A model generated the notes under the pieces. That model had not been told where the DNA came from and made no database searches. It worked only from the letters and a program-made list of their open reading frames with translations. The position numbers were made by a program, and so were the translations under genes. Positions 1-64,000 of a DNA stretch of 64,000 nt are shown in pieces (position 1 is the first letter of the stretch; each line of letters begins with the position of its first letter). Origin of the DNA: Echinicola arenosa (GTDB taxonomy: Bacteria; Bacteroidota; Bacteroidia; Cytophagales; Cyclobacteriaceae). Where the stretch lies: NCBI RefSeq assembly GCF_014841125.1, contig NZ_JACYTQ010000002.1, forward strand, positions 744,001 to 808,000, written 5' to 3'.

Positions 1-207
1 GAGCAAGGAAAGATGGCAGTAATCCAGCAAATTATGCCAAGCGAGCTTACCCTTCACTTAATGGAGATGGGTTTCCTGCCGGGAAAACGCATTTCTCTTT
101 TGCAAAGAGCTCCGCTAAAAGACCCTTTGGCTTTTAAGCTGGAAAATACAGTGATAGCCTTAAGAAAAGCTGAAGCCCAGCTGATCCAAGTGACATTAGA
201 AAATTGA
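1..207 (+). CDS. feoA: FeoA family protein, 5' end cut by window edge
   Basis: Small cytoplasmic SH3-like partner of the ferrous iron transporter FeoB. The frame is open from base 1 (Glu-Gln-Gly-Lys before the first Met at base 13). The motif LHLMEMGFLPG followed by the APLKDP stretch is the typical FeoA core, which normally begins about 15-20 residues earlier, so the ATG at 13 is probably internal and the true start lies outside the window. Only 7 nt separate it from feoB on the same strand, so the two are almost certainly co-transcribed. Identity rests on the motif and the neighbour; the missing N-terminus is the only uncertainty. Confidence 0.85.
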   Translation, partial: EQGKMAVIQQIMPSELTLHLMEMGFLPGKRISLLQRAPLKDPLAFKLENTVIALRKAEAQLIQVTLEN

Positions 208-214
208 TCCTTTT

Positions 215-2347
215 ATGCCAGAAGTACTTACACCTGCCCAACAGTCCACATTTACCGTTGCATTGATCGGAAATCCCAATGTAGGTAAAACAACCATCTT
301 TAATAGGTTGACGGGATTGCGTCAGAAAGTAGGAAATTACCCTGGAGTAACGGTCGACAAGAGGTTTGCCAATGTTAAAATCGGAGAACAGGAAGCTACT
401 ATTCTTGATCTACCGGGAACTTATAGTATTTACCCTAATTCGGAGGATGAAGTAATCGTCCATAGGGTGCTCAACGGCCTTGATCAAGGTAATAGGCCAG
501 ATTTTGTACTGGCAGTTGTGGATATGTCCAGCATGGAAAGGGGGCTCTTTCTGATCACTCAAATTATGGATTTGGGACTGCCTATGGCCATCGTATTGAA
601 CATGGAAGATACTGCTGAAGAACAAGGCATAAAAGTAAAGACACATGCTCTTTACAGGTCTTTAGGCGTACCGATCATCCAATCCAATGCCCGCAGTAAT
701 AAGGGAATAGATGGGATACTTGACCTGATTGGACAAAAGATGTTTGAGAAACCTCAGTCTTTTTTAAACATTGAAGACCTTTTACCTCATGAACTTTCTT
801 CTGCCGTTCAAGAAAAATTTGGATTGGAAAACAGTTATCAAGCTTATCAATTGATACGGTTCCATCAAAGTGAGCCATTAATTGATCATAACGACAAACT
901 TTGGTTGGAGCATCAGTTATCTAAGGTTGAATACGACATCAAAAAGACTCAATTGGAAGAAACACAGCAAAGATATGCTGGCATTCAACAAGTCCTGTCT
1001 TCGGCAATTGAAAAAACCGATATTCAAAGAAAGAGATTAACTGACAAGCTAGATAGCGTATTCCTTCATAAAATAGGAGGCTATGGGATCTTCATAGGTA
1101 TATTATTGGTGATCTTTCAGGCTGTTTTTGCTTGGTCAGCCATGCCTATGGACCTTATAGATGGTTTCTTTGCTACACTCAGTGCCGCAGTAGCTAACCT
1201 CTTGCCTGCAGGAGTTTTGACTGACCTGATTACTGAAGGGATAATTCCTGGGATTGGTGGTGTGGTTATCTTTATCCCTCAAATTGCCCTACTATTTGCC
1301 TTTTTGGGAATTCTTGAAGATACTGGCTATATGTCACGGGTAGTGTTCTTAATGGATAGGATCATGAGACCTTTTGGGCTCAATGGTAAAAGCGTAGTTC
1401 CTTTGATATCGGGTATTGCCTGCGCAATCCCTGGGATAATGGCTACACGTAATATCGGCAACTGGAAGGACAGGTTAATCACCATCATGGTTACTCCATT
1501 GATGAGCTGTTCTGCAAGATTGCCTGTTTATGTGATTTTGATAGGCATTGCTGTTCCAGAATCTTATGTGGGTCCATTTAACCTCCAAGCGATAGCGCTA
1601 TTGGGGATGTACTTATTGGGAATAATAGCGGTGCTTTTCACCTCTTGGATTTTGAAACTGGCCTTAAAATTCAAAGAAAAGAGCTATCTAATGGTGGAAA
1701 TGCCATTATATAGACTTCCAAGGTGGAAAGATGTATTGATCACCATGTACTCCAAGTCCAAGACTTTCGTATTTGCCGCTGGAAAGGTGATTTTGACCAT
1801 TTCAGTAATTCTATGGGTATTGGCTTCCTATGGACCATCCAGTGTCCGTGAAGAATCCATCGCCAAGGTTGAAGTTCCCGCTGAGAATGCTGCTCAAGAA
1901 GATTTGGACCTTTATGAGAGCCAACTTGCATCTGCGGAGTTAGAATCATCGTACATAGGAATAATGGGTAAGTTCATTGAACCGACCATCAGACCTTTAG
2001 GGTATGACTGGAAAATCGGGATTGCACTGATCACTTCCTTTGCAGCTCGTGAAGTGTTTGTCTCTACCATTGCTACACTTTATAGTGTGGGTAGTGATGT
2101 GGAAGATGAATTGACCATTCAGCAAAAGTTGGAAAGTGAGGTCAATCCAGAGACCGGGGAAAAAGTATTTAATCTGGCCACTGCCTTTTCGCTGATAGTT
2201 TTCTATGCATTTGCCATGCAATGTATGAGTACGTTGGCAGTGGTCTATAGAGAGACTAAAGGCTGGAAATGGCCAGTTATCCAAACCGTTTATATGACCG
2301 CCTTAGCATATGTATCTGCTTGGGTAGTCTATCAAATATTGTCTTAA
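215..2347 (+). CDS. feoB: Ferrous iron transport protein B
   Basis: Inner-membrane Fe(II) transporter with an N-terminal G domain. GNPNVGKT (residues 19-26) is the G1 loop, DLPGTYS is G3, and NMED fits the G4 position, where NKxD or NxxD is usual. The C-terminal part has many hydrophobic segments, including the conserved gate stretches around IPGIGGVVIFIPQ and SGIACAIPGIMATRN. At 710 residues it matches the usual length of a single-chain FeoB without a fused FeoA. It lies 7 nt after feoA and 15 nt before a small Cys-rich membrane peptide, a standard feo operon. No regulator site is visible because the promoter lies outside the window. Confidence 0.97.
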   Translation: MPEVLTPAQQSTFTVALIGNPNVGKTTIFNRLTGLRQKVGNYPGVTVDKRFANVKIGEQEATILDLPGTYSIYPNSEDEVIVHRVLNGLDQGNRPDFVLAVVDMSSMERGLFLITQIMDLGLPMAIVLNMEDTAEEQGIKVKTHALYRSLGVPIIQSNARSNKGIDGILDLIGQKMFEKPQSFLNIEDLLPHELSSAVQEKFGLENSYQAYQLIRFHQSEPLIDHNDKLWLEHQLSKVEYDIKKTQLEETQQRYAGIQQVLSSAIEKTDIQRKRLTDKLDSVFLHKIGGYGIFIGILLVIFQAVFAWSAMPMDLIDGFFATLSAAVANLLPAGVLTDLITEGIIPGIGGVVIFIPQIALLFAFLGILEDTGYMSRVVFLMDRIMRPFGLNGKSVVPLISGIACAIPGIMATRNIGNWKDRLITIMVTPLMSCSARLPVYVILIGIAVPESYVGPFNLQAIALLGMYLLGIIAVLFTSWILKLALKFKEKSYLMVEMPLYRLPRWKDVLITMYSKSKTFVFAAGKVILTISVILWVLASYGPSSVREESIAKVEVPAENAAQEDLDLYESQLASAELESSYIGIMGKFIEPTIRPLGYDWKIGIALITSFAAREVFVSTIATLYSVGSDVEDELTIQQKLESEVNPETGEKVFNLATAFSLIVFYAFAMQCMSTLAVVYRETKGWKWPVIQTVYMTALAYVSAWVVYQILS

Positions 2348-2362
2348 GAAAAGAAATTGATT

Positions 2363-2503
2363 ATGTGGCAGGAAATTATTGTGTGGACTTTATTTGCAGG
2401 TATCATTGGCTGGAAAATCTACCAATATGCCAAACCAAAAAAATCTAATGCCTTGGACTGTGGCTGTGGGAAATGTGATGCCGTAAAAACTTCAAAAAAT
2501 TAA
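2363..2503 (+). CDS. FeoB-associated Cys-rich small membrane protein
   Basis: A 46-residue ORF immediately after feoB. It starts MWQEIIVWTLFAGIIGW, which is one short membrane helix, followed by a basic linker and a Cys cluster reading LDCGCGKCDA. This layout (single N-terminal helix, C-terminal CxCxxC) is that of the FeoB-associated Cys-rich membrane protein family found behind feoB in many bacteria. Its role is not settled in general; a metal- or redox-related help to FeoB is the usual suggestion. Start and stop are clear, and its stop abuts the terminator hairpin at 2508-2546. Confidence 0.8.
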   Translation: MWQEIIVWTLFAGIIGWKIYQYAKPKKSNALDCGCGKCDAVKTSKN

Positions 2504-2507
2504 AAAT

Positions 2508-2546
2508 AGGTCTTTCAGGATTTATTAGCCAATTCCTGAAAGACCT
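2508..2546. terminator. 13-bp hairpin between feo operon and polysaccharide operon
   Basis: Bases 2508-2520 and 2534-2546 are perfect inverted copies (AGGTCTTTCAGGA) with a 13-nt loop. On the minus strand the stem is followed by an A/T-rich tract with runs of T, so it works best as terminator of the polysaccharide operon. On the plus strand a T-run is missing. The stem overlaps the last codons and stop of the minus-strand glycosyltransferase. Confidence 0.75.
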
Positions 2547-3648
2547 CAATATATTGATCGGTAACATGGTCCCAATCATATTTTTGGGTCAACCCTTTTT
2601 GTGAATTTTCCCTTAAACTTTTCATTTTTTCTGGTGCGCTTTCTGCTTTGGCCACCACTTCACTCACCTCTTCCCCTGTCTTTCCAAAATACCAACCATA
2701 TTCTCCCCTTTGAAGCATCTCTTGATTGAAAGGTGTATCCAAAGCCAAAATAGCACAACCATAACCCAAAGCCTTCAGCATGGCCGGATTGGTACCACCA
2801 TATTCATGACCATGAAAGTAAGCATAACAGTTTTGGTACAATGCAGCCAGTTCATAAGGATCCTTCACATAGCCTGTAAAGAGCAACCGTTCATCAGGTA
2901 AATCCTTTAGTCTTTCAGCAAAGGTATCTTTATACGGAACATCTCCCACTATCACCAACCTTCTCTTGGAAGTGGACTTTATGAACCCTTCAATGATCAA
3001 ATCCGCGTTGTTATCTGGCACCAACCTCCCCACAATCAGGTAATAATCCTCTTTGACCAAATCCCATTTCTTTATCAATGTAGGATCAGCTTTTAAGCCT
3101 GGATTGGAGCCATAGGCGATTACTCTTGAGGAAGCACCAAAAAGCTCCTCATAGACTTTTTGCATTTCATCAGAATCATTGATGATCTGGTCATAGAATT
3201 TGGTCGCCATTTTAGAAGCCCAAAAGAAATATTTCGCACCAATTCCTTTCCATTTAGGACGCAGCCATTCCAAACCATCCACATTAATGGCTGTAGGTTT
3301 TCGAAAAATTTTGGATATCAAACCAAAGGGCCCATTACCGCTATTAACTACAAATATCACGTCTGCTTTGGAAAAACAGGCATGGATCATAGAGAAAAAA
3401 GAATGAGTCAATTGGGTAAAGGACTTGGACTCGATGGCCGGCATATAGACCAAATCTATTCCATTGACCTGTTTCGGCCTGTCCTTAAACAAGGATCGGT
3501 GACAGTAAACAGTTACCTTGACGCCTTTTTTTACCAGCCGCTCCCCGAGCTCCTTGACCATGGTATCATAGCCACCATAGACATAGGGATAACCTTTTGC
3601 ACCAAAAATAGCGACTCTAAGGGACTTTTCCTTACTCACTTTATGCAT
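2515..3648 (-). CDS. GT4-type glycosyltransferase with DUF1972-like N-terminus
   Basis: Last gene of the polysaccharide operon, 377 residues. The N-terminus reads RVAIFGAKGYPYVYGGYDTM, typical of the DUF1972 domain of rhamnosyltransferase-like GT4 enzymes. The C-terminal half has the GT4 donor-site region: LIVGRLVPDNNADLIIEGF, then HGHEYGGTNPAMLKALGYG in place of the usual E-x7-E stretch. It should be a cytoplasmic enzyme adding one sugar to the lipid-linked repeat unit; donor and acceptor cannot be read from sequence. Its ATG overlaps the stop of the preceding glycosyltransferase by 8 nt, indicating translational coupling. The 3' end lies inside a terminator hairpin. Confidence 0.85.
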   Translation of the reverse strand: MHKVSKEKSLRVAIFGAKGYPYVYGGYDTMVKELGERLVKKGVKVTVYCHRSLFKDRPKQVNGIDLVYMPAIESKSFTQLTHSFFSMIHACFSKADVIFVVNSGNGPFGLISKIFRKPTAINVDGLEWLRPKWKGIGAKYFFWASKMATKFYDQIINDSDEMQKVYEELFGASSRVIAYGSNPGLKADPTLIKKWDLVKEDYYLIVGRLVPDNNADLIIEGFIKSTSKRRLVIVGDVPYKDTFAERLKDLPDERLLFTGYVKDPYELAALYQNCYAYFHGHEYGGTNPAMLKALGYGCAILALDTPFNQEMLQRGEYGWYFGKTGEEVSEVVAKAESAPEKMKSLRENSQKGLTQKYDWDHVTDQYIEVFQELANKS

Positions 3649-4825
3649 TTACTTTACTGTTGGGCAAAATTGATTGAAATATCTCACCCATATTTTTAAT
3701 ATAAGCTTCTATAGAAAAATCCTTGATCACCCTTTGCTGACCAGCATTTCCTAAAGTGATTCTTAAGTTTTCATCTTCGATTAATTGCTCAAAGGCTGAT
3801 GCAGCTTGAGGAACATTGTCCCAAGGCACCAAATAACCGGTTTCCCTTTCCAATACCATTTCCTTTGCCCCACCATGATTCGTGGCAATCACTGGCTTTC
3901 CAGCAGCCATGGCTTCCAATACAGTAGTAGGTAAAGGATCAGGAAGTATGGAAGGAAGCATAAAGATATCAAAGCCACTCATGATCTCCGGAACATCGGT
4001 TCGATAGCCCAAGTCGGTCACTTTCCCCTCAAGGCCATTCGACTTGATTTTGTTTTTGATTTCATCATATAGGTATTCATAGCCCTCAAAGGCATCTCCC
4101 ACCATGACAAAATGAATTTGATCATACTTCTCAGCCAACTCCTTTGCCACATCCAAAAAGTAGGTCTGTCCTTTCCAAAAATGCACCCGGGCAATCATAC
4201 CAATTAAGACCGTATTCTGATCAATCCCAATTTCTAACTTTAAATCATATTTGGCCCGCTTAAATGGGAGATAATCGATGCCATTGTAGACTACTTTTAA
4301 CTTATTCTTCTCTACGCCTGAAGAATAATTATTCGCAGTAGCTTGAGAAACACAAATTACAAGGTCACCTGTTTTTTGAAGTAAGACCTCAATAAACTTT
4401 TTAAACCAACTTGGCTGCTCAATAATTTCCCTTACATGCCAAATATGTTTCAATCTCATACTCTTAGCTACCCAAGCTCCTACCCAAACGGCCGTAGTAT
4501 TGGTATAAATTAGTCCTATATTGTACTTTTTAACTAATTTTTTCAATTCTCTTGAAGCATTTTTCATATGCTTCATTCTATTGACTAAGCCTAGTAAGTT
4601 GAAGTATTTTCGTCTGACTACTCCTAATCTAATAATTAAAACCTCAATACCTTCCTCCCTTATAGCATCGGCTAAAGATCCTTCTGAGGAAAGTATAACT
4701 ATAGGTTTGAATCCCTGTCTTTTTAGTCCAATGACTGACCTTATCAAACTTCTACTGGCTCCATAAAGATCCGTAGAGCTATGCAATACCAGTACAGTGT
4801 TTTCTTCTTTATTAAAATTTAGCAA
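3641..4825 (-). CDS. GT4 family glycosyltransferase
   Basis: Cytoplasmic GT-B glycosyltransferase, 394 residues. The N-terminal VLVLHSSTDLYGASRSL is the acceptor-domain start common in this family. The C-terminal donor region shows IGMIARVHFWKGQTYFLDV and the nucleotide-sugar loop PTTVLEAMAAGKPVIATNHGG. No in-frame ATG exists near the start; a stop codon lies directly upstream of TTG 4825, so TTG is the most likely start. A 120-nt A/T-rich gap separates it from the acyltransferase upstream, the longest gap in the operon. Sugar specificity is unknown. Confidence 0.85.
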   Translation of the reverse strand: MLNFNKEENTVLVLHSSTDLYGASRSLIRSVIGLKRQGFKPIVILSSEGSLADAIREEGIEVLIIRLGVVRRKYFNLLGLVNRMKHMKNASRELKKLVKKYNIGLIYTNTTAVWVGAWVAKSMRLKHIWHVREIIEQPSWFKKFIEVLLQKTGDLVICVSQATANNYSSGVEKNKLKVVYNGIDYLPFKRAKYDLKLEIGIDQNTVLIGMIARVHFWKGQTYFLDVAKELAEKYDQIHFVMVGDAFEGYEYLYDEIKNKIKSNGLEGKVTDLGYRTDVPEIMSGFDIFMLPSILPDPLPTTVLEAMAAGKPVIATNHGGAKEMVLERETGYLVPWDNVPQAASAFEQLIEDENLRITLGNAGQQRVIKDFSIEAYIKNMGEIFQSILPNSKVNA

Positions 4826-4945
4826 TTACTTTTATTTTATCTAACCAAAAACTAGACTACTATTCAATGGACCTTGTAAATCAGCTAGTTTTATTAAAAT
4901 ACTTCATTTAAAGAATTATTTTAATAGGTAAAATGAATTGATTCA

Positions 4946-5638
4946 CTATCTCCTATTTTTAATTACCTTAGCTGGATTTCCTCCAACAATTGAATAAGGG
5001 GGAACATCTTTAGTGACAACACTCCCAGCAGCAATAACAGACCCTTTTCCAATAGTTACGCCAGCCAAAATAATGGAATTGGATGCAATCCAACAATCGT
5101 CCTCAATCTTTACAAAACTTCTCGTCACCCCCTGATCTTTCATAGGAATATCAGCATTTTCAAAATTATGATTTTCCGAATAGATACTTACTCTTGGAGA
5201 CATCATCACATTATTCCCGATTTCTATATATCCAGAACAGCCAATATAACTGAGATGGCCAATATTGGAATTATCTCCTATTTTAAGTCCTTCCCCTAAC
5301 GGCCCCCCATAATTATTGGTGGGACGTATCATTGCATATCTACCTATCGTTACATTATTTCCAAGTTCTATTCCTTGTTTGGATAACCCATTAATCTCGC
5401 ATTCATCTTCAAAAATGCAATTCCTTCCAGAACTTATATAGGACTTGTTAAATATTTTCGTTCCTTTACCTACCAAAAGCATTCCATTTGAAGATTTCAA
5501 AAATAGCTTTAACCAAAGTCCTCTAAGCCATTTTGGTAAAACCATCCACAGAGATAGCATAATGTCCTTTTGAGCCCACTCTTCCCCAAATCGGTTTTCT
5601 GGATTTACATTAAATATTTTAAACAGTAATGAAAGCAT
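4946..5638 (-). CDS. Left-handed beta-helix (hexapeptide) O-acyltransferase
   Basis: 230 residues, rich in hexapeptide repeats from about residue 70 on (for example [77 protein letters not shown]). The SENHNF stretch carries the His typical of WbbJ/LacA-type acetyltransferases. It probably O-acetylates a sugar of the exopolysaccharide in the cytoplasm using acetyl-CoA; the acyl group is an inference. Its ATG overlaps the stop of the preceding glycosyltransferase by one base. Confidence 0.88.
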
Positions 5639-6747
5639 TAGTCAACTAAAATGATTTTTTTAATTTCCTCAATAGTTTTTTCCCAACGATATTTATCCAC
5701 CATACTTTTTTGTCTTTCCCTAAATTCCTCTGTTTGCTCAGGAGTAGAATTCAAAATATCTTGAATTTTTTGAGCAATGTCTGATACATTTTCTGGGTCA
5801 AACAAGGTACCTCCATCCCCTACCACCTCTGGTAATGCACCTTGATTTGACGCTGCCATAAGCAATTCATAATGAAATGCTTCGATTACAGGAATCCCAA
5901 AGCCTTCATAAAGAGATGGAAAAACATACATTTTGGCCTTTGAATAAAAAGTATGTAATTCTTCATCTGAAACATGTCCAGTAAGAATTACGCTATCGGT
6001 TAAATTCTTTTTTTTGATTTCGTTGATTACATTGTCAAAATCATCAAGAAAAAGCTTAGGCCCTCTTTGCCCAATCAAAACTAATTTCAAATCCTCATTT
6101 TGGATTTTAGAAAAGGCTTCTATTAACCTAACCAGGTTCTTCCTTTTCTCAATAACTCCAACATGAAGTAAATATTCATCTCCCTCGTTGATACCAAACC
6201 GATCCAATTCAACTAGTTTTTGAGGTGTTAATAAAGAACGCTTCGGACCAAGAGGGATAACTTTGACTTTATCTACTTCAAACTTAAACAATCCACACAA
6301 CCTACCTTTAGAAAACTGAGATACCGTGATAATTGACTTAGCTTTTTTTCCAGCCGGTATAGCCATCCAGGTAAACATCCATCGCCAATATTTATTATAA
6401 TGCTGGGGTATCTCCCAAATATTACACCCATGAAAAATAGGATAGGCATTAGTTCCCTGAGGCATAAAATAGGGAATTACATAATCGTTACAGATCAGCA
6501 CGTCACAATCAAGTCTTTTTACCTTCAAAGGCAATTGAACTTCTTTCCACCAAAAGAACTTTATATGCTCAATTGCTTTTTGGATTTTGGTTTTCGGAGG
6601 AGAAAATGGCTTAGGGCTTATCTCTATTACCTCAATCACAGGATCTTCTTTGAGACCTCTCAATATTTCCTCCAATACAGTTCTTATACCTGTTTTTGCC
6701 AAGAAAAGATCCCTAGTATCTATTGCTATTTTGATTTTACTATGCAA
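5638..6747 (-). CDS. GT4 family glycosyltransferase
   Basis: 369 residues. It begins [22 protein letters not shown], a usual N-terminus for this GT4 group. Donor-side features are [20 protein letters not shown] and [19 protein letters not shown] (E-x7-E motif), so it is a mannosyltransferase-like GT-B enzyme, though the sugar is not determinable. The only start codon near the family start is TTG at 6747, which overlaps the end of the polymerase gene by 8 nt; coupling to the upstream gene is likely. Confidence 0.87.
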
Positions 6748-8143
6748 CAGGTAAAGACGTCTTAGGATTCAACTTAATTTGATTGTATGTTTTGACACTA
6801 TAGCCAACCATCCACCAAGAAATAAGGGAAACATAAAGGAAATTTTCAGCATTAGAAGTAAAAAGGGGGAGCAATAGACCGAATTTGACAGTACATGCTA
6901 CAAATGCCACCCTAGCGACCATTACATTATCAACTTCTCTAAAGGTTTTTAAACAGATTCTAATACTATTGAACAGGAGTAATATGTACAATATCATTCC
7001 TAAAAAACCCATTTGAACTCCAAAAATCAAATATTGATTTTCGCCGCCCACTCTTAGCTCATCTGTAACACTTGATGTATTTCCGCTCATTGCCAAACCA
7101 ATTCCTTCAGGATGCTGAAGCATGGAGTCAAGTGCAATCAACCATTCAACAACGTGTCCAATACTTGAGGCATTCTGAAAAGTAATTGTATCATATATGA
7201 AATAGTAAAAATCTTTATTAGCAAAAGCCAACACATAAATCACAAAGCACAGAACTATAATAGCTGATATTTTAAACAGCGTATTTAATTTAAAGATAAA
7301 AGCTATAAAAAATAACATAAAGAAAAAGGCGGCAAAAGAAGCCCTTGAACTACTGAAAAAAATCCCGCCTGCAGCCACTATCATTACCAAAATATACAAA
7401 TTAGCTTTCTCTCTTTTTTTAGTCAGATACCAAACAAGTCCAGTTGAGAATGCCAATAAGCTAGATGCTGCTAATTCCAATGGATCAGAAAAAAATGATG
7501 CAAATCTTTTAGCTCCTGCTTGAGTTTCAAATGTCCATGACAAATTAAAATGGCCTGAAGGTTCTATATTATAAATTGCTGAATTAAATTCTGAATACCC
7601 TGAAAAAGATTGAAAATGGGTATCCAAAACCCTTTCAAAAACATTTACACCAAAAGAAAATAGGGTCACCATCATAATTCCTTTAAATAATAAAGAAATT
7701 TCATGTTCTGACATTCTACTGTTCCTCCCAAAAAAGTAAAAGGCAGCTAATAACAAAATATTTTTAAGATAAAGGGCTTTATCTACAAAAGATGCTCCTC
7801 CAAGTGGCAGAAACAAATACAAAATACCAATACATAAAAAGATTATTAATACTTTGTCTGTCAGATTAATTCTTAAAGTATAATTAAAAATATTTCTTTC
7901 ATAAACCAAAAATGAAATAATAGCGATAATAACAACAAATTCCTTAAGAAACTTAAAGAGAGTTACAAGCCAAATCAAATGCGACGCTTGCCACGTTATA
8001 CTTAAAATAGTTGTATAAAAAGGGAAATAAAAGCATGCAAAGTAAACTACCCATTCCCACTTACCTTCGAAAACAATCTTATTGACTGTTATGGAAAGCA
8101 GTAAAACAACTCCTATGATAACAAGTATAAATATAAAAGGCAT
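6740..8143 (-). CDS. Wzy-type O-antigen/exopolysaccharide polymerase, putative
   Basis: 467-residue integral membrane protein with roughly ten to twelve hydrophobic segments. A long loop in the middle (around GYSEFNSAIYNIEPSGHFNLSW) and a second around HPEGIGLAMSGNTSSV fit the periplasmic loops of the Wzy/O-antigen ligase family. It sits between a glycosyltransferase and the flippase-GT2 pair, where a Wzy is expected. It would polymerise repeat units at the periplasmic face of the inner membrane. Sequence conservation in this family is weak, so the call leans on topology and context. Confidence 0.75.
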   Translation of the reverse strand: MPFIFILVIIGVVLLLSITVNKIVFEGKWEWVVYFACFYFPFYTTILSITWQASHLIWLVTLFKFLKEFVVIIAIISFLVYERNIFNYTLRINLTDKVLIIFLCIGILYLFLPLGGASFVDKALYLKNILLLAAFYFFGRNSRMSEHEISLLFKGIMMVTLFSFGVNVFERVLDTHFQSFSGYSEFNSAIYNIEPSGHFNLSWTFETQAGAKRFASFFSDPLELAASSLLAFSTGLVWYLTKKREKANLYILVMIVAAGGIFFSSSRASFAAFFFMLFFIAFIFKLNTLFKISAIIVLCFVIYVLAFANKDFYYFIYDTITFQNASSIGHVVEWLIALDSMLQHPEGIGLAMSGNTSSVTDELRVGGENQYLIFGVQMGFLGMILYILLLFNSIRICLKTFREVDNVMVARVAFVACTVKFGLLLPLFTSNAENFLYVSLISWWMVGYSVKTYNQIKLNPKTSLPVA

Positions 8144-8158
8144 TAATCTAGAATTCGG

Positions 8159-9061
8159 TCATTTACAGTCCTGAAAAACACCATCCTTGATACCGTTAAG
8201 CAGTGCCAAAAACTTATTTTTCCTTCTTCGTAATAGAAAGTAAATTCCATACATTCCGAATTTCATAAATTGGAAGGGCCATGCATATAAAAAAAAAGGA
8301 AATCCCAAATGGTTCCTAAGTTGAAAAATTTGATTTCGAGTATTGAGATAATGAACTTTGGGATTCAACACCCCCTCCTTCCTCATATTTTTTGCCTTCA
8401 AAGAAGCTCCTGCCTCATGGTAAATTACAGATTGTGGAACCACTGAAAGACTATGTCCTTTGGATTTCATTCTAAGTGACCAATCAACATCTTCGAAATA
8501 AGCAAAATAGTGGTCATTCAAAAGCCCTATTTCTTCGATCACCCTGGATCTGATCAAGATACAGCATCCTGTAATCCAATCGGTAGCATATTGGTCATTG
8601 ACTTTTTTGATCTGCTTGATGGACTTGGAACTTCCTGTCCATGGATTGTATTTTCCTCCTGCATTCCAAATAGTAGTCTTTTCATGCAGGTAATACATCA
8701 AAGGCTGCACAGCACCCAAACCATCATTTATGTTCAAGGCATTTATCAATGGTTCCATAAAATCTTCTTTGACCTCTGTATCATTATTCAGTAACATGAT
8801 ATATTCAAATCCCCTATCCAAGGCATACTGAATTCCAACATTATTTCCCCCTGTGAAACCAAGATTTTCCTCATTTTGGAGATAAATCACCTCCTCAAAC
8901 TCTTCTTTCAATTGGTTCAAGGATCCATCTGAGGAAGCATTGTCCACTAAAATAATTTTGAAATCTTTGGACGTAGTCCGACTGAGTGAATGGAGACAAT
9001 TTCGGGTATACGAATATCCATTCCAATTAAGAATGATGATGGCTACCAAACAATCTTCCAT
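8159..9061 (-). CDS. GT2 family glycosyltransferase
   Basis: GT-A fold enzyme. The N-terminus MEDCLVAIIILNWNGYSYTRNC and the DNASSDGS stretch bind the nucleotide sugar; LLNNDTEV is the DxD-like metal site. The part ending at FEDVDWSLRMKSKGHSLSVVPQS is the conserved ED-Y region of rhamnosyl/galactosyltransferase-like GT2 proteins. I place the start at ATG 9061 (300 residues) because the family begins a few residues before the ILNWNG motif. An upstream extension to 9148 would overlap the flippase gene by more than 100 nt. With this start the overlap with the flippase is 35 nt. Confidence 0.87.
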   Translation of the reverse strand: MEDCLVAIIILNWNGYSYTRNCLHSLSRTTSKDFKIILVDNASSDGSLNQLKEEFEEVIYLQNEENLGFTGGNNVGIQYALDRGFEYIMLLNNDTEVKEDFMEPLINALNINDGLGAVQPLMYYLHEKTTIWNAGGKYNPWTGSSKSIKQIKKVNDQYATDWITGCCILIRSRVIEEIGLLNDHYFAYFEDVDWSLRMKSKGHSLSVVPQSVIYHEAGASLKAKNMRKEGVLNPKVHYLNTRNQIFQLRNHLGFPFFLYAWPFQFMKFGMYGIYFLLRRRKNKFLALLNGIKDGVFQDCK

Positions 9062-10343
9062 AGAATTCACTGAATAGAACAGGCGTATGTTTTTTAATGA
9101 GCAAAGAACAAGTAATAAAAATGACAATCTCTGTGGAGACCAGTGCATATGCGAGTCCTTTTCCTCCTAACCAAGCGGTCATTATGATCGCTATCAACAG
9201 CATATACAAACAAAATATCCAAGAACTATTGAACAATAACTTTTTTTGGTCGGTAACTAAAATCATAATCATATTGGCGATGTTCAAGGTAGCCATCAAA
9301 GGTACAAATGCCAATATCCTTAAAAAAACAACAGAATCTAAGATCAGCTCCTTCGCCAAAAGCTGAATAATGAATGGCGCTAAAACCAATATTATTGCCG
9401 TTATAATAACCGCCCCAAGGATCACCATTCTATAAACTTTTAGTAAGAATCGGTAAAATACTACTTTATCCTGCTCATATAATTTACTTGCATTGGGATA
9501 GATTGCTGCAATGGTCAAAGAAGGAAACATCCTAAGTACCATAGATACTCTTTCCGCCAAACTATACATCCCCAAAATATTGGCACTGGCAAAAAAACTT
9601 AAGATTACCATGCCTCCACTCACTGAAATATGGCTGGCTATATTGGATAAAAAAAGATAGATATTTCTCCGGCAGGACTGTAAGGCTTTACCAAAGCCAG
9701 CAAAATATATTCGAATCTGGAAGATAAAATGAACATATACCAGTACCAGTAAGTTTACGGTCAAAGCAGCCCCTCCAAAACAAAAGTTCACCCATTTGGC
9801 ATCTGCTGGCCCTTGGATAAAAAAAACGATTCCCGTAAGGTAAAGCAGCTTGCTAAAGACGTTTGCCACAGACACCAAACGCATCTTTTCCATCCCCTGA
9901 AAAAACCATACCGGTAAGGTCGCTTCTGAAAAGAGCATCAGCAGACTATAGATCAAAATGATCTTATATTCTGGAAAAAAGTCAAAGCCAAAAATGGCCA
10001 CTAACAAGCATCCAGTGGCCATAACAGCTAATAAGATCTTACTTGATAATATTCTTGAAATAATGGCCGAAAGCTCCCTCTTATTATCTTGGTTGAGGGC
10101 CACATCTTTTGGACCACTGAGATTATACCCAAATCCAACAAAAACATTGGCAATCAAAATCACCGATAGGGCCAAGCTCACCAAACCAAACTGATCCACT
10201 CCAATGGATTGAATCAATAGTGGCATCACCATTAAAGAAATAAGGATGTTGGAAGATTGAATGAAGAGTAAAAAAATAAAGTTTTGGACAGACTTGTGCC
10301 TGATCAGTTGTAAAAATGATAGGGAAGTAAGCTTTTCAAACAT
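9027..10343 (-). CDS. Wzx-type flippase, polysaccharide biosynthesis protein
   Basis: 438-residue membrane protein of the MOP superfamily with about twelve hydrophobic segments. The N-terminus contains FIFLLFIQSSNILISLMVMPLLIQSIG and GVDQFGLVSLALSV, the typical start of RfbX/Wzx proteins (fixed site, then a Gly/Leu-rich helix). It should move the lipid-linked repeat unit across the inner membrane. It lies 10 nt after the chain-length gene, and its 3' end overlaps the GT2 gene. Substrate specificity is unknown. Confidence 0.88.
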   Translation of the reverse strand: MFEKLTSLSFLQLIRHKSVQNFIFLLFIQSSNILISLMVMPLLIQSIGVDQFGLVSLALSVILIANVFVGFGYNLSGPKDVALNQDNKRELSAIISRILSSKILLAVMATGCLLVAIFGFDFFPEYKIILIYSLLMLFSEATLPVWFFQGMEKMRLVSVANVFSKLLYLTGIVFFIQGPADAKWVNFCFGGAALTVNLLVLVYVHFIFQIRIYFAGFGKALQSCRRNIYLFLSNIASHISVSGGMVILSFFASANILGMYSLAERVSMVLRMFPSLTIAAIYPNASKLYEQDKVVFYRFLLKVYRMVILGAVIITAIILVLAPFIIQLLAKELILDSVVFLRILAFVPLMATLNIANMIMILVTDQKKLLFNSSWIFCLYMLLIAIIMTAWLGGKGLAYALVSTEIVIFITCSLLIKKHTPVLFSEFYGRLFGSHHHS

Positions 10344-10353
10344 AATAAAATCC

Positions 10354-11430
10354 CTACTCCTGAGCCTCTTTCACATTGGCTTGATAAAGCCGAGAGATAT
10401 ACAAATAAATAATGGCCAATAGAAACGCTACTACTCCACCCAGAAAAACCCCTACATACCATTTTAGCTTTGACTCTGCCAAAGGAAATCTGGGTTTGTC
10501 AATTATTTGAATCAAAGGGGTACTGTTTCTATGGTTTATTTTTGCAATTTCCAAGTTCTTAACAATTTCAGCATATGCGCTACTGGAAACCTGAATGTCC
10601 ACCTGCTTGCTTTTTGACTCTACTGAGGCCCGCTGCATCAATGGATTAGGATTAGGTCGGTCATCCTGCATCCCTGCCAACTCTGCTAAGTCTCGATCTA
10701 AAACCCTTCTTACACTATCTGCCTGATTTTGTAGAATGCTTAAATTCTCCGCCGTCTTTTTGGTTTTAGTCTCGAAATAAAACTGATTGACATTCTCAAC
10801 CAATTTCTCATTATAAGCTTTAGCAAATTGTTCATCTTTGGAAGTTACCGCTACCTTAATGATGCTCAACTTACGGTCCGGCTTGGTAACTCCAAGATCC
10901 TTTTCCCTGATCATCTTGGCCAGAACTTTCATCACACTATCTTGCTGCACTGGAAATTCTTCTCGGTTTAAAGTAAAATCCAAAGCATTCAAATCAACTT
11001 TATCAACCCATTTTTTATCCAATTGATGATAATGGATATATCTGTCCACCAATAAGCCCTCACCTTCCGAGTTTTCGCTCAATAAAGTTTTGATCAGCAT
11101 ATGATCGGAACGATATAATTCCATGATGTTATCTCCTTTGAAAAGACCACTACTACCACCTAGTGAGCCCAAGTTGATCCCTGCCAAACTGGCCAGACCC
11201 GATAAATTACCCATCCCACTGCCGTCTGATTCTTCCAAAACAAAAGTGGTTTCGGCTGTATATTTGGGCTTTTTAATCAAGGAAGCCATCAGTCCAAGAG
11301 ATACTCCCACAATTATGGCTAGGAGTATAAACTGCCACTTACTTTTAAAAAACTTGATCCAGTCTTCTCCTCTCTGGATCAACTCTTTGAAAGTGATTTT
11401 GTCGTCGATGATATGTTGATGATCTGCCAT
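10354..11430 (-). CDS. Wzz/GumC-type chain length determinant without kinase domain
   Basis: 358 residues with the Wzz pattern: a short cytoplasmic N-terminus, a first membrane helix at about 34-53, a long periplasmic part with coiled-coil character, the motif IQIIDKPRFPLAESK before the second helix, and a short cytoplasmic tail. The glycine-rich stretch SGLASLAGINLGSLGGSSG is common in Bacteroidota copies. No Walker motif follows, so it lacks the tyrosine-kinase module often fused to this family. Its ATG overlaps the stop of the export-channel gene by one base (TAATG). Confidence 0.9.
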   Translation of the reverse strand: MADHQHIIDDKITFKELIQRGEDWIKFFKSKWQFILLAIIVGVSLGLMASLIKKPKYTAETTFVLEESDGSGMGNLSGLASLAGINLGSLGGSSGLFKGDNIMELYRSDHMLIKTLLSENSEGEGLLVDRYIHYHQLDKKWVDKVDLNALDFTLNREEFPVQQDSVMKVLAKMIREKDLGVTKPDRKLSIIKVAVTSKDEQFAKAYNEKLVENVNQFYFETKTKKTAENLSILQNQADSVRRVLDRDLAELAGMQDDRPNPNPLMQRASVESKSKQVDIQVSSSAYAEIVKNLEIAKINHRNSTPLIQIIDKPRFPLAESKLKWYVGVFLGGVVAFLLAIIYLYISRLYQANVKEAQE

Positions 11431-14039
11431 TAGTTTCCGCTATTGTTATTGATTTGAGTAATCACCAATACCAAGGTAGCTAAACCCGAAGTCAGTCCTA
11501 TGATTTCCCCTACTCTCAATGGTGTTCTTGGCCCCTTGGAAGGAACGATTACTTCAGAACCGGGTTCTACATTTGGAAAAGATTTAAAGAACAAAAACCC
11601 CTTTGTACGGGCTACTTCCCCATTGGCGTAAACCACATAAGTCCTCTTCTTCTTTGCCCTATTGTCGAAACCACCTGCCCGGTCAATATAATACTTCATG
11701 GATCGGTTATTTTCAAACCTTACCGTGGTCGGATAGATCACATCTCCCCTCATTCTTACGGTCTGCAGTTGCTTGGGAACGCTGATGATATCCCCTTCTT
11801 CTAAAATCAAATCATACTTGGAATAGGGATTATCCATGATCGCTTGCAGGTCAATTGCGATGGCCTCTGTTTCTTTGATTTTAATAGAAGTTTGACCTTC
11901 TCCTTGGGTAATTTCCTGAAGCGTTTCTTGGCGTGCCTTGGTGATCAAATCACTTTTTTGCTGTTCCAAATTTGCTCTTCCTGATTCTTGCTCCAGCCTT
12001 GATTTCTGTCTGGATTGAGCTTCTGAAGGATCTGTAGCCTCTGTTTCCAATCTTTCCAGAAGCTGATCCATATTTTTCTGTCTTCGGATTCTCTCTGATT
12101 CTGTGTTGAAATACTCAGTTCTCCGGATCAAGGTAGCCCCCTTAGGATAGGCATATTTGGTCAATCCCCCTGCCCGACTGATAACATCGGAAATCCTTTC
12201 TTCCGCCGCCCTCAGGGCAAATTCACCAGGAGCATTCACTTGCCCTTCTATCATCACTACTTTTTCCAGAGCAAAATTCGGCTTTCTTCTGATGATGACA
12301 TTGTCAAATGGCTTTAAAATCACAGAGCTTTCATTAATGCTCAGGTCCCCCTCCACATTTACCGGAATCAGCTCTGCAATCTCTCCATTTTCTTCATTAG
12401 ATAATCTTCTTGCCACCTCAATATCAGATGTTGAGGCAGATTCTTTAAACCCTCCCGCATTGACAATCAAGTCTTCAACTGTCATTCCATCCGAAAAGGG
12501 ATAAATCCCTGGGTCACGAACTTCCCCAGAAATCTTCAAATAGTATTCGTCCTTTAGGTCATATATAGAGGAGATCCTAATAATATCATCCGGTTTAAGC
12601 ATTACATTGCTTCCACCCGCCATTACCTGATTGAGGTCAACTTGAATCACCGATGTTGTCAAATCTTCATGGGTCCTGATGATACTGGCCCGCTTCAAAT
12701 AAGCATCTCCTTTAAGTCCTTCCGCTCTTTCAATTAATGTAGATAAAGTCAATCCATCGGTCAAGGCGTAATTACCTTCTCGAAAAACAGCCCCTTTGAT
12801 TTGTACCCTGTTCTTATATCGATCCAAAATGGTTCCTACGGTATATCGGTCTCCTCCCTTTACCGTAAAGATCCCAAATTGACCTGCATACACGTCAGAA
12901 ACTGCTTTTTCCTTATCGGTCAATCGAGTAACATTTACCCGTTCTGTGTATGCTTGATCAGCAAAACCTCCAGCATAACTCAAAACATCTTGAAAAGTCT
13001 CTCCTTCTTTGACCTCAAAAATAAGTGGTCGCTTCACCGCACCTTCCAATTGCACCCTAGACTCATAAGGTTCGACTAAAATAACATCCTGGTCCATTAG
13101 CTGAAAACCCATATTGGCCTTGCCATTGACTAGAAAATCATAAGCATCGACCACTGCCACTTGACGGTTATTTCTCACCACCTTGATGTTTCGCATTGTC
13201 CCATTTTGGTTGGGACCTCCCGCAGCGTACAGGGCATTAAATACCGTACTGAAAGCGCTTAAAGTAAAAGTGCCAGGCAGTCTTAATTCTCCCACCATAT
13301 GTACTTTTATACTTCTTACATTTCCCAATGAAACTTGCAAAAAAGTACTTGGATTAGCACCTTGCATCTCCGCATAGAATTGGGCCAACCTATTCTTAAT
13401 GACTTTGGTCGCTTCACTAATGGATAAGCCAGAAATAGAAATAGGGCCAATATTATCCAAAATCAATTTCCCTTCAGGGGTAATGGTGGACTCATAGTAA
13501 TGTTCTGAAGCTCCATATACATCCACATAGACCAGGTCTCCAGGACCTAAAACATAGTTTTGGGGAGTGGCTAGATTGAGGCTAGGCTCAAAAGTAAGCT
13601 TACGCTCTTTTTGATAAAAAAGGTCCAAGCCAAAATAAGGTTGCAAGACCTCTTCTTCGTCCATTTCTTCTTGATTGGTGAAAATACCTTGAATTATTTC
13701 GTTAAGATTTGCTTGCTCTCTAGGTTCTCTTTTGGAAGCAGTGGTGCTGCTTTTCATGGTGGTGGGCACACTATCCAAGTTTTCCAACCTATCCTGCAGC
13801 TTCTCCAATTCTATAGTAGACATTCCACGCATCCTTGCCATTTCCAAAAGCTCCGTTTTACTAAGTCCAGAACTTGTTGCGCGGCTAACCAATTGTCTTA
13901 ATTGTGCATCCGATAACTCATCCACTTTGATGGAGGAAATATCAGGAATGCTCTGTGCAGATGACTCAGGCGCACTGACAAAAACCAATATCAAACCGAG
14001 TAAAAACCCCGGAATTGCCCACTTCAAAAATCTTATCAT
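11430..14039 (-). CDS. Polysaccharide export protein with SLBB repeats (Wza-like)
   Basis: First gene of the polysaccharide operon, 869 residues. A signal peptide (about residues 1-28, ending SSAQS) is followed by a Poly_export domain starting near YVLGPGDLVYVDVYGASEHY and several SLBB repeats (for example VHMVGELRLPGTFTL, VQLEGAVKRPLIFEV, LKISGEVRDPGIYPF, VMIEGQVNAPGEFAL). A Gln/Glu-rich insert lies between about residues 670 and 740. A C-terminal hydrophobic segment, GEIIGLTSGLATLVLVITQ, ends it. It should form the outer-membrane or envelope channel for polymer export. The length fits long Bacteroidota members rather than the shorter E. coli Wza. Confidence 0.92.
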   Translation of the reverse strand: MIRFLKWAIPGFLLGLILVFVSAPESSAQSIPDISSIKVDELSDAQLRQLVSRATSSGLSKTELLEMARMRGMSTIELEKLQDRLENLDSVPTTMKSSTTASKREPREQANLNEIIQGIFTNQEEMDEEEVLQPYFGLDLFYQKERKLTFEPSLNLATPQNYVLGPGDLVYVDVYGASEHYYESTITPEGKLILDNIGPISISGLSISEATKVIKNRLAQFYAEMQGANPSTFLQVSLGNVRSIKVHMVGELRLPGTFTLSAFSTVFNALYAAGGPNQNGTMRNIKVVRNNRQVAVVDAYDFLVNGKANMGFQLMDQDVILVEPYESRVQLEGAVKRPLIFEVKEGETFQDVLSYAGGFADQAYTERVNVTRLTDKEKAVSDVYAGQFGIFTVKGGDRYTVGTILDRYKNRVQIKGAVFREGNYALTDGLTLSTLIERAEGLKGDAYLKRASIIRTHEDLTTSVIQVDLNQVMAGGSNVMLKPDDIIRISSIYDLKDEYYLKISGEVRDPGIYPFSDGMTVEDLIVNAGGFKESASTSDIEVARRLSNEENGEIAELIPVNVEGDLSINESSVILKPFDNVIIRRKPNFALEKVVMIEGQVNAPGEFALRAAEERISDVISRAGGLTKYAYPKGATLIRRTEYFNTESERIRRQKNMDQLLERLETEATDPSEAQSRQKSRLEQESGRANLEQQKSDLITKARQETLQEITQGEGQTSIKIKETEAIAIDLQAIMDNPYSKYDLILEEGDIISVPKQLQTVRMRGDVIYPTTVRFENNRSMKYYIDRAGGFDNRAKKKRTYVVYANGEVARTKGFLFFKSFPNVEPGSEVIVPSKGPRTPLRVGEIIGLTSGLATLVLVITQINNNSGN

Positions 14040-14309
14040 TATTATTTGATCTTTTTAATCAATTATTCCAAGACACAGCTTCGCCTCCTCACTCCCACAA
14101 AAAGGAGATCAATGGTCCAATAAACTGCATATATCCGCATACACGGAAAACCAGTGTAAAGATAATTATTCCGAGGGATTGAGAGACATGTAATGCAAGT
14201 ATTTCCCCTTTACCACTGCCAAGAACCTGCCTCTCTTACAAAAAGTAGACCAGTAAATACTGTGCTATAAGAAATAGGGTGTCTTATCCATACAATGAAA
14301 TACGTGGTG

Positions 14310-14352
14310 ATGACGTCATGCTGATTTAACGGAATTATTTAAACAGATCTGT
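14310..14352. promoter_or_regulatory. Two perfect 10-bp palindromes upstream of wza
   Basis: ATGACGTCAT at 14310-14319 and ACAGATCTGT at 14343-14352 are perfect palindromes 23 nt apart, 270-310 bp upstream of the wza start. They may be protein-binding sites; nothing in the window identifies the regulator. Confidence 0.3.
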
Positions 14353-14360
14353 CCTACAGC

Positions 14361-14399
14361 TAATGATCTTGAATAAAATCTCCCTTTTCAAGATCATTA
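14361..14399. repeat. Perfect 13-bp inverted repeat upstream of polysaccharide operon
   Basis: TAATGATCTTGAA (14361-14373) and its exact reverse complement (14387-14399) are separated by 13 nt. No T-run follows on either strand, so this is not a standard intrinsic terminator. It could be an operator for a dimeric regulator or an RNA hairpin in a long leader of the polysaccharide transcript. Confidence 0.5.
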
Positions 14400-14540
14400 T
14401 TTGATAGTACTTATGATCACCATTCGCACTCCATTTGGAATCGTTCTTTGGGCTGCCTGAAGGACGGAATGAGGCCAGGTATTAATGCTCCTAACCTACC
14501 ACTTCCCTTAAACATCTCAGCAATTCCCCTAAGATAGATC

Positions 14541-14670
14541 GGTTACTCCGTTTACTTATCTTTGGATCAAACCGGTTACTCGCCCAAATTATCTTCGGAT
14601 TTCACTCGGTAATATCCGAGCTTGATCCGAAGGAGATCCGAAGGTGATGCCTGAGTGATCCGAAGATTAT
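14541..14670. repeat. Degenerate 33-bp tandem and GATCCGAAG repeat cluster
   Basis: Two units beginning GGTTACTC lie at 14541-14573 and 14574-14606 and agree at roughly two thirds of positions. GATCCGAAG occurs at 14624, 14635 and 14657, and its inverse CTTCGGATC-like form at 14593. The outer copies (14588-14609 and 14650-14670) pair as a near-perfect long hairpin arm. No coding frame spans it. Confidence 0.45.
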
Positions 14671-14983
14671 TCTGTTTTACCCCAAAACAAGTTGAAGTCA
14701 GGGTAAGGACACCGTATACCGAAATAGGCAATAAAGCCTGAACTCCACCAAAGGAGCACCACTATCAAATCTGAAAATTTGCAGGCTCTAAACTAAAATT
14801 TTACAAGATGAAATTAGTTGCTGTATAAAGTGCATGCAGCAGTGGAGTTTTCTAACACTTTTTGTCCTAAGCAGAAAAAGTTATAAAGGTTATGATTTGT
14901 AAACTAAGCGGAATTTGTCCCTCTTTGATAAATTTAGTTACCGAAAGTAAATCAAATAGAACCGTCAAAAATATTGAGGCAAA

Positions 14984-15015
14984 AAAAATCCCAAGAATTG
15001 CTTCTTGGGATTTTT
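14984..15015 (-). terminator. Intrinsic terminator of the susCD operon
   Basis: A 14-bp perfect stem (14984-14997 with 15002-15015, core TCCCAAGAA / TTCTTGGGA) and a 4-nt loop, with a run of A on the plus strand that becomes T on the transcribed minus strand. It lies about 20 nt after the susD stop. Confidence 0.9.
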
Positions 15016-15035
15016 AATATCAATTAATGGAATAA

Positions 15036-16538
15036 TCAATCAGTAGTCGGATTTTGCTCCATAAGTTCGTTGGCGTTCAACTCATCTCTAGGAATCTGCC
15101 ACTGCCATTCCCATGCACCTGCATCCTCTGTATATTTACCATTAATTACAGACTCAACATGGTTGGCTCCTGATCTATCCAATGGAAGATTCAAACGTTT
15201 CAGATCATAAAACCTGAATCCTTCACCCCAAAGTTCAATTCTTCTTTGGATCATGATCTCCTCGACCAAAGCACTTCCAGTATTAGAGCTTCTAGTGTAC
15301 TCTGGATCTCTGGCTTGCATAAACTCGAACAATAAGTCAGCTGCAGCAGCATCACTTCCAGACCTTGCCAACGCCTCAGCCTCTAATAGATACATTTCTG
15401 AAGCCCTCATATAAGGTACATCTCCCACAGAAGAGGCATTACCTTGAGCAATAAACTTACGGTTCATATAATCAATCTTGGCAAAAGATGACAAAGTCAT
15501 CTCGTCGATATAAGGGTCTCTTAATGCAGGATCAGATGCATTTGGATCCCATAAGCCTTTTCTGTAATCTGAATCAGAAATCATATCGTAAAGTGTACTA
15601 TTGATTGCTTTCGGATTACCTCGAATGTTTGTAGAACTAAAGTTCAATGACATATAAGCAAAATAGGACGCAAAATAGGTTTGCTGATCATCTACCTGAT
15701 GACTACCCCAGATCCACTCTCCGTTTTCCACATTGTTAAAGCCTGCATAAAGATCCGCCTCTGACATTAAATCATACCCCTCACGAGCAGTATTCGCAAA
15801 AGTTGCAGCTTCAGCATATTTTCCTTGAGTTGCTAACACTCTAGCTTTGATCCCACTGACCACATTAACATCTAAATGTGATTTAGCGTTTCTACCACTA
15901 ATATCATCCAATAAAGCAATAGCTGCATCCAAATCAGTGTGAACTTGTGCATAGACCTCCTCCACAGTATTTCTAGCAGCTCCTTCTGTAATTGGTTCTA
16001 GTACAATAGGAACACCCAATTGAGTGTTACCACCAGCATAATCATATCTTTCTGCAAACATTTGAACCAAGTTAAAGTGAGCCCAAGCCCTATAAGCCAA
16101 AGCTTGCCCCTTAATTTCGTCCTTTTCCTCTTGGGATCCCTCAGCAGCATCTATATTGTCAATGATCAGGTTAGCATTACCAATAATTTTGTAGTAAAAT
16201 CTCCAAACGAATCGCACGTCACCACTATTTTCAGAAATGTGGTTTAACCACCTACAGATGGAAACATACCATCCATTACCAGTAGTAGTCATTACCACAT
16301 CATCCGCCATCACGTCTCTCATGATCATCACAGCTCCCTCACCTGCTTGGCCCTGACTATCATAGCGAAGCAATAGGGATCTGTGAATACCATTCAAAGC
16401 AATCATGGCATTATTGGTCGTCGTAAATACAGACTCAGATGAAACCGCATCTGTTGGCACAGTATCAAGATAGTCCTCTGCACAACTGAAAGTAAACAGA
16501 AGTGCAATTGCTAATAAAGGTTTATATATTCTATTCAT
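15036..16538 (-). CDS. SusD/RagB family outer-membrane lipoprotein
   Basis: 500-residue surface glycan-binding lipoprotein. The signal peptide ends in the lipobox LLFTFSC (mature Cys about residue 19), followed by AEDYLDTVPTDAVS, the usual SusD N-terminus. Internal features include LALNGIHRSL, GQALAYRAWAHFNLVQMFA and the C-terminal RRIELWGEGFRFYDLKRLN, all SusD signatures. It pairs with the TonB-dependent receptor directly upstream (13 nt gap) to capture and import an oligosaccharide or peptide. No glycoside hydrolase lies beside it, so the substrate cannot be guessed. Confidence 0.96.
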   Translation of the reverse strand: MNRIYKPLLAIALLFTFSCAEDYLDTVPTDAVSSESVFTTTNNAMIALNGIHRSLLLRYDSQGQAGEGAVMIMRDVMADDVVMTTTGNGWYVSICRWLNHISENSGDVRFVWRFYYKIIGNANLIIDNIDAAEGSQEEKDEIKGQALAYRAWAHFNLVQMFAERYDYAGGNTQLGVPIVLEPITEGAARNTVEEVYAQVHTDLDAAIALLDDISGRNAKSHLDVNVVSGIKARVLATQGKYAEAATFANTAREGYDLMSEADLYAGFNNVENGEWIWGSHQVDDQQTYFASYFAYMSLNFSSTNIRGNPKAINSTLYDMISDSDYRKGLWDPNASDPALRDPYIDEMTLSSFAKIDYMNRKFIAQGNASSVGDVPYMRASEMYLLEAEALARSGSDAAAADLLFEFMQARDPEYTRSSNTGSALVEEIMIQRRIELWGEGFRFYDLKRLNLPLDRSGANHVESVINGKYTEDAGAWEWQWQIPRDELNANELMEQNPTTD

Positions 16539-16551
16539 AATATGTCAGAAT

Positions 16552-19500
16552 TTAGAGGTTGACATTTAAGCCTAAAGTGAACGTTCTAGCAGGAGTATAG
16601 GCATTTGATGTAGTTCCGTTGAAACTACCGGAAACATACATACCCTTTCTAGCAGACATCCAGCCTAAGTTCTCACCAGCCAAATAAATTGTGGCGTTTG
16701 ATACACTGATTCTATTCAGTAATGATTTCGGAAGAGAATAGGACAAGTTAACCGAACGAAGGTTCAAATAAGAACCATCGACTAACCATCGATCCGAGGT
16801 ACCATTGGTTTGAGCCGAACCTGTCACATCCATTTTTGGTACATCAGTTACCTGACCAGGGCTAGTCCATCTATTCATTGCGTCTACATGAAGGGCATTT
16901 CCATCAGGATCTGCATTCATCAAGCTTGCATAAACCCCATCATATACTTTTCCACCTACCGAATAAGAAACCAACACGTTTAAGGTAAAACCTCTGTATG
17001 AAAAAGTGTTGGTGATACCACCGAAGAAATCAGGGATAGCTGTTCCTGCAAAATGCTCTCTAGCGTTATTAGCCGTTACAGTTACCGTATCAGCACCCAT
17101 GATCCTTACGTCATCTCTTACTTCGCCGTCTCCATCAAAGTACTCTTCCGCTCTGTAAAGCCCTTCTCCTGTCTCCGAATCAACACCAATCCAGTCTCTC
17201 AACCAGTAATCATAGATAGAGTGTCCTACCTGAAGTTTCTTGGTACCATTGATTTGTTCATCAAATGGAAGTTTCTTAAACTCATTTTTGAAAGTAGATA
17301 CGTTTAAGTTTGCATTCCAAGTGAAGTCTTGGTTACGGATAACGTCACCACCAATATTAAATTCAACACCAGTGTTGGACATGGTACCTATATTTTGGTA
17401 TTTGGACTCAAGACCTGTAGTCAAAGAAAGAGGCACTTCAAACAATAAGTTTTCAGATTCTCTTGCATAAAACTCCAAGCTACCTGAAAATCTTCTTGCA
17501 AAAGCAAAATCAAGCCCTACATCAATGGTGTTATTAGATTCCCAAGTCAACTGAGGAGCTGCAAGACTGGCTTGAAGGATACCTGGTTCAGACGCGTTAT
17601 TATAACCTAAGTCATATAAAGCTTGCCATGGGTAATATAAAGTACCTCCATCAGCATTTTGCAAGTTGTCATTACCCACTTCACCATAAGAAGCTCTCAA
17701 CTTCAACATATCGAAGAAATCAACATTGAAGAATTCTTCCTTATCTATGCTCCATGCACCACCTACAGAGAAAAAAGTTCCCCATCTTACATCACCAGCA
17801 AATTTGGAAGAACCGTCTCTTCTAAATGAACCCGAAATAGAGTATTTATCGTCCAACACATAGTTCAATCTAGAGAAGTAAGATTCAATCGTATGACGAT
17901 CTATTCTGCTATTGGCTGAACTGATAGTTACAAAGTTTCCAAACTCAATGTTTCCATCAAGTATCTGGTCTTGTTTGGCTGTATACTGATAGTTGTATTT
18001 AAAATCATAATTCTCGTGACCTGCCAAAACTTCAACAAAGTGTCTGTCATTGATTGTTTTGGTATAAGTCAACAATTGGTTAAAAGTATAAGAATTATAC
18101 CTTCTATTAGTCCTATTACTTCTACCAGCAGGAGCACCATCACCTACTATTGGGTTATCATATCCCACATTAAGCTGAGAGGTCATATCAGAAGCGATAT
18201 TGGTTCTCAAAGTAAAGTTTTCTAGAAAACTTACTTCAGCATAAGCCCTGGCAGAAAGTACATCTCTATCAAATGTATCCACATTCAGCAAAGCCTCTTG
18301 ATAAGCATGACGACCAGGAGAGCCACCTGGACCTCTTCTTGGGAGCCCCAAATTTGTAAGGTCCCCTGTATCATAGATTTTATTTCCTAGATCATCTAAC
18401 ACATATCCTCCTGTCATAGGATTTTGCGCATATAATGGATAAATAGGGCCCATATTTCGGGCAAAGTACATTGGGTTCACATAACTGGTATTACCGTCGG
18501 TTCTGGCATTATTGCCCTCACTCATGGTAGTGGAAAGGTTGATACCTGTTTTAAACCATTCTACTGGGTTGGTGTTGATATTTAATCTTCCGGTCCATCT
18601 TTTGAAATCAGAATTGACCACAAAGCCTTTTTCGTCCAGGTAGCCCACAGAAGCCAAATAATCTGTTTTATCGTTACCTCCAGAGTAGCTCATATTGTAT
18701 TCAGAACGGCCACCTCTTTCAGCAATTTTGTCAAACCAGTCCAGGTCCGTAAAATTATTGACAGCATTGGGATTCAAAGTTCCATCAGCTCCAACCACCT
18801 CACTGTTAGGTACATTGTAAACATTATACCCTAATACATCATCAATTAGGTTTTCAGAAGCATAAGCAGCTGCAGTGGCTTCATCCGCTCCATTTCCCAA
18901 TTGGGCATTTCTCAAAGATTCCCATACCAATGGATAATATTGATCAGCATTTACTCTTTCGTACTCTGGCAAAGCCCTAGAAGCGGTACCTTGCTGAACC
19001 CTAAATGAAAAATTTGACTTATTTTTCTTTCCTCTTTTGGTAGTGATCATGATCACACCATTGGCAGCTCTAGAACCATACAACGCTGCAGAAGCGGCAT
19101 CCTTCAGGATGGTCATGTCTTCAATATCATCTGGGTTCAAGTTGGAAATGGCTCCATCATAAGGAACACCATCTACCACATAAAGCGGAGAGCTTGATGA
19201 GTTAACAGAACCGATACCTCTAATCCTGATAGCTGGAGTGGAACCTGGCTGACCAGAAGCCGAAGTGGTAATTACACCAGGGGCCTGACCTTCAATAGCA
19301 TTAGCTACGTTATTGATAGGTCTATTAGCAATTTGATCTGATTTCAAAGCAATTGCAGAACCTACAAAGTTTCCTTTTTCAGCGGTACCATAGGCTACGA
19401 CAATAACTTCCTCCAGATTTTGGGTATCTGGCATTAAAGTGATATTCACAGTGGTCTGGTTACCGATCTGTATCTCGTCTGTTCTGTAACCTATAAAACT

Positions 19501-19719
19501 AAATACCAATGTATTCTTTCCGTCAGGAACTTGAATAGAATACATACCATCTAAGTCAGTAATCGCCCCGACTGTAGATCCTTTGACCAGCACATTTACA
19601 CCAGGCAAACCCATTGGTTCCTCTTCAGAAACCACTTTACCTGTTACGGTTCTGCTTTGCGCCCAAACCGTTGAGAGTGTAAAGACTGCTAAGATGAAAC
19701 TTAGTAAACTTTTTCTCAT
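16552..19719 (-). CDS. SusC/RagA family TonB-dependent receptor
   Basis: 1055-residue outer-membrane barrel. A signal peptide (1-20, ending TVWAQ) is followed by a carboxypeptidase-regulatory-like domain (about 22-100, VTGKVVSEEEPMGLPGVNVL) and the plug domain starting near EEVIVVAYGTAEKGNFVGS. The SusC signature KDAASAALYGSRAANGVIMI is present, and the chain ends in an aromatic/Leu-rich last strand (FTLGLNVNL). It imports the ligand held by its SusD partner, using TonB energy. No anti-sigma/ECF pair is next to it; a strong inverted repeat 75-100 bp upstream may be its operator. Confidence 0.97.
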   Translation of the reverse strand: MRKSLLSFILAVFTLSTVWAQSRTVTGKVVSEEEPMGLPGVNVLVKGSTVGAITDLDGMYSIQVPDGKNTLVFSFIGYRTDEIQIGNQTTVNITLMPDTQNLEEVIVVAYGTAEKGNFVGSAIALKSDQIANRPINNVANAIEGQAPGVITTSASGQPGSTPAIRIRGIGSVNSSSSPLYVVDGVPYDGAISNLNPDDIEDMTILKDAASAALYGSRAANGVIMITTKRGKKNKSNFSFRVQQGTASRALPEYERVNADQYYPLVWESLRNAQLGNGADEATAAAYASENLIDDVLGYNVYNVPNSEVVGADGTLNPNAVNNFTDLDWFDKIAERGGRSEYNMSYSGGNDKTDYLASVGYLDEKGFVVNSDFKRWTGRLNINTNPVEWFKTGINLSTTMSEGNNARTDGNTSYVNPMYFARNMGPIYPLYAQNPMTGGYVLDDLGNKIYDTGDLTNLGLPRRGPGGSPGRHAYQEALLNVDTFDRDVLSARAYAEVSFLENFTLRTNIASDMTSQLNVGYDNPIVGDGAPAGRSNRTNRRYNSYTFNQLLTYTKTINDRHFVEVLAGHENYDFKYNYQYTAKQDQILDGNIEFGNFVTISSANSRIDRHTIESYFSRLNYVLDDKYSISGSFRRDGSSKFAGDVRWGTFFSVGGAWSIDKEEFFNVDFFDMLKLRASYGEVGNDNLQNADGGTLYYPWQALYDLGYNNASEPGILQASLAAPQLTWESNNTIDVGLDFAFARRFSGSLEFYARESENLLFEVPLSLTTGLESKYQNIGTMSNTGVEFNIGGDVIRNQDFTWNANLNVSTFKNEFKKLPFDEQINGTKKLQVGHSIYDYWLRDWIGVDSETGEGLYRAEEYFDGDGEVRDDVRIMGADTVTVTANNAREHFAGTAIPDFFGGITNTFSYRGFTLNVLVSYSVGGKVYDGVYASLMNADPDGNALHVDAMNRWTSPGQVTDVPKMDVTGSAQTNGTSDRWLVDGSYLNLRSVNLSYSLPKSLLNRISVSNATIYLAGENLGWMSARKGMYVSGSFNGTTSNAYTPARTFTLGLNVNL

Positions 19720-19793
19720 AGAGTTAATTTTTTAAAATGGATAATTAGGATTATGAAAATCTTAAAGCCCTTGCCGTGGCTAGAAAATTTACA

Positions 19794-19818
19794 GTTCGAA
19801 AGTAATTCGATTTCGAAC
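19794..19818. promoter_or_regulatory. 8-bp inverted repeat upstream of susC, candidate operator
   Basis: GTTCGAAA (19794-19801) and TTTCGAAC (19811-19818) are exact inverted copies separated by 9 nt, in an otherwise A/T-rich leader 75-100 bp upstream of the susC ATG. The geometry (25 bp, two major-groove faces) fits a dimeric transcription factor. Confidence 0.5.
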
Positions 19819-20080
19819 ATATTTTTCATAATTAAAGATTTTTTTTCCTGATTCTAATCAAATTTTAATACCAACGGTAAAAATCTGAAACAGAACTAAA
19901 CTATTAGAAGAATGAAAAATTAAAACTATACAGAATAAAATCCCTATACAATCAAAATATAAAGAATATTAAACTAATTTATATTAAAAAACCAAAATAT
20001 TAAGAAATAAATTTATGAATGAAAATATTACACGGCCGATTTTGAACAAAAACCCTAATCGTACACATTTTTTGAAGAAA
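19819..20080. other. A/T-rich intergenic stretch upstream of susC
   Basis: Very A/T-rich DNA between the susC leader and the stop of the radical SAM gene. No ORF, RNA gene or hairpin with a T-run was seen. It presumably carries the susC promoter, but no exact TAnnTTTG box was found. Confidence 0.5.
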
Positions 20081-21085
20081 TCACTCAGAACAGTTCCTAC
20101 AAATCTCTATTTCACTTCTATTTTGTAATAATTGAGCTCTAAATCGACCATATTTTGGATTATTCCATATTTTGTCAAGGCTTGAGTTTTGGAGATTTCC
20201 CATCTTATGATTAGCATCTTTATCAAAACAACAGGGCACTATATCCCCGTCCCAAGTCACTACAGCACCTTGCCACATTCGCCAGCATTTGTTTCGTATT
20301 TCCTTTCTTATCTTCCACTTTCCATTACCAACCGGAAGGTACCTAGAGTATTTTAAGTTACTGGGAATTAATTCTGAACCATCTTCATAATTATATATCT
20401 GGGCAGTTTTGAACTGGAGTTCATCTACTCCTAGATTTCTTGAAAGAGCTTTAATAGCAGTGATCTCATGCTCATTCTTTCCTGTTACTAAAAATTGAAA
20501 AATGACTTGTGGGAATTTTTTCCCAGCTTTATTTCTTGATTCTATCAATAGTTGAACACCAGATTTTACCCGCTCCAAATTTCCACCAATTCTGTAATTT
20601 TCATACACCCCCTGAGAAGCCCCATCTACTGAAACAATTAGTTGCTTCAGTCCTGAATCCAATATTCTCGGCACCGTCTTCTCGTTTAAAAAATGGGCAT
20701 TGGTGGATGTTGCCGTGAAGATTTTATGCTGATCGGCCATCTTGACCAACTCTAAAAACTCAGGATGTAAAAAGGGCTCCCCTTGAAAATACAAATGCAG
20801 ATAGGAAAGGTGCCCCGCACTTTCTTTGATAATTTTCTTGTACAATTCTTGGTCCAGCATCCCCGTAGGCCTGGTAAAGCTCCTCAGGCCTGATGGACAC
20901 TCGGGACACCTCAGGTTACATCCAGTAGTTGGCTCTATAGACATGGCCACGGGCAAACCCATTATCCTGGCCTGCTTGGTCCATCTTGAAAAATAAAATG
21001 AACCAAAGAGCATCAAAAAATTAGTCACCTTTCTCCATGAAAGGTATTGAATGAAAGCGGCAGCTAAAATAAATTTACTCTTCAA
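20081..21085 (-). CDS. Radical SAM/SPASM domain protein
   Basis: 334 residues. TTGCNLRCPECPSG gives the CxxxCxxC cluster for the SAM-binding [4Fe-4S], preceded by the usual SIEPT. The C-terminal SPASM-type cysteines are visible as NKCWRMWQG, IVPCCFDKD and EICRNCSE. It likely modifies a peptide or small molecule, or acts in envelope polymer synthesis; the substrate is unknown. The only upstream start is TTG 21085 (a stop lies directly before it); ATG 21013 is an alternative. A candidate promoter at 21108-21139 suggests it is transcribed on its own. Confidence 0.85.
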   Translation of the reverse strand: MKSKFILAAAFIQYLSWRKVTNFLMLFGSFYFSRWTKQARIMGLPVAMSIEPTTGCNLRCPECPSGLRSFTRPTGMLDQELYKKIIKESAGHLSYLHLYFQGEPFLHPEFLELVKMADQHKIFTATSTNAHFLNEKTVPRILDSGLKQLIVSVDGASQGVYENYRIGGNLERVKSGVQLLIESRNKAGKKFPQVIFQFLVTGKNEHEITAIKALSRNLGVDELQFKTAQIYNYEDGSELIPSNLKYSRYLPVGNGKWKIRKEIRNKCWRMWQGAVVTWDGDIVPCCFDKDANHKMGNLQNSSLDKIWNNPKYGRFRAQLLQNRSEIEICRNCSE

Positions 21086-21107
21086 CTATATCCCTATTTA
21101 ATTCCTC

Positions 21108-21139
21108 CAAAGGTAGAAAAATCTTTAAGACCTGTTCAA
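21108..21139 (-). promoter_or_regulatory. Candidate Bacteroidota promoter of the radical SAM gene
   Basis: Reading the minus strand, ATTG (21136-21139), 20 nt, then TACCTTTG (21108-21115), close to the TTTG-N19-TAnnTTTG consensus. The predicted start of transcription is about 15 nt before TTG 21085. Confidence 0.45.
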
Positions 21140-21145
21140 TCTATG

Positions 21146-22489
21146 CTATTCTGGAATCAATACTTCTCCAACGCCATGAATCAAGCCATTTGTTCCTAAT
21201 TGGTTCAAGTAGTTTTCATCTAAAGAAATGCCATTGACCGTGGGCCCTTCTCCATCTAAAAGCAAAGTTTTACCCACCAATTTGGTTTCAAGGACTTTCC
21301 CTGTTTGAAAAGATTGGCTGAAAACCCTTCCAATAGCAATATGGTACATCAAAGTTTCAATAAGGACAGTTTCTTCTATTTCATAGTAGCCAGACACACC
21401 TAAGGATTCATACCATGCATAAAAAGCCAAATTGTTAGGAACAAAAACGGTGAGCGGTCCTTCCTGCTGTTCTAATTCGCTCAAAAGTCCAGCGTAAATA
21501 AGCGCAGCTTTGAATTCTTCATAACCTTGGTTTTGAGAACCTTCTGACACAATAGTTGCCAAGGATCGTTCAGGCACTGTGATCACCTTGTTCTGTTCAT
21601 GAATAATTCCATTACCTCCTTGAATATCCTTCCTGGTAATCAACGCATTGCCATTCAACCATATTTCATCCTCCTTTTTGCTCACAAACAAACTATCACC
21701 TCCATAGGTGATGAGGGCATCTGAGACCAATTCATCACTTTCCAAGCTTCCTTCCACGATACAATACTCCATAAAAGCTTCCAGCTTAGAAGCGGACAAC
21801 CACTCTTCTTCAATAATTCCATTTGCTTCGAAATAAGCAGCAAAGGCCGCATCTGTAGGGACAAAAAGTGTAAATGGACCTGTCTCGGTAAGAAGTTTAT
21901 CCATGCCTGTCTGTAGAAGTCCTTTGACAAACAAAGTATAGCCTTGACTTTGGGCCATCGAAACCACATTTAGTTTACTGGCCTCCAACACACTTCCTAT
22001 ACCATGTACCATGCCATTAGAGACATCAATGTCTTTAACCAACAAAGGAACATTACCGTTGATGATGATCTCGTTTTCTTCTTTATTAATCAACCAGTAA
22101 TAACCTTGCAAAAAAGTTTCTTTTACTTCTCCTATCAAATCTTCACTGTTCAATTTTCCTGACGCCAAGTGATAGTTCATCAAACTGTCCAAATCATCAG
22201 AGGATAAGTCAGAAGCCGATGTAATTCCTGCTTCTACAAAAGCCTTATCGGTCGGAGCGAAGACAGTAAATAGGCCCGCCCCATCCAAAGTATCCCCTAT
22301 TCCTGTTTGGCTCAAAATTTCGGCAAGAATGCTAAAATTGGGATCTTGCTGTATAAAGCCTTGGACTGTCAGCTCCTGAAAGTGGGGAGCGGGTTCATCA
22401 GTTCCACAAGAGCTGATCAAAGCAATTCCTAAGAGTAAAAAAAATAGCGATTTAAAAGAATCCCAATAATTTTGTCGCCCTTTGCCCAT
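21146..22489 (-). CDS. Fasciclin (FAS1) domain lipoprotein, three repeats
   Basis: Surface or periplasmic lipoprotein, 447 residues from ATG 22489. The signal peptide ends at the lipobox ALISSC. Three FAS1 domains follow, each with the H1 and H2 motifs: GLFTVFAPTDKAF and MVHGIGSVLEAS; GPFTLFVPTDAAF and GIIHEQNKVITV; GPLTVFVPNNLAF and GLIHGVGEVLIP. Such proteins mediate adhesion or matrix contact; the ligand is unknown. The upstream TTG extension to 22507 is rejected because the ATG gives a better signal peptide. A small hairpin lies 20 nt before the start. Confidence 0.93.
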   Translation of the reverse strand: MGKGRQNYWDSFKSLFFLLLGIALISSCGTDEPAPHFQELTVQGFIQQDPNFSILAEILSQTGIGDTLDGAGLFTVFAPTDKAFVEAGITSASDLSSDDLDSLMNYHLASGKLNSEDLIGEVKETFLQGYYWLINKEENEIIINGNVPLLVKDIDVSNGMVHGIGSVLEASKLNVVSMAQSQGYTLFVKGLLQTGMDKLLTETGPFTLFVPTDAAFAAYFEANGIIEEEWLSASKLEAFMEYCIVEGSLESDELVSDALITYGGDSLFVSKKEDEIWLNGNALITRKDIQGGNGIIHEQNKVITVPERSLATIVSEGSQNQGYEEFKAALIYAGLLSELEQQEGPLTVFVPNNLAFYAWYESLGVSGYYEIEETVLIETLMYHIAIGRVFSQSFQTGKVLETKLVGKTLLLDGEGPTVNGISLDENYLNQLGTNGLIHGVGEVLIPE

Positions 22490-22508
22490 AAATTCTATAT
22501 TTAACAAT

Positions 22509-22527
22509 CGGTTCTTTTGGAGAACCG
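22509..22527. promoter_or_regulatory. 7-bp hairpin in leader of the fasciclin gene
   Basis: CGGTTCT (22509-22515) and AGAACCG (22521-22527) pair perfectly with a 5-nt loop, 20 nt upstream of the fasciclin ATG and about 50 bp upstream of the divergent gldB. It could fold in the leader RNA or bind a regulator between the divergent genes. Confidence 0.35.
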
Positions 22528-22578
22528 CAAAAGCCGTGCTTAAGTTTACATTGACAAATATACTGCTATAATAAAAAC

Positions 22579-23616
22579 ATGGCCAAAAACCTTAGAATTG
22601 GAAAAAGCTATTCATGTGGAAGACCAGGGACTCTTCTTGTCTTTTTTCTTTTAATCCTTCTCGGAGCTTGTGGCAAAAGTGACCAAAGCTGTCAGGTCTC
22701 CAGTGAAGTCGCTGCAATTCCTGTTGATCTGAAAATCGAGAGGTTGGAAGATTTGTTGTTTGAGGCCAAGAACAATGATGCCATCAACTATTTCTTAGAC
22801 AGCCATCCAGATTTCACCAACAAGTACCTTCAGGAGGAGCTTTATCCAAGTAGAGAAGCTTTAGTAACAACCCTTAGTGAAATTCCGAGAGACAGTTTAA
22901 TGGCGGCCTTATACCAAGAAGTGAAATCAAATTTCAAAAACATCCGCCAACTGGAAAAGGATCTTGAAAATGGTTTCAAGCACATTAAATATTATTTTCC
23001 GGACTTTAAAATTCCCAAAGTCTACACTTTTGTCAGCGGTTTTACTTCTGACCTCTACATTGATAATGACATGATTGTAATTGGCTTGGATTATTTTTTG
23101 CCCCATGACCATAAGTTTCAGCCTCCTGAGATTCCAGAATACCTGGCTGTCAGGTATGATGAGGCCCATCTGGTCCCTATGATAATTACCGCTATTTCCT
23201 CTAGATACAACGAAACCAACCTGAAGGATAACACTCTTTTGGCAGAAATGATTTTCTACGGAAAAGCCTATCACTTCACCAAAGCCATGATGCCTTGCAC
23301 CCCTGAGGAATTGATCATTGGATATACTTCAGATGAACTGGCTGCCTGCTATTCCAATGAGCAATTCATTTGGACGCATTTGATAGAAAAGGAGGCAATT
23401 TACGAAACCAATCCTTTTGAAATCAGAAAATACACTGGAGAAGCTCCCTTTACAGATGTGATCAGCACCGATGCCCCTGGCAGAGTGGGAAGATGGGTTG
23501 GTTGGAACATCGTAGATGCCTACGCCGAAAGGAATAATGTCGAATTGAAAACATTGATGGAAGAAGAGGACGCCAGAAAAATATTTATGCAGTCAGCATA
23601 TAAACCTCGTCAATGA
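22579..23616 (+). CDS. gldB: Gliding motility lipoprotein GldB
   Basis: 345-residue lipoprotein. The signal sequence ends LLILLGACG (lipobox, Cys about residue 31). The middle part with YFPDFKIPKVYTFVSGF and MIVIGLDYFLP, and the C-terminal PGRVGRWVGWNIVDAY, are typical of the GldB family (a zinc-protease-like fold), needed for gliding and linked to type IX secretion in Bacteroidota. It is divergent from the fasciclin gene and convergent with a glycosyltransferase gene, overlapping that gene's 3' end by 32 nt. The start ATG 22579 gives the full signal peptide. Confidence 0.93.
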   Translation: MAKNLRIGKSYSCGRPGTLLVFFLLILLGACGKSDQSCQVSSEVAAIPVDLKIERLEDLLFEAKNNDAINYFLDSHPDFTNKYLQEELYPSREALVTTLSEIPRDSLMAALYQEVKSNFKNIRQLEKDLENGFKHIKYYFPDFKIPKVYTFVSGFTSDLYIDNDMIVIGLDYFLPHDHKFQPPEIPEYLAVRYDEAHLVPMIITAISSRYNETNLKDNTLLAEMIFYGKAYHFTKAMMPCTPEELIIGYTSDELAACYSNEQFIWTHLIEKEAIYETNPFEIRKYTGEAPFTDVISTDAPGRVGRWVGWNIVDAYAERNNVELKTLMEEEDARKIFMQSAYKPRQ

Positions 23617-24814
23617 CAGGTCTTGGAAAGCGTTTTGGATCTAGGGTAAATAATAATTTGCTTATGGCCATTTCTTTGGAAAAGTGAAGCATAGCCAGAT
23701 TTCTGGAGCGCTGTTTCATGGCTTTTAATACGGTCTCATCCTCCGCCAAAATTTCCAAACGGCAAATGGTTTCTTTAACCTGCTTGACATCATAAAGTAT
23801 GCCTAGATGGTTGCTCTTGGTCAAATCCCAAACCCAACCTTCATGGTTGATCAAAATACCATTGCCCATGGCCAAAGCATCAAAAAACTTATTGGGACTA
23901 TTAGTCTGTAAGACAGGCAAGTGGTCAAAAGAAATAAAAGCCAGATCAGTAACCGACAATAAATCCCTTACTGAGCTTTTGTCTCCGAATGGAAGAAACT
24001 GCAGGTTCTTCAACTGCAGCTTAGACGCAAGCCCTTTCAGCTCTTGTAACTTCTTCCCTTTACCTTTGATAGCAAATTGCCATTCTTTGCCTTGATTTTG
24101 AGCTTCTTTTGCCAAGAATAACAATTCTTGGACTGCGTTTACCTCACCGATGGCCCCAGTATAAGAAATACTAAGATTTTTAGCTTTCCAATTTAGCCCA
24201 TCCAAGATTTTGCTGCTTTTTGCCTTAGAAGGCTGAAAGAAATTCACATCGGAGAAATTAGGGATCAGGCTCGTCGAAACATTAGGCGAGCAATTCTCCA
24301 CATAAGTCCTGATTCCCGGGGAAAGTGTTACCACTTTCAAGGCTTGGTCATAGATTCTTTTCTCCAAACCATAAAGCATTCTCTTAAGTAAAGGATTTTT
24401 TACCGCCCCAACTTGAATCGGTGCTTCAGGCCAAAGATCCCTTACTTCAAAGACATAAGGTAAAGCCAGTTTTTCCTTTGCCCATAAACCTATCAATCCA
24501 GTAGTAAGTGGCGTCGAAGAAATGTAGAGTAAATCTGGCCTTTTGAGCTTCATCAGTAGCTTCTTGGCCATCCTAACAAACTTCAAAAAGGCATAAGTCC
24601 GCTTAATAAAACCAAATTTATTATCATAGCTTACCGGTAGATAATGCACCTTGATTCCATCAATCACTTTGTAGTCATATGTATTTTCTGAGTGTGCGGT
24701 AACCATTTCTACCTCCATGCCGGCATCCACCATTCCTTTGGCCAAGTGATAAGACCTCACCGCCCCGCCCTCTTCGGGCTTTAAAAAATATTGATGGATA
24801 TAAATTAATCGCAT
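23585..24814 (-). CDS. GT4 family glycosyltransferase (WbuB-like)
   Basis: 409 residues. The N-terminus MRLIYIHQYFLKPEEGGAVRSY and the central VFEVRDLWPEAPIQVGAVKN are typical of WbuB/FnlC-region GT4 enzymes. Donor-side residues appear around ISYTGAIGEVNAVQELL and LQTNSPNKFFDALAMGNGI. It overlaps asnB by 10 nt and ends inside gldB in the opposite direction. It is likely to act in surface polysaccharide or glycan assembly together with the asparagine synthetase-like neighbour. Confidence 0.87.
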   Translation of the reverse strand: MRLIYIHQYFLKPEEGGAVRSYHLAKGMVDAGMEVEMVTAHSENTYDYKVIDGIKVHYLPVSYDNKFGFIKRTYAFLKFVRMAKKLLMKLKRPDLLYISSTPLTTGLIGLWAKEKLALPYVFEVRDLWPEAPIQVGAVKNPLLKRMLYGLEKRIYDQALKVVTLSPGIRTYVENCSPNVSTSLIPNFSDVNFFQPSKAKSSKILDGLNWKAKNLSISYTGAIGEVNAVQELLFLAKEAQNQGKEWQFAIKGKGKKLQELKGLASKLQLKNLQFLPFGDKSSVRDLLSVTDLAFISFDHLPVLQTNSPNKFFDALAMGNGILINHEGWVWDLTKSNHLGILYDVKQVKETICRLEILAEDETVLKAMKQRSRNLAMLHFSKEMAISKLLFTLDPKRFPRPVIDEVYMLTA

Positions 24815-26604
24815 GATTTATTTTTTTGATACCAGGATGCCAGGACAAATAAATTCCAAATTTGGAGGAAATTGTCTTTTATGAACTTCTCTGACGCTAG
24901 GCTCAATTTATGAATTTCTTGTGGTAAATAGTCTCGCTGTTCCTCTACAAAGGGCTTGATGTGTTCCATAAAATAATCTCTAAATTTCTGATCTTTCAGT
25001 AACCACTCTTTTAGTGGTAATCCAAATCCAATTTTTTTCCTGTTGGCTATTTTTCCTAAACCGACATCTTCCAAGGACTCTCTAATCCACTGCTTTGACT
25101 TAAGTTGGAGATGTTGCTCTTCCGATAGGCTAAGACTTAATTCCACTATCGCTTTGTCCAAATAAGGAGCCCTACCTTCAATACCATGGGCCATTAACGC
25201 ATTGTCATGAATTTTCAAGACGTCATTTACCAAATAATAATTCCTATCCCATTCCAAAGCAGCTTTGAAAGGTGTTTTTATGGTAGGATAATAATCCAAA
25301 AAGTGAGACCTATTTTGTTTGGGCACATTTCTTAGTGAACTAAAATTCAAAAAGGTTGCCTCTTCACTACCCTCTACGGCTAAGAGCATTTTCTTTAACC
25401 GCCTTGTCAAAAAAGGAATGCTACCTCCAACTGTTGATGATTTGGTCAATAATTCCTTGAACTTCAAATAAAACTTGAATGCTTCATGGCGGCCATAACC
25501 TCCAAAGAGCTCATCCGCACCCGCGCCACTAACCAGTATTTTGACATACTTTTTGGCCTCCTTGGCAATCATCCAGCTGATAAAACCAGCACTATCACCA
25601 ATGGGTTGATCCAAAGAATCAATATATGCCCCCCAATTTTCAAGGACAAGCTCCTGTGTGATCAAAATTTCATGATGCTCACAATTGTACTTTTGGGAAA
25701 CCCATTTGGCATATTTAGGATCTTGATATTTCTTTAAATATGCATCCTCAAATGTCACCGTAAAAGTATGCAGAGGTATTCCGGTTTCTTCAAACCAAGT
25801 ACTCAACAACAAACTGCTGTCTGCTCCCCCACTGAGCAATATTCCAACAGGAACATCGGCTTGAAAGTGATTGAGAACAGCATCTGTCAGTAACATTTTG
25901 AAATGCTGTTTATCTGGAAGTCGAACACTTATCCCTTGAAATGAAAGTTTTTTATGCTCCAACAAATTACCTTCAAAATCAATGGACATGATCTCTCCAG
26001 GTAAAAGTTGCTTTACATCTCTGTAAAAGCTATCTACTGGCAAGGAATGCCTTGAGTAGAAATAGGGCAGATATTGAGCTGAATCAATTTCAGAAGGCAC
26101 TATTCCAGACTGGGCAATCGCTTTAGCCTCAGAGGAAAAAATCCACTTATTACTTTGGTGAAAATAGTAAAGTGGCTTTTTCCCAAATTGATCTCTGGCC
26201 GCCACTAATATCTTGGATACCTTATCGATGAAAAGAATCGAATACATTCCTTGAAAATCAACTATTCCATCAGCCCCATATTTACTCAACCACTTAATAA
26301 TTATTTCGCTATCAGACCTACTTTGAAATGCTTCCCCTAATTGCAAAAGTCTATTCCTTAAGTCTTCTGCATTATACAGAGCACCATTCCAACATAGGAA
26401 ATAGCTGTCTTTTACATTCACCGGTTGATTTGCCCAATCTCCCAAATCAATTGTCTTCAACCTGTTTGCTGCCAGGTATAATTCTTCATTGACTGCAAGC
26501 CATTCTGAATGGTCAGGTCCCCTGTGACGGATAGCTTCCATCATTTTGATAATGGCCTTTTCACCCTCCGCTGAAAAGTTGAGAATCAAATTGATCCCGC
26601 ACAT
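24805..26604 (-). CDS. asnB: Glutamine-hydrolysing asparagine synthetase-like protein
   Basis: 599 residues. Cys2 after Met (MCGINLIL) is the class II glutaminase nucleophile, with the RHRGPDHS and CWNGALYN motifs. The synthetase half has the PP-loop LLSGGADSSLLLSTW and LVSGAGADELFGGY. Members like this may make asparagine or amidate another substrate such as a sugar acid or peptide. Being sandwiched 3 nt after nth and overlapping a glycosyltransferase gene suggests the second role is possible. Biochemistry cannot be decided from sequence. Confidence 0.9.
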   Translation of the reverse strand: MCGINLILNFSAEGEKAIIKMMEAIRHRGPDHSEWLAVNEELYLAANRLKTIDLGDWANQPVNVKDSYFLCWNGALYNAEDLRNRLLQLGEAFQSRSDSEIIIKWLSKYGADGIVDFQGMYSILFIDKVSKILVAARDQFGKKPLYYFHQSNKWIFSSEAKAIAQSGIVPSEIDSAQYLPYFYSRHSLPVDSFYRDVKQLLPGEIMSIDFEGNLLEHKKLSFQGISVRLPDKQHFKMLLTDAVLNHFQADVPVGILLSGGADSSLLLSTWFEETGIPLHTFTVTFEDAYLKKYQDPKYAKWVSQKYNCEHHEILITQELVLENWGAYIDSLDQPIGDSAGFISWMIAKEAKKYVKILVSGAGADELFGGYGRHEAFKFYLKFKELLTKSSTVGGSIPFLTRRLKKMLLAVEGSEEATFLNFSSLRNVPKQNRSHFLDYYPTIKTPFKAALEWDRNYYLVNDVLKIHDNALMAHGIEGRAPYLDKAIVELSLSLSEEQHLQLKSKQWIRESLEDVGLGKIANRKKIGFGLPLKEWLLKDQKFRDYFMEHIKPFVEEQRDYLPQEIHKLSLASEKFIKDNFLQIWNLFVLASWYQKNKSCD

Positions 26605-26607
26605 ATG

Positions 26608-27294
26608 CTATTTTTTGGAACTAGAAAACAGGTCATTTTCCATTTCTATCTTGGCTTGGTTCTTTTCAAAATACCTGCAGAAATGAGTGATTTCACATGC
26701 TTCACATTTGGGTTTTCTGGCCAAGCAAACATAGCGACCATGCAATATCAACCAGTGGTGCGCAATATGGATATGTTCTTTAGGAATGTGTTTGACCAGT
26801 TGTAACTCTACTTCGAGCGGTGTCTTTGCATTTTGTTGAACCAGTCCAAGCCGCTTAGAGACACGAAAGACATGTGTATCCACCGCCATATTGGGCTGAT
26901 TCCACACAACAGAGGTAATCACATTGGCTGTTTTTCGTCCCACACCTGGGAGTTTGATTAGCTCCTTTACTGAAGAAGGGATTTCACTGTTGAAATCTTC
27001 TACTAGCATTTTTCCCAAACCTAGAAGATGTTTGGTTTTATTATTCGGATAGGATACAGTTTTGATATAAGGAAACAGTTCATCAAAATTGGAAGCCGCC
27101 AAATGCTCTGGAGTAGGAAAATCCTTAAATAAGGCTGGGGTGACCATGTTGATTCTTTTATCTGTACACTGCGCACTCAATACCACTGCGATCAGAAGCT
27201 GAAACGGGTTTTCATAGTTTAACTCTGTTTCTGCAACAGGCATATGAGTCGAAAAATGATCAATAAACGCTTTGTACCGCTCTTTTTTTAGCAT
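26608..27294 (-). CDS. nth: Endonuclease III (DNA glycosylase/AP lyase)
   Basis: 228-residue base-excision repair enzyme acting on oxidised pyrimidines. The helix-hairpin-helix LPGVGRKTANVI carries the catalytic Lys, VDTHVFRVSKRLG carries the catalytic Asp, and the [4Fe-4S] loop has Cys spacing 6-2-5 (CLARKPKCEACEITHFC). It is first in an operon with asnB and a glycosyltransferase (3 nt and 10-nt overlap). A TATATTTG box at 27316-27323 is a candidate promoter. Confidence 0.97.
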   Translation of the reverse strand: MLKKERYKAFIDHFSTHMPVAETELNYENPFQLLIAVVLSAQCTDKRINMVTPALFKDFPTPEHLAASNFDELFPYIKTVSYPNNKTKHLLGLGKMLVEDFNSEIPSSVKELIKLPGVGRKTANVITSVVWNQPNMAVDTHVFRVSKRLGLVQQNAKTPLEVELQLVKHIPKEHIHIAHHWLILHGRYVCLARKPKCEACEITHFCRYFEKNQAKIEMENDLFSSSKK

Positions 27295-27315
27295 ATCCTA
27301 AGTCCTTAATCCGAT

Positions 27316-27323
27316 CAAATATA
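27316..27323 (-). promoter_or_regulatory. Candidate -7 element of nth operon
   Basis: TATATTTG on the minus strand, 22 nt before the nth ATG, matches the Bacteroidota -7 consensus TAnnTTTG. No TTTG at the ideal 19-nt distance is present; the nearest is at 14 nt. Confidence 0.4.
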
Positions 27324-27360
27324 AGGCATTTATAACCCAAAAAATAAATGTGGGCAACAA

Positions 27361-27398
27361 AAAAGCCCACTCTAAATCTTCATCTAGAATGGGCTTTT
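27361..27398 (-). terminator. Intrinsic terminator after the ECF sigma operon
   Basis: AAAAGCCCA-type arm (27361-27374) pairs with 27385-27398 over 14 bp with one mismatch, 10-nt loop. On the minus strand the stem is followed by T-rich sequence. It sits 19 nt after the stop of the small partner gene. Confidence 0.8.
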
Positions 27399-27416
27399 AC
27401 CGAATTATCAATTTTT

Positions 27417-27653
27417 TTAGACCTTTTCGAGTCCGGAAGATTTGGCTTTTCTCTTAATGGCTTTCACCACCACATCAGATGGCTCAAGCATGACTCCGTT
27501 GAGCTTATCAACGGTACCTAAAATATCCAAATAATCCTGCATCAAAGCTTCGTTTTCTCGCAGTTTCTGCTCAAAATCAATGTTTTCTGCTTCACTCATT
27601 TCCTGATAAACATATCTTATCAGTTGGTCACTTAGGGTAAAATATTTTGTCAT
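27417..27653 (-). CDS. Short acidic partner of ECF sigma factor, unknown function
   Basis: 78 residues from ATG 27653 (an ATG at 27662 would add three). The N-terminal half is an acidic helix with FTLSDQLIRYVYQEMSEAENIDFEQKL, reminiscent of the start of short anti-sigma proteins, but no zinc-binding HxxxCxxC and no membrane helix is seen. The C-terminus is basic (VKAIKRKAKSSG). Its start lies inside the 3' end of the sigma factor gene, so the two are translationally coupled. An anti-sigma or adaptor role is inference from position only. Confidence 0.7.
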   Translation of the reverse strand: MTKYFTLSDQLIRYVYQEMSEAENIDFEQKLRENEALMQDYLDILGTVDKLNGVMLEPSDVVVKAIKRKAKSSGLEKV

Positions 27654-28230
27654 AGGCAACATTTATTTGTTTCAATTTTTTACGCATGTTAATCAGCGCG
27701 TACCTCATCCTTCCCAGTGCAGTATTGATACTTACGCCGGTCTGGTCAGCAATCTCCTGAAAGCTCAAATCCATATAGTGCCTCATAATCAACACTTGCT
27801 TTTGAGCTTCTGGCAACTCATCAATTAAATCCCTCACCAAAGCATGTGTCTCATCCCTAACCTTTTGGTCTTCGACATTGGCTTCGGCAAACTTTAATGT
27901 ATTGAATAAATTTGATCCATCTTCCATAACAATGGATGGATACCGCTTCATTTTTCTGAAATAATCAATGGCCAAATTATGCGCAATGCGCATTAACCAT
28001 GGTTGAAATTTACCTTCTTCGTTATATCGGTCAGAGTTGAGGGTTTGGATTACTTTCACAAAAACATCCTGTAACAAATCCTCCGCTACTCCTTGATCTT
28101 TTACTATCATATAAATCGTCGTGAAAACACGTGACTTATATTTATCTACCAACACTTCGAAAGCAGCTTCGCTTCCGTTTCTATATTGAGCGATCAACTC
28201 ACTGTCTTTCGGTCTTAGCCTTTTACTCAT
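27628..28230 (-). CDS. RNA polymerase ECF-type sigma-70 factor
   Basis: 200 residues. Region 2 is visible around SRVFTTIYMIVKDQGVAEDLLQDVFVKV and KFQPWLMRIAHNLAIDYFR, and region 4 around LPEAQKQVLIMRHYMDLSFQEIADQ with the helix-turn-helix ending in TGVSINTALGRMRYALI. It directs RNA polymerase to its own promoter set, not identifiable here. A candidate housekeeping promoter lies at 28307-28338. It overlaps the small partner gene downstream by 26-35 nt. Confidence 0.94.
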   Translation of the reverse strand: MSKRLRPKDSELIAQYRNGSEAAFEVLVDKYKSRVFTTIYMIVKDQGVAEDLLQDVFVKVIQTLNSDRYNEEGKFQPWLMRIAHNLAIDYFRKMKRYPSIVMEDGSNLFNTLKFAEANVEDQKVRDETHALVRDLIDELPEAQKQVLIMRHYMDLSFQEIADQTGVSINTALGRMRYALINMRKKLKQINVAYDKIFYPK

Positions 28231-28306
28231 AAATTCTGACGTTTAAATAACGTAGAGGTCTATCTCATATTGCGGATTTTAGGGTTGAAACAAATACAGC
28301 TAGTCT

Positions 28307-28338
28307 CAAATGTATATATTTGAAATACACCATGCAAT
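28307..28338 (-). promoter_or_regulatory. Candidate promoter of the ECF sigma operon
   Basis: Minus strand: ATTG (28335-28338), 20 nt, TACATTTG (28307-28314), close to the Bacteroidota consensus. The predicted leader is about 70 nt. The -7 box lies in a near-palindrome (28306-28323) that also reads TATATTTG on the plus strand. Confidence 0.4.
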
Positions 28339-28628
28339 GAAATAACTGATTTTTTTATATCATAAAAGTGTATCAAAGGCGCACACTCCAAATTTATATT
28401 CAAAAACCAACAAAATAACCAAATAATATACTTAATCGGTCTTATGAAAAATAATCGTAAAAAAAATCAAATTCTGTACCATTATTTTCACCTAACCTAT
28501 TAATAATTGTTAAAAGTTTAAAGCACCAAATTTCATACAAAAACCACTTGTCATCATTATATAAATGGCTTACTTATTGCTGTTTAAGATAAAAAGTTGT
28601 GGAATTATTCAACAGTAATTATAAGCCC
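28339..28628. other. A/T-rich intergenic stretch
   Basis: Rest of the gap between the divergent sigma factor and SIMPL-like genes. A/T-rich, no ORF above about 20 codons, no hairpin with T-run. It presumably holds the promoter of the plus-strand gene, which was not recognised. Confidence 0.5.
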
Positions 28629-29264
28629 ATGAGAAGTTTCATCATCAAATTTATCTTGTTTGCACTTTTATGCACTGCCATTTTCTCTTGCAATGCAACA
28701 CACAACAGTGAAAATCGCACCATAGAAATGATCGGTTTCAATGAACTCACAATTGATGGGCTAAAACCATGCATCAATGTGAATTTTAACGGAGATAAAG
28801 CAACCAGAGATAAATTGATCCAGCTCATGGAAAGTGACGCCTTGAAACCTTACAGAGTAAAAAAGAACTCAGAGAATTTTTACAAAGATGGAGCCGAAAC
28901 AAGCGCCCAAAGAAGACCTGGTTTCACCTATGGCATTAATTATTTGATTGTATTGACCAATGAATCTGAAAAAGAAAAAATAAGCCAATTGCTGCTCGAT
29001 AGTAATATTCCTGTATCCATCAATAGCAATGGTTATTACCTTGACCCGCAGCAAAACACTACCCTCCAAGATCAAGCCTTTCAGAACGCGCTCCATAATG
29101 CTAAACTAAGGCTTCAGCATTATTCAGATAGCATAAATGCAAACATTGAAATCATATCCATTTCTGAAATAGATGATTATCAACTGTACCCAATGGACGG
29201 AATCATTTACAATGACAAGCTGATCAAGAAGGTAAAAGTCAAAGCAAAACTTTCATCGGATTAA
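28629..29264 (+). CDS. SIMPL-domain-like lipoprotein
   Basis: 211 residues from ATG 28629; an upstream GTG at 28599 would add ten residues before the signal peptide and is less likely. The signal peptide ends at the lipobox TAIFSC (Cys about residue 21). The remainder resembles the SIMPL (DUF541) fold: a long predicted amphipathic helix NALHNAKLRLQHYSDSINANI followed by strand IEIISISEID, and a C-terminal KKVKVKAKL strand. Function of the family is not established. Similarity is weak enough that it may be a lineage-specific lipoprotein. Confidence 0.6.
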   Translation: MRSFIIKFILFALLCTAIFSCNATHNSENRTIEMIGFNELTIDGLKPCINVNFNGDKATRDKLIQLMESDALKPYRVKKNSENFYKDGAETSAQRRPGFTYGINYLIVLTNESEKEKISQLLLDSNIPVSINSNGYYLDPQQNTTLQDQAFQNALHNAKLRLQHYSDSINANIEIISISEIDDYQLYPMDGIIYNDKLIKKVKVKAKLSSD

Positions 29265-29340
29265 TTGGTGAGTGAAGCTATGGGGAACTTTTCCTGCCAA
29301 TTCAGTTTTAAACAAATTACCATTTAAGCTGTTCACTTGG

Positions 29341-29348
29341 TATCTTTG
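29341..29348 (+). promoter_or_regulatory. Candidate -7 element of uvrA
   Basis: TATCTTTG matches TAnnTTTG and ends 6 nt before ATG 29355. Transcription would start at or within a few bases of the start codon, giving a leaderless or nearly leaderless message. No TTTG is found at the ideal upstream distance. Confidence 0.45.
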
Positions 29349-29354
29349 CAATCT

Positions 29355-32171
29355 ATGAATGAATCGACTCCCTTGAATCCCACTTCCATAGAGGATTTAA
29401 ATCCCAAAGAATATATTATCATTAAAAACGCACGGGTAAATAACCTGAAAAACCTAAGCGTGGCCATTCCAAGAAACAAATTGGTGGTGGTGACCGGCTT
29501 ATCAGGATCAGGGAAATCTTCCTTGGCTTTTGATACTTTATTTGCAGAGGGGCAAAGGATGTACGTAGAGAGCCTAAGTTCTTATGCTCGTCAGTTTTTG
29601 GGAAGAATGGAAAAACCCGATGTAGAATATATCAAAGGTGTTTCTCCTGCGATTGCCATTCAACAAAAAGTAACTTCAAAAAACCCACGCTCTACCGTGG
29701 GCACCACAACAGAAATTTACGATTATCTAAAACTACTTTTTAGTAGAATTGGGCGGACAATTTCACCTATCAGCGGAGAAGAGGTAAAACATCACACGGT
29801 AACTGATGTCGTGGATTACATTCATAGTTTTGAGGAAGACGAAAAAGTAATGATCAGCTGCCCTCTTCAGGTGCACGCGGACAGAAGTGTAAAAAAAGAA
29901 TTGGAAATTCTTCTTCAAAAGGGCTTTACCAGAATTATTATTGAAGGCGAGGTGTATTATGTGGAAGATTTACTTTCCGAAAATAACATCCCTTCTGGAG
30001 AAATAGAGATTCTAATTGATAGGGCAGTCATCCAAAAAGAAGATGAGGACAATCAGTTCAGGATTGCAGATAGTGTCCAAACAGCTTTTTTTGAAGGCCA
30101 TGGAGAGTGCTTTGTGGTCATCCCAAGAAAAGAAAGTAAACAGTTCAGTGATAAGTTTGAATTGGATGGGATGTCTTTCGAACTTCCCTCTGTCAATTTT
30201 TTTAGTTTCAACAATCCATACGGAGCCTGTAAAACATGTGAAGGGTTTGGTTCTGTATTAGGAATTGACCCTGACTTGGTAATCCCTGATAAGTCCCTTT
30301 CCATATATGAAGGAGCCATTGCTCCATGGAGGGGAGAAACTACTAAAAAGTGGGTTGCCCCTTTGATCAAAAACGGTATTCACTTCGATTTTCCGATTCA
30401 CAGACCTTACGAAGAACTTGACGAGAAACACAAGGAGTTAATTTGGACAGGCAACAGCTCCTTCAAGGGACTTAACGAATTTTTCCAACACCTTCAAAGC
30501 AAGACTCACAAAATCCAATACCGTGTCATGCTGTCTCGATTTCGAGGAAGGACCACTTGTCCTGACTGTAAAGGAACGCGCTTGAGAAAAGACGCTTCTT
30601 ATGTTAAGGTCAATGGACATTCCATCACAGACATCGTATTGATGCCGATTGAAAAATCGTTGGACTTTTTCCAAAATATCAACCTTACTGCTGCAGAAGA
30701 AAAAACAGCTAATAGGCTCTTGAAGGAAATATTAAACCGACTTGAATATATAGATAAAGTCGGTTTGGGCTACCTTACGCTTAACAGACTCACCTCATCA
30801 TTATCAGGTGGAGAATACCAAAGAATCAAACTGGCAACCTCCTTGGGTAGCGCTTTGGTGGGATCCATGTACATCCTTGATGAACCGAGCATTGGCCTAC
30901 ATCCACGGGATACGGATCGATTGATTTCGGTTCTTGAGACCCTTCGGGATTTGGGAAATACGGTCATCGTGGTAGAGCATGAGGAAAAAATCATGAAAGC
31001 GGCTGATGAGATCATAGACATTGGGCCCGATGCCGGGGTAAATGGAGGGGAGTTGGTCTTCCAAGGAGGTTTGGAAGACTTGTTGAGCCAAGGACAAACC
31101 TATACCGCCAAATACCTTAAAGGCGAAGAAAAAATCAATATCAAAAAGGGCAACCGAAAGTGGAAAGATAAAATCATCATCAACGGTGCCAGAGAAAACA
31201 ACCTCAAAAACCTCAATGTGGAGATTCCACTGAATACCCTTACCGTCATTACAGGAGTAAGTGGCTCCGGCAAATCCACCTTAATCAAAAAAGTCCTCTA
31301 CCCTGCCCTGGGCAAAACCCTGGGGACGGTAATTGATGAGACTGGTAAATTTGATAAACTTAGTGGTGATTACAAGTCAATTTCACAGGTAGAATTTGTA
31401 GACCAAAACCCAATCGGCAAATCAAGCCGATCCAATCCAGTTACTTATGTAAAAGCTTATGACGCCATCAGAAGCTTGTTTGCTGAGCAAAGCCTATCCA
31501 AGCAAAGAGGCTACAAACCTGCCTTTTTCAGCTTCAATGTAGATGGTGGTCGTTGTGAAGCTTGTCAAGGAGAAGGCACCCAAAAGATAGAAATGCAATT
31601 TATGGCGGATATCTTTTTGACTTGTGAATCCTGTAAAGGAAAACGGTTCAAAAACGAAATTCTGGATGTAACCTATAAGGATAAAAATATTGCGGACATT
31701 CTGGACATGACCATTGATGAGGCCATGGAATTCTTCAAAGGCAAAAACGCCATTATCCATAGACTTCAGCCACTTCAGGAAGTAGGACTCGGCTATATAG
31801 GACTCGGCCAATCATCCAATACCCTCAGTGGTGGAGAAGCCCAACGGGTCAAACTGGCCTCTTTCTTAGGAAAAAGTAGTGGTAAGAACAAAGATCATGT
31901 ACTTTTCATTTTCGATGAACCCACCACAGGCTTACACTTCCATGACATCAAAAAACTTCTTCATTCTATTAATGCTTTGATCGAGGAAGGCCATTCTGTG
32001 ATCATCATTGAACACAATACCGAAGTAATCAAGTCTGCTGATTGGGTCATTGACCTTGGTCCTGAAGGTGGTGAAAGAGGAGGAAGTATAACTTTTGAAG
32101 GTACACCTGAAGCCTTGCGAGAAGTAGAGGACAATTACACTGCCAAATATTTAAGAGAGTCATTTATGTAA
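29355..32171 (+). CDS. uvrA: Excinuclease ABC subunit A
   Basis: 938-residue damage-recognition ATPase of nucleotide excision repair. Two ABC modules: Walker A GLSGSGKS and GVSGSGKS, signatures LSGGEYQRI and LSGGEAQRV, Walker [12 protein letters not shown] and [12 protein letters not shown]. Zinc-module cysteines appear as CKTCEGFG / CPDCKGTRL and CEACQGEG / [12 protein letters not shown] 29355 (MNESTPLNP) is preferred to TTG 29337 because the latter overlaps a promoter-like TATCTTTG box. Length is typical. Confidence 0.98.
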
Positions 32172-32307
32172 GCCTTAAACAGCCATTCTTATAAGTATGC
32201 AGTGAAAAATTAAATATTCATTAAGTCATTATCATGCGGAAACTTTTCCTCATCTAATCAAGTTTTAAAATCTAATAATTATAAAAATTAAGTTTTTACA
32301 AATAAGT

Positions 32308-33354
32308 ATGAGAAAGGCATACCATCTCCTATTTTTACTTGTATTATCTGCAATTGCATGGGCAAGTTGCAGTTCCCCACAAGCTGTTGAGGTCAGAACT
32401 CCTTTAGGCTGGAAAATTCTGAATACTCCTACCAAGAGTTCTTTGCGTGGTTTATGTCCGTTGACCGAAGAGATTGCTTGGGCCACTGGAAGCAATGGGC
32501 TATGGATGCTTACCATTGATGGAGGGCTGTCTTGGGATCATGGGGTCATCGACGGTCTGGACACTGTAGACTTTAGGGATATTGAAGCTTTTAATGCCAG
32601 TACAGCCATCGCAGTCTCTGCAGGACAACCTGCTGTAATCTATAAAACTACTGACTCCGGTAAAACGTGGAAAAGAAAATACGAAGGTCCTGAAGAAGCA
32701 TTTTTGGATGGTTTAGTATTTGAAGATGATAGAAGAGGTTACGCTTATGGTGACCCTGTGAATGGTAAATGGATGATTTTGTTGACCTTGAACGGAGGCG
32801 AATCTTGGGAACCACTTACTACGGCCCCTAAAGCCCAAAAGGGAGAAGCTGGCTTTGCTGCCAGTGGTTCAGGAATTTTAGCCAAAGGGCACCGGATATG
32901 GATGGCCAGCGGAGGCTTGAAAAGCAACATCTATTATTCTGAGGACGGAGGTGTGGACTGGGATACCATTCCTGCTCCTATCATTCAGGGTGAACCCTCC
33001 CAAGGTATTTTTTCTTTATCATTTATCAATGGCAAAAACTTGGTGGCTGTCGGAGGTGATTATCTTAAACCTGACTTCAATCAAAACAATATCAGCCTCT
33101 CATTTGATGAAGGAATTACATGGAAAAAGCCAGAAGGAACCCCTCCATCTGGTTACCGATCGGGTGTCACGTATTTTCCAGCATATAGCTGGTTGATCTC
33201 TGTAGGAACAAATGGTTCTGATTATTCCATAGATGGAGGGAATAACTGGACCAAGTTTTCAGACATTGGGCTACATGCAGTAAAAAGATCAAAAAATGGA
33301 GGGGCAATTTGGGCGTCCGGTGGTGAAGGAAAAGTAGCACTTTTGAATTTCTAG
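32308..33354 (+). CDS. Ycf48/BNR-type beta-propeller lipoprotein
   Basis: 348 residues. The signal peptide ends with AWASC (lipobox). Repeated blade motifs of the Ycf48/BNR type follow: IDGGLSWDHG, TDSGKTWKRKYEG, LNGGESWEPL, EDGGVDWDTI, FDEGITWKKP and IDGGNNWTKF, so six or seven blades. In photosynthetic organisms Ycf48 helps assemble photosystem II; in heterotrophs these propellers are usually called oxidoreductases or exported sialidase-like proteins without proof. Its own function is unknown. It is 163 bp upstream of the HisA-like gene on the same strand. Confidence 0.85.
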   Translation: MRKAYHLLFLLVLSAIAWASCSSPQAVEVRTPLGWKILNTPTKSSLRGLCPLTEEIAWATGSNGLWMLTIDGGLSWDHGVIDGLDTVDFRDIEAFNASTAIAVSAGQPAVIYKTTDSGKTWKRKYEGPEEAFLDGLVFEDDRRGYAYGDPVNGKWMILLTLNGGESWEPLTTAPKAQKGEAGFAASGSGILAKGHRIWMASGGLKSNIYYSEDGGVDWDTIPAPIIQGEPSQGIFSLSFINGKNLVAVGGDYLKPDFNQNNISLSFDEGITWKKPEGTPPSGYRSGVTYFPAYSWLISVGTNGSDYSIDGGNNWTKFSDIGLHAVKRSKNGGAIWASGGEGKVALLNF

Positions 33355-33517
33355 CTTCTTAGCAAACTTCCAAAATATTTACAATACATAATTATTAATT
33401 GATTATGTGAAGTGTTATATTAGGAAGTAATACAAAAAGAAACAGTACTTTTCCATCCATGGTTTTGGAAGGCAAAAGCTCAAAACACCAAGCTCACAGA
33501 TATAATTTAAGCCCAAA

Positions 33518-34252
33518 ATGTTCGAGATTATACCATCCGTATGGCTGATCAACGGTAAATGTGTACGCCTAAAGAGAGGTGATTTTACCACTCAGGAAGT
33601 GATTTCTGAAAATCCACTTGAAATTGCGCAGCAATTTGAGGATTGTGGTATTGAGCGCTTACACTTGGTTGACTTAGATGGGGCCCGTCGCGGAGAACCC
33701 AAAAACTATCATATACTTAATATTATTGCTGGCTATACTTCCTTGAAAGTCGATTTTACAGGAGGAATCTCCACAGACGGGGCGATCATTAAAGTTTTTG
33801 AACATGGAGCCAAAACCATTACCGCCTCCACTGTCGCTGCGAACTCTCCTGATAAATTTGCCCAATGGCTCATTTCCTATGGCAGGGAAAAAATCAATCT
33901 TGCTGTTGATACCAGTCCTGAAAACTACAATATCAAAATTAGAGGTTGGTTAAAAAGCACGGATATTAATCTTTTTGACCAAATCCAATATTTTTATGAT
34001 CGAGGCTTGAAATATCTAAAATGTTCTGACATAACCAGAGATGGAGTAATGGAGGGACCTAATTTTTCCCTATATAAAGAAATCTTAGATAAATTTCCAG
34101 ACTTACACCTAGTGGCCAGTGGTGGTGTAAGAGATACAGATGATTTCAAGAAATTACGGGATATGGGGCTCCGAGGGGTTGTATTTGGTAAGGCATATTA
34201 TGAAGGAAAAATTAAGATCGAAGACCTAAAACAATTTGTATTAACCGTATAA
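33518..34252 (+). CDS. HisA-like TIM-barrel protein lacking the catalytic Asp
   Basis: 244 residues, clearly homologous to HisA (ProFAR isomerase of histidine synthesis): NGKCVRLKRGDF, RLHLVDLDGA, LVASGGVRD and VVFGKAYYEG all fit. However, the N-terminal PAIDLIDG motif reads PSVWLING, so the catalytic Asp of strand 1 is Trp9. The phosphate loop GGG is TGG (81-83), and the CTD motif of strand 6 is CSD (Thr replaced by Ser170). Asp131 of strand 5 is kept. No other his gene is nearby. It is probably a paralogue with another activity rather than the isomerase; what it does is unknown. Confidence 0.8.
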   Translation: MFEIIPSVWLINGKCVRLKRGDFTTQEVISENPLEIAQQFEDCGIERLHLVDLDGARRGEPKNYHILNIIAGYTSLKVDFTGGISTDGAIIKVFEHGAKTITASTVAANSPDKFAQWLISYGREKINLAVDTSPENYNIKIRGWLKSTDINLFDQIQYFYDRGLKYLKCSDITRDGVMEGPNFSLYKEILDKFPDLHLVASGGVRDTDDFKKLRDMGLRGVVFGKAYYEGKIKIEDLKQFVLTV

Positions 34253-34258
34253 AAAACA

Positions 34259-34278
34259 AGGAGGCCATCAAGCCTCCT
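34259..34278 (-). terminator. Hairpin between convergent HisA-like and secreted-protein genes
   Basis: AGGAGGC (34259-34265) pairs with GCCTCCT (34272-34278), 6-nt loop. On the minus strand the stem is followed by TTGTTTTTTAT, a good T-run, so it terminates the minus-strand gene; on the plus strand no T-run follows. Confidence 0.7.
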
Positions 34279-34316
34279 CACTTTGGGTTATTGTTAATTG
34301 TAAAATGGGTTCTTGT

Positions 34317-34667
34317 TTAATCTTCTTTGAAACGGTCCACTATATATAAAAACAGATTAAATGATAGAGTAGACATTTCATCTTTCTTGACATCTTTTTC
34401 TCCTGAAGCCTTATAGATAGGATTTTCCTTTCTTTCTTTCACAGTGGGTTTACTTACAGGATTTGTCTTTTCTGGTTTATATTCCTCAAAAGAGTTTACA
34501 TTTCCATTATCCTCCAATACTTCCAAACGGCTTCTTTCTTGTTGCGATGAACGATCACAATCCCTAACTTCTTGTGCATCCGCTTCGGTTGACAAAAATG
34601 CTCCGACAATTGCTCCAAACATAATAGCAAGGAAAGATTTAGAAAGAATTTGGTTAGCTTTGAACAT
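34317..34667 (-). CDS. Secreted hypothetical protein
   Basis: 116 residues from ATG 34667; a TTG extension to 34688 is rejected. The signal peptide MFKANQILSKSFLAIMFG ends near TEADAQ. The mature part is charged and low in hydrophobic residues (EEYKPEKTNPVSKPTVKERKEN), probably disordered, with a more ordered C-terminus LSFNLFLYIVDRF. No family recognised. It has one of the best promoters in the window (34721-34751) and its own terminator, so it is expressed alone. Confidence 0.7.
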   Translation of the reverse strand: MFKANQILSKSFLAIMFGAIVGAFLSTEADAQEVRDCDRSSQQERSRLEVLEDNGNVNSFEEYKPEKTNPVSKPTVKERKENPIYKASGEKDVKKDEMSTLSFNLFLYIVDRFKED

Positions 34668-34720
34668 CGTAAAATATAATTTTAACAATCTTTTGTTGGC
34701 CTTATTACATTCGAAGTTTC

Positions 34721-34751
34721 CAAATATACAAATAATTGAATAAGATGCAAA
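34721..34751 (-). promoter_or_regulatory. Consensus Bacteroidota promoter of the secreted-protein gene
   Basis: Minus strand: TTTG (34748-34751), exactly 19 nt, TATATTTG (34721-34728). This is a perfect match to the TTTG-N19-TAnnTTTG consensus. The -33 box lies inside the first codons of the divergent csaA gene. Confidence 0.7.
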
Positions 34752-35080
34752 CGATTCAGTTTTCTGATTTTCAAAAGGTTGAAATCAGAATAGGCACCAT
34801 TATCCAAGCAGAAATTTTTAGTGAAGCTAAAAAACCCGCCTATAAGCTTCTTGTAGACTTGGGAGAGCTAGGTATTAAAAAGTCTTCTGCACAAATAACA
34901 GAAAATTATGTTCCGGAAAATTTAGTTGGAAAGCATGTTATTTGCATTTGCAATTTTCCTCCCAAGCAAATTGCCAACATCATGTCAGAAGTATTGGTAA
35001 CCGGTTTCCATGATCAAAACGGACATGTTGTTCTGGCTACTTCAGATTTGCCAGTACCCAATGGAACAAAGCTGTATTAA
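34745..35080 (+). CDS. csaA: tRNA-binding (EMAP-like) domain protein, CsaA family
   Basis: 111 residues from ATG 34745 (TTG 34736 is an unlikely earlier start). FQKVEIRIGTIIQAEIFSEA followed by KKPAYKLLVDLG and IKKSSAQITENY is the CsaA signature; the fold is the OB-fold tRNA-binding domain. CsaA acts as a homodimeric export-related chaperone or tRNA-binding protein in other bacteria. 48 nt upstream of murF-alr, possibly co-transcribed. Confidence 0.92.
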   Translation: MQTIQFSDFQKVEIRIGTIIQAEIFSEAKKPAYKLLVDLGELGIKKSSAQITENYVPENLVGKHVICICNFPPKQIANIMSEVLVTGFHDQNGHVVLATSDLPVPNGTKLY

Positions 35081-35128
35081 TTCTGATGAATTCTTGATTT
35101 TAGCTCTTCCAAAACCATTATAGATCTC

Positions 35129-37591
35129 ATGATGAAACCTATCTCCATTGAAGAACTTGCTCCATTGATCCAAGGCAAGATTATTCAGAAGAATTCCCAT
35201 CATCTTATTGAATTTGTTTCTACAGATTCCCGCAAAATCATCAAAAGCGAAACTACCTTGTTTGTGGCATTGAGGGGATTCAAAGTTGATGGCCATTTTT
35301 TCTTAAAAGAAGCCTATCAATTAGGGGTTAAGAATTTCATCATTGAAAGAGAGGTTTCTCATTTCACATTTTCAAATGCCAACATTATCAAAGTAGGCAA
35401 TGCATTGGATGCAATGCAATCTTTGGCAGCCTGGAACCGGTCAAATTTCTCTGGCCCTGTCATTGGTATCACGGGAAGTAATGGAAAGACAATAGTCAAA
35501 GAATGGATTGGTCAACTACTTTCTGTGAAGTTTGACATCGCCAAAAGTCCTAAGAGCTACAACAGTCAAACTGGCGTTCCACTCTCCATATTTGGTATTG
35601 AAAGTCACCATCGGGCCGCTATCTTAGAGGCTGGGATATCCAAGCCAGGTGAAATGGAACGGCTTGAGCAAATGATCAAACCGAATGTGGGAATCTTCAC
35701 CAATATTGGTACTGCTCATGCTGAAGGTTTTGAAAGTCAAGAGCAGAAACTCCATGAAAAGGCTTTACTATTTAAAGATAGCCAATTCATTATCTATCGA
35801 CAAGACCATCAAGCGATTCATGAATTTTTAATCAAAAACTTCTCATCTGACAGATTAATCTCATGGTCCCAACAGCCTGGGGCTGATTATACCCTCTCCA
35901 TAAAAAAAGAAGATTCAGAAAGCAAAATCACCTTGATCAAACCGGACTTGGGGCTTTTCACCTTCTCTACCCGATTTACAGATGAAGCGTCTTTGGAAAA
36001 CCTTCGCCATGCGATAGTCGCAGGACTTACCTTAGGACTCTCTGAGCAGGATATTCGAAAAACCATACCTCAGCTCACTACAATAGAAATGAGGCTAACC
36101 CTGAAAGCTGGGGTCAACCAGTCTCTGATTATAGATGACACTTATAATAATGACTTAGCAGGTCTTGATATTGCCTTAGAGTTTTTACAGAACCAAAGAC
36201 AAAAAAATAGAAAAGTAGTCATTTTATCGGATCTCCTTCAAGCTGGGGATTCTGATTTTGTCTATAATCGTGTCAATGCCCTTATAAAGCATTATCAAAT
36301 AGATTTATTGATTGGTGTAGGAAATGAAATCAAACAATTAGGGCTAAATCCTCCATGTTCCACGCTCTTTTTTGAAAGTACCGAGCACCTTCTATCCACC
36401 ATTAATGAAATTCCATTTCAAAATGACCTGATATTAATCAAGGGCGCCAGGGCTTTTGCTTTCGAACAGGTAGTGAATGCCCTTCAAGAAAGAATTCACG
36501 GCACAGTGCTAGAAATCAATTTGAACGCGCTAAGAAGGAATTTTACTTTTTATAAACAGCTGTTAGAACCAAAAACAAAAGTCATGGTCATGGTCAAGGC
36601 ATTTGCTTATGGAGGAGGAGCCACTGAAATAGCACACCATTTAGAACAGTTAAAAGCTGATTACCTAGCTGTGGCCTATACCGATGAGGGAGTGGCACTG
36701 CGTATGGATAAAATCAAACTCCCTATTATGGTCCTAAACCCAGCACCTGAATCTTTCCCAAATCTCATCAGGCATAAGCTTGAGCCCGTTGTTTATAGCC
36801 CCTCATTTTTCAAGCAACTGGGTGAATATTGTCAGAGTAACCAATCTCATTTGAGCATCCATTTGGACTTGGATACGGGCATGCACCGTTTGGGATTTGG
36901 TGAAGAAAATCTTAAAGATTTAGTGGATTTGATTCAAGATTACCCAGAATTACACATCGCCAGCTGCTATACACATTTGGCAGGGGCCGATGAGGCCATA
37001 CATGAAGAATTCACAAAGAAACAAATAGAATTGTTTTCATCTATGTGTGATGCTATCCAAAACTCACTTGACTATTCCCCCATCAGACATGCACTCAATT
37101 CTGCTGGCATAGTAAGGTACCCCCAACATCAATTTGATATGGTTAGATTAGGCATTGGACTATATGGTGTGGAAGTCAATGGGATGCATGGAAGTGCACT
37201 ACAGCCGGTAAGCACTTTAAAAACAACGGTGTCTCAGATCAAAGCGTTAAAAAAAGGTCAAACAGTAGGCTATAGTAGAAAAGGTTCCATGAAACGTGAT
37301 GGGAAAATTGCCACCATCGCCATAGGGTATGCAGACGGCTATGACAGGCGCTTCAGCAATGGTAACGGACAAGTCTTAATCAATGGTAAAAAAGCTCCAG
37401 TCATTGGAAATGTCTGTATGGATATGACCATGGTGGACATTACAGACATGGAAGTTAGAGAAGGCGATGAAGTTATTATCTACGGAGAAGGGCTTTCCAT
37501 TATCGAACAGGCAAAGTCCATAGGAACCATTGCTTATGAATTACTAACCAATATCAGTGGACGTGTGAAAAGAGTTTATTATTTGGATTGA
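35129..37591 (+). CDS. murF-alr: Bifunctional MurF ligase / alanine racemase
   Basis: 820-residue fusion, common in Bacteroidota. The N-terminal part (about 1-450) is MurF: substrate domain, ATP loop GITGSNGKT and the C-terminal ligase region; it adds D-Ala-D-Ala to UDP-MurNAc-tripeptide. The C-terminal part (from about 455) is PLP alanine racemase, starting VLEINLNALRRNFTFY, with the PLP lysine in VMVKAFAYGGG and the second-base region with RLGIGLYG and ICMDMTM-like VCMDMTMVDI. The fusion couples D-Ala supply to its use in peptidoglycan synthesis. Start ATG 35129 is followed by a second ATG. Confidence 0.96.
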   Translation: MMKPISIEELAPLIQGKIIQKNSHHLIEFVSTDSRKIIKSETTLFVALRGFKVDGHFFLKEAYQLGVKNFIIEREVSHFTFSNANIIKVGNALDAMQSLAAWNRSNFSGPVIGITGSNGKTIVKEWIGQLLSVKFDIAKSPKSYNSQTGVPLSIFGIESHHRAAILEAGISKPGEMERLEQMIKPNVGIFTNIGTAHAEGFESQEQKLHEKALLFKDSQFIIYRQDHQAIHEFLIKNFSSDRLISWSQQPGADYTLSIKKEDSESKITLIKPDLGLFTFSTRFTDEASLENLRHAIVAGLTLGLSEQDIRKTIPQLTTIEMRLTLKAGVNQSLIIDDTYNNDLAGLDIALEFLQNQRQKNRKVVILSDLLQAGDSDFVYNRVNALIKHYQIDLLIGVGNEIKQLGLNPPCSTLFFESTEHLLSTINEIPFQNDLILIKGARAFAFEQVVNALQERIHGTVLEINLNALRRNFTFYKQLLEPKTKVMVMVKAFAYGGGATEIAHHLEQLKADYLAVAYTDEGVALRMDKIKLPIMVLNPAPESFPNLIRHKLEPVVYSPSFFKQLGEYCQSNQSHLSIHLDLDTGMHRLGFGEENLKDLVDLIQDYPELHIASCYTHLAGADEAIHEEFTKKQIELFSSMCDAIQNSLDYSPIRHALNSAGIVRYPQHQFDMVRLGIGLYGVEVNGMHGSALQPVSTLKTTVSQIKALKKGQTVGYSRKGSMKRDGKIATIAIGYADGYDRRFSNGNGQVLINGKKAPVIGNVCMDMTMVDITDMEVREGDEVIIYGEGLSIIEQAKSIGTIAYELLTNISGRVKRVYYLD

Positions 37592-38689
37592 TCAATTGGC
37601 ATAAATCTCCAACAAGATCTTAACAATTCTATCAGAAGTATTTCCATCCCAAAGCGGAATTTGTTGATATTGTTTCCATTGGCCTGAAAGCATTCTTTCC
37701 AAATAAGGCTTGAGTTTGGAAGGGTCAGTACCAACCAGCTCATTTGTACCCAGCTCTATGGTCTCAGGTCTTTCCGTATTATCCCTAAGGGTCAAACAGG
37801 GAACATTCATAACAGAAGCTTCTTCCGTAATTCCGCCGGAGTCGGTAATCACACCTTTCGAATGTTTCACCAAATAATTAAACTCCAAGTAAGAAAGCGG
37901 TTCGACATAATGTAGTCTATCGTTTTCAATCCCTAAGTTCTTCAACACCTTCGCGGTCCTTGGGTGAACTGGAAAAACAACGGACAAACTTCCCGTTCCT
38001 TCTAAAATAGCTTCCATCATGGCTTTTAGCTTCACTTCCTCGTCCACATTTGCTGGACGATGCAAAGTCAACATAAAGTAGCTCTGGGAATAGAGTTTAT
38101 CGTAAATATCACCTTCCGGCTTTCGGAACCTAGGCATCTGGCTAAACAAAGTGTCAATCATCGTATTTCCTACAAAATGGATACGATGGCTTTCTACGCC
38201 TGAGGTTTTGAGGTTTTCATTCGCTAATTCAGACGTAGTAAAAAAATGATCTGTGATGCTATCAGTTACTATCCGATTGATTTCTTCTGGCATACTCAAA
38301 TCTCCAGAACGGATTCCTCCCTCCACGTGAACGACTGGAACCATTAATTTTTTAGCAGTAATAGAACAAGCCAAGGTCGAAGTCACATCACCTACCACCA
38401 AAACCACATCAGGCTTATTGCTTAGAAGTTCCTTTTCAAAACCAATCATGATGGCAGCAGTTTGCTCTGCTTGAGAGCCTCCACCAGCTTCTAAGTTGGC
38501 ATTTGGGTTTGGGATATTCAGTTGTTCGAAAAAGTCCCCTGACATCTTGTGATCATAATGCTGACCCGTATGCACCAACCTAAAGTCAATATCAATTCCT
38601 AAACCTTTTTGCCTATCAATGGCATGAATAATAGGAGCGATTTTCATAAAGTTTGGGCGGGCACCAGCAACTAAGGTGATATTGAGCAT
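37592..38689 (-). CDS. wecB: UDP-N-acetylglucosamine 2-epimerase (non-hydrolysing)
   Basis: 365-residue GT-B-like enzyme interconverting UDP-GlcNAc and UDP-ManNAc. Family motifs: GARPNFMKIAPI, HTGQHYDHKMSGDFF, VVGDVTSTLACSI, HVEGGIRSGDLSMPEE, ITDSGGITEEA. It may feed the exopolysaccharide operon or other surface glycans, but is 23 kb away from that operon and linked to the carotenoid end instead. Its stop is directly abutted to the murF-alr stop (TGATCA) with no spacer. Confidence 0.96.
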   Translation of the reverse strand: MLNITLVAGARPNFMKIAPIIHAIDRQKGLGIDIDFRLVHTGQHYDHKMSGDFFEQLNIPNPNANLEAGGGSQAEQTAAIMIGFEKELLSNKPDVVLVVGDVTSTLACSITAKKLMVPVVHVEGGIRSGDLSMPEEINRIVTDSITDHFFTTSELANENLKTSGVESHRIHFVGNTMIDTLFSQMPRFRKPEGDIYDKLYSQSYFMLTLHRPANVDEEVKLKAMMEAILEGTGSLSVVFPVHPRTAKVLKNLGIENDRLHYVEPLSYLEFNYLVKHSKGVITDSGGITEEASVMNVPCLTLRDNTERPETIELGTNELVGTDPSKLKPYLERMLSGQWKQYQQIPLWDGNTSDRIVKILLEIYAN

Positions 38690-38884
38690 AAGACGATCGA
38701 GCTAACAAATTACTATTAAAATGGCCATGTTGACCATGCTGCGAATATACTGATTCTTTTATTGGAACTAAAAATAGGACAATTTTAATCTATGTGGTTA
38801 CTTTATAAAAAAGTGAGGTACACCTACTTTCCTAGCAATTTCGTTGCCCATATCAGCTTGATGTATGTTTTCGATTAGAGTTAA

Positions 38885-40075
38885 TCAGATGACCTCATTA
38901 AGGCCAAAGTAAAAGGCAGTTTGGTCTCCAAAGCCAAAGTCAATGCGAATATTGATGCCTTCATCCATCAATTTATAGCGAACTCCAAATCCTCCGCCAT
39001 AGTGGAAACGGTCAAATCCATAGGTAGAGATTTTGTCCGCTACTTGCCCTGCATTACTGAAAAGTACCATTCCCAAGTTTCCATAAACAGGCAACCTTAA
39101 TTCAGCCTGGTAAACCATCGCCATCTTGTCCCGGTAACGCCCTTCAAAATATCCACGCATTCTCCGGCTGCCACCAATCGTTGCCATTTGCTGGAAAGGG
39201 GGCTCTCCCTCTATAAAACTCCACCATGCTTGGACAGCCAGTAATTTATTTCTTAAAACAGGCACATATTTTCTCAGGTCTAACTCATAACGATTATATG
39301 TGTATATGCTTCCTAAAAATGGCTGAAAAGACATCCATGTAAATTGATGATAAGAACCAGACTGAGGCTGGAATACATCATCTCTGGAGTCATAATTCAA
39401 CTTTAAGCCCAAGCCTGATACCCGAGGCTTGTCACTGCCTGGAATGGATCCGCTGTCCAAAAGCCCTCCTTCTTGTTTCTCATAAACATTGTCGGCGCGA
39501 AACTCTATCCGTGGACCTATATAAACATCAGGCAAAATCCTTCTCATATAATTAAGGTGGAAATAGACACATCTACTGGCATAGTCTTCTTGATTTTCTG
39601 AGGGAAGATCATTTCCAACACCATAGAATTTAAAGGGGTATTTGGTCAGCTCTAGCCTTGCATTGACATAGTCTTTATTGTAATTCTTCCATAAATCCAG
39701 GTCAAGTTCCAAAATTGCCTGCTTCTTTAGGGTATAAATAAATGTAATTGGCATGGATGAGGGCCGAAGATTCTGCTCAACCATTTTATCTGATTTAAAA
39801 ACCTTGATAGCTCCTGCCCCTACTCCTAAACTGGTTTCAGGAGAATAGGTAACTGCTGGAATAAAAGACCAAGTGTCCGTGCTCAATACATCCAGCACCT
39901 TTTCCACCGTACCAAAAAGACCTCCTTCTGGCCCTTCATATATTGAAGTATCCCTGGAAACCTTGAGAGCGTCATCTTGTGCAAATACCACGGGGACCTT
40001 AGTGATAGAAAAAGCAAAGACCAATGAGGTCAGAATTATTAGGCTGTTATTCGACATTGATAGAAAGCTGAACAT
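38885..40075 (-). CDS. Outer-membrane beta-barrel, BamA/TamA (D15) family
   Basis: About 396 residues. The signal peptide ends KVPVVFAQ; ATG 40057 is an equally good start, while TTG 40093 overlaps a promoter-like box and is rejected. The C-terminal two thirds read as a 16-strand surface-antigen D15 barrel (GLGLKLNYDSRDDVFQPQSGS, IGGSRRMRGYFEGRYRDK, YGGGFGVRYKL, NIRIDFGFG) with the conserved RGY motif near the end of the barrel. No POTRA domains precede the barrel, so it is a short family member. It follows crtW by 70 nt and may be co-transcribed with the crt operon. Confidence 0.85.
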   Translation of the reverse strand: MFSFLSMSNNSLIILTSLVFAFSITKVPVVFAQDDALKVSRDTSIYEGPEGGLFGTVEKVLDVLSTDTWSFIPAVTYSPETSLGVGAGAIKVFKSDKMVEQNLRPSSMPITFIYTLKKQAILELDLDLWKNYNKDYVNARLELTKYPFKFYGVGNDLPSENQEDYASRCVYFHLNYMRRILPDVYIGPRIEFRADNVYEKQEGGLLDSGSIPGSDKPRVSGLGLKLNYDSRDDVFQPQSGSYHQFTWMSFQPFLGSIYTYNRYELDLRKYVPVLRNKLLAVQAWWSFIEGEPPFQQMATIGGSRRMRGYFEGRYRDKMAMVYQAELRLPVYGNLGMVLFSNAGQVADKISTYGFDRFHYGGGFGVRYKLMDEGINIRIDFGFGDQTAFYFGLNEVI

Positions 40076-40145
40076 TGAAATGAAGTTCCGCAAAATTACT
40101 GAAATCTATCTACTCAACACGAAAACCTACTAAAAGGATAAGGTT

Positions 40146-40841
40146 TTAAGCTTTGTATCTCCACAATCTCCACCAAGGAGTTCCAGGAGAATCATGATGT
40201 TCATAATGATACCCAAAAAAATAACACGTTAGAAACGCCCAAAAATGATTTTTTTTCATGCTCCCAGACTGATGCTTATTATCATGCTCTCCCTTGTGAG
40301 GCAAATAAGTCCCAAAATAAAATAGCTGAAAGGTGGACAAAATAGCAGGTAGCATCCAATAGAACACCAAATTTTCAACAGGATAAACCAGCCTGAGCAA
40401 TTGAAACGCAACTCCCATCAATACCAATTGACCTAATGAAAGATAGGTTTTTATAAAGCTCCAATACCAAGGCCAAAAATCACCTGATTCATGATAATCC
40501 GGGTCACCTGCGGAAGCTACAAAGCGATGGTGATCATGATGTTTTGGAAATAACTTATGGTAAAAATTAAAAGAAAAAAGGATGGCACAAAACCAGCCAA
40601 TGGCTTTATTTAGCCTTTTATTGGAGGATACGGTTCCATGCATAGCATCATGGGCCGTGATAAAAAGCCCGGTATAAAGATGCATTTGAAGCAGGACTCC
40701 CATGTAAGTCAGGGGATTGGAATAATCCATTTCCCAGTTAAGAAAAAATAGAAGAGATAGAAACCATATCAAAATAATTCCCAAAGCAATGATAGTTCCC
40801 ATTGGATCGACTGGCCGATATTTTTCTTTGACAAAAGACAT
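40146..40841 (-). CDS. crtW: Beta-carotene ketolase (CrtW-type di-iron membrane enzyme)
   Basis: 231 residues from ATG 40841. Four hydrophobic segments and three His clusters, HDAMHG, HHDHHR and HYEHHD, with FGTYLPHKGEH, as in CrtW ketolases. It should add 4-keto groups to beta-ionone rings. It sits 36 nt after ispH in the carotenoid operon, supporting the ketolase call over a general fatty-acid desaturase. Substrate (beta-carotene versus zeaxanthin) cannot be fixed. Confidence 0.87.
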   Translation of the reverse strand: MSFVKEKYRPVDPMGTIIALGIILIWFLSLLFFLNWEMDYSNPLTYMGVLLQMHLYTGLFITAHDAMHGTVSSNKRLNKAIGWFCAILFSFNFYHKLFPKHHDHHRFVASAGDPDYHESGDFWPWYWSFIKTYLSLGQLVLMGVAFQLLRLVYPVENLVFYWMLPAILSTFQLFYFGTYLPHKGEHDNKHQSGSMKKNHFWAFLTCYFFGYHYEHHDSPGTPWWRLWRYKA

Positions 40842-40877
40842 ATTTTCCTCCAAGATACTGTAAGATAAAAATATCTT

Positions 40878-41723
40878 TTAAAAGTTCAGCAAGCGGTCCC
40901 TGACCTCCTCCATCAACCACCTAGGTGTAGAAGTCGCTCCACAGATACCTATCGTTTCATTGGAATTGAACCATGACGGTTTTACTTGATCTGCATTGGA
41001 GACAAAATAGGTTTCAGTATTCTGACTTTTACAAACTTCATAAAGGGCCTTACCGTTACTTGATTTGCTTCCACTCACAAAAACGACTTTATCGAATTTT
41101 GTCGAAAACTTTCTCAATTCTTTATCTCGGTTGGAGACCTGTCGACAGATGGTATCATTGGTCTGAACCGTAATGCCCTTTTCTTCCAATATCCGGTTGA
41201 TTTCATAAAACCTATCTGTACTTTTGGTAGTCTGACTGAAAAGGGTAATCCTTTCAGGCATATTGTCCAAGTCCAATTCTTCAATATTTTGAAATACTAC
41301 CGCCTCATGCTTTGTCTGACCTAATAGGCCTTCTACCTCAGCATGCCCATGTTTACCAAAAATATAGATCCTATCCTTTCGGTCAAAGGCATTCTTAATC
41401 CTATTTTGAAGCTTTAGCACAACTGGACAACTTGCATCGACCAAAGTAAGGTCATTTTTCAGTGCTAACTCATAGGTAGTTGGGGGTTCTCCATGGGCCC
41501 TGATCAAGACCTTTTCATTTTTTAAATCTTTTAAAAATTCTCGATCTATAATTTTAAGACCCTTGCTTACCAAACGGCTGACTTCCTCATCATTATGTAC
41601 TATATCCCCCAGGCAATATAGGTGCCCCTCTTCATCAAGGATTTCCTCTGCCATCTCTATGGCATATACTACACCAAAACAAAAACCAGAATTAGGATCG
41701 ATATGTACTTTGAGATCTAACAT
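40878..41723 (-). CDS. ispH: 4-hydroxy-3-methylbut-2-enyl diphosphate reductase (IspH)
   Basis: 281-residue [4Fe-4S] enzyme of the MEP pathway making IPP and DMAPP. The three cluster cysteines lie in GFCFGV, DASCPVV and GICGATSTP; conserved IRAHGEPP and DTICRQVSNRD are present. Being embedded in the crt operon (3 nt after the cyclase, 36 nt before crtW) couples precursor supply to pigment synthesis. Confidence 0.97.
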   Translation of the reverse strand: MLDLKVHIDPNSGFCFGVVYAIEMAEEILDEEGHLYCLGDIVHNDEEVSRLVSKGLKIIDREFLKDLKNEKVLIRAHGEPPTTYELALKNDLTLVDASCPVVLKLQNRIKNAFDRKDRIYIFGKHGHAEVEGLLGQTKHEAVVFQNIEELDLDNMPERITLFSQTTKSTDRFYEINRILEEKGITVQTNDTICRQVSNRDKELRKFSTKFDKVVFVSGSKSSNGKALYEVCKSQNTETYFVSNADQVKPSWFNSNETIGICGATSTPRWLMEEVRDRLLNF

Positions 41724-41726
41724 ATC

Positions 41727-42437
41727 TTATAAACCCAAAGGGCTTTGGATTGTTTTTCTTTGCTTGATTTTTTCATAAATAGAAATATTCATCAGCATCA
41801 GTCCCATAGAATAGATAAAGTCTTCTATAGGGATAGTAAATACGCGTAGCCCCAAATTTTCTGCGTCATCATAAAACACCACAGGTTCAGATGTAAATGC
41901 TCCTGTCAAGGTGCCGTTGAACAGTAAAAACGGTATCAAATGCACCAAGTAAAACACATAAAATCTTCCTAAAATTTTATCCCTAAAGAAATAATAATGA
42001 ATGGCCAGCAGGAGGGCTACCAAAGTAAAGTTCACCCCGGTATACCATTTGTCAAGGTTTAGGATTCCTATAACAACCAAGACTCCTATGAGCAAAAGTG
42101 TAATGCCTTTGGTAATCGATACCGTTGGTCTTTGAGGAAAATAAAATTGGAGTACTTCATAAATAAAAATAGTTGAGAAGGGGACAATGATGAAAAAAAG
42201 ACATTCCTCTAAAGGCAAACTACCCAAGTATATACCTGTTAAATATTTTTCATTGAAGCCCCACACCCCCATCACTGTAAACCACTGATCCCAAGCCAAA
42301 TATAAAGCAGCAGTAAAAAAAATGGCTGGAAATAACGCAAACCACTTTTTAGCATATCTTACCTTAGACTCAAATGACCAAAGCAAAGGGAACAATAATG
42401 TCGCAATGTTTAATATCAAATAGAGATATTTCTCCAT
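41727..42437 (-). CDS. Fused heterodimeric-type lycopene cyclase (CrtYcd/CarR-like)
   Basis: 236 residues, six or seven membrane helices. Two copies of the small cyclase domain are visible: the first with LPLEECLFFIIVPFSTIF, the second with VFTIPIEDFIYSMGLMLMN; the PxE(E) motifs mark each half, as in actinobacterial CrtYc/CrtYd and the fused archaeal/Bacteroidota forms. It cyclises lycopene to beta-ionone ends. It lies 3 nt from crtB and 3 nt from ispH. Confidence 0.85.
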   Translation of the reverse strand: MEKYLYLILNIATLLFPLLWSFESKVRYAKKWFALFPAIFFTAALYLAWDQWFTVMGVWGFNEKYLTGIYLGSLPLEECLFFIIVPFSTIFIYEVLQFYFPQRPTVSITKGITLLLIGVLVVIGILNLDKWYTGVNFTLVALLLAIHYYFFRDKILGRFYVFYLVHLIPFLLFNGTLTGAFTSEPVVFYDDAENLGLRVFTIPIEDFIYSMGLMLMNISIYEKIKQRKTIQSPLGL

Positions 42438-42440
42438 GTG

Positions 42441-43286
42441 CTACTCCTCTAACCCTAATTTTGATCCAAAGTAAATACTTAAAAGCAATGACAGCTTTTT
42501 GATATTAGGGATTCGCACCCTTCTTAAAGTAATCGTTTCTGGTTCTAACTTCTTAATCTTACGAAACAGATTCAAATAATATAAATAGGCTATTTTGACC
42601 CCAATTTTTGCACCAACAGGCAATCGCTTTATCCCCTCATAGGCATCATCAAAGTCTTTTTGAATATCCTCTTCAATTTCTTTTTTCTTTGTACGATTAA
42701 AATTTTTATAATCCACTTCCGGAAAATAAACCCTTCCTCTTTCTTCATAATCACTTTTGATATCCCTCAAGAAATTGACCTTTTGAAATGCCGAGCCTAA
42801 TTTGCAAGCTGGTAATTTCAGTTGTTCATATTCTTCCTGATTTCCTTCGCAAAACACCTTCAAACACATCAAGCCAACTACCTCTGCAGATCCGTAGATG
42901 TATTGTTTGTATTTACTATCATTGTAAAGGCTAAAATCAAGATCCATAGCCATACTATCCAGAAATGCATCAATAAGCTCCTTCTCAATCCCATACTGAT
43001 GTACCACTATTTGAAAAGCATGTAAGACAGGATTCATACTTATTTTTTGATCTATAGCTTCATAAGTATCTTCCCGGAATTTATCCAAAAGATACTTTTT
43101 ATCCTTATGGTGAAAAGTATCTACAATCTCATCTGCAAAACGCACAAAACCATAAATACCATATATTGGGCTGTGAAGCTTCTGATCCATCACCCGAATG
43201 CCTAAACTAAAAGAAGTACTGTACTTTTGAGTAATCAGTTTGCTACACGCTAGCGTCGTCTGATGGTATAAATTAAGAGCATCCAT
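42441..43286 (-). CDS. crtB: Phytoene synthase
   Basis: 281-residue prenyl-head-to-head synthase joining two GGPP. Signatures: RFADEIVD (first Asp-rich region), YIYGSAEVVGLMCLKVF, and QKVNFLRDIKSDYEERGRVYFP (second Asp region). It is 6 nt after crtI and 3 nt before the cyclase gene. No GGPP synthase gene lies in the window. Confidence 0.96.
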   Translation of the reverse strand: MDALNLYHQTTLACSKLITQKYSTSFSLGIRVMDQKLHSPIYGIYGFVRFADEIVDTFHHKDKKYLLDKFREDTYEAIDQKISMNPVLHAFQIVVHQYGIEKELIDAFLDSMAMDLDFSLYNDSKYKQYIYGSAEVVGLMCLKVFCEGNQEEYEQLKLPACKLGSAFQKVNFLRDIKSDYEERGRVYFPEVDYKNFNRTKKKEIEEDIQKDFDDAYEGIKRLPVGAKIGVKIAYLYYLNLFRKIKKLEPETITLRRVRIPNIKKLSLLLSIYFGSKLGLEE

Positions 43287-43292
43287 GGTTTG

Positions 43293-44789
43293 TTAGTTTT
43301 GAGGGGCTATTGAAAATTTCTGTTTGATAATCTCGTGCGCCACTACCTGGCCTGAGATTAAAGAGGGGGGCACTCCTGGACCCGGTACAGTAAGTTGCCC
43401 AGTATAATATAAATTTTTGAGTTTTTTGTTCCTCAATTTTGGCTTCAACAGTGCTGTTTGACCTAAAGTATTCGCCAATCCATATGCATTACCTTTAAAA
43501 GCATTATAATCCGAAATAAAATCTCGGTGTGCATAAGACCTGCGATAGATCACATGTTCTATGATACTTTGCCCTGTAAGCTTCTCTAATCTATCCATCA
43601 CCAATTGAAAATACTCTTCTCTCTTGGCATCAGAATCCTCTAAATCTGGGGCAAGGGGAATGAGGATAAAAAGGTTTTCTTTGCCTTCTGGTGCCACGGT
43701 AGGATCTGTCTTCGAAGGGCAACACACGTAAAACAATGGCTTCTCTGGCCAGTCCGGGTTTTCATAAATTGCCGCTGCATGAGGTTCCAGAGGTTCATCA
43801 AAAAAGAGGTTGTGATGGTCTAGGTTTTTCAGTTTCTTATCAATGCCCAAATAAAAAATAAGGCTGGAAGGAGCTAGGGTTCTTTTGTCCCAATAAGTAT
43901 CAGAATAATTTCTGCAGTCAGGTGGCAGTAGAACACTATCCACATGGTGATAGTCCGCTCCCGCAATCACAATATCTGCAAGGAAAGACCTATCATCTGT
44001 CAAATGAACTGCCTTGGCCTCTCCATTTTGTACTTTAATATGGCTTACATCAGCATTGTAGACAAACTCAACTCCCCTTTCTTCCGCTAATGCGACCATT
44101 CCTTTGATGATCTCGTGCATACCTCCCATAGGATACCAAGTACCCAAAACCATATCCGCATAGTTCATCAAGCTGTAAAGCGCTGGTATTTTCTCCGCTG
44201 TCTGACCCAGGAAAAGTACAGGGAACTCCATCAGCATTACCAGTTTTTCATTTTTGAAAAACTTGCTCACATGCTTTTTCATGGAATTAAAAATATCCAG
44301 CTTGATCAAGTCATTAATTATTCCAGGCTGCGCAAATTCCCATATGGACTGACCTGGCTTGTATACCCAATCCTGAATACCTACTTTATATTTGTGGGCG
44401 GCTTGCCCCAGAAATTTCTCCAGCTGTTCTGCAGCTCCTACTTCAATTGATTCAAACAATTCCTTTAATCGACCTAAATCAGCAGGCATATCAATCTGAT
44501 CACCCTTACCAAAAAAAACCTTATAGGAAGGATCCAGTCTTACAAGCTTATAATAATCGGAAGTTTTTTTTCCGAATTGCGCAAAATAACTATCAAACAC
44601 ATCTGGCATCCAATACCAACTTGGCCCCATATCAAAAGTAAATCCCTCAGCGGTAAATTTTCGAGCGCGACCTCCGGGACTATCGTTTTTCTCCAATAAC
44701 GTTACCCGATAGCCTTGATTGGCTAACCTAGTGGCTGCTGCAATACCCGCAAAGCCTGCACCTATTACCACTACTTGTTCGTTGGTCAT
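43293..44789 (-). CDS. crtI: Phytoene desaturase
   Basis: 498-residue FAD enzyme converting phytoene to lycopene in four steps. The N-terminal dinucleotide-binding VVVIGAGFAGIAAATRLA plus LLEKNDSPGGRA, and the C-terminal TGQLTVPGPGVPPSLISGQ, are CrtI signatures. ATG 44789 (MTNEQVVVIG) is chosen instead of an upstream TTG at 44798; it then starts 1 nt after the sigma-factor stop, so the two are tightly coupled. Confidence 0.96.
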   Translation of the reverse strand: MTNEQVVVIGAGFAGIAAATRLANQGYRVTLLEKNDSPGGRARKFTAEGFTFDMGPSWYWMPDVFDSYFAQFGKKTSDYYKLVRLDPSYKVFFGKGDQIDMPADLGRLKELFESIEVGAAEQLEKFLGQAAHKYKVGIQDWVYKPGQSIWEFAQPGIINDLIKLDIFNSMKKHVSKFFKNEKLVMLMEFPVLFLGQTAEKIPALYSLMNYADMVLGTWYPMGGMHEIIKGMVALAEERGVEFVYNADVSHIKVQNGEAKAVHLTDDRSFLADIVIAGADYHHVDSVLLPPDCRNYSDTYWDKRTLAPSSLIFYLGIDKKLKNLDHHNLFFDEPLEPHAAAIYENPDWPEKPLFYVCCPSKTDPTVAPEGKENLFILIPLAPDLEDSDAKREEYFQLVMDRLEKLTGQSIIEHVIYRRSYAHRDFISDYNAFKGNAYGLANTLGQTALLKPKLRNKKLKNLYYTGQLTVPGPGVPPSLISGQVVAHEIIKQKFSIAPQN

Positions 44790-44790
44790 T

Positions 44791-45300
44791 TTAGTCAAGC
44801 TTGTAAACCTTTAGATCATCTTTCAAGATTTTCCTCGCAATATGGATTCTGTTTTTGACCGTTCCGATTGGCAAATCTAAATTCTCAGCTATTTCCTGAT
44901 ATTTCCATCCTTTAAAGTACATCATGAATGGAACCTGATACACATCATCTAATCTATCAATGCATTTATTGATATCTTTTAAGGCAAACTCACCGGGAGC
45001 TCCATTTTCCACTGCTGTATCTCCTGAGTTAATATAATGTAAATTATCCGTTGTATCTACAAATGTTGCTCTTCTTACCATTCTTTGGTAATTGGTTATG
45101 AAGGTATTTTTCATAATGGTATATAACCAAGCTTTCAGGTTGGTACCATCCGAAAACTTATCTCTATTCGTAAATGCTTTGAGAACTGTGTCCTGCAGCA
45201 AATCATTTGCTTCGTCCAGGTCCTTGGTCAGCCTGAGAGCAAAAGGCTTAAGTGACTTAGAATGCTGATTTAGGGTATAACTGAATTCAAGAGTTGTCAT
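44791..45300 (-). CDS. ECF sigma factor heading the carotenoid operon
   Basis: 169 residues from ATG 45300; the TTG at 45324 falls inside the promoter. Region 2: LTKDLDEANDLLQDTVLKAF and NLKAWLYTIMKNTFITNYQR; region 4: YQVPFMMYFKGWKYQEIAENL followed by DLPIGTVKNRIHIARKIL. No anti-sigma gene is adjacent, so control is probably at transcription by the CarH-like regulator upstream. This matches the LitR-LitS pairing known in Streptomyces by analogy. It likely activates carotenoid or light-stress genes, possibly its own operon. Confidence 0.93.
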   Translation of the reverse strand: MTTLEFSYTLNQHSKSLKPFALRLTKDLDEANDLLQDTVLKAFTNRDKFSDGTNLKAWLYTIMKNTFITNYQRMVRRATFVDTTDNLHYINSGDTAVENGAPGEFALKDINKCIDRLDDVYQVPFMMYFKGWKYQEIAENLDLPIGTVKNRIHIARKILKDDLKVYKLD

Positions 45301-45312
45301 AGCTTGATTTTT

Positions 45313-45387
45313 TTGTTTAATCAAATATAGTTTTTATTAAACAAAATAAAAATATTTGTTTAATTTTTTTTTCATATCATTAAACAA
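45313..45387. promoter_or_regulatory. Double operator and promoter of the sigma-crt operon
   Basis: Four copies of one 8-mer: TTGTTTAA at 45313-45320 and 45356-45363, inverted TTAAACAA at 45337-45344 and 45380-45387. Each pair has the same 16-nt spacer and the pairs repeat with a 43-bp period. A minus-strand -7 box TATATTTG (45322-45329) lies between the halves of the first pair, so binding there would block the promoter. The same motif recurs upstream of crtZ-carH. Confidence 0.7.
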
Positions 45388-45408
45388 AAATTTATTTAGC
45401 ATAAAAAA

Positions 45409-45422
45409 AGGGCTATTGCCCT
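45409..45422 (-). terminator. Intrinsic terminator of the crtZ-carH operon
   Basis: AGGGC / GCCCT 5-bp stem with a TATT loop on the plus strand; on the minus strand it is followed directly by TTTTTTT. It separates the carH transcript from the sigma-crt promoter. Confidence 0.75.
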
Positions 45423-45486
45423 CGTGATTCTATAAAACATGATTAATATCTTTCTTCCTTATTTAGATCGTAGAACCTTGAAGAAA

Positions 45487-46383
45487 TCAGTTCTTATTAA
45501 TTACCTTTCTATCCTCTTGTAAATAAAATTTAACCTCTTCTATTTTATTCATTATCATGACATTCTCAGGCACCTCAACTTCGCCTCTAATAACCTGATA
45601 CCCCGATACGATAATGGTACTCTTCGGAAAAGTTCGGCTAAGCTCACAAAGGTATTTCTCCACAAACTCTACTTCAGGGGAAGTTGTAAGTACCGTGATC
45701 AAATAATCTGGTTGATGAAACTTATAAACTTCTAACAAGTCTTCTTGCGGAGTGCTCTGTCCAAGATAAATCACCTTATGCCCTTCCCTTTTGATCAAAT
45801 AAGCAGCAAAAAGAAGTGAAATTTCATGCAGCTCTCCCTCAGGCAAAAAGAGCATAAACTTCTTCCCCCCGCCTTGATAAACATACCGATCGATCGCCAC
45901 AATCAGTTTTTGCCTGATCAAATTACTGATAAAATGCTCTTGAGCTGGAGAGATTGCACCTATTTGCCATAAAACACCGATTTTAGACAAAAAGGGATAA
46001 ATAACACTTAACATAGTTTCATCAAAACCAATACTTCTCGTATTGATTGATAGAATACGATCAAAGCCCTCTTCATCAATTTCTATCATACAAACAGTAA
46101 GGGCATAGATCTGATCCTCATAAGCCATTGCACCTTCTGTCAATGCAATGATCTTATCCCGCATCTCCTCAGCACTCATCTTTGCAATCTTGGAGATTTT
46201 AAAGCCATTGTTGTTCAGCAAAGAAACATTGAGGATCAATTTCAAATCCGCATCATCATAATACCTTATATTGGTATCTGTTCTTTTTGGTTCTACCAAA
46301 TTGTAACGTTGCTCCCAAATCCGGATGGTATGTGCCTTGATCCCTGAAAGGTGCTCCAAATCCTTTATCGAATAACTACTCAT
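45487..46383 (-). CDS. carH: CarH/LitR-like MerR regulator with B12-binding photosensor domain
   Basis: 298 residues. N-terminal MerR winged helix: YSIKDLEHLSGIKAHTIRIWEQRY and TNIRYYDDADLKLI. The C-terminal B12-binding region has the W-x9-EH motif (W139, E149, H150) that shields adenosylcobalamin in CarH, and EGELHE (H186), at the distance expected for the lower cobalt ligand; IKREGHKVIYLGQSTP is the Rossmann-like half. In CarH, dark tetramers bind operators and light cleaves the Co-C bond and releases DNA. Its ATG overlaps the crtZ stop by 4 nt (ATGA). Light control is inferred from family knowledge. Confidence 0.88.
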   Translation of the reverse strand: MSSYSIKDLEHLSGIKAHTIRIWEQRYNLVEPKRTDTNIRYYDDADLKLILNVSLLNNNGFKISKIAKMSAEEMRDKIIALTEGAMAYEDQIYALTVCMIEIDEEGFDRILSINTRSIGFDETMLSVIYPFLSKIGVLWQIGAISPAQEHFISNLIRQKLIVAIDRYVYQGGGKKFMLFLPEGELHEISLLFAAYLIKREGHKVIYLGQSTPQEDLLEVYKFHQPDYLITVLTTSPEVEFVEKYLCELSRTFPKSTIIVSGYQVIRGEVEVPENVMIMNKIEEVKFYLQEDRKVINKN

Positions 46384-46829
46384 TTCTTCCCTTCTTTAAA
46401 GTATTTTAGTGGAACTAGTAAGAGACCGAAAGCCTCTGTTCCCTTTTTTTTATTATTGGCATGATGGGCTTGATGAGCCTTAAATATACCCCTAAAGAAG
46501 CTATTTCTATTTGGCCTTTTCATCCACTTTCCCCTTCTGTGGATCAGAACATCATGCAACACAAAATAACCAGCTCCATAAATGGTAATCCCCAATCCCA
46601 TCCAGAATCTGTAATCCAGCTGCTCAAAACCAAGAACCATTAAAATGATCGAAACACTCCCAAATAGCAGTGAAAATATGTCATTAAGCTCAAATGCCCC
46701 CTTAGAGCGCTGATGGTGCGTCCTGTGAATTCTCCATAGCAATCCATGCATGATATACTTATGGATAAACCAACCAGAAATCTCCATCAGGAAAAAACCT
46801 AAAATCACAAATAGTAGTGCAAATAACAT
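46380..46829 (-). CDS. crtZ: Beta-carotene hydroxylase
   Basis: 149-residue di-iron membrane hydroxylase. Four His clusters: HKYIMH, HRTHH, HDVLIH and HQAHH, with about four helices, as in CrtZ. It adds 3-hydroxyl groups to beta-ionone rings. It starts the carH operon rather than the main crt operon, but both have the same kind of operator. Together with CrtW it could yield astaxanthin-like products. Confidence 0.93.
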   Translation of the reverse strand: MLFALLFVILGFFLMEISGWFIHKYIMHGLLWRIHRTHHQRSKGAFELNDIFSLLFGSVSIILMVLGFEQLDYRFWMGLGITIYGAGYFVLHDVLIHRRGKWMKRPNRNSFFRGIFKAHQAHHANNKKKGTEAFGLLLVPLKYFKEGKK

Positions 46830-46953
46830 GAATTGATAACCTTTTGTAGATTAAAATGTTTGCAGTGTCACAAATAAAACTCCCAATTCTGCTTTAATTT
46901 GTTTCAATACAGCTCAAACCATCCAAAATATCTATTTTTGTAACCAGATACAT

Positions 46954-47005
46954 TTAAGCAAAAATAAATATTTTGTTTAACTATAACTATTTGAACAATA
47001 AACAA
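46954..47005. promoter_or_regulatory. Operator region upstream of crtZ-carH
   Basis: TTAAGCAA (46954-46961), TTGTTTAA (46973-46980) and ATAAACAA (46998-47005). The first two form a 27-bp palindrome with the same 11-nt spacer as the inner half-sites of the sigma-crt promoter (45337-45363), agreeing at 21 of 27 positions; the third half-site follows at nearly the same distance. A minus-strand TATTTTTG (46959-46966) inside the palindrome fits a -7 box for crtZ. The divergent DUF4286-like gene may share the site. Confidence 0.65.
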
Positions 47006-47016
47006 AATCTGATAAA

Positions 47017-47319
47017 ATGATTTTATACAATATTACAGTAAATATTGACCAAGATGTGGAGAAGGAATGGGTACAATGGATGAAGGCTACCCATATTCCC
47101 AAAGTAATGGAAACCGGCCTATTCAATGAATTTAAGTTCTACAAGCTTTTGCATGAAATGGAAGGCGGAGGAGTTAATTATTCCGTCCAATATTTTGCGG
47201 AAAGCATGGATCATGTCTTGGATTACCAAAACAACCATGATATGAAGATTCATGAAGTCTTCAATAAAAAATACAATAACAAATACGCTCTATTCAGATC
47301 TGTTTTAGAACAGGTTTAA
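47017..47319 (+). CDS. DUF4286 family protein
   Basis: 100 residues. MILYNITVNIDQDVEKEWVQWM and HIPKVMETGLFNEFKFYKLL are the usual features of this small Bacteroidota family with a dimeric alpha-beta barrel appearance. Function unknown. It is divergent from crtZ with the carotenoid-type operator in its upstream region, so it might respond to the same signal, but its housekeeping distribution argues for caution. A bidirectional hairpin at 47321-47356 follows. Confidence 0.8.
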   Translation: MILYNITVNIDQDVEKEWVQWMKATHIPKVMETGLFNEFKFYKLLHEMEGGGVNYSVQYFAESMDHVLDYQNNHDMKIHEVFNKKYNNKYALFRSVLEQV

Positions 47320-47320
47320 A

Positions 47321-47356
47321 AATAAGGCTGTATCAAATATTTGGTATAGCCTTATT
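47321..47356. terminator. Bidirectional hairpin between DUF4286 gene and acetyltransferase gene
   Basis: AATAAGGCT (47321-47329) pairs perfectly with AGCCTTATT (47348-47356). The T-run is modest on the plus strand. It separates two convergent genes. Confidence 0.6.
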
Positions 47357-47380
47357 ATTGTATCTCATGAAATAAGGCAA

Positions 47381-47857
47381 CTAGTTCAGCATTTCCCTTA
47401 TCTCTTCAGCTTGCAAGTGGCAGTTGTACCAACCTTCTTCAATATCTGCATTATACTTATTGTAAAAATTGATGGCCGGTTCATTCCAATCCAAGACTTG
47501 CCACATCATTCCCGTACAATTATCCTCCAAGGACTTTTTCATCACCCTTTCAAATAGCAATTTACCTGCTCCTTTGCCCCTTTCCTTTTCTGTCACAATG
47601 TAATCCTCTAAGTACAACCTTCTTCCCTTCCAAGTACTGTAACGATAATAATAAATGGCCGTCCCAATGATTTCCTGTGTTGCCTCTTTGATCAATACAA
47701 AAAAGCCATAGACTGGATTAGGGCCGAACCCATCTTCTTCCATCATCGCCACAGTATTGGTTACTTGCTCAGGCGCTTTCTCATAAATTGCCAATTCTTC
47801 TATCAATTCGAATATTCTGGGCAAATCCTCTTTTTTTCCTTCTCTGATCTTATACAT
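47381..47857 (-). CDS. GNAT family N-acetyltransferase
   Basis: 158 residues. MYKIREGKKEDLPRIFELI is the GNAT N-terminus, the acetyl-CoA loop is EKERGKGAGKLLFERV (R/Q-x-x-G-x-G/A), and AINFYNKYNADIEEGW closes the fold. The pattern resembles the diamine/spermidine acetyltransferase group (VLDWNEPAINFY). The acceptor is not known. It stands alone on the minus strand. Confidence 0.87.
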   Translation of the reverse strand: MYKIREGKKEDLPRIFELIEELAIYEKAPEQVTNTVAMMEEDGFGPNPVYGFFVLIKEATQEIIGTAIYYYRYSTWKGRRLYLEDYIVTEKERGKGAGKLLFERVMKKSLEDNCTGMMWQVLDWNEPAINFYNKYNADIEEGWYNCHLQAEEIREMLN

Positions 47858-47968
47858 AATCCGAAATTATAAAAATTTGAAAAAAGAACGTTGCTCTTGC
47901 TTCATTTTACTCCATCAAGATGCTAGATTTATACAGGTTCTGTGATTTTGAATATAAAACTCCACACT

Positions 47969-48736
47969 ATGTTTCTCTCTATCGATGCCGGTAATTCAAA
48001 TATTGTTTTTGGCTTCTATGACAATGGTAGCCAAACTTGGAAATATGAGCACAGAGTAGAAACAAAAAGAGAGGTCAGTGTAAACAAATTGGCCAAAGAC
48101 CTACAGCTTTTCTTTCTAGAGATGGGACTCAAACCTATTCAGGTCAAACAAATCGGCATTAGCTCTGTAGTTCCTGAAATCAACCGTACCTTGATCAGCC
48201 TTTCAGAATCCTTTTTTAACATTACTCCCCACTTCATTAATGAACACAGCTATTCATCTGTAAATATCCTCACAACAAGGCCTGCAGAAATGGGCACGGA
48301 CCTTATGGCCAATGCTGTGGCTGCATTTGAAGCCCATCGTTCCGCATGTATTATTGTAGATTTTGGAACTGCGCTGACTTTTACCGTAATCAGTGATAAA
48401 GGAGAAATTATAGGAGTAAACATAGTTCCTGGCCTTAAAACGGCATTAAAATCTCTATTTAGAAATACTTCTAAACTTCCTGAGGTCAAGCTGGAACTAC
48501 CTACATCTGCCATTGGGAAAAATACCATCCATTCCATTCAAGCAGGTATACTTTATGGCTACTCTGGATTGGTGAAAGGGATGCTACAAACCATCCAACA
48601 AGAGCTCTCCATGGATTTTACCATTATTGCTACTGGTGGCCTTTCTGAAATTTTAACCAATCTAAAAGATACATTTGACTATATTGATCGTAACCTAACA
48701 CTTAAAGGAATCAAAATAATTGCAGAAAGGAATTGA
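47969..48736 (+). CDS. coaX: Type III pantothenate kinase
   Basis: 255-residue ASKHA-fold kinase for the first step of CoA synthesis. The phosphate loop is SIDAGNSNIVFGF and the second is IVDFGTALTFTVI; RPAEMGTDLMANAVAA also fits. ATG 47969 is selected because the family starts a few residues before DAGN; the upstream GTG at 47942 adds an unconserved tail. No neighbour functionally linked. Confidence 0.95.
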   Translation: MFLSIDAGNSNIVFGFYDNGSQTWKYEHRVETKREVSVNKLAKDLQLFFLEMGLKPIQVKQIGISSVVPEINRTLISLSESFFNITPHFINEHSYSSVNILTTRPAEMGTDLMANAVAAFEAHRSACIIVDFGTALTFTVISDKGEIIGVNIVPGLKTALKSLFRNTSKLPEVKLELPTSAIGKNTIHSIQAGILYGYSGLVKGMLQTIQQELSMDFTIIATGGLSEILTNLKDTFDYIDRNLTLKGIKIIAERN

Positions 48737-48932
48737 GCAAAATTGTAAAAACATCTATTTGCGTGAATTTTTAACAGATCATTTTACTTGACATTGATCT
48801 TTTGTAGAAACACTTACTAAACAAGCGCTTACCTATTTCAGAAAAACGAAAACAATGAGTGGAAATTAATATTTTATAAACAATTTCAACTTACTATCTG
48901 GGACTAAAAAAGATAGGTCAGACATAAAAAAA

Positions 48933-48953
48933 ACGGAGCTTATTCGGCTCCGT
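48933..48953 (-). terminator. Intrinsic terminator of the rng operon
   Basis: ACGGAGC (48933-48939) pairs with GCTCCGT (48947-48953). On the minus strand the stem is followed by TTTTTTTTAT. The rng stop codon lies in the hairpin loop. Confidence 0.85.
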
Positions 48954-50511
48954 CTTTTACTATAAGTTCTATTTCTTCTCCTGTTTCATCCAGGAATTTA
49001 TACTCCGTCACTGGTAATGAAGAATCTTTGATCAGTTTTACCCATTTGAAATATTTAAAAAACCATTTAACCCTTTTTGAAATCATGCCATGGGTAAAGT
49101 ATGCATGAAGGTAAGGGTGCAACCCAATTTTAATCTTGGGTAAGTTCTGGTGAACCGCAGTATACTCAAGGTCTCTTTCCAGCTTATCAGCCACCAAAAT
49201 TGAGGCTTGGATCTTTCCTGTCCCATTACATGAAGGACAAGTTTCTTTGGTCACAATATTCACTTCAGGTCTTACTCTTTGCCTGGTGATCTGCATCAAC
49301 CCAAACTTGGTCAATGGCAGGACGGTGTTTTTGGACCTATCCTCCTTCATTTCAGCTTTCATAGCATCATAGACTGCCCTTTTATTTTCGGCCTTTTTCA
49401 TGTCTATGAAGTCAATGACGATGATTCCGCCCATATCTCGGAGGCGAAGCTGTCTGGCAATTTCTTTAACGGCAACCAGGTTAGTTTTTAATGCTGTTGT
49501 TTCCTGGTCACTTTCTTGGTTGGACTTGTTTCCACTGTTTACGTCTATAACGTGCAGTGCCTCGGTATGCTCAATAATGAGATATCCGCCATGAGGCAGG
49601 CTTACCGATTGTCCAAACAGACTCTTGATTTGCTTTTCAATTCCAAAACTTTCAAAGAGCTTAGCTTTTCCGTTGTAAAGCTTAACAATTTTTTCCTTTT
49701 CAGGGGCAATCGACCTTATATAAGATCTGATCTGATCATAGATTAATTCATCCTCTACCGTGATTGCATCGAATGATTCGTTGAGTAGGTCTCTGATAAT
49801 AGAGCTGGCCATACTCATTTCTCCTATCACCTTGTCTTTGCTCTTGGCTTTCATCAGCTTCTTCATGCCATCCTCCCAGGTAGTTACCAAGTTTCTAAGG
49901 TCTTTGTCCAGTTCCGTTACGGACTGGCCCTCAGCTACTGTTCTGATAATTACACCAAAATTGGCTGGCTTGATCGAAGTGATGAGCCTGGCAAGCCTCC
50001 TTCTTTCTTCAGCCTTCCTGATCTTTTTGGATACATTGACTGAATTGGAAAAAGGAACCAGCACCAAATAGCGACCGGCTAGGGAGAGCTCACAGGATAG
50101 TCGCGGGCCTTTCGTTGAGATCGGCTCCTTTACAACCTGAACTAAAATTTGATTGGTTTTAGAAAGGACTTGGGAAATTTTCCCCAGCTTTTCTATCTCA
50201 GGTTCTAGTTCAAACCCTTTAAGAGTGGGATGGTCCGAATGATTGTTTCTAATATGCTTAGTGTATTTCACCAAGCTTTTCACTTTCGGTCCAAGATCTT
50301 GGTAATGCAAAAAAGCATCTTTTTCGTAACCTACATCAATAAAGGCCGCATTCAGCCCATTGACAATTTTACGAACCGTACCAAGGTACATATCCCCTAC
50401 TTTAAACTGGTTGTTGTCTTCATCTGAATGAAGTTCTACCAGTCCCTTGTTTTTTAAAAGGGCTATTCGACTACTGTTTTGAGCAGAATCAATTACTAAT
50501 TCCGTACTCAA
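48940..50511 (-). CDS. rng: Ribonuclease E/G family endoribonuclease
   Basis: 523 residues. S1 domain (about 38-130) is followed by the RNase H-like/DNase I-like catalytic part with HVIDVNSGNKS and IVIDFIDMKKAENKR, and the zinc-link CPSCNGTGKI. It processes rRNA and decays mRNA. Start: TTG 50511, which is preceded at the right distance by AAAGGAG, a good Shine-Dalgarno, unusual in this phylum; an in-frame stop lies just upstream and the family begins at this residue. Confidence 0.95.
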   Translation of the reverse strand: MSTELVIDSAQNSSRIALLKNKGLVELHSDEDNNQFKVGDMYLGTVRKIVNGLNAAFIDVGYEKDAFLHYQDLGPKVKSLVKYTKHIRNNHSDHPTLKGFELEPEIEKLGKISQVLSKTNQILVQVVKEPISTKGPRLSCELSLAGRYLVLVPFSNSVNVSKKIRKAEERRRLARLITSIKPANFGVIIRTVAEGQSVTELDKDLRNLVTTWEDGMKKLMKAKSKDKVIGEMSMASSIIRDLLNESFDAITVEDELIYDQIRSYIRSIAPEKEKIVKLYNGKAKLFESFGIEKQIKSLFGQSVSLPHGGYLIIEHTEALHVIDVNSGNKSNQESDQETTALKTNLVAVKEIARQLRLRDMGGIIVIDFIDMKKAENKRAVYDAMKAEMKEDRSKNTVLPLTKFGLMQITRQRVRPEVNIVTKETCPSCNGTGKIQASILVADKLERDLEYTAVHQNLPKIKIGLHPYLHAYFTHGMISKRVKWFFKYFKWVKLIKDSSLPVTEYKFLDETGEEIELIVKDGAE

Positions 50512-50576
50512 ATCGTGTCTCCTTTTTTATGTTAATGAACGTTGTTTTGTGTAAAAACTCAAAAAGAAGAAGTGTA

Positions 50577-50666
50577 TTACTTCTTCTTATGTCTGTTTTT
50601 TCTAAGTCTTTTCTTACGCTTGTGCGTAGCAATCTTATGTCTTTTTCTTTTTTTACCGCAAGGCAT
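50577..50666 (-). CDS. Tiny basic AURKAIP1/COX24-type (mS38/bS22-like) protein
   Basis: 29 residues, MPCGKKRKRHKIATHKRKKR and so on, with 17 Lys/Arg. It matches the small C-terminal COX24/AURKAIP1 module known as mS38 in mitoribosomes and as the bS22-type small-subunit protein in some bacteria. It most likely binds 16S rRNA on the 30S subunit; that is inference from similarity and charge. It lies between the TPR gene and rng, all on the minus strand. Confidence 0.8.
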   Translation of the reverse strand: MPCGKKRKRHKIATHKRKKRLRKNRHKKK

Positions 50667-50696
50667 AATCTTATGGATTTAAGTTTAACAATACTT

Positions 50697-51515
50697 TTAT
50701 AGTTGCCCCAGATAATTGTCCACACTCGAGATAATCATGGGATCATCTGTCATGTCTTTTACCAGCTGGAGCTGTTTTTTAGCTTTATTTTTCTGCTTCG
50801 CTTCAAAGTAGCTCACCCCGAGGTAAAACTGACCTTGAATGTTCTCTGGGTGATAGCCGATAAGCTCTTCAAAACGTTCAACCGCTCGTTTGTACTGGCC
50901 TGACTGCATGGACAGGATTCCCATATTAAACAAAGCCTGCTCGTTTTGAGGATCTTCTTCGAGTACCTCCCTAAGCATCATAATACCCTGCATAGGGTTG
51001 GTAGATGACACATGCGTCATCGCTACCTTAGTTTTGAGATCAAGTCGATCCGGTTGCTTTTCAAGCACCCTGTTCAAATAATCCCTGGTTTGTCCGGCAA
51101 GATGAGCAACCTTATCCTCGTCCATCGCAAAACCAAATGCTTCATAAAAAGCATTACCTGCTTTCTCAAGGGATTCCATGTCTGGATACCTGTCAGCACT
51201 TTGACCCAAATAGTAGGCTGCACTGTCATACATCCCGGAACTCACATAGAAAGAGGCAATTGAATCTGCAAAGATAGTAATTTTTTCTTTACTTTCAGCT
51301 TTTTCTAAATTGGTTATCAAGGTACTTACCGTGCCCCGCTCTGAATCCGGAATACTGGTACTGTGTGCTTGAGCCACTGAGTCAGCAGACGCCATATCTT
51401 CCTGCTCGAGGGCTTCACCATCGTCTGCATTGTCCACTACTACTCTTGGTAGCGAATAAAGAGCTGCCGCAGCGACGAAGACTACAACGACCAGGATGAT
51501 TTGCGACTTTTTCAT
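50697..51515 (-). CDS. Membrane-anchored TPR-repeat protein
   Basis: 272 residues. An N-terminal hydrophobic helix (MKKSQIILVVVVFVAAAALY) anchors it; an acidic linker follows, then several TPR units, best seen as NEQALFNMGILSMQSGQYKRAVERFEELI and IQGQFYLGVSYFEAKQKNKAKKQL-type pairs (residues about 180-260). It likely scaffolds a protein complex at the inner membrane facing the periplasm. It lies 19 nt downstream of the HU gene. The partner is unknown; conserved synteny with HU and rng is common in this phylum as far as I recall. Confidence 0.85.
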   Translation of the reverse strand: MKKSQIILVVVVFVAAAALYSLPRVVVDNADDGEALEQEDMASADSVAQAHSTSIPDSERGTVSTLITNLEKAESKEKITIFADSIASFYVSSGMYDSAAYYLGQSADRYPDMESLEKAGNAFYEAFGFAMDEDKVAHLAGQTRDYLNRVLEKQPDRLDLKTKVAMTHVSSTNPMQGIMMLREVLEEDPQNEQALFNMGILSMQSGQYKRAVERFEELIGYHPENIQGQFYLGVSYFEAKQKNKAKKQLQLVKDMTDDPMIISSVDNYLGQL

Positions 51516-51534
51516 AGACAGTAGATCTCTCCGA

Positions 51535-51843
51535 TTAGTCCTGAAGAGTTACTTCCTTTACTTTTTTGCTGTTTTTAATCTTGTCGATGAAGACTTTAGA
51601 TGGCTTAAAAGCCGGAACATAATGCTCATCGATAACGATAGCAGTATTTTTAGAAATGTTTCTGGCGATTTTCTTAGCGCGCTTCTTGTTAATGAAGCTA
51701 CCGAATCCCCTCACATAAATATTCTCTCCCTCTGACATGGAATCTTTTACTACTTTGAAGAATGCCTCAATAGTCTGAGTTACATCATCCTTCTGAATTC
51801 CTGTCTTGTCCGAAATCTTGGTAATTACCTCTGCTTTAGTCAC
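51535..51843 (-). CDS. HU/IHF family DNA-binding protein
   Basis: 102 residues. MTKAEVITKISDKTGIQKDDV and ENIYVRGFGSFINKKRAKKIARNI with the DNA-arm VPAFKPSKVFID identify an HU/IHF-like nucleoid protein. It starts with GTG 51843; an in-frame stop lies a few codons upstream and no ATG fits. First gene of the cluster with the TPR protein, the tiny basic protein and rng; a -7 box at 51908-51915 is its candidate promoter. Confidence 0.95.
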   Translation of the reverse strand: MTKAEVITKISDKTGIQKDDVTQTIEAFFKVVKDSMSEGENIYVRGFGSFINKKRAKKIARNISKNTAIVIDEHYVPAFKPSKVFIDKIKNSKKVKEVTLQD

Positions 51844-51907
51844 TGTATTTAAATTTTAATTTGATTAAATTGCTTAACAATCTATTAACCAACTAATTTT
51901 GGGACTG

Positions 51908-51915
51908 CAAATTTA
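51908..51915 (-). promoter_or_regulatory. Candidate -7 element of the HU operon
   Basis: TAAATTTG on the minus strand matches TAnnTTTG, 65 nt before the GTG start. The nearest TTTG lies 23 nt further upstream, longer than the ideal 19. Confidence 0.35.
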
Positions 51916-52001
51916 AATGATGCTTTTCAATATAAAAACAAAATAAAGAAAATTAGCGTCTTTTGTTCAACGAAAAGTTTACAGATAAAATTTCAAAAGT
52001 T

Positions 52002-53075
52002 TTGAATTTCAACGTTTTTGCCTCCCAGCTTCTCCTTTGGTACCCACAAAATAAAAGGGATCTGCCGTGGAGAAACACCCAAAACCCATACATCATTTGG
52101 TTGTCAGAAATTATTCTTCAGCAAACCAGAGTCGCCCAAGGACTACCCTATTTTGAGAAATTTGTCTCTTATTATCCCTCTGTTCAGGACCTCGCGAAAG
52201 CACCAACTGAAGAAATCATGCGCCTTTGGCAAGGATTAGGCTACTATAGCAGGGCCAGAAACCTTCATGAATGTGCCAAACAAGTGGTCAATGAATATAG
52301 AGGACAATTCCCCTCCGATTACAAAAGTCTTCTAAAACTCAAAGGTGTGGGACAGTATACCGCCGCAGCCATTGCTTCCTTTGCCTTCAAAGAAAAAGTC
52401 GCCGTAGTGGATGGCAATGTATTCCGTGTCCTAAGTCGGTACTTCGGTATCGAAACAGATATTAGCAGCTCACAAGGCAAAAAGGAATTCCAAGAACTCG
52501 CCAATAAGCTAATCCCAAAAGAACACCCAGATGAATATAACCAGGCTATCATGGAATTTGGTGCTTTGCAATGCACCCCAAAAAAACCTGACTGTGACAA
52601 TTGCCCCTTATTGGATGGATGCTTTGCGGCCAAACATCAAATGGTAAGCTCCCTACCAGTTAAAGAAAAGAAAATAAAAGTCAAAACACGCGCATTTCTT
52701 TACCATGACATTACCTGCGGCGAACTAACAATAGCCAAAACTCGAGGCCCCAAAGACATTTGGCAAGGCCTAACAGATTTTCCTTTAGTGGAATTTTCCT
52801 CTCCTGAAAAGATGGACCCTGAGGCATCAAATTTGTTTCATGAACTTCAAGCATTTAAGCCGAGCATAAACTTCGAAAAGGAAAAGACTTATAAACATAT
52901 ACTGACCCATCAAAAAATTTTTTCAAACTTTGTCTCGTTCAACATAGATAAAGATCATCAATCAGCCTTGGAAAAATGGGCCAAAGACAATGATTTTCTC
53001 TGCTGTACTGAAGCAGAATTGGAAGCTTTGGGTAAGCCAAAACTGATTGTTCGTTATTTGAACGATAAAAAATAA
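52002..53075 (+). CDS. mutY: A/G-specific adenine glycosylase
   Basis: 357 residues from TTG 52002, or longer from TTG 51963; no in-frame ATG exists between the upstream stop (51954) and the catalytic region, so a non-ATG start is certain. Motifs: RDLPWRNTQNPY, catalytic Glu in SEIILQQTRVAQG, helix-hairpin-helix LKLKGVGQYTAAAIASFA, Asp in VVDGNVFRVLSRY, and the [4Fe-4S] Cys spacing 6-2-5 (CTPKKPDCDNCPLLDGC). A NUDIX-like 8-oxoG recognition domain fills the C-terminus. It removes A opposite 8-oxoG. It precedes ssb on the same strand. Confidence 0.94.
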   Translation: MNFNVFASQLLLWYPQNKRDLPWRNTQNPYIIWLSEIILQQTRVAQGLPYFEKFVSYYPSVQDLAKAPTEEIMRLWQGLGYYSRARNLHECAKQVVNEYRGQFPSDYKSLLKLKGVGQYTAAAIASFAFKEKVAVVDGNVFRVLSRYFGIETDISSSQGKKEFQELANKLIPKEHPDEYNQAIMEFGALQCTPKKPDCDNCPLLDGCFAAKHQMVSSLPVKEKKIKVKTRAFLYHDITCGELTIAKTRGPKDIWQGLTDFPLVEFSSPEKMDPEASNLFHELQAFKPSINFEKEKTYKHILTHQKIFSNFVSFNIDKDHQSALEKWAKDNDFLCCTEAELEALGKPKLIVRYLNDKK

Positions 53076-53129
53076 TCCTTAAATTTAAAAGTACGCTTTT
53101 TAACAAAATTCTATAAATCAACTTAAACT

Positions 53130-53594
53130 ATGGCCGGTGTAAATAAAGTAATATTAGTTGGCAATCTAGGTAAAGACCCTGAAGTGAGGCATTTGGAAAG
53201 TGGTAGCGTAGTAGCCAACCTGACACTAGCAACTACAGAAGCATACAAAGACCGCAACGGAAACCGTGTAGAAAATACTGAATGGCATGACCTGGAATTG
53301 TGGGACGGGCAAGCAAAAGTAGCGGAACAATATTTGCGAAAAGGCAGCCAAATCTTCGTAGAAGGAAAGATCAAATCCGACACTTGGCAAGATGAGCAGG
53401 GAAACAACAGGAAAAGAACAAAAATCCGTGTACTGAGCTTCACCATGCTTGGCTCCAAAAACAGTGAAATGGGCGCTGGAGGAAGCAGCAATCCCAATAC
53501 CATGAGCCAACCTAACGCTGGCAACCCTCAACCCGCATCCATGCCTTCATCAGGAGGAAATATCGAAGAGGGTGATGATGACTTACCATTCTAA
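53130..53594 (+). CDS. ssb: Single-stranded DNA-binding protein
   Basis: 154 residues. OB-fold: NKVILVGNLGKDPEVRHLESG, WHDLELWDGQAKVAEQYLRKG and RVLSFTMLG. A Gly/Pro/Asn-rich linker leads to the acidic tip GDDDLPF that binds partner proteins. Lies between mutY (54 nt) and gldE (66 nt), a familiar order in Bacteroidota. Confidence 0.97.
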   Translation: MAGVNKVILVGNLGKDPEVRHLESGSVVANLTLATTEAYKDRNGNRVENTEWHDLELWDGQAKVAEQYLRKGSQIFVEGKIKSDTWQDEQGNNRKRTKIRVLSFTMLGSKNSEMGAGGSSNPNTMSQPNAGNPQPASMPSSGGNIEEGDDDLPF

Positions 53595-53660
53595 TTGGGT
53601 CATTTTAAGAATTGTAATGGATAAATCATTAATTTTGCAGAACAATATTTGAATCACTTA

Positions 53661-55010
53661 ATGGACGATCCATACCCGAGTATTTTGTTGCTGGCTGAAA
53701 TCAACCAGGTTTCGGCCGGCTATATCATTCTTAATAGTCTTATTTTTCTAGCACTGCTTTTGGCCTCTGCTCTTATTTCCGGCTCAGAAGTGGCTTACTT
53801 TTCGCTATCTCATGATGATTTAAGCCTGCTTAGCACTGAAACAGATGAAACTTCCAGCTTGGTGATCAAACTGATCGAAGCACCTCAAAAACTACTCAGT
53901 ACGATTTTGATCCTGAACAACATGATCAACATCGGCATAGTGACTTTGACCACGTTCTTTACCTTGACACTCTTTGGAGCCAACGCTACCGGCCTTATGG
54001 TTATCCTGATTCAAACCGTTGGGATCACCTTTGCCATTGTCTTTTTTGGCGAAATTGTTCCAAAAGTATATGCCAACAATGCCAGAATCAGCTTTTCCAA
54101 GCTTATGGCCAAAAGTCTTAATTTCTTCTCCATCGCTTTAGCACCACTTTCTTCCTTCCTGATGGCCATCAGTAATATCATTGAAAGAAGAATAGAAAGA
54201 AAAGGCTATACGCTCTCGGTTAATGAACTTCATCAAGCCTTAGAAATCACAGCTGAACACACCACAGAAGGAGAAAAAGACATCTTTAAAGGCATTGTAA
54301 ATTTTGGAACTTTGTCCGTGAAACAGGTCATGTGCTCCAGGATGGATATCACGGCAGTCGATGCGGAAATGGACTTCCATGAACTAATGGATAAAATCAA
54401 CAAAAGCGGCTATTCCAGAATCCCAGTTTATAGAGAAACCATTGATAATATTGAAGGGATACTGTACATCAAAGACCTGCTTTCTCATATTGAAAAAGAT
54501 GAAGATTTCCAATGGCAAACCTTGACTAGAAAAGGATTTTTTGTTCCAGAAAACAAAAAAATTGATGCCTTGCTCAAGGACTTCCAAAACAAAAGGGTAC
54601 ATATGGCCGTCGTCGTGGATGAGTATGGAGGAACATCCGGATTGGTGACTTTAGAAGATTTGATCGAAGAAATCATTGGGGAAATCAATGATGAATTTGA
54701 CGACAGTGAAGAATCGCTTTTTAAGCAAATCGATGACAGTACCTATGTCTTTGAAGGAAAAGTTTCCTTAAATGACTTTTGTAAAAGGTTGGAATTGGAT
54801 CCCCAGTCTTTTGATGAGGTAAAGGGAGACAGTGAATCTTTGGGAGGATTGCTTCTGGAGATCAATGCCAAATTACCTAAAAACGGGTCTAAAATCCAGT
54901 TTGATAAATTCACCTTTACCATCCTGGCCGTGGATGCTCGTAGGATCAAAAAAGTAAAGGTAAAACTCCACTCTCAAGAAGCTGGGGATGTGGCACATAA
55001 CGAAGATTAA
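53661..55010 (+). CDS. gldE: Gliding motility-associated CNNM/CBS protein GldE
   Basis: 449 residues from ATG 53661 (TTG 53649 is a weaker start). Four hydrophobic segments of the CNNM (DUF21) type from about residue 20 to 180, then a CBS pair (KQVMCSRMDITAVDAEM; RKGFFVPENKKIDALLKDF; VVVDEYGGTSGLVTLEDLIEEI), then a CorC/HlyC C-terminal domain. Position after ssb matches GldE of gliding Bacteroidota. No gldD follows, unlike in Flavobacterium. It could be a general CNNM ion transporter or regulator; the gliding role is inferred from position. Confidence 0.88.
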   Translation: MDDPYPSILLLAEINQVSAGYIILNSLIFLALLLASALISGSEVAYFSLSHDDLSLLSTETDETSSLVIKLIEAPQKLLSTILILNNMINIGIVTLTTFFTLTLFGANATGLMVILIQTVGITFAIVFFGEIVPKVYANNARISFSKLMAKSLNFFSIALAPLSSFLMAISNIIERRIERKGYTLSVNELHQALEITAEHTTEGEKDIFKGIVNFGTLSVKQVMCSRMDITAVDAEMDFHELMDKINKSGYSRIPVYRETIDNIEGILYIKDLLSHIEKDEDFQWQTLTRKGFFVPENKKIDALLKDFQNKRVHMAVVVDEYGGTSGLVTLEDLIEEIIGEINDEFDDSEESLFKQIDDSTYVFEGKVSLNDFCKRLELDPQSFDEVKGDSESLGGLLLEINAKLPKNGSKIQFDKFTFTILAVDARRIKKVKVKLHSQEAGDVAHNED

Positions 55011-55442
55011 AGCCAACTAAAAATCAAGGCTTTTGCCAACCAAAAAACTGCCATTCGGATTATATTCAAGATAATTCAGTTTCCTTTATATTTTCAGCGA
55101 TAATTTCTTTGCAACCATCAATCGAGCATGATTCATTGAAAAAATTTCAATTTCATGGAAAAATAATGGAAATTTCATTTTTTGAACCTGTTTTAAGTTA
55201 TTTTACATCCTTTTCAAAAAAACAGGCTAAAATATTAATCACTTTCAATGATTTGAACATAAAATTGCAATATGGCAACTTTTAGGAACCCTCCATTTCT
55301 ATTTTAATAATTGTAAAAATCATAGGGCAATTTGGTTATTAATGTATTTTTTTCGTTCTTTTGTTGCCGAGATTTTAAAAAAAGAAAAATTCTTTGTAAT
55401 TTATTCAATCGAATTTACAAACCTATTTAAATAACACTAACT
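55011..55442. other. A/T-rich intergenic stretch upstream of gltB
   Basis: No ORF, hairpin with T-run or RNA gene was seen. A gldD, which often follows gldE, is absent. The region presumably holds the gltBD promoter; no exact TAnnTTTG box was found. Confidence 0.5.
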
Positions 55443-58400
55443 ATGAATGAAGGATTATACCATTCACAGTTTGAGCATGACGCCTGTGGGATTGGCGGAG
55501 TGGTCAATGTGAAGGGCAACAAAAGCCATGAGACGATAAGCGATGCGCTCTTTATGCTGAGCAATATGGAGCATAGAGGAGGGAGAGGCAGTGATCCTAA
55601 AACCGGTGATGGAGCGGGTATTTTGATTCAGGTACCACATGATTTTCTGAAGGAGGTGACTCACCGTGCTGGCTTTGAACTACCGGAAGAAGGCAGTTAT
55701 GGGGTTGGCATGACATTTTTTCCGAAAAACAAGCAACTACATAAAAAATCAAAAACACTGCTCAACAAAATCCTTGAAGAAATGGATTTTGAGCTTATTG
55801 GTTATAGAGAAGTACCTGTGGACGAGACCGTACCCGGGTCAGGTGCTTTGGAGGTAATGCCTAATATCGAGCAACTCTTCGTTAAGCATAAAGACGGATT
55901 AGTGGGCAAGGAACTTGAAAGAAAGCTCTATGTTCTAAGAAACTATGCAACCAAAGTGATCAACTCCACAATCCCAGGGGTCAATATGTCATTTTACTTT
56001 GCCAGTTTCAGCTCGAACACCCTTATATACAAGGGGCAGTTGAGAACCGATCAGGTGCTAGCTTTCTATAAAGACCTACAAAACAATAAAATAACTTCTG
56101 CCTTGGCAGTAGTACACTCTCGATTCTCAACAAACACCTTCCCGAACTGGAGATTAGCTCAGCCTTTCAGATACCTATCCCACAATGGTGAGATCAACAC
56201 CATCAGAGGTAACCTGAACAAGATGAGATCCAAGGAATCCCTGATGAAATCAGAACTCTTCACCGAGGAAGAGCTTGATAAACTAATGCCTGTGACCAAT
56301 TCTACCTATTCAGATTCAGCGAACCTGGATGCCATGGTGGAATTGCTTACTCTAAGCGGAAGATCTTTGCCACATGTGATGATGATGTTGGTGCCAGAAG
56401 CTTGGCAAGACAATAAGTCCATGAACAAGTCCAAAAAGGCTTTCTATAAGTTCCATGCAGCTTTGATGGAGCCGTGGGATGGTCCAGCAGCTTTGCTATT
56501 TACAGATGGTAAATCACTTGGTGCCACCTTGGATCGAAATGGTCTGAGACCTTTGAGGTACTTTACTACCAATGACGACAGACTAATCCTTTCATCTGAA
56601 GCTGGAGCTTTGCCAATTAGGGAAGCCACCGTCACAGAAAAAGGAAGAATCAGCCCAGGCAGAATGATCATGGCTGACCTTGAAAAGGGCAAAGTATTGT
56701 TCGACGAAGAAGTGAAAGCTGAAGTTTGTGAAAATAAACCATATGACACCTGGGTAAGAAAAGAAAGGTTGAAGCTAAGACTAATGCCTGCTCCTAAGGT
56801 GCTTTCCCAGCCTTACAATACCCAAAACATTAAACAAAGACAAACTGTCTTCGGGTTTACAACCGAAGATGTACATACTATTTTGGCTCCTATGGGAGAC
56901 ACTGCTTACGAACCACTTGGTTCTATGGGTGCGGATACACCACCTGCAGTACTATCCAAACAAAGTCAGCATATTTCCAATTATTTCAAGCAACTATTTG
57001 CTCAAGTAAGTAATCCTCCGATTGATCCGATTAGAGAGAGATTGGTAATGTCTCTTTTCACTAGAATCGGTGAAGGTTACAATATCTTGGAAGAAAGCCC
57101 TCAGCACACAAGACAAATTCACATTTCGCAACCTGTCTTGCTGAACGAAGATCTCGAAAAGATCAGGAATCTTGAAAATAAAGGATATAGATCAAAAACC
57201 CTTTATGCACACTTCAAGGCTGATCATCAGCCTGGTAGAATGCTAGAAGCTTTGGATAAGCTATGTCAAGAAGCAGTTGATGCAATCAATGACGGCTATA
57301 ACGTTTTGGTCATCTCTGATAGAAACACCTATGAAGGTGTCGCTCCTATCCCTTCTCTGTTGGCCATTGGCGGTGTACACCATCACTTGGTGAACATGAA
57401 AATGAGAACCAAAGCTGGTTTGATTGCAGAAGCAGGAGACATCAAAGAAACGCATCATTTCGCGACAGCTGTCGGATATGGAGCTAGTGCCATCAATCCT
57501 TATTTGGCCCTAGAAACGCTCGTTCACTTAAATGAAACTGAGCAACTTTCAAAGGTTTTTGAGCAGAAGGAGTTGTTCGAAAACTACCAAGCTGCTATAG
57601 GAAAAGGCTTGCTGAAAGTCCTTTCAAAAATGGGAATCAGTACTCTTCAATCTTACCAGAGTGCTCAGATATTCGAAGCGGTTGGTTTAGGGCCTGAAGT
57701 AATAGAAAGATGCTTCAAAGGCACCATCAGTAGAATCAGCGGTGTTTCCTTTGATGAATTAGCAGAGGAAGTATTAGTAAGACATAACGCTGCTTATGGT
57801 TTTGAAGGCCCAAGATTGGAAACTGGAGGGGTTTATCAATGGAAAAGAAGAGGCGAAAAACACCTTTTCAACCCAGAAACCATCCATTTGCTTCAAAAAT
57901 CCACTGCGAACAATGACTATGCTTTATACAAAAGGTTTGCTGAAAAAATAAACAACCAAACCAAAGATGCCTTGACCATAAGAGGCTTATTTGAGTTTAA
58001 AAAGAGGATCTCAGTTCCTTTGGAAGAAGTAGAATCAGCCGAAAGCATCATGAAGCGCTTTGCAACAGGTGCCATGTCATTTGGATCTATTTCGCATGAA
58101 GCACACTCTACATTGGCCATCGCCATGAACCGCATAGGAGCAAAGTCCAATAGTGGTGAGGGTGGAGAAGATGAAATCCGTTTTGAAAGAAAAGAAAATG
58201 GCGATTGGGAAAGATCGGCTATCAAGCAGGTAGCCTCTGGTAGATTTGGTGTGACCAGTAACTACCTTACCAACGCCGAAGAACTACAAATAAAAATGGC
58301 CCAGGGAGCCAAGCCAGGTGAAGGCGGGCAACTTCCCGGTCACAAAGTGGATGATTGGATCGGTAGAGTAAGACACTCCACGCCAGGAGTAGGCCTGATT

Positions 58401-59945
58401 TCTCCCCCACCTCACCATGATATTTATTCCATTGAGGATTTGGCGCAGTTGATCTATGACCTTAAAAATGCCAATAGAAAAGCGCGCATTAATGTAAAAT
58501 TGGTATCACAGGCTGGTGTAGGTACGGTAGCAGCTGGTGTGGCCAAGGCCCAATCCGATGTGATCTTGATCTCAGGTGCTGATGGTGGAACAGGGGCATC
58601 TCCATTGAGTTCCATCAGACACGCAGGTTTACCTTGGGAACTTGGCTTGGCTGAGGCTCACCAAACTTTGGTTAAAAACAACCTTAGAAGCCGAGTTACC
58701 CTCCAAACAGACGGTCAAGTAAGAACTGGTCGAGACTTGGCCATCGCTGCCATGCTCGGTGCAGAGGAGTGGGGAATCTCTACAGCAGCCCTAGTTGTGG
58801 AAGGCTGTATCATGATGAGAAAATGTCACTTGAACACTTGTCCAGTGGGTATTGCCACGCAGAATCCAGACTTGAGAAAACTCTTTACTGGAAACCCTGA
58901 CCATGTCGTTAATTTCTTCAAGTTCTTGGCGGAAGACCTTAGAGAGATCATGGCTTCCCTAGGTTTTAGAACTGTAAACGAGATGGTTGGTCAGTCAAAT
59001 GTATTGAAGTCCACTGGACACCTTAACCACTGGAAGTGGGACAAGCTAGACCTTAGTCCGATCTTCCATATGGTAGAAGTTCCTGAGCATGTAGGTATTT
59101 ACAAGCAAATTGATCAGGACTTTAAATTGAAAAAAGTACTGGATAGGAAATTGATCAAATCTGCCTTGCCTGCCCTTGAGCAAGCGAATGCGGTAAAAGA
59201 CAACTTCCAAATTAAAAATATTGATCGTTCGGTAGGTGCCATGCTTTCCAATGAAATCTCCAAGATTTATGGAAGTCCTGGATTACCAGATGACACCATC
59301 CACTATAAGTTTACAGGTTCGGCCGGACAAAGTTTCGGTTTGTTCTTGACCCAGGGTGTTACTTTCGAATTGGAAGGTGAAGCCAATGATTACTTTGGTA
59401 AAGGCCTTTCAGGTGGCCAACTGGTGGTCTACCCAAGTAGAAATGCAAATTTCAAAGCCCAGGACAACATCATCATTGGTAATGTGGCCTTCTATGGCGC
59501 AACATCAGGTCATGCTTACATTAATGGTAAGGGTGGCGAACGTTTCTGCGTAAGAAACTCAGGTGTAAAAGCAGTAGTTGAGGGCATTGGAGATCACGGT
59601 TGTGAATATATGACCGGTGGACAAGTGATCATCCTAGGTGAAATTGGAAGAAACTTCGCTGCAGGTATGAGTGGTGGTATCGCTTATATCTTCAAAGAAA
59701 ATGTGAAACATATCAACCAGGAAATGGTGGATTTGGACCCATTGGAAGAAGAAGATTTCAATATCATCAAGAAAGACTTGGAACTTCACCAAAAGTACAC
59801 CAACAGTAGTCTGGCAACCCAATTCCTAGAGAACTGGGATACTGAGAAGGAGAAATTCATCAAAGTAATGCCAAGAGATTACAAAGCAGTTCTTAAACAA
59901 AGAGCTTTAAAACAAGAAGAAGAACAATCTAAAACTTTAGTGTAA
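55443..59945 (+). CDS. gltB: Glutamate synthase large subunit
   Basis: 1500 residues. After a 14-residue propeptide comes Cys15 (EHDACGIGG), the glutaminase nucleophile; MEHRGGRGSDPKTGDGAG also fits. The FMN-binding synthase domain spans about 800-1170 (GEGGEDEIRFERKENG, KPGEGGQLPGHKV, TGASPLSSIRHAGLPWE). The [3Fe-4S] cluster cysteines are CIMMRKCHLNTC. A right-handed beta-helix GXGXG domain ends the chain. It makes two glutamates from glutamine and 2-oxoglutarate together with GltD, one base downstream. Confidence 0.97.
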   Translation: MNEGLYHSQFEHDACGIGGVVNVKGNKSHETISDALFMLSNMEHRGGRGSDPKTGDGAGILIQVPHDFLKEVTHRAGFELPEEGSYGVGMTFFPKNKQLHKKSKTLLNKILEEMDFELIGYREVPVDETVPGSGALEVMPNIEQLFVKHKDGLVGKELERKLYVLRNYATKVINSTIPGVNMSFYFASFSSNTLIYKGQLRTDQVLAFYKDLQNNKITSALAVVHSRFSTNTFPNWRLAQPFRYLSHNGEINTIRGNLNKMRSKESLMKSELFTEEELDKLMPVTNSTYSDSANLDAMVELLTLSGRSLPHVMMMLVPEAWQDNKSMNKSKKAFYKFHAALMEPWDGPAALLFTDGKSLGATLDRNGLRPLRYFTTNDDRLILSSEAGALPIREATVTEKGRISPGRMIMADLEKGKVLFDEEVKAEVCENKPYDTWVRKERLKLRLMPAPKVLSQPYNTQNIKQRQTVFGFTTEDVHTILAPMGDTAYEPLGSMGADTPPAVLSKQSQHISNYFKQLFAQVSNPPIDPIRERLVMSLFTRIGEGYNILEESPQHTRQIHISQPVLLNEDLEKIRNLENKGYRSKTLYAHFKADHQPGRMLEALDKLCQEAVDAINDGYNVLVISDRNTYEGVAPIPSLLAIGGVHHHLVNMKMRTKAGLIAEAGDIKETHHFATAVGYGASAINPYLALETLVHLNETEQLSKVFEQKELFENYQAAIGKGLLKVLSKMGISTLQSYQSAQIFEAVGLGPEVIERCFKGTISRISGVSFDELAEEVLVRHNAAYGFEGPRLETGGVYQWKRRGEKHLFNPETIHLLQKSTANNDYALYKRFAEKINNQTKDALTIRGLFEFKKRISVPLEEVESAESIMKRFATGAMSFGSISHEAHSTLAIAMNRIGAKSNSGEGGEDEIRFERKENGDWERSAIKQVASGRFGVTSNYLTNAEELQIKMAQGAKPGEGGQLPGHKVDDWIGRVRHSTPGVGLISPPPHHDIYSIEDLAQLIYDLKNANRKARINVKLVSQAGVGTVAAGVAKAQSDVILISGADGGTGASPLSSIRHAGLPWELGLAEAHQTLVKNNLRSRVTLQTDGQVRTGRDLAIAAMLGAEEWGISTAALVVEGCIMMRKCHLNTCPVGIATQNPDLRKLFTGNPDHVVNFFKFLAEDLREIMASLGFRTVNEMVGQSNVLKSTGHLNHWKWDKLDLSPIFHMVEVPEHVGIYKQIDQDFKLKKVLDRKLIKSALPALEQANAVKDNFQIKNIDRSVGAMLSNEISKIYGSPGLPDDTIHYKFTGSAGQSFGLFLTQGVTFELEGEANDYFGKGLSGGQLVVYPSRNANFKAQDNIIIGNVAFYGATSGHAYINGKGGERFCVRNSGVKAVVEGIGDHGCEYMTGGQVIILGEIGRNFAAGMSGGIAYIFKENVKHINQEMVDLDPLEEEDFNIIKKDLELHQKYTNSSLATQFLENWDTEKEKFIKVMPRDYKAVLKQRALKQEEEQSKTLV

Positions 59946-59946
59946 G

Positions 59947-61428
59947 ATGGGAGTGAAAGACGGATTCCTTAAATATAAAAGAGAGCTAGAAGAAAACAGA
60001 GATCCTAAAGAAAGGATTGGTGACTATAAAGACATCCATCATCCAATAAAACCAGAGACACTTAACAATCAAGCTGCTAGGTGTATGGACTGTGGTATTC
60101 CATTTTGTCATAATGGATGTCCGCTTGGGAATGTAATTCCTGAATTTAACGATGCCGTTTATCGTAAAGAATGGGGAGAAGCTTTCGATATTCTACGAGG
60201 CACCAACAACTTCCCTGAGTTTACAGGTAGAATTTGTCCAGCACCATGTGAAGCAAGTTGCGTGTTAGGCATCAATAAAGACCCTGTTGCAATCGAGCTG
60301 ATTGAGAAAAACATTGCCGAAAAAGCCTATGAGCTGGGATTGGCAAAGCCAAATGTACCAGAAAGCAGAACTGACAAAAAGGTAGCAGTGATCGGTGCTG
60401 GGCCAGCGGGTCTAGCAGCAGCAGATCAGCTTAACCAAGCTGGCCATGAAGTGACCCTATTCGAAAAAGACCAAAAAGTAGGAGGTCTCTTGAGATATGG
60501 TATTCCTGATTTTAAAATGGAAAAGTGGGTCATCGACCGAAGAGTAAAGCTTATGGAAGAAGAAGGAGTTATCTTCTCTACTGGCACTGAAATCGGTTTT
60601 AACATTAAAGCAGACCATATACTTCAAAATTTTGACGCAGTGGTACTATCCACTGGAGCCCAAGAGCCAAGAGATCTTAAAATTAAAGGTCGCGAAGCCA
60701 ATGGGGTTCACTTTGCCATGGAATTCCTTGGTGAACAAAACAAAGTAGTAAGTGGTGAAAGAGACTCAGAAAATCCTATTTCTGCAAAAGGAAAGCATGT
60801 GATTGTGATTGGTGGGGGTGATACAGGAAGTGACTGTATCGGTACTTCCAATAGACACGGAGCTGCCTCTGTTATGCAGTTGGAGCTATTGCCAAAGCCA
60901 CCTCAAAAGCGTGCACAGCTGAACCCTTGGCCAGAATGGCCAATGACACTCAAAGTGTCCAGCTCTCACGAAGAAGGTGTGGAAAGAGTTTTCTCCGTAT
61001 TAACCAAGGAGTTCACCAAAGATGAAAGCGGAAATGTTACCGGCCTTACTTTGGTGGATATTGAATGGAATGAAGAAAATGGTAGAATGAAATTCTCCGA
61101 AATAGAAGGTACAGAAAGAACAGTACCGTGTGACTTGGCTCTATTGGCTATCGGTTATACTGGTCCGAAACAAAATGGCCTGCTAGATGCATTCGGGGTA
61201 GACACCATGGAAAATACATTACCTAAATCGAAAGAGTATCAAAGTACAAATGGCAAAGTTTTCTTAGCTGGTGACATGCGAAGAGGGCAATCGCTAGTGG
61301 TTTGGGCTATTTCGGAAGGTAGAGAATGCGCCGTAAAAGTTGATGAATATTTAATGGGTAAATCCCACTTACCTAGAAAAGATCGCTCCTTTTTCGAGAA
61401 CGTAGAAGATGCTGAATTCTGTGAATAA
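59947..61428 (+). CDS. gltD: Glutamate synthase small subunit
   Basis: 493 residues. N-terminal [4Fe-4S] cysteines: CMDCGIPFCHNGCPLGN and ICPAPCEASCVLG. FAD site KVAVIGAGPAGLAAADQL; NAD(P)H site HVIVIGGGDTGSDCIGT. It passes electrons from NADPH to GltB. Overall length is typical of bacterial GltD. It begins 1 nt after gltB and ends 40 nt before a strong bidirectional terminator. Confidence 0.97.
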   Translation: MGVKDGFLKYKRELEENRDPKERIGDYKDIHHPIKPETLNNQAARCMDCGIPFCHNGCPLGNVIPEFNDAVYRKEWGEAFDILRGTNNFPEFTGRICPAPCEASCVLGINKDPVAIELIEKNIAEKAYELGLAKPNVPESRTDKKVAVIGAGPAGLAAADQLNQAGHEVTLFEKDQKVGGLLRYGIPDFKMEKWVIDRRVKLMEEEGVIFSTGTEIGFNIKADHILQNFDAVVLSTGAQEPRDLKIKGREANGVHFAMEFLGEQNKVVSGERDSENPISAKGKHVIVIGGGDTGSDCIGTSNRHGAASVMQLELLPKPPQKRAQLNPWPEWPMTLKVSSSHEEGVERVFSVLTKEFTKDESGNVTGLTLVDIEWNEENGRMKFSEIEGTERTVPCDLALLAIGYTGPKQNGLLDAFGVDTMENTLPKSKEYQSTNGKVFLAGDMRRGQSLVVWAISEGRECAVKVDEYLMGKSHLPRKDRSFFENVEDAEFCE

Positions 61429-61466
61429 CAGTAGTTTAGTTTATTTAACAAGTTTGTTAATTCGAT

Positions 61467-61497
61467 GAAAAGCTCCCCGATAATCGGGGAGCTTTTT
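61467..61497. terminator. Strong bidirectional terminator after gltBD
   Basis: AGCTCCCCGA (61471-61480) pairs perfectly with TCGGGGAGCT (61484-61493), 3-nt loop, flanked by A on the left and TTTTTT on the right. It serves gltD on the plus strand and the DUF2064 gene on the minus strand. Confidence 0.95.
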
Positions 61498-61505
61498 TAT
61501 TTTCC

Positions 61506-62108
61506 TTAATGAATATTCAACAAACCTCTTAGACTTTTTAGATCTTCATATTGCTCCACATCAAATAACATTTTCATTTTGTGGACATTTAACTTTAAGG
61601 ATTTGGCATCACTTAAAATTTCACTGACAACAGATTGATCTACCCAATCTTTATCTCTGAATAACTCGCTGTAAAGCTCTTTCATCCCGAGCAAATAGAA
61701 AGTTCCATCCTGTGCTGGGCCTACTACTAAATCCTGATAACTTAACGCTTCAAATGCTTCATCCAAAATATCAGCATTCAACTCTAAGCAATCAGATCCT
61801 ATAATTACCACTTTCTGGTACCCTTTTCCAAGCACCTCAGCAAAGGCCTGTTCCATTTTTTCTCCTAATATGCCTTGTCCTTGTAGACTAAGATGATATT
61901 GATCATTTAACAGAAACCTATTATCAACCTCATCTTGGAAATAAACAAAGACATCCGCTGGATACTTTTCAACCACTTCGTGAGTGTTTTTCAAGAGGTA
62001 TTCATAAACCTCTGCAGCCTTTTCACTACCAATTACCTCGCCTAGTTTAGTCTTTACTTTACCCGGCTCAGGATTTTTTTGAAAAATTATTATCGCATGT
62101 TCATTCAT
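61506..62108 (-). CDS. DUF2064 / GT-A-like nucleotide-sugar fold protein
   Basis: 200 residues. IIFQKNPEPGKVKTKLGEVIG is the conserved N-terminus of the TIGR04282 glycosyltransferase-like family; IIGSDCLELNADIL and VVGPAQDGTFYLLGM follow. The usual DGGYYLIG reads DGTFYLLG, a small variation. Family function is uncertain (related to MobA/CofC-type nucleotidyltransferases). It is convergent with gltD. Confidence 0.86.
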   Translation of the reverse strand: MNEHAIIIFQKNPEPGKVKTKLGEVIGSEKAAEVYEYLLKNTHEVVEKYPADVFVYFQDEVDNRFLLNDQYHLSLQGQGILGEKMEQAFAEVLGKGYQKVVIIGSDCLELNADILDEAFEALSYQDLVVGPAQDGTFYLLGMKELYSELFRDKDWVDQSVVSEILSDAKSLKLNVHKMKMLFDVEQYEDLKSLRGLLNIH

Positions 62109-62240
62109 GGTGCTTTGTTACATTTGGGTACTCAATTATAATCAGTTTTTCTGAAAGTTAGTATGCAAAACAATAGCCAAAGCATAAAAAAAGAAGATCA
62201 AAATTGACCTTATTTGCTTTTTTCACTAAAAATATTCACT

Positions 62241-62263
62241 AAACACCATCATTAATGGTGTTT
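62241..62263 (-). terminator. Hairpin at the 3' end of the Spy-like gene
   Basis: AAACACCAT (62241-62249) pairs with ATGGTGTTT (62255-62263), 5-nt loop. The minus-strand T-tract after it is interrupted, so termination may be partial. It overlaps the stop codon of the gene. Confidence 0.5.
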
Positions 62264-62661
62264 TATCCATCCCCTCTTCTCTGGCCTCTTGCCCCCCTTT
62301 CTCTCATTTTTTCCCTACTTTCCTTTTGAAACTCCTTCCATTTCTCAGTTTGCTCAGGTGTCAGGATCGCCTCTAACTTCTCTTCGTGCTCTTTCCTGTC
62401 AGCTTCCATTTTCTCTCTCATCTCATCACGGTCTTCCTTAGCCTGTTCTCTAGCTTCCATTCGCTGCTTTACACTCTCTAGGTTTAATTCATAAACCGCC
62501 TTTTTTTGATTTTCATCCAAATCCAACTCTTCAGCCATACGATTGGTCATTCTTTCGGCCATATTTTCCGGTGTAACATCTGGACGTTGTTTCCTTTGCT
62601 GCGCTTCAGCGACAATAACTGTTACAGCCATTAGGGCAATTACAAACAATAGTTTTTTCAT
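62263..62661 (-). CDS. Spy/DUF4890-like secreted helical protein
   Basis: 132 residues from ATG 62661 (ATG 62667 adds two). The signal peptide MKKLLFVIALMAVTVIVAEA is cleaved near AEAQQ. The mature part is highly charged and helical (MTNRMAEELDLDENQKKAVYEL, ILTPEQTEKWKEFQKESREKM), like periplasmic Spy/CpxP chaperones with LTxxQ motifs. The C-terminus is Arg/Gly-rich (RERGARGQRRGDG). A weak promoter box TAGCTTTG lies at 62719-62726. It probably buffers envelope protein stress; unproven. Confidence 0.8.
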   Translation of the reverse strand: MKKLLFVIALMAVTVIVAEAQQRKQRPDVTPENMAERMTNRMAEELDLDENQKKAVYELNLESVKQRMEAREQAKEDRDEMREKMEADRKEHEEKLEAILTPEQTEKWKEFQKESREKMRERGARGQRRGDG

Positions 62662-62718
62662 GGTCATTAATTTTTTGATTATATTCCTTTGACCAAAATC
62701 TCTATTCGAGGTTTAACC

Positions 62719-62726
62719 CAAAGCTA
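62719..62726 (-). promoter_or_regulatory. Candidate -7 element of the Spy-like gene
   Basis: TAGCTTTG on the minus strand matches TAnnTTTG; predicted leader about 45-50 nt. No good -33 box at 19 nt. Confidence 0.3.
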
Positions 62727-62750
62727 AAAATAATTTCTGCCTCAATAATT

Positions 62751-63200
62751 ATGGCTTCAATTTACTATTTCGGATATGCCAGCAATCTGGACCAATCCAC
62801 ATTGGTGGGACGGTTGGTTAATCCTCCAAAATTTACAGGAATAGGAATATTAACGGGATATGGTTTTAGGTTTAACCACCCTAATCCAGACGGTTCGGCA
62901 AGGGCAAATATTGTTGAAAGTGCTAATGAAAATGTCTATGGTGCGCTCTATCAAATCAATGAAAAAGACAAAAAGCACTTTTTAACCTCAGAAAAAAACT
63001 ATGACTTCATACCGGTAAATATCATCACCAAAGAAGGTACAATCAGGGCTTTCACATTTAGATCTTCCCAAAATGTGGATAAAATATTCCCTCATAAGGA
63101 TTATATCAACACCATTATTAAAGGAGGTAAGGCAATAGGAATCCCCAACACCTACCTTAGCAGCATTTTAAACAGAAAACCAGTTCAAGTGTTGTTTTGA
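62751..63200 (+). CDS. Gamma-glutamylcyclotransferase-like protein
   Basis: 149 residues with the GGCT fold: YYFGYASNLDQ at the N-terminus (the YGSN-type substrate loop), ENVYGALYQINEKDKKHFL and SEKNYDFIPV, where the Glu is the expected catalytic acid. It may open a gamma-glutamyl amine or act in glutathione-like metabolism; the true substrate is unknown. It stands alone, divergent from the Spy-like gene. Confidence 0.82.
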   Translation: MASIYYFGYASNLDQSTLVGRLVNPPKFTGIGILTGYGFRFNHPNPDGSARANIVESANENVYGALYQINEKDKKHFLTSEKNYDFIPVNIITKEGTIRAFTFRSSQNVDKIFPHKDYINTIIKGGKAIGIPNTYLSSILNRKPVQVLF

Positions 63201-63250
63201 TGAAATAAAACGTCAATATAATCACATGAACCGCACAACACTTTTTTCAA

Positions 63251-64000
63251 TTATTCATGTTTTTCTTCCACCAACTCATCTTGTTCTTTAGGCTTCACGT
63301 ATCTTGGTCTAATTAGTAACCTAAGAGCTGGGTCAAATGACAAATAATTCCAAGCCCAATCCAGAAATATAAAAATCCTATTCTTGACACCCACGATTGC
63401 CATCAAATGGACAAAAAGCCAAGTGATCCAGGCAGTAAAACCCTGGAATTTTATAAATGGCAAATCTACCACTGCAAGCTTTCTCCCAACAGTTGCCATC
63501 GATCCAAGATCTTTGTATTTAAACGCTTTGGGCTCCCTATTATCTGCCCAAGCTATAAAATTATTGGCCAGGTTATCGGCTTGCTGGATGGCCACTTGCG
63601 CCACTTGAGGATGACCTCTCGGATAATCTTCATCTGTTTGAACACAGAGATCTCCGACCACATAAATGCTCTCAGCACCAGACAACTGATTGTATTGATT
63701 TACTTTAAGTCTACCATTTGGAATCATTTGTTCCTCTTTCAAACCTTTGATATGGTTTGGCTTTACTCCTGCCGCCCAGAGCAAAGTTCTGGTTTCTAGG
63801 CTTTCATGATCCTTGATCTTAATCGTCAAACCATCATAATCCTCCACAGCAGCACTGACCATGATTTCCACACCTAAATTATCCAAGTAGACCACAGCTT
63901 TTTCACTAGCTTCTTGGGACATTCCTGCCAAGAGCTTTGGACCAGCCTCTGCCAAGACTACCCGCATATTTTTGAAGTTCAACTCTGGGTAATCTTTTGG
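63251..64000 (-). CDS. ndh: Type II NADH dehydrogenase, 3' part only
   Basis: The frame is open to the right window edge, so the N-terminus with the first dinucleotide fold lies outside; a Met assigned at 63982 would be a TTG and is not the start. Visible parts: RVVLAEAGPKLLAGMS, LLWAAGVKPNHIKG (NADH side), IYVVGDLC (FAD side), and a membrane-seeking C-terminus GFTAWITWLFVHLMAIVG with KNRIFIFLDWAWNYLSFD. It passes electrons from NADH to quinone without pumping. Confidence 0.93.
   Translation of the reverse strand, partial: PKDYPELNFKNMRVVLAEAGPKLLAGMSQEASEKAVVYLDNLGVEIMVSAAVEDYDGLTIKIKDHESLETRTLLWAAGVKPNHIKGLKEEQMIPNGRLKVNQYNQLSGAESIYVVGDLCVQTDEDYPRGHPQVAQVAIQQADNLANNFIAWADNREPKAFKYKDLGSMATVGRKLAVVDLPFIKFQGFTAWITWLFVHLMAIVGVKNRIFIFLDWAWNYLSFDPALRLLIRPRYVKPKEQDELVEEKHE

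Follow-up and report, generated by a model that had tools for sequence, protein, structure and literature searches.

A 32-bp palindrome at carotenoid and other light-related promoters is a probable operator of a CarH-like B12 photoreceptor in Echinicola and related Bacteroidota

The window, the 64,000-nucleotide stretch of Echinicola arenosa DNA analysed here, is part of a 5.39 Mb genome (contig 12) and carries two exact copies of a palindrome in front of its sigma-crtI carotenoid operon. The repeated word is very probably where a B12-dependent, CarH-like light sensor binds. We consider it likely that both palindromes are operators of the CarH-like B12 photoreceptor encoded next to them, which would repress in the dark, let go in the light and serve a wider regulon. 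In many relatives the palindrome recurs upstream of genes for carotenoids, light pumps, DNA repair and pterins, which suggests one common light switch.

On the minus strand, the gene order is crtZ-carH followed by sigma-crtI-crtB-lycopene cyclase-ispH-desaturase-like gene, with four half-sites between carH and sigma. The features of the locus are listed below.

46973..47005, minus strand: predicted imperfect crtZ-carH operator of 33 bp, with one mismatch in each 9-mer arm and a spacer longer by one base
46954..46961, minus strand: extra half-site TTAAGCAA, whose 19-nt step to the crtZ site is an 11-nt gap in the window
46380..46829, minus strand: crtZ-like hydroxylase gene, head of the crtZ-carH transcription unit, with a 4-bp overlap with carH
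45487..46383, minus strand: CarH-like photoreceptor gene, encoding MerR HTH, B12-binding four-helix and Rossmann domains
45356..45387, minus strand: predicted distal operator, an exact palindrome just upstream of -33 and 43 bp further upstream than the proximal copy
45313..45344, minus strand: predicted proximal operator, an exact TTGTTTAAT-N14-ATTAAACAA with the -7 box of the sigma-crtI promoter inside it
45322..45329, minus strand: presumed -7 promoter box TATATTTG, within the proximal operator
44791..45300, minus strand: ECF sigma factor gene, head of the sigma-crtI operon and predicted target of both operators
43293..44798, minus strand: crtI, phytoene desaturase (NCBIfam CrtID above cut-off)
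42441..43286, minus strand: crtB, phytoene synthase
41727..42437, minus strand: lycopene cyclase gene
40878..41723, minus strand: ispH/lytB gene
40146..40853, minus strand: fatty-acid-desaturase-fold gene, which closes the conserved cluster

The last gene in the list probably encodes a carotenoid ketolase or hydroxylase, a name that we infer. The closest named relatives of the carH protein come from three Echinicola species (76-78% identity). One scan yielded 45 named loci, mainly from Echinicola, Algoriphagus, Pontibacter and Rufibacter; the order crtZ-carH-sigma-crtI was kept in 38 of them, the others being without part of the order or ending too early.

The original prediction had described four half-sites upstream of sigma as two inverted pairs with 16-nt spacers and a 43-bp period, and both coordinates and spacing were confirmed: TTGTTTAA occurs at 45313 and 45356 and its inverse at 45337 and 45380. 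The full repeated unit exceeds this 8-mer, being the palindrome TTGTTTAAT-N14-ATTAAACAA in two copies. By itself TTGTTTAA is not rare, as the window holds 12 copies where 7.1 are expected and 8 of 100 shuffles reached an equally high number. The spaced pair is rare. Among 200,000 random 100-mers that matched the neighbour statistics of this DNA, one such pair appeared in two and two pairs in none, and in 3,000 random 100-mers no 8-mer with at least three different bases formed two inverted pairs that shared a spacer length between 4 and 29 nt. The exact palindrome occurs three times in the 5.39 Mb genome, twice at the sigma-crtI promoter and once, on a different contig, 60 nt before a fasciclin-domain gene, and copies with one mismatch were not found anywhere in the genome. 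Looser pairs beyond the exact ones numbered 11 vs 15 in the control for 8-mer arms with up to two mismatches, and 21 vs 16 for 9-mer arms with up to three (24 places once the exact copies are included). An imperfect site of this kind, with two mismatches to the 8-mer arms, lies on contig 1, 84 nt upstream of a PTPS gene whose reading frame overlaps that of GTP cyclohydrolase I (L004:348-1416); such sites occur at control frequency, and it is its place alone that is suggestive of an operator.

The link between the palindrome and carH was examined across genomes by counting palindromes with at most one mismatch, with the reversed pattern as control and mirrored arms as a second control. In the 148 genomes of the family, 171 palindromes were found vs 10 for the reversed control and 3 for the mirrored arms; 85 of 128 carH-bearing genomes had the palindrome, vs 3 of 20 without carH. 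Presence was called by E-value (carH 1e-30, sigma 1e-28, crtI 1e-100). The 345 genomes of the class gave 197 sites vs 17 for the control, and a composition artefact was rejected on the strength of these class, family and mirrored-arm counts. The random scatter over A/T-rich DNA without spacing preference, which the original prediction had named as its refutation, was not seen. The sites went with carH, as had been proposed: 119 of 216 carH-bearing genomes of the class carried at least one (189 sites vs 8 in the control) vs 7 of 129 genomes without carH, in which 8 sites vs 9 control sites amount to the control level. The Fisher p for this association is 2e-23, with related genomes treated as independent. 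The link was also seen within families, with a Mantel-Haenszel (MH) odds ratio of 8.2 (p 5e-6) over 21 families containing both states, a stratification at family level only, with members typed by hand from the class listing. One family (f61) ran the opposite way, its sole genome without carH having a site and both carH-bearing genomes having none. The carotenoid cluster itself, represented by crtI, was rejected as the true correlate: a site was found in 104 of 177 genomes with carH and crtI, 15 of 39 with carH only, 2 of 23 with crtI only and 5 of 106 with neither, and the 23 genomes with crtI only held 2 sites vs 3 control sites. At up to one mismatch, 97 of the 216 carH-bearing genomes had no site, and two families with carH had hardly any (f11, 1 of 9; f42, 0 of 4); there the operator may differ, or the CarH-like protein may read another sequence.

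The CarH-like protein begins with a MerR-type HTH (PF13411, E 1.7e-16), on which the model and a PDB match agree. Its B12 domains scored above the cut-off for PF02607 and just below it for PF02310 (30.9 vs 32.1 bits), and the NCBIfam CarH model (TransRegCarH) gave 94.8 bits, under its cut-off of 400. The best solved relatives are Thermus CarH, both by PDB sequence and by predicted fold (Foldseek; mean pLDDT 85.9). The structure alignment had 29 rows, with L076 excluded for a stop in the stretch and L075, L079, L081 and other close relatives omitted. In a set of 98 proteins (94 distinct), W139, E149, H150, E184 and H186 were invariant, G136, G208 and P212 were likewise present in all 98, and G183 in 90. 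The window protein contains GxxW, EH, GxxH and GxxxP, described as a light signature (PMC11796333), and retains the AdoCbl residues of CarH, the lower ligand His among them. The position of Thermus H132, the histidine that caps the cobalt as upper ligand after light, is occupied by Gln in 86 of 98 proteins and otherwise by M, V, I or L, never by His. The Thermus H132A protein was mostly tetrameric after light according to one study, against an earlier report of dissociation (PMC10442372), and light-responsive relatives are described with Arg, Gln or Tyr at this position (PMC11796333). H132 is thus absent, yet light-responsive relatives vary at the same position, so release by light is likely, though possibly through a different chemistry. 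The 98 proteins hardly vary in the recognition region, KAHTxRIWEQRY, a constancy that fits one operator used across families. The genome also contains a member of the cobalamin adenosyltransferase family.

TAnnTTTG is the -7 consensus of Bacteroidota promoters, and we take TATATTTG to be the -7 box of the sigma-crtI promoter on this ground. The -7 boxes had been placed within both arrays; this held on the sigma side and was not clear on the crtZ side. The palindromes before sigma were retained in most of the 45 named loci. Two sites, each with at least 13 of 18 matches, were present in 56 of 72 sigma upstream stretches (69 distinct, from related loci). Their spacing was 44 bp in 35 loci, 42-46 bp in 43 and 63-65 bp in 9, these main classes lying about two helical turns apart, and 33, 54, 54 and 73 bp in the remaining four. 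Measured from the left end of the distal site, TAnnTTTG started at 58-60 nt in 42 of the 56 two-site loci and lay elsewhere in five (L062, L070, L074, L227, L237); it was not found in nine of these 56 promoters. In six Pontibacter loci the -7 box was likewise 58-59 nt from the distal site, and the proximal site was weak (11-14 of 18 matches in the loci where it was ranked) and located after the -7 box, near the start codon. The distance from promoter to distal site is kept and the Pontibacter proximal site is both weak and shifted, which suggests that the distal site is tied to the promoter whereas the proximal one varies. This geometry is consistent with two units bound to the same face of the DNA. 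Both sites fell below 13 matches in some Pontibacter loci (L058, L064, L068, L069, L071), and L026, L034 and L037 had a single site before sigma. In all 14 loci from L041 to L054, belonging to 13 Algoriphagus and one Aquiflexum, a third, weaker palindrome (13-16 of 18 matches) was observed 166-186 nt before sigma, near the terminator hairpin that follows carH, and may serve as an auxiliary operator.

The crtZ side is weaker. The original prediction had given the crtZ promoter the same kind of array, with three half-sites. The three half-sites exist, but the arrangement is looser, consisting of one imperfect 33-bp site (arms 46973-46981 and 46997-47005) plus the extra half-site. In L039 and L055 the site is 32 bp long, matches at 16 of 18 positions and lies 139 nt upstream of crtZ. 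A 19-nt start-to-start step had been proposed as common to both promoters; this rule was rejected, as the gap from the extra half-site to the crtZ site is 11 nt in the window, 13 nt in L040 and 8 nt in L055, and an extra crtZ half-site was not seen in L039. Given this varying spacing among relatives, the half-site at 46954 is probably incidental. A divergent DUF4286 gene (47017-47319) starts 11 nt past the end of the crtZ site and might be under the same control; DUF4286-like ORFs were also recognized by eye in the carH loci L151 and L152.

The proposal of a circuit of two carotenoid promoters therefore stood for sigma-crtI and less firmly for crtZ, and proved too narrow, as in related genomes the palindrome is also found upstream of sigma, crtI, crtZ, carH, rhodopsin, photolyase, PTPS/FolE and fasciclin genes. 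The genes behind the sites were surveyed with a simple ORF caller around 111 unique sites, a subset of all sites, namely those with fetched surroundings, many of them hand-chosen from the listed places. Six of the 111 were inside ORFs, and 11 were without a suitable ORF (90 codons) within 300 nt. The 125 adjacent genes included 28 sigma, 16 PTPS, 8 rhodopsin, 8 fasciclin, 4 photolyase, 5 genes of the amine-oxidase family of CrtI, 2 flavin reductase and 2 MerR genes, together with divergent partners of PTPS and rhodopsin (12 L,D-transpeptidases, 5 gyrase B) and neighbours seen once or twice (GTP cyclohydrolase, short-chain dehydrogenase, epimerase, heme oxygenase, YceI). Some sites had no evident light gene nearby (e.g., L125, L149, L192). 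Among the PTPS genes of relatives found via the site, 13 of 16 had it 27-29 nt upstream. One site is flanked by genes for a heme oxygenase and a PAS histidine kinase (L254:1021-3501), a possible link to a bilin photoreceptor.

Rhodopsins were present in 52 of the 148 family genomes, and 30 loci were examined, with proton and sodium pump types presumed from sequence motifs. Seven genes of the proton-pump type with the start MNxxLTA, a type defined after the sites had been seen, all had a site of 15-17 matches 81-84 nt upstream, where shuffles gave about 12 matches and a maximum of 15. Of the other proton-pump-type genes, one in nine reached 15 matches (L169), and among 14 sodium-pump-type genes one reached 16 (L153). 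The site of the latter, with 16 of 18 matches, lies 6 nt before the start codon chosen by the script, unlike the thirteen others. In L118, L119, L124, L127 and L134 the operator-bearing proteorhodopsin gene was divergent from a gyrase-B-type topoisomerase gene.

Known operators provide both likenesses and differences. In Thermus and Bacillus, the tested CarH operators consist of three or four direct repeats of 11 bp in tandem (nnnnTnnACAn); the myxobacterial ones are variants of this 11-bp design, called "remarkably plastic" (PMC9304148). The present system resembles CarH of Thermus thermophilus and Bacillus megaterium (class I LitR) in its MerR HTH and B12 domain, AdoCbl residues, carotenoid targets, an operator overlapping promoter elements and the half-site core TnnACA, whereas the operator here is a 32-bp inverted pair, often two pairs, instead of direct repeats, and H132 is absent. 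The core is present as TAAACA in both arms of 154 unique sites, which were chosen by pattern, so that the core is given by selection. Hidden 11-bp direct repeats were rejected by base frequencies in these sites, where the core C stood at 99% in the arm, 7% at -11 and 22% at +11 over a background of 13%, and an 11-bp tandem register was not seen; the expectation that the operator would be unlike the Thermus repeats was borne out. In Myxococcus xanthus, the CarA/CarH operator at Pcrt likewise has two inverted repeats, one upstream and one overlapping -35, to which two dimers bind cooperatively (PMC8156234, PMC9304148). It differs in its length of about 55 bp, its buried 11-bp repeats and its sequence, and those inverted repeats are degenerate in most relatives, whereas the palindrome here recurs over many families. 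Pseudomonas class II LitR is described as binding TGTACA-N12-TGTACA at two places per promoter (PMC9758184); PmlR2 is alike in having two sites per promoter, at -35 and between start site and ATG, and arms with TGTnnA. PplR1 and PmlR2 differ in a centre-to-centre distance of 18 bp, compared with 24 here, and in having only the four-helix half of the B12 domains. The P. putida LitR regulon comprises photolyase, FolE and a cryptochrome-like protein, PmlR2 acts with a LOV protein, and the accessible text names no rhodopsin or carotenoid operon for the Pseudomonas system (PMC9758184). No CarH operator in Bacteroidota is described in the titles and abstract openings of the matches listed, subscription journals and preprints being outside this scope. 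The system would work like the known CarA/LitR cases, with the operator and the inclusion of rhodopsin being new within the literature searched.

We infer binding by the CarH-like protein, its oligomeric state, dark repression, light release and the role of the sigma factor from the sequence features above. In the dark, an AdoCbl-bound CarH-like repressor would sit on both palindromes. The two operators are about four helical turns apart and so on the same face of the DNA, and since they cover the promoter from just upstream of -33 to past -7, the sigma-crtI-crtB-cyclase operon would be off. Green or blue light would break the Co-C bond, the protein would leave and the operon would be transcribed; the sigma factor made from it may extend the light response. 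The same switch would act here on the fasciclin gene and probably on PTPS-FolE, and in relatives on carH itself, crtZ, crtI, proteorhodopsin and photolyase/cryptochrome.

Other readings of the sites have to be weighed. The palindromes could be read by another regulator that travels with carH and is encoded outside the cluster, with CarH acting elsewhere or through that regulator. Co-occurrence cannot separate a reader from a constant companion, and the CarH operators tested so far are direct repeats (PMC9304148). We nevertheless hold this unlikely: carH alone among the nine cluster genes scanned encodes a repressor-type DNA-binding domain, the TnnACA half-site core suits CarH, and at least 12 of 30 class-level loci (L183-L212) have a site no more than about 1.2 kb from carH, while L208 and L252 have one directly before carH. 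Hardly any credence is due to the alternative offered in the original prediction, that the sites belong to the ECF sigma factor as autoregulated promoter elements. Sites were found in 92 of 176 genomes with carH and sigma, 27 of 40 with carH only, 0 of 21 with sigma only and 7 of 108 with neither. The frequent presence of two sites before sigma speaks for a sigma element, but a sigma promoter does not take the form of a 32-bp palindrome whose distance from the start codon varies, and a TAnnTTTG -7 box is already present. Rather than reading the sites, the sigma factor seems to be under the control of the circuit.

It is also conceivable, if rather improbable, that the CarH-like protein reads the sites but senses B12 or redox state instead of light. 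Gln at the H132 position and the mostly tetrameric state of illuminated Thermus H132A in one of the two conflicting reports point that way; against them stand the photocobilin SasPcob, which has Gln at the same position and is described as responding to green light (PMC11796333), and the targets, which are largely light-protection and phototrophy genes. One report tells against the main reading: Chryseobacterium lacus has light-induced carotenoids, by a mechanism called unknown, although neither car nor lit genes were found in it by its authors (PMC7064467), and routes other than CarH are hence possible in the phylum.

Returning to the CarH-like photoreceptor as reader of the palindromes, it appears fairly probable that a large share of the carH-bearing members of the class uses one 32-bp light operator, through which one repressor would hold in check both photoprotection (carotenoids, photolyase, pterins and fasciclin) and light harvesting, including proteorhodopsin. 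Against this, proteorhodopsin has been called constitutive in Dokdonia PRO95, in a paper stating that the regulation of its expression needs further work (PMC3587595). For the regulation of rhodopsin and carotenoid genes in Bacteroidota, a defined operator, protein and target list make a direct test possible. If the reading is true, the design of CarH operators would extend past direct repeats, and a green-light switch would become available for Bacteroidota genetics. A B12 sensor would then gate light-powered growth in these bacteria, and the supply of B12 would decide whether rhodopsin and carotenoids are light-inducible or constitutive.
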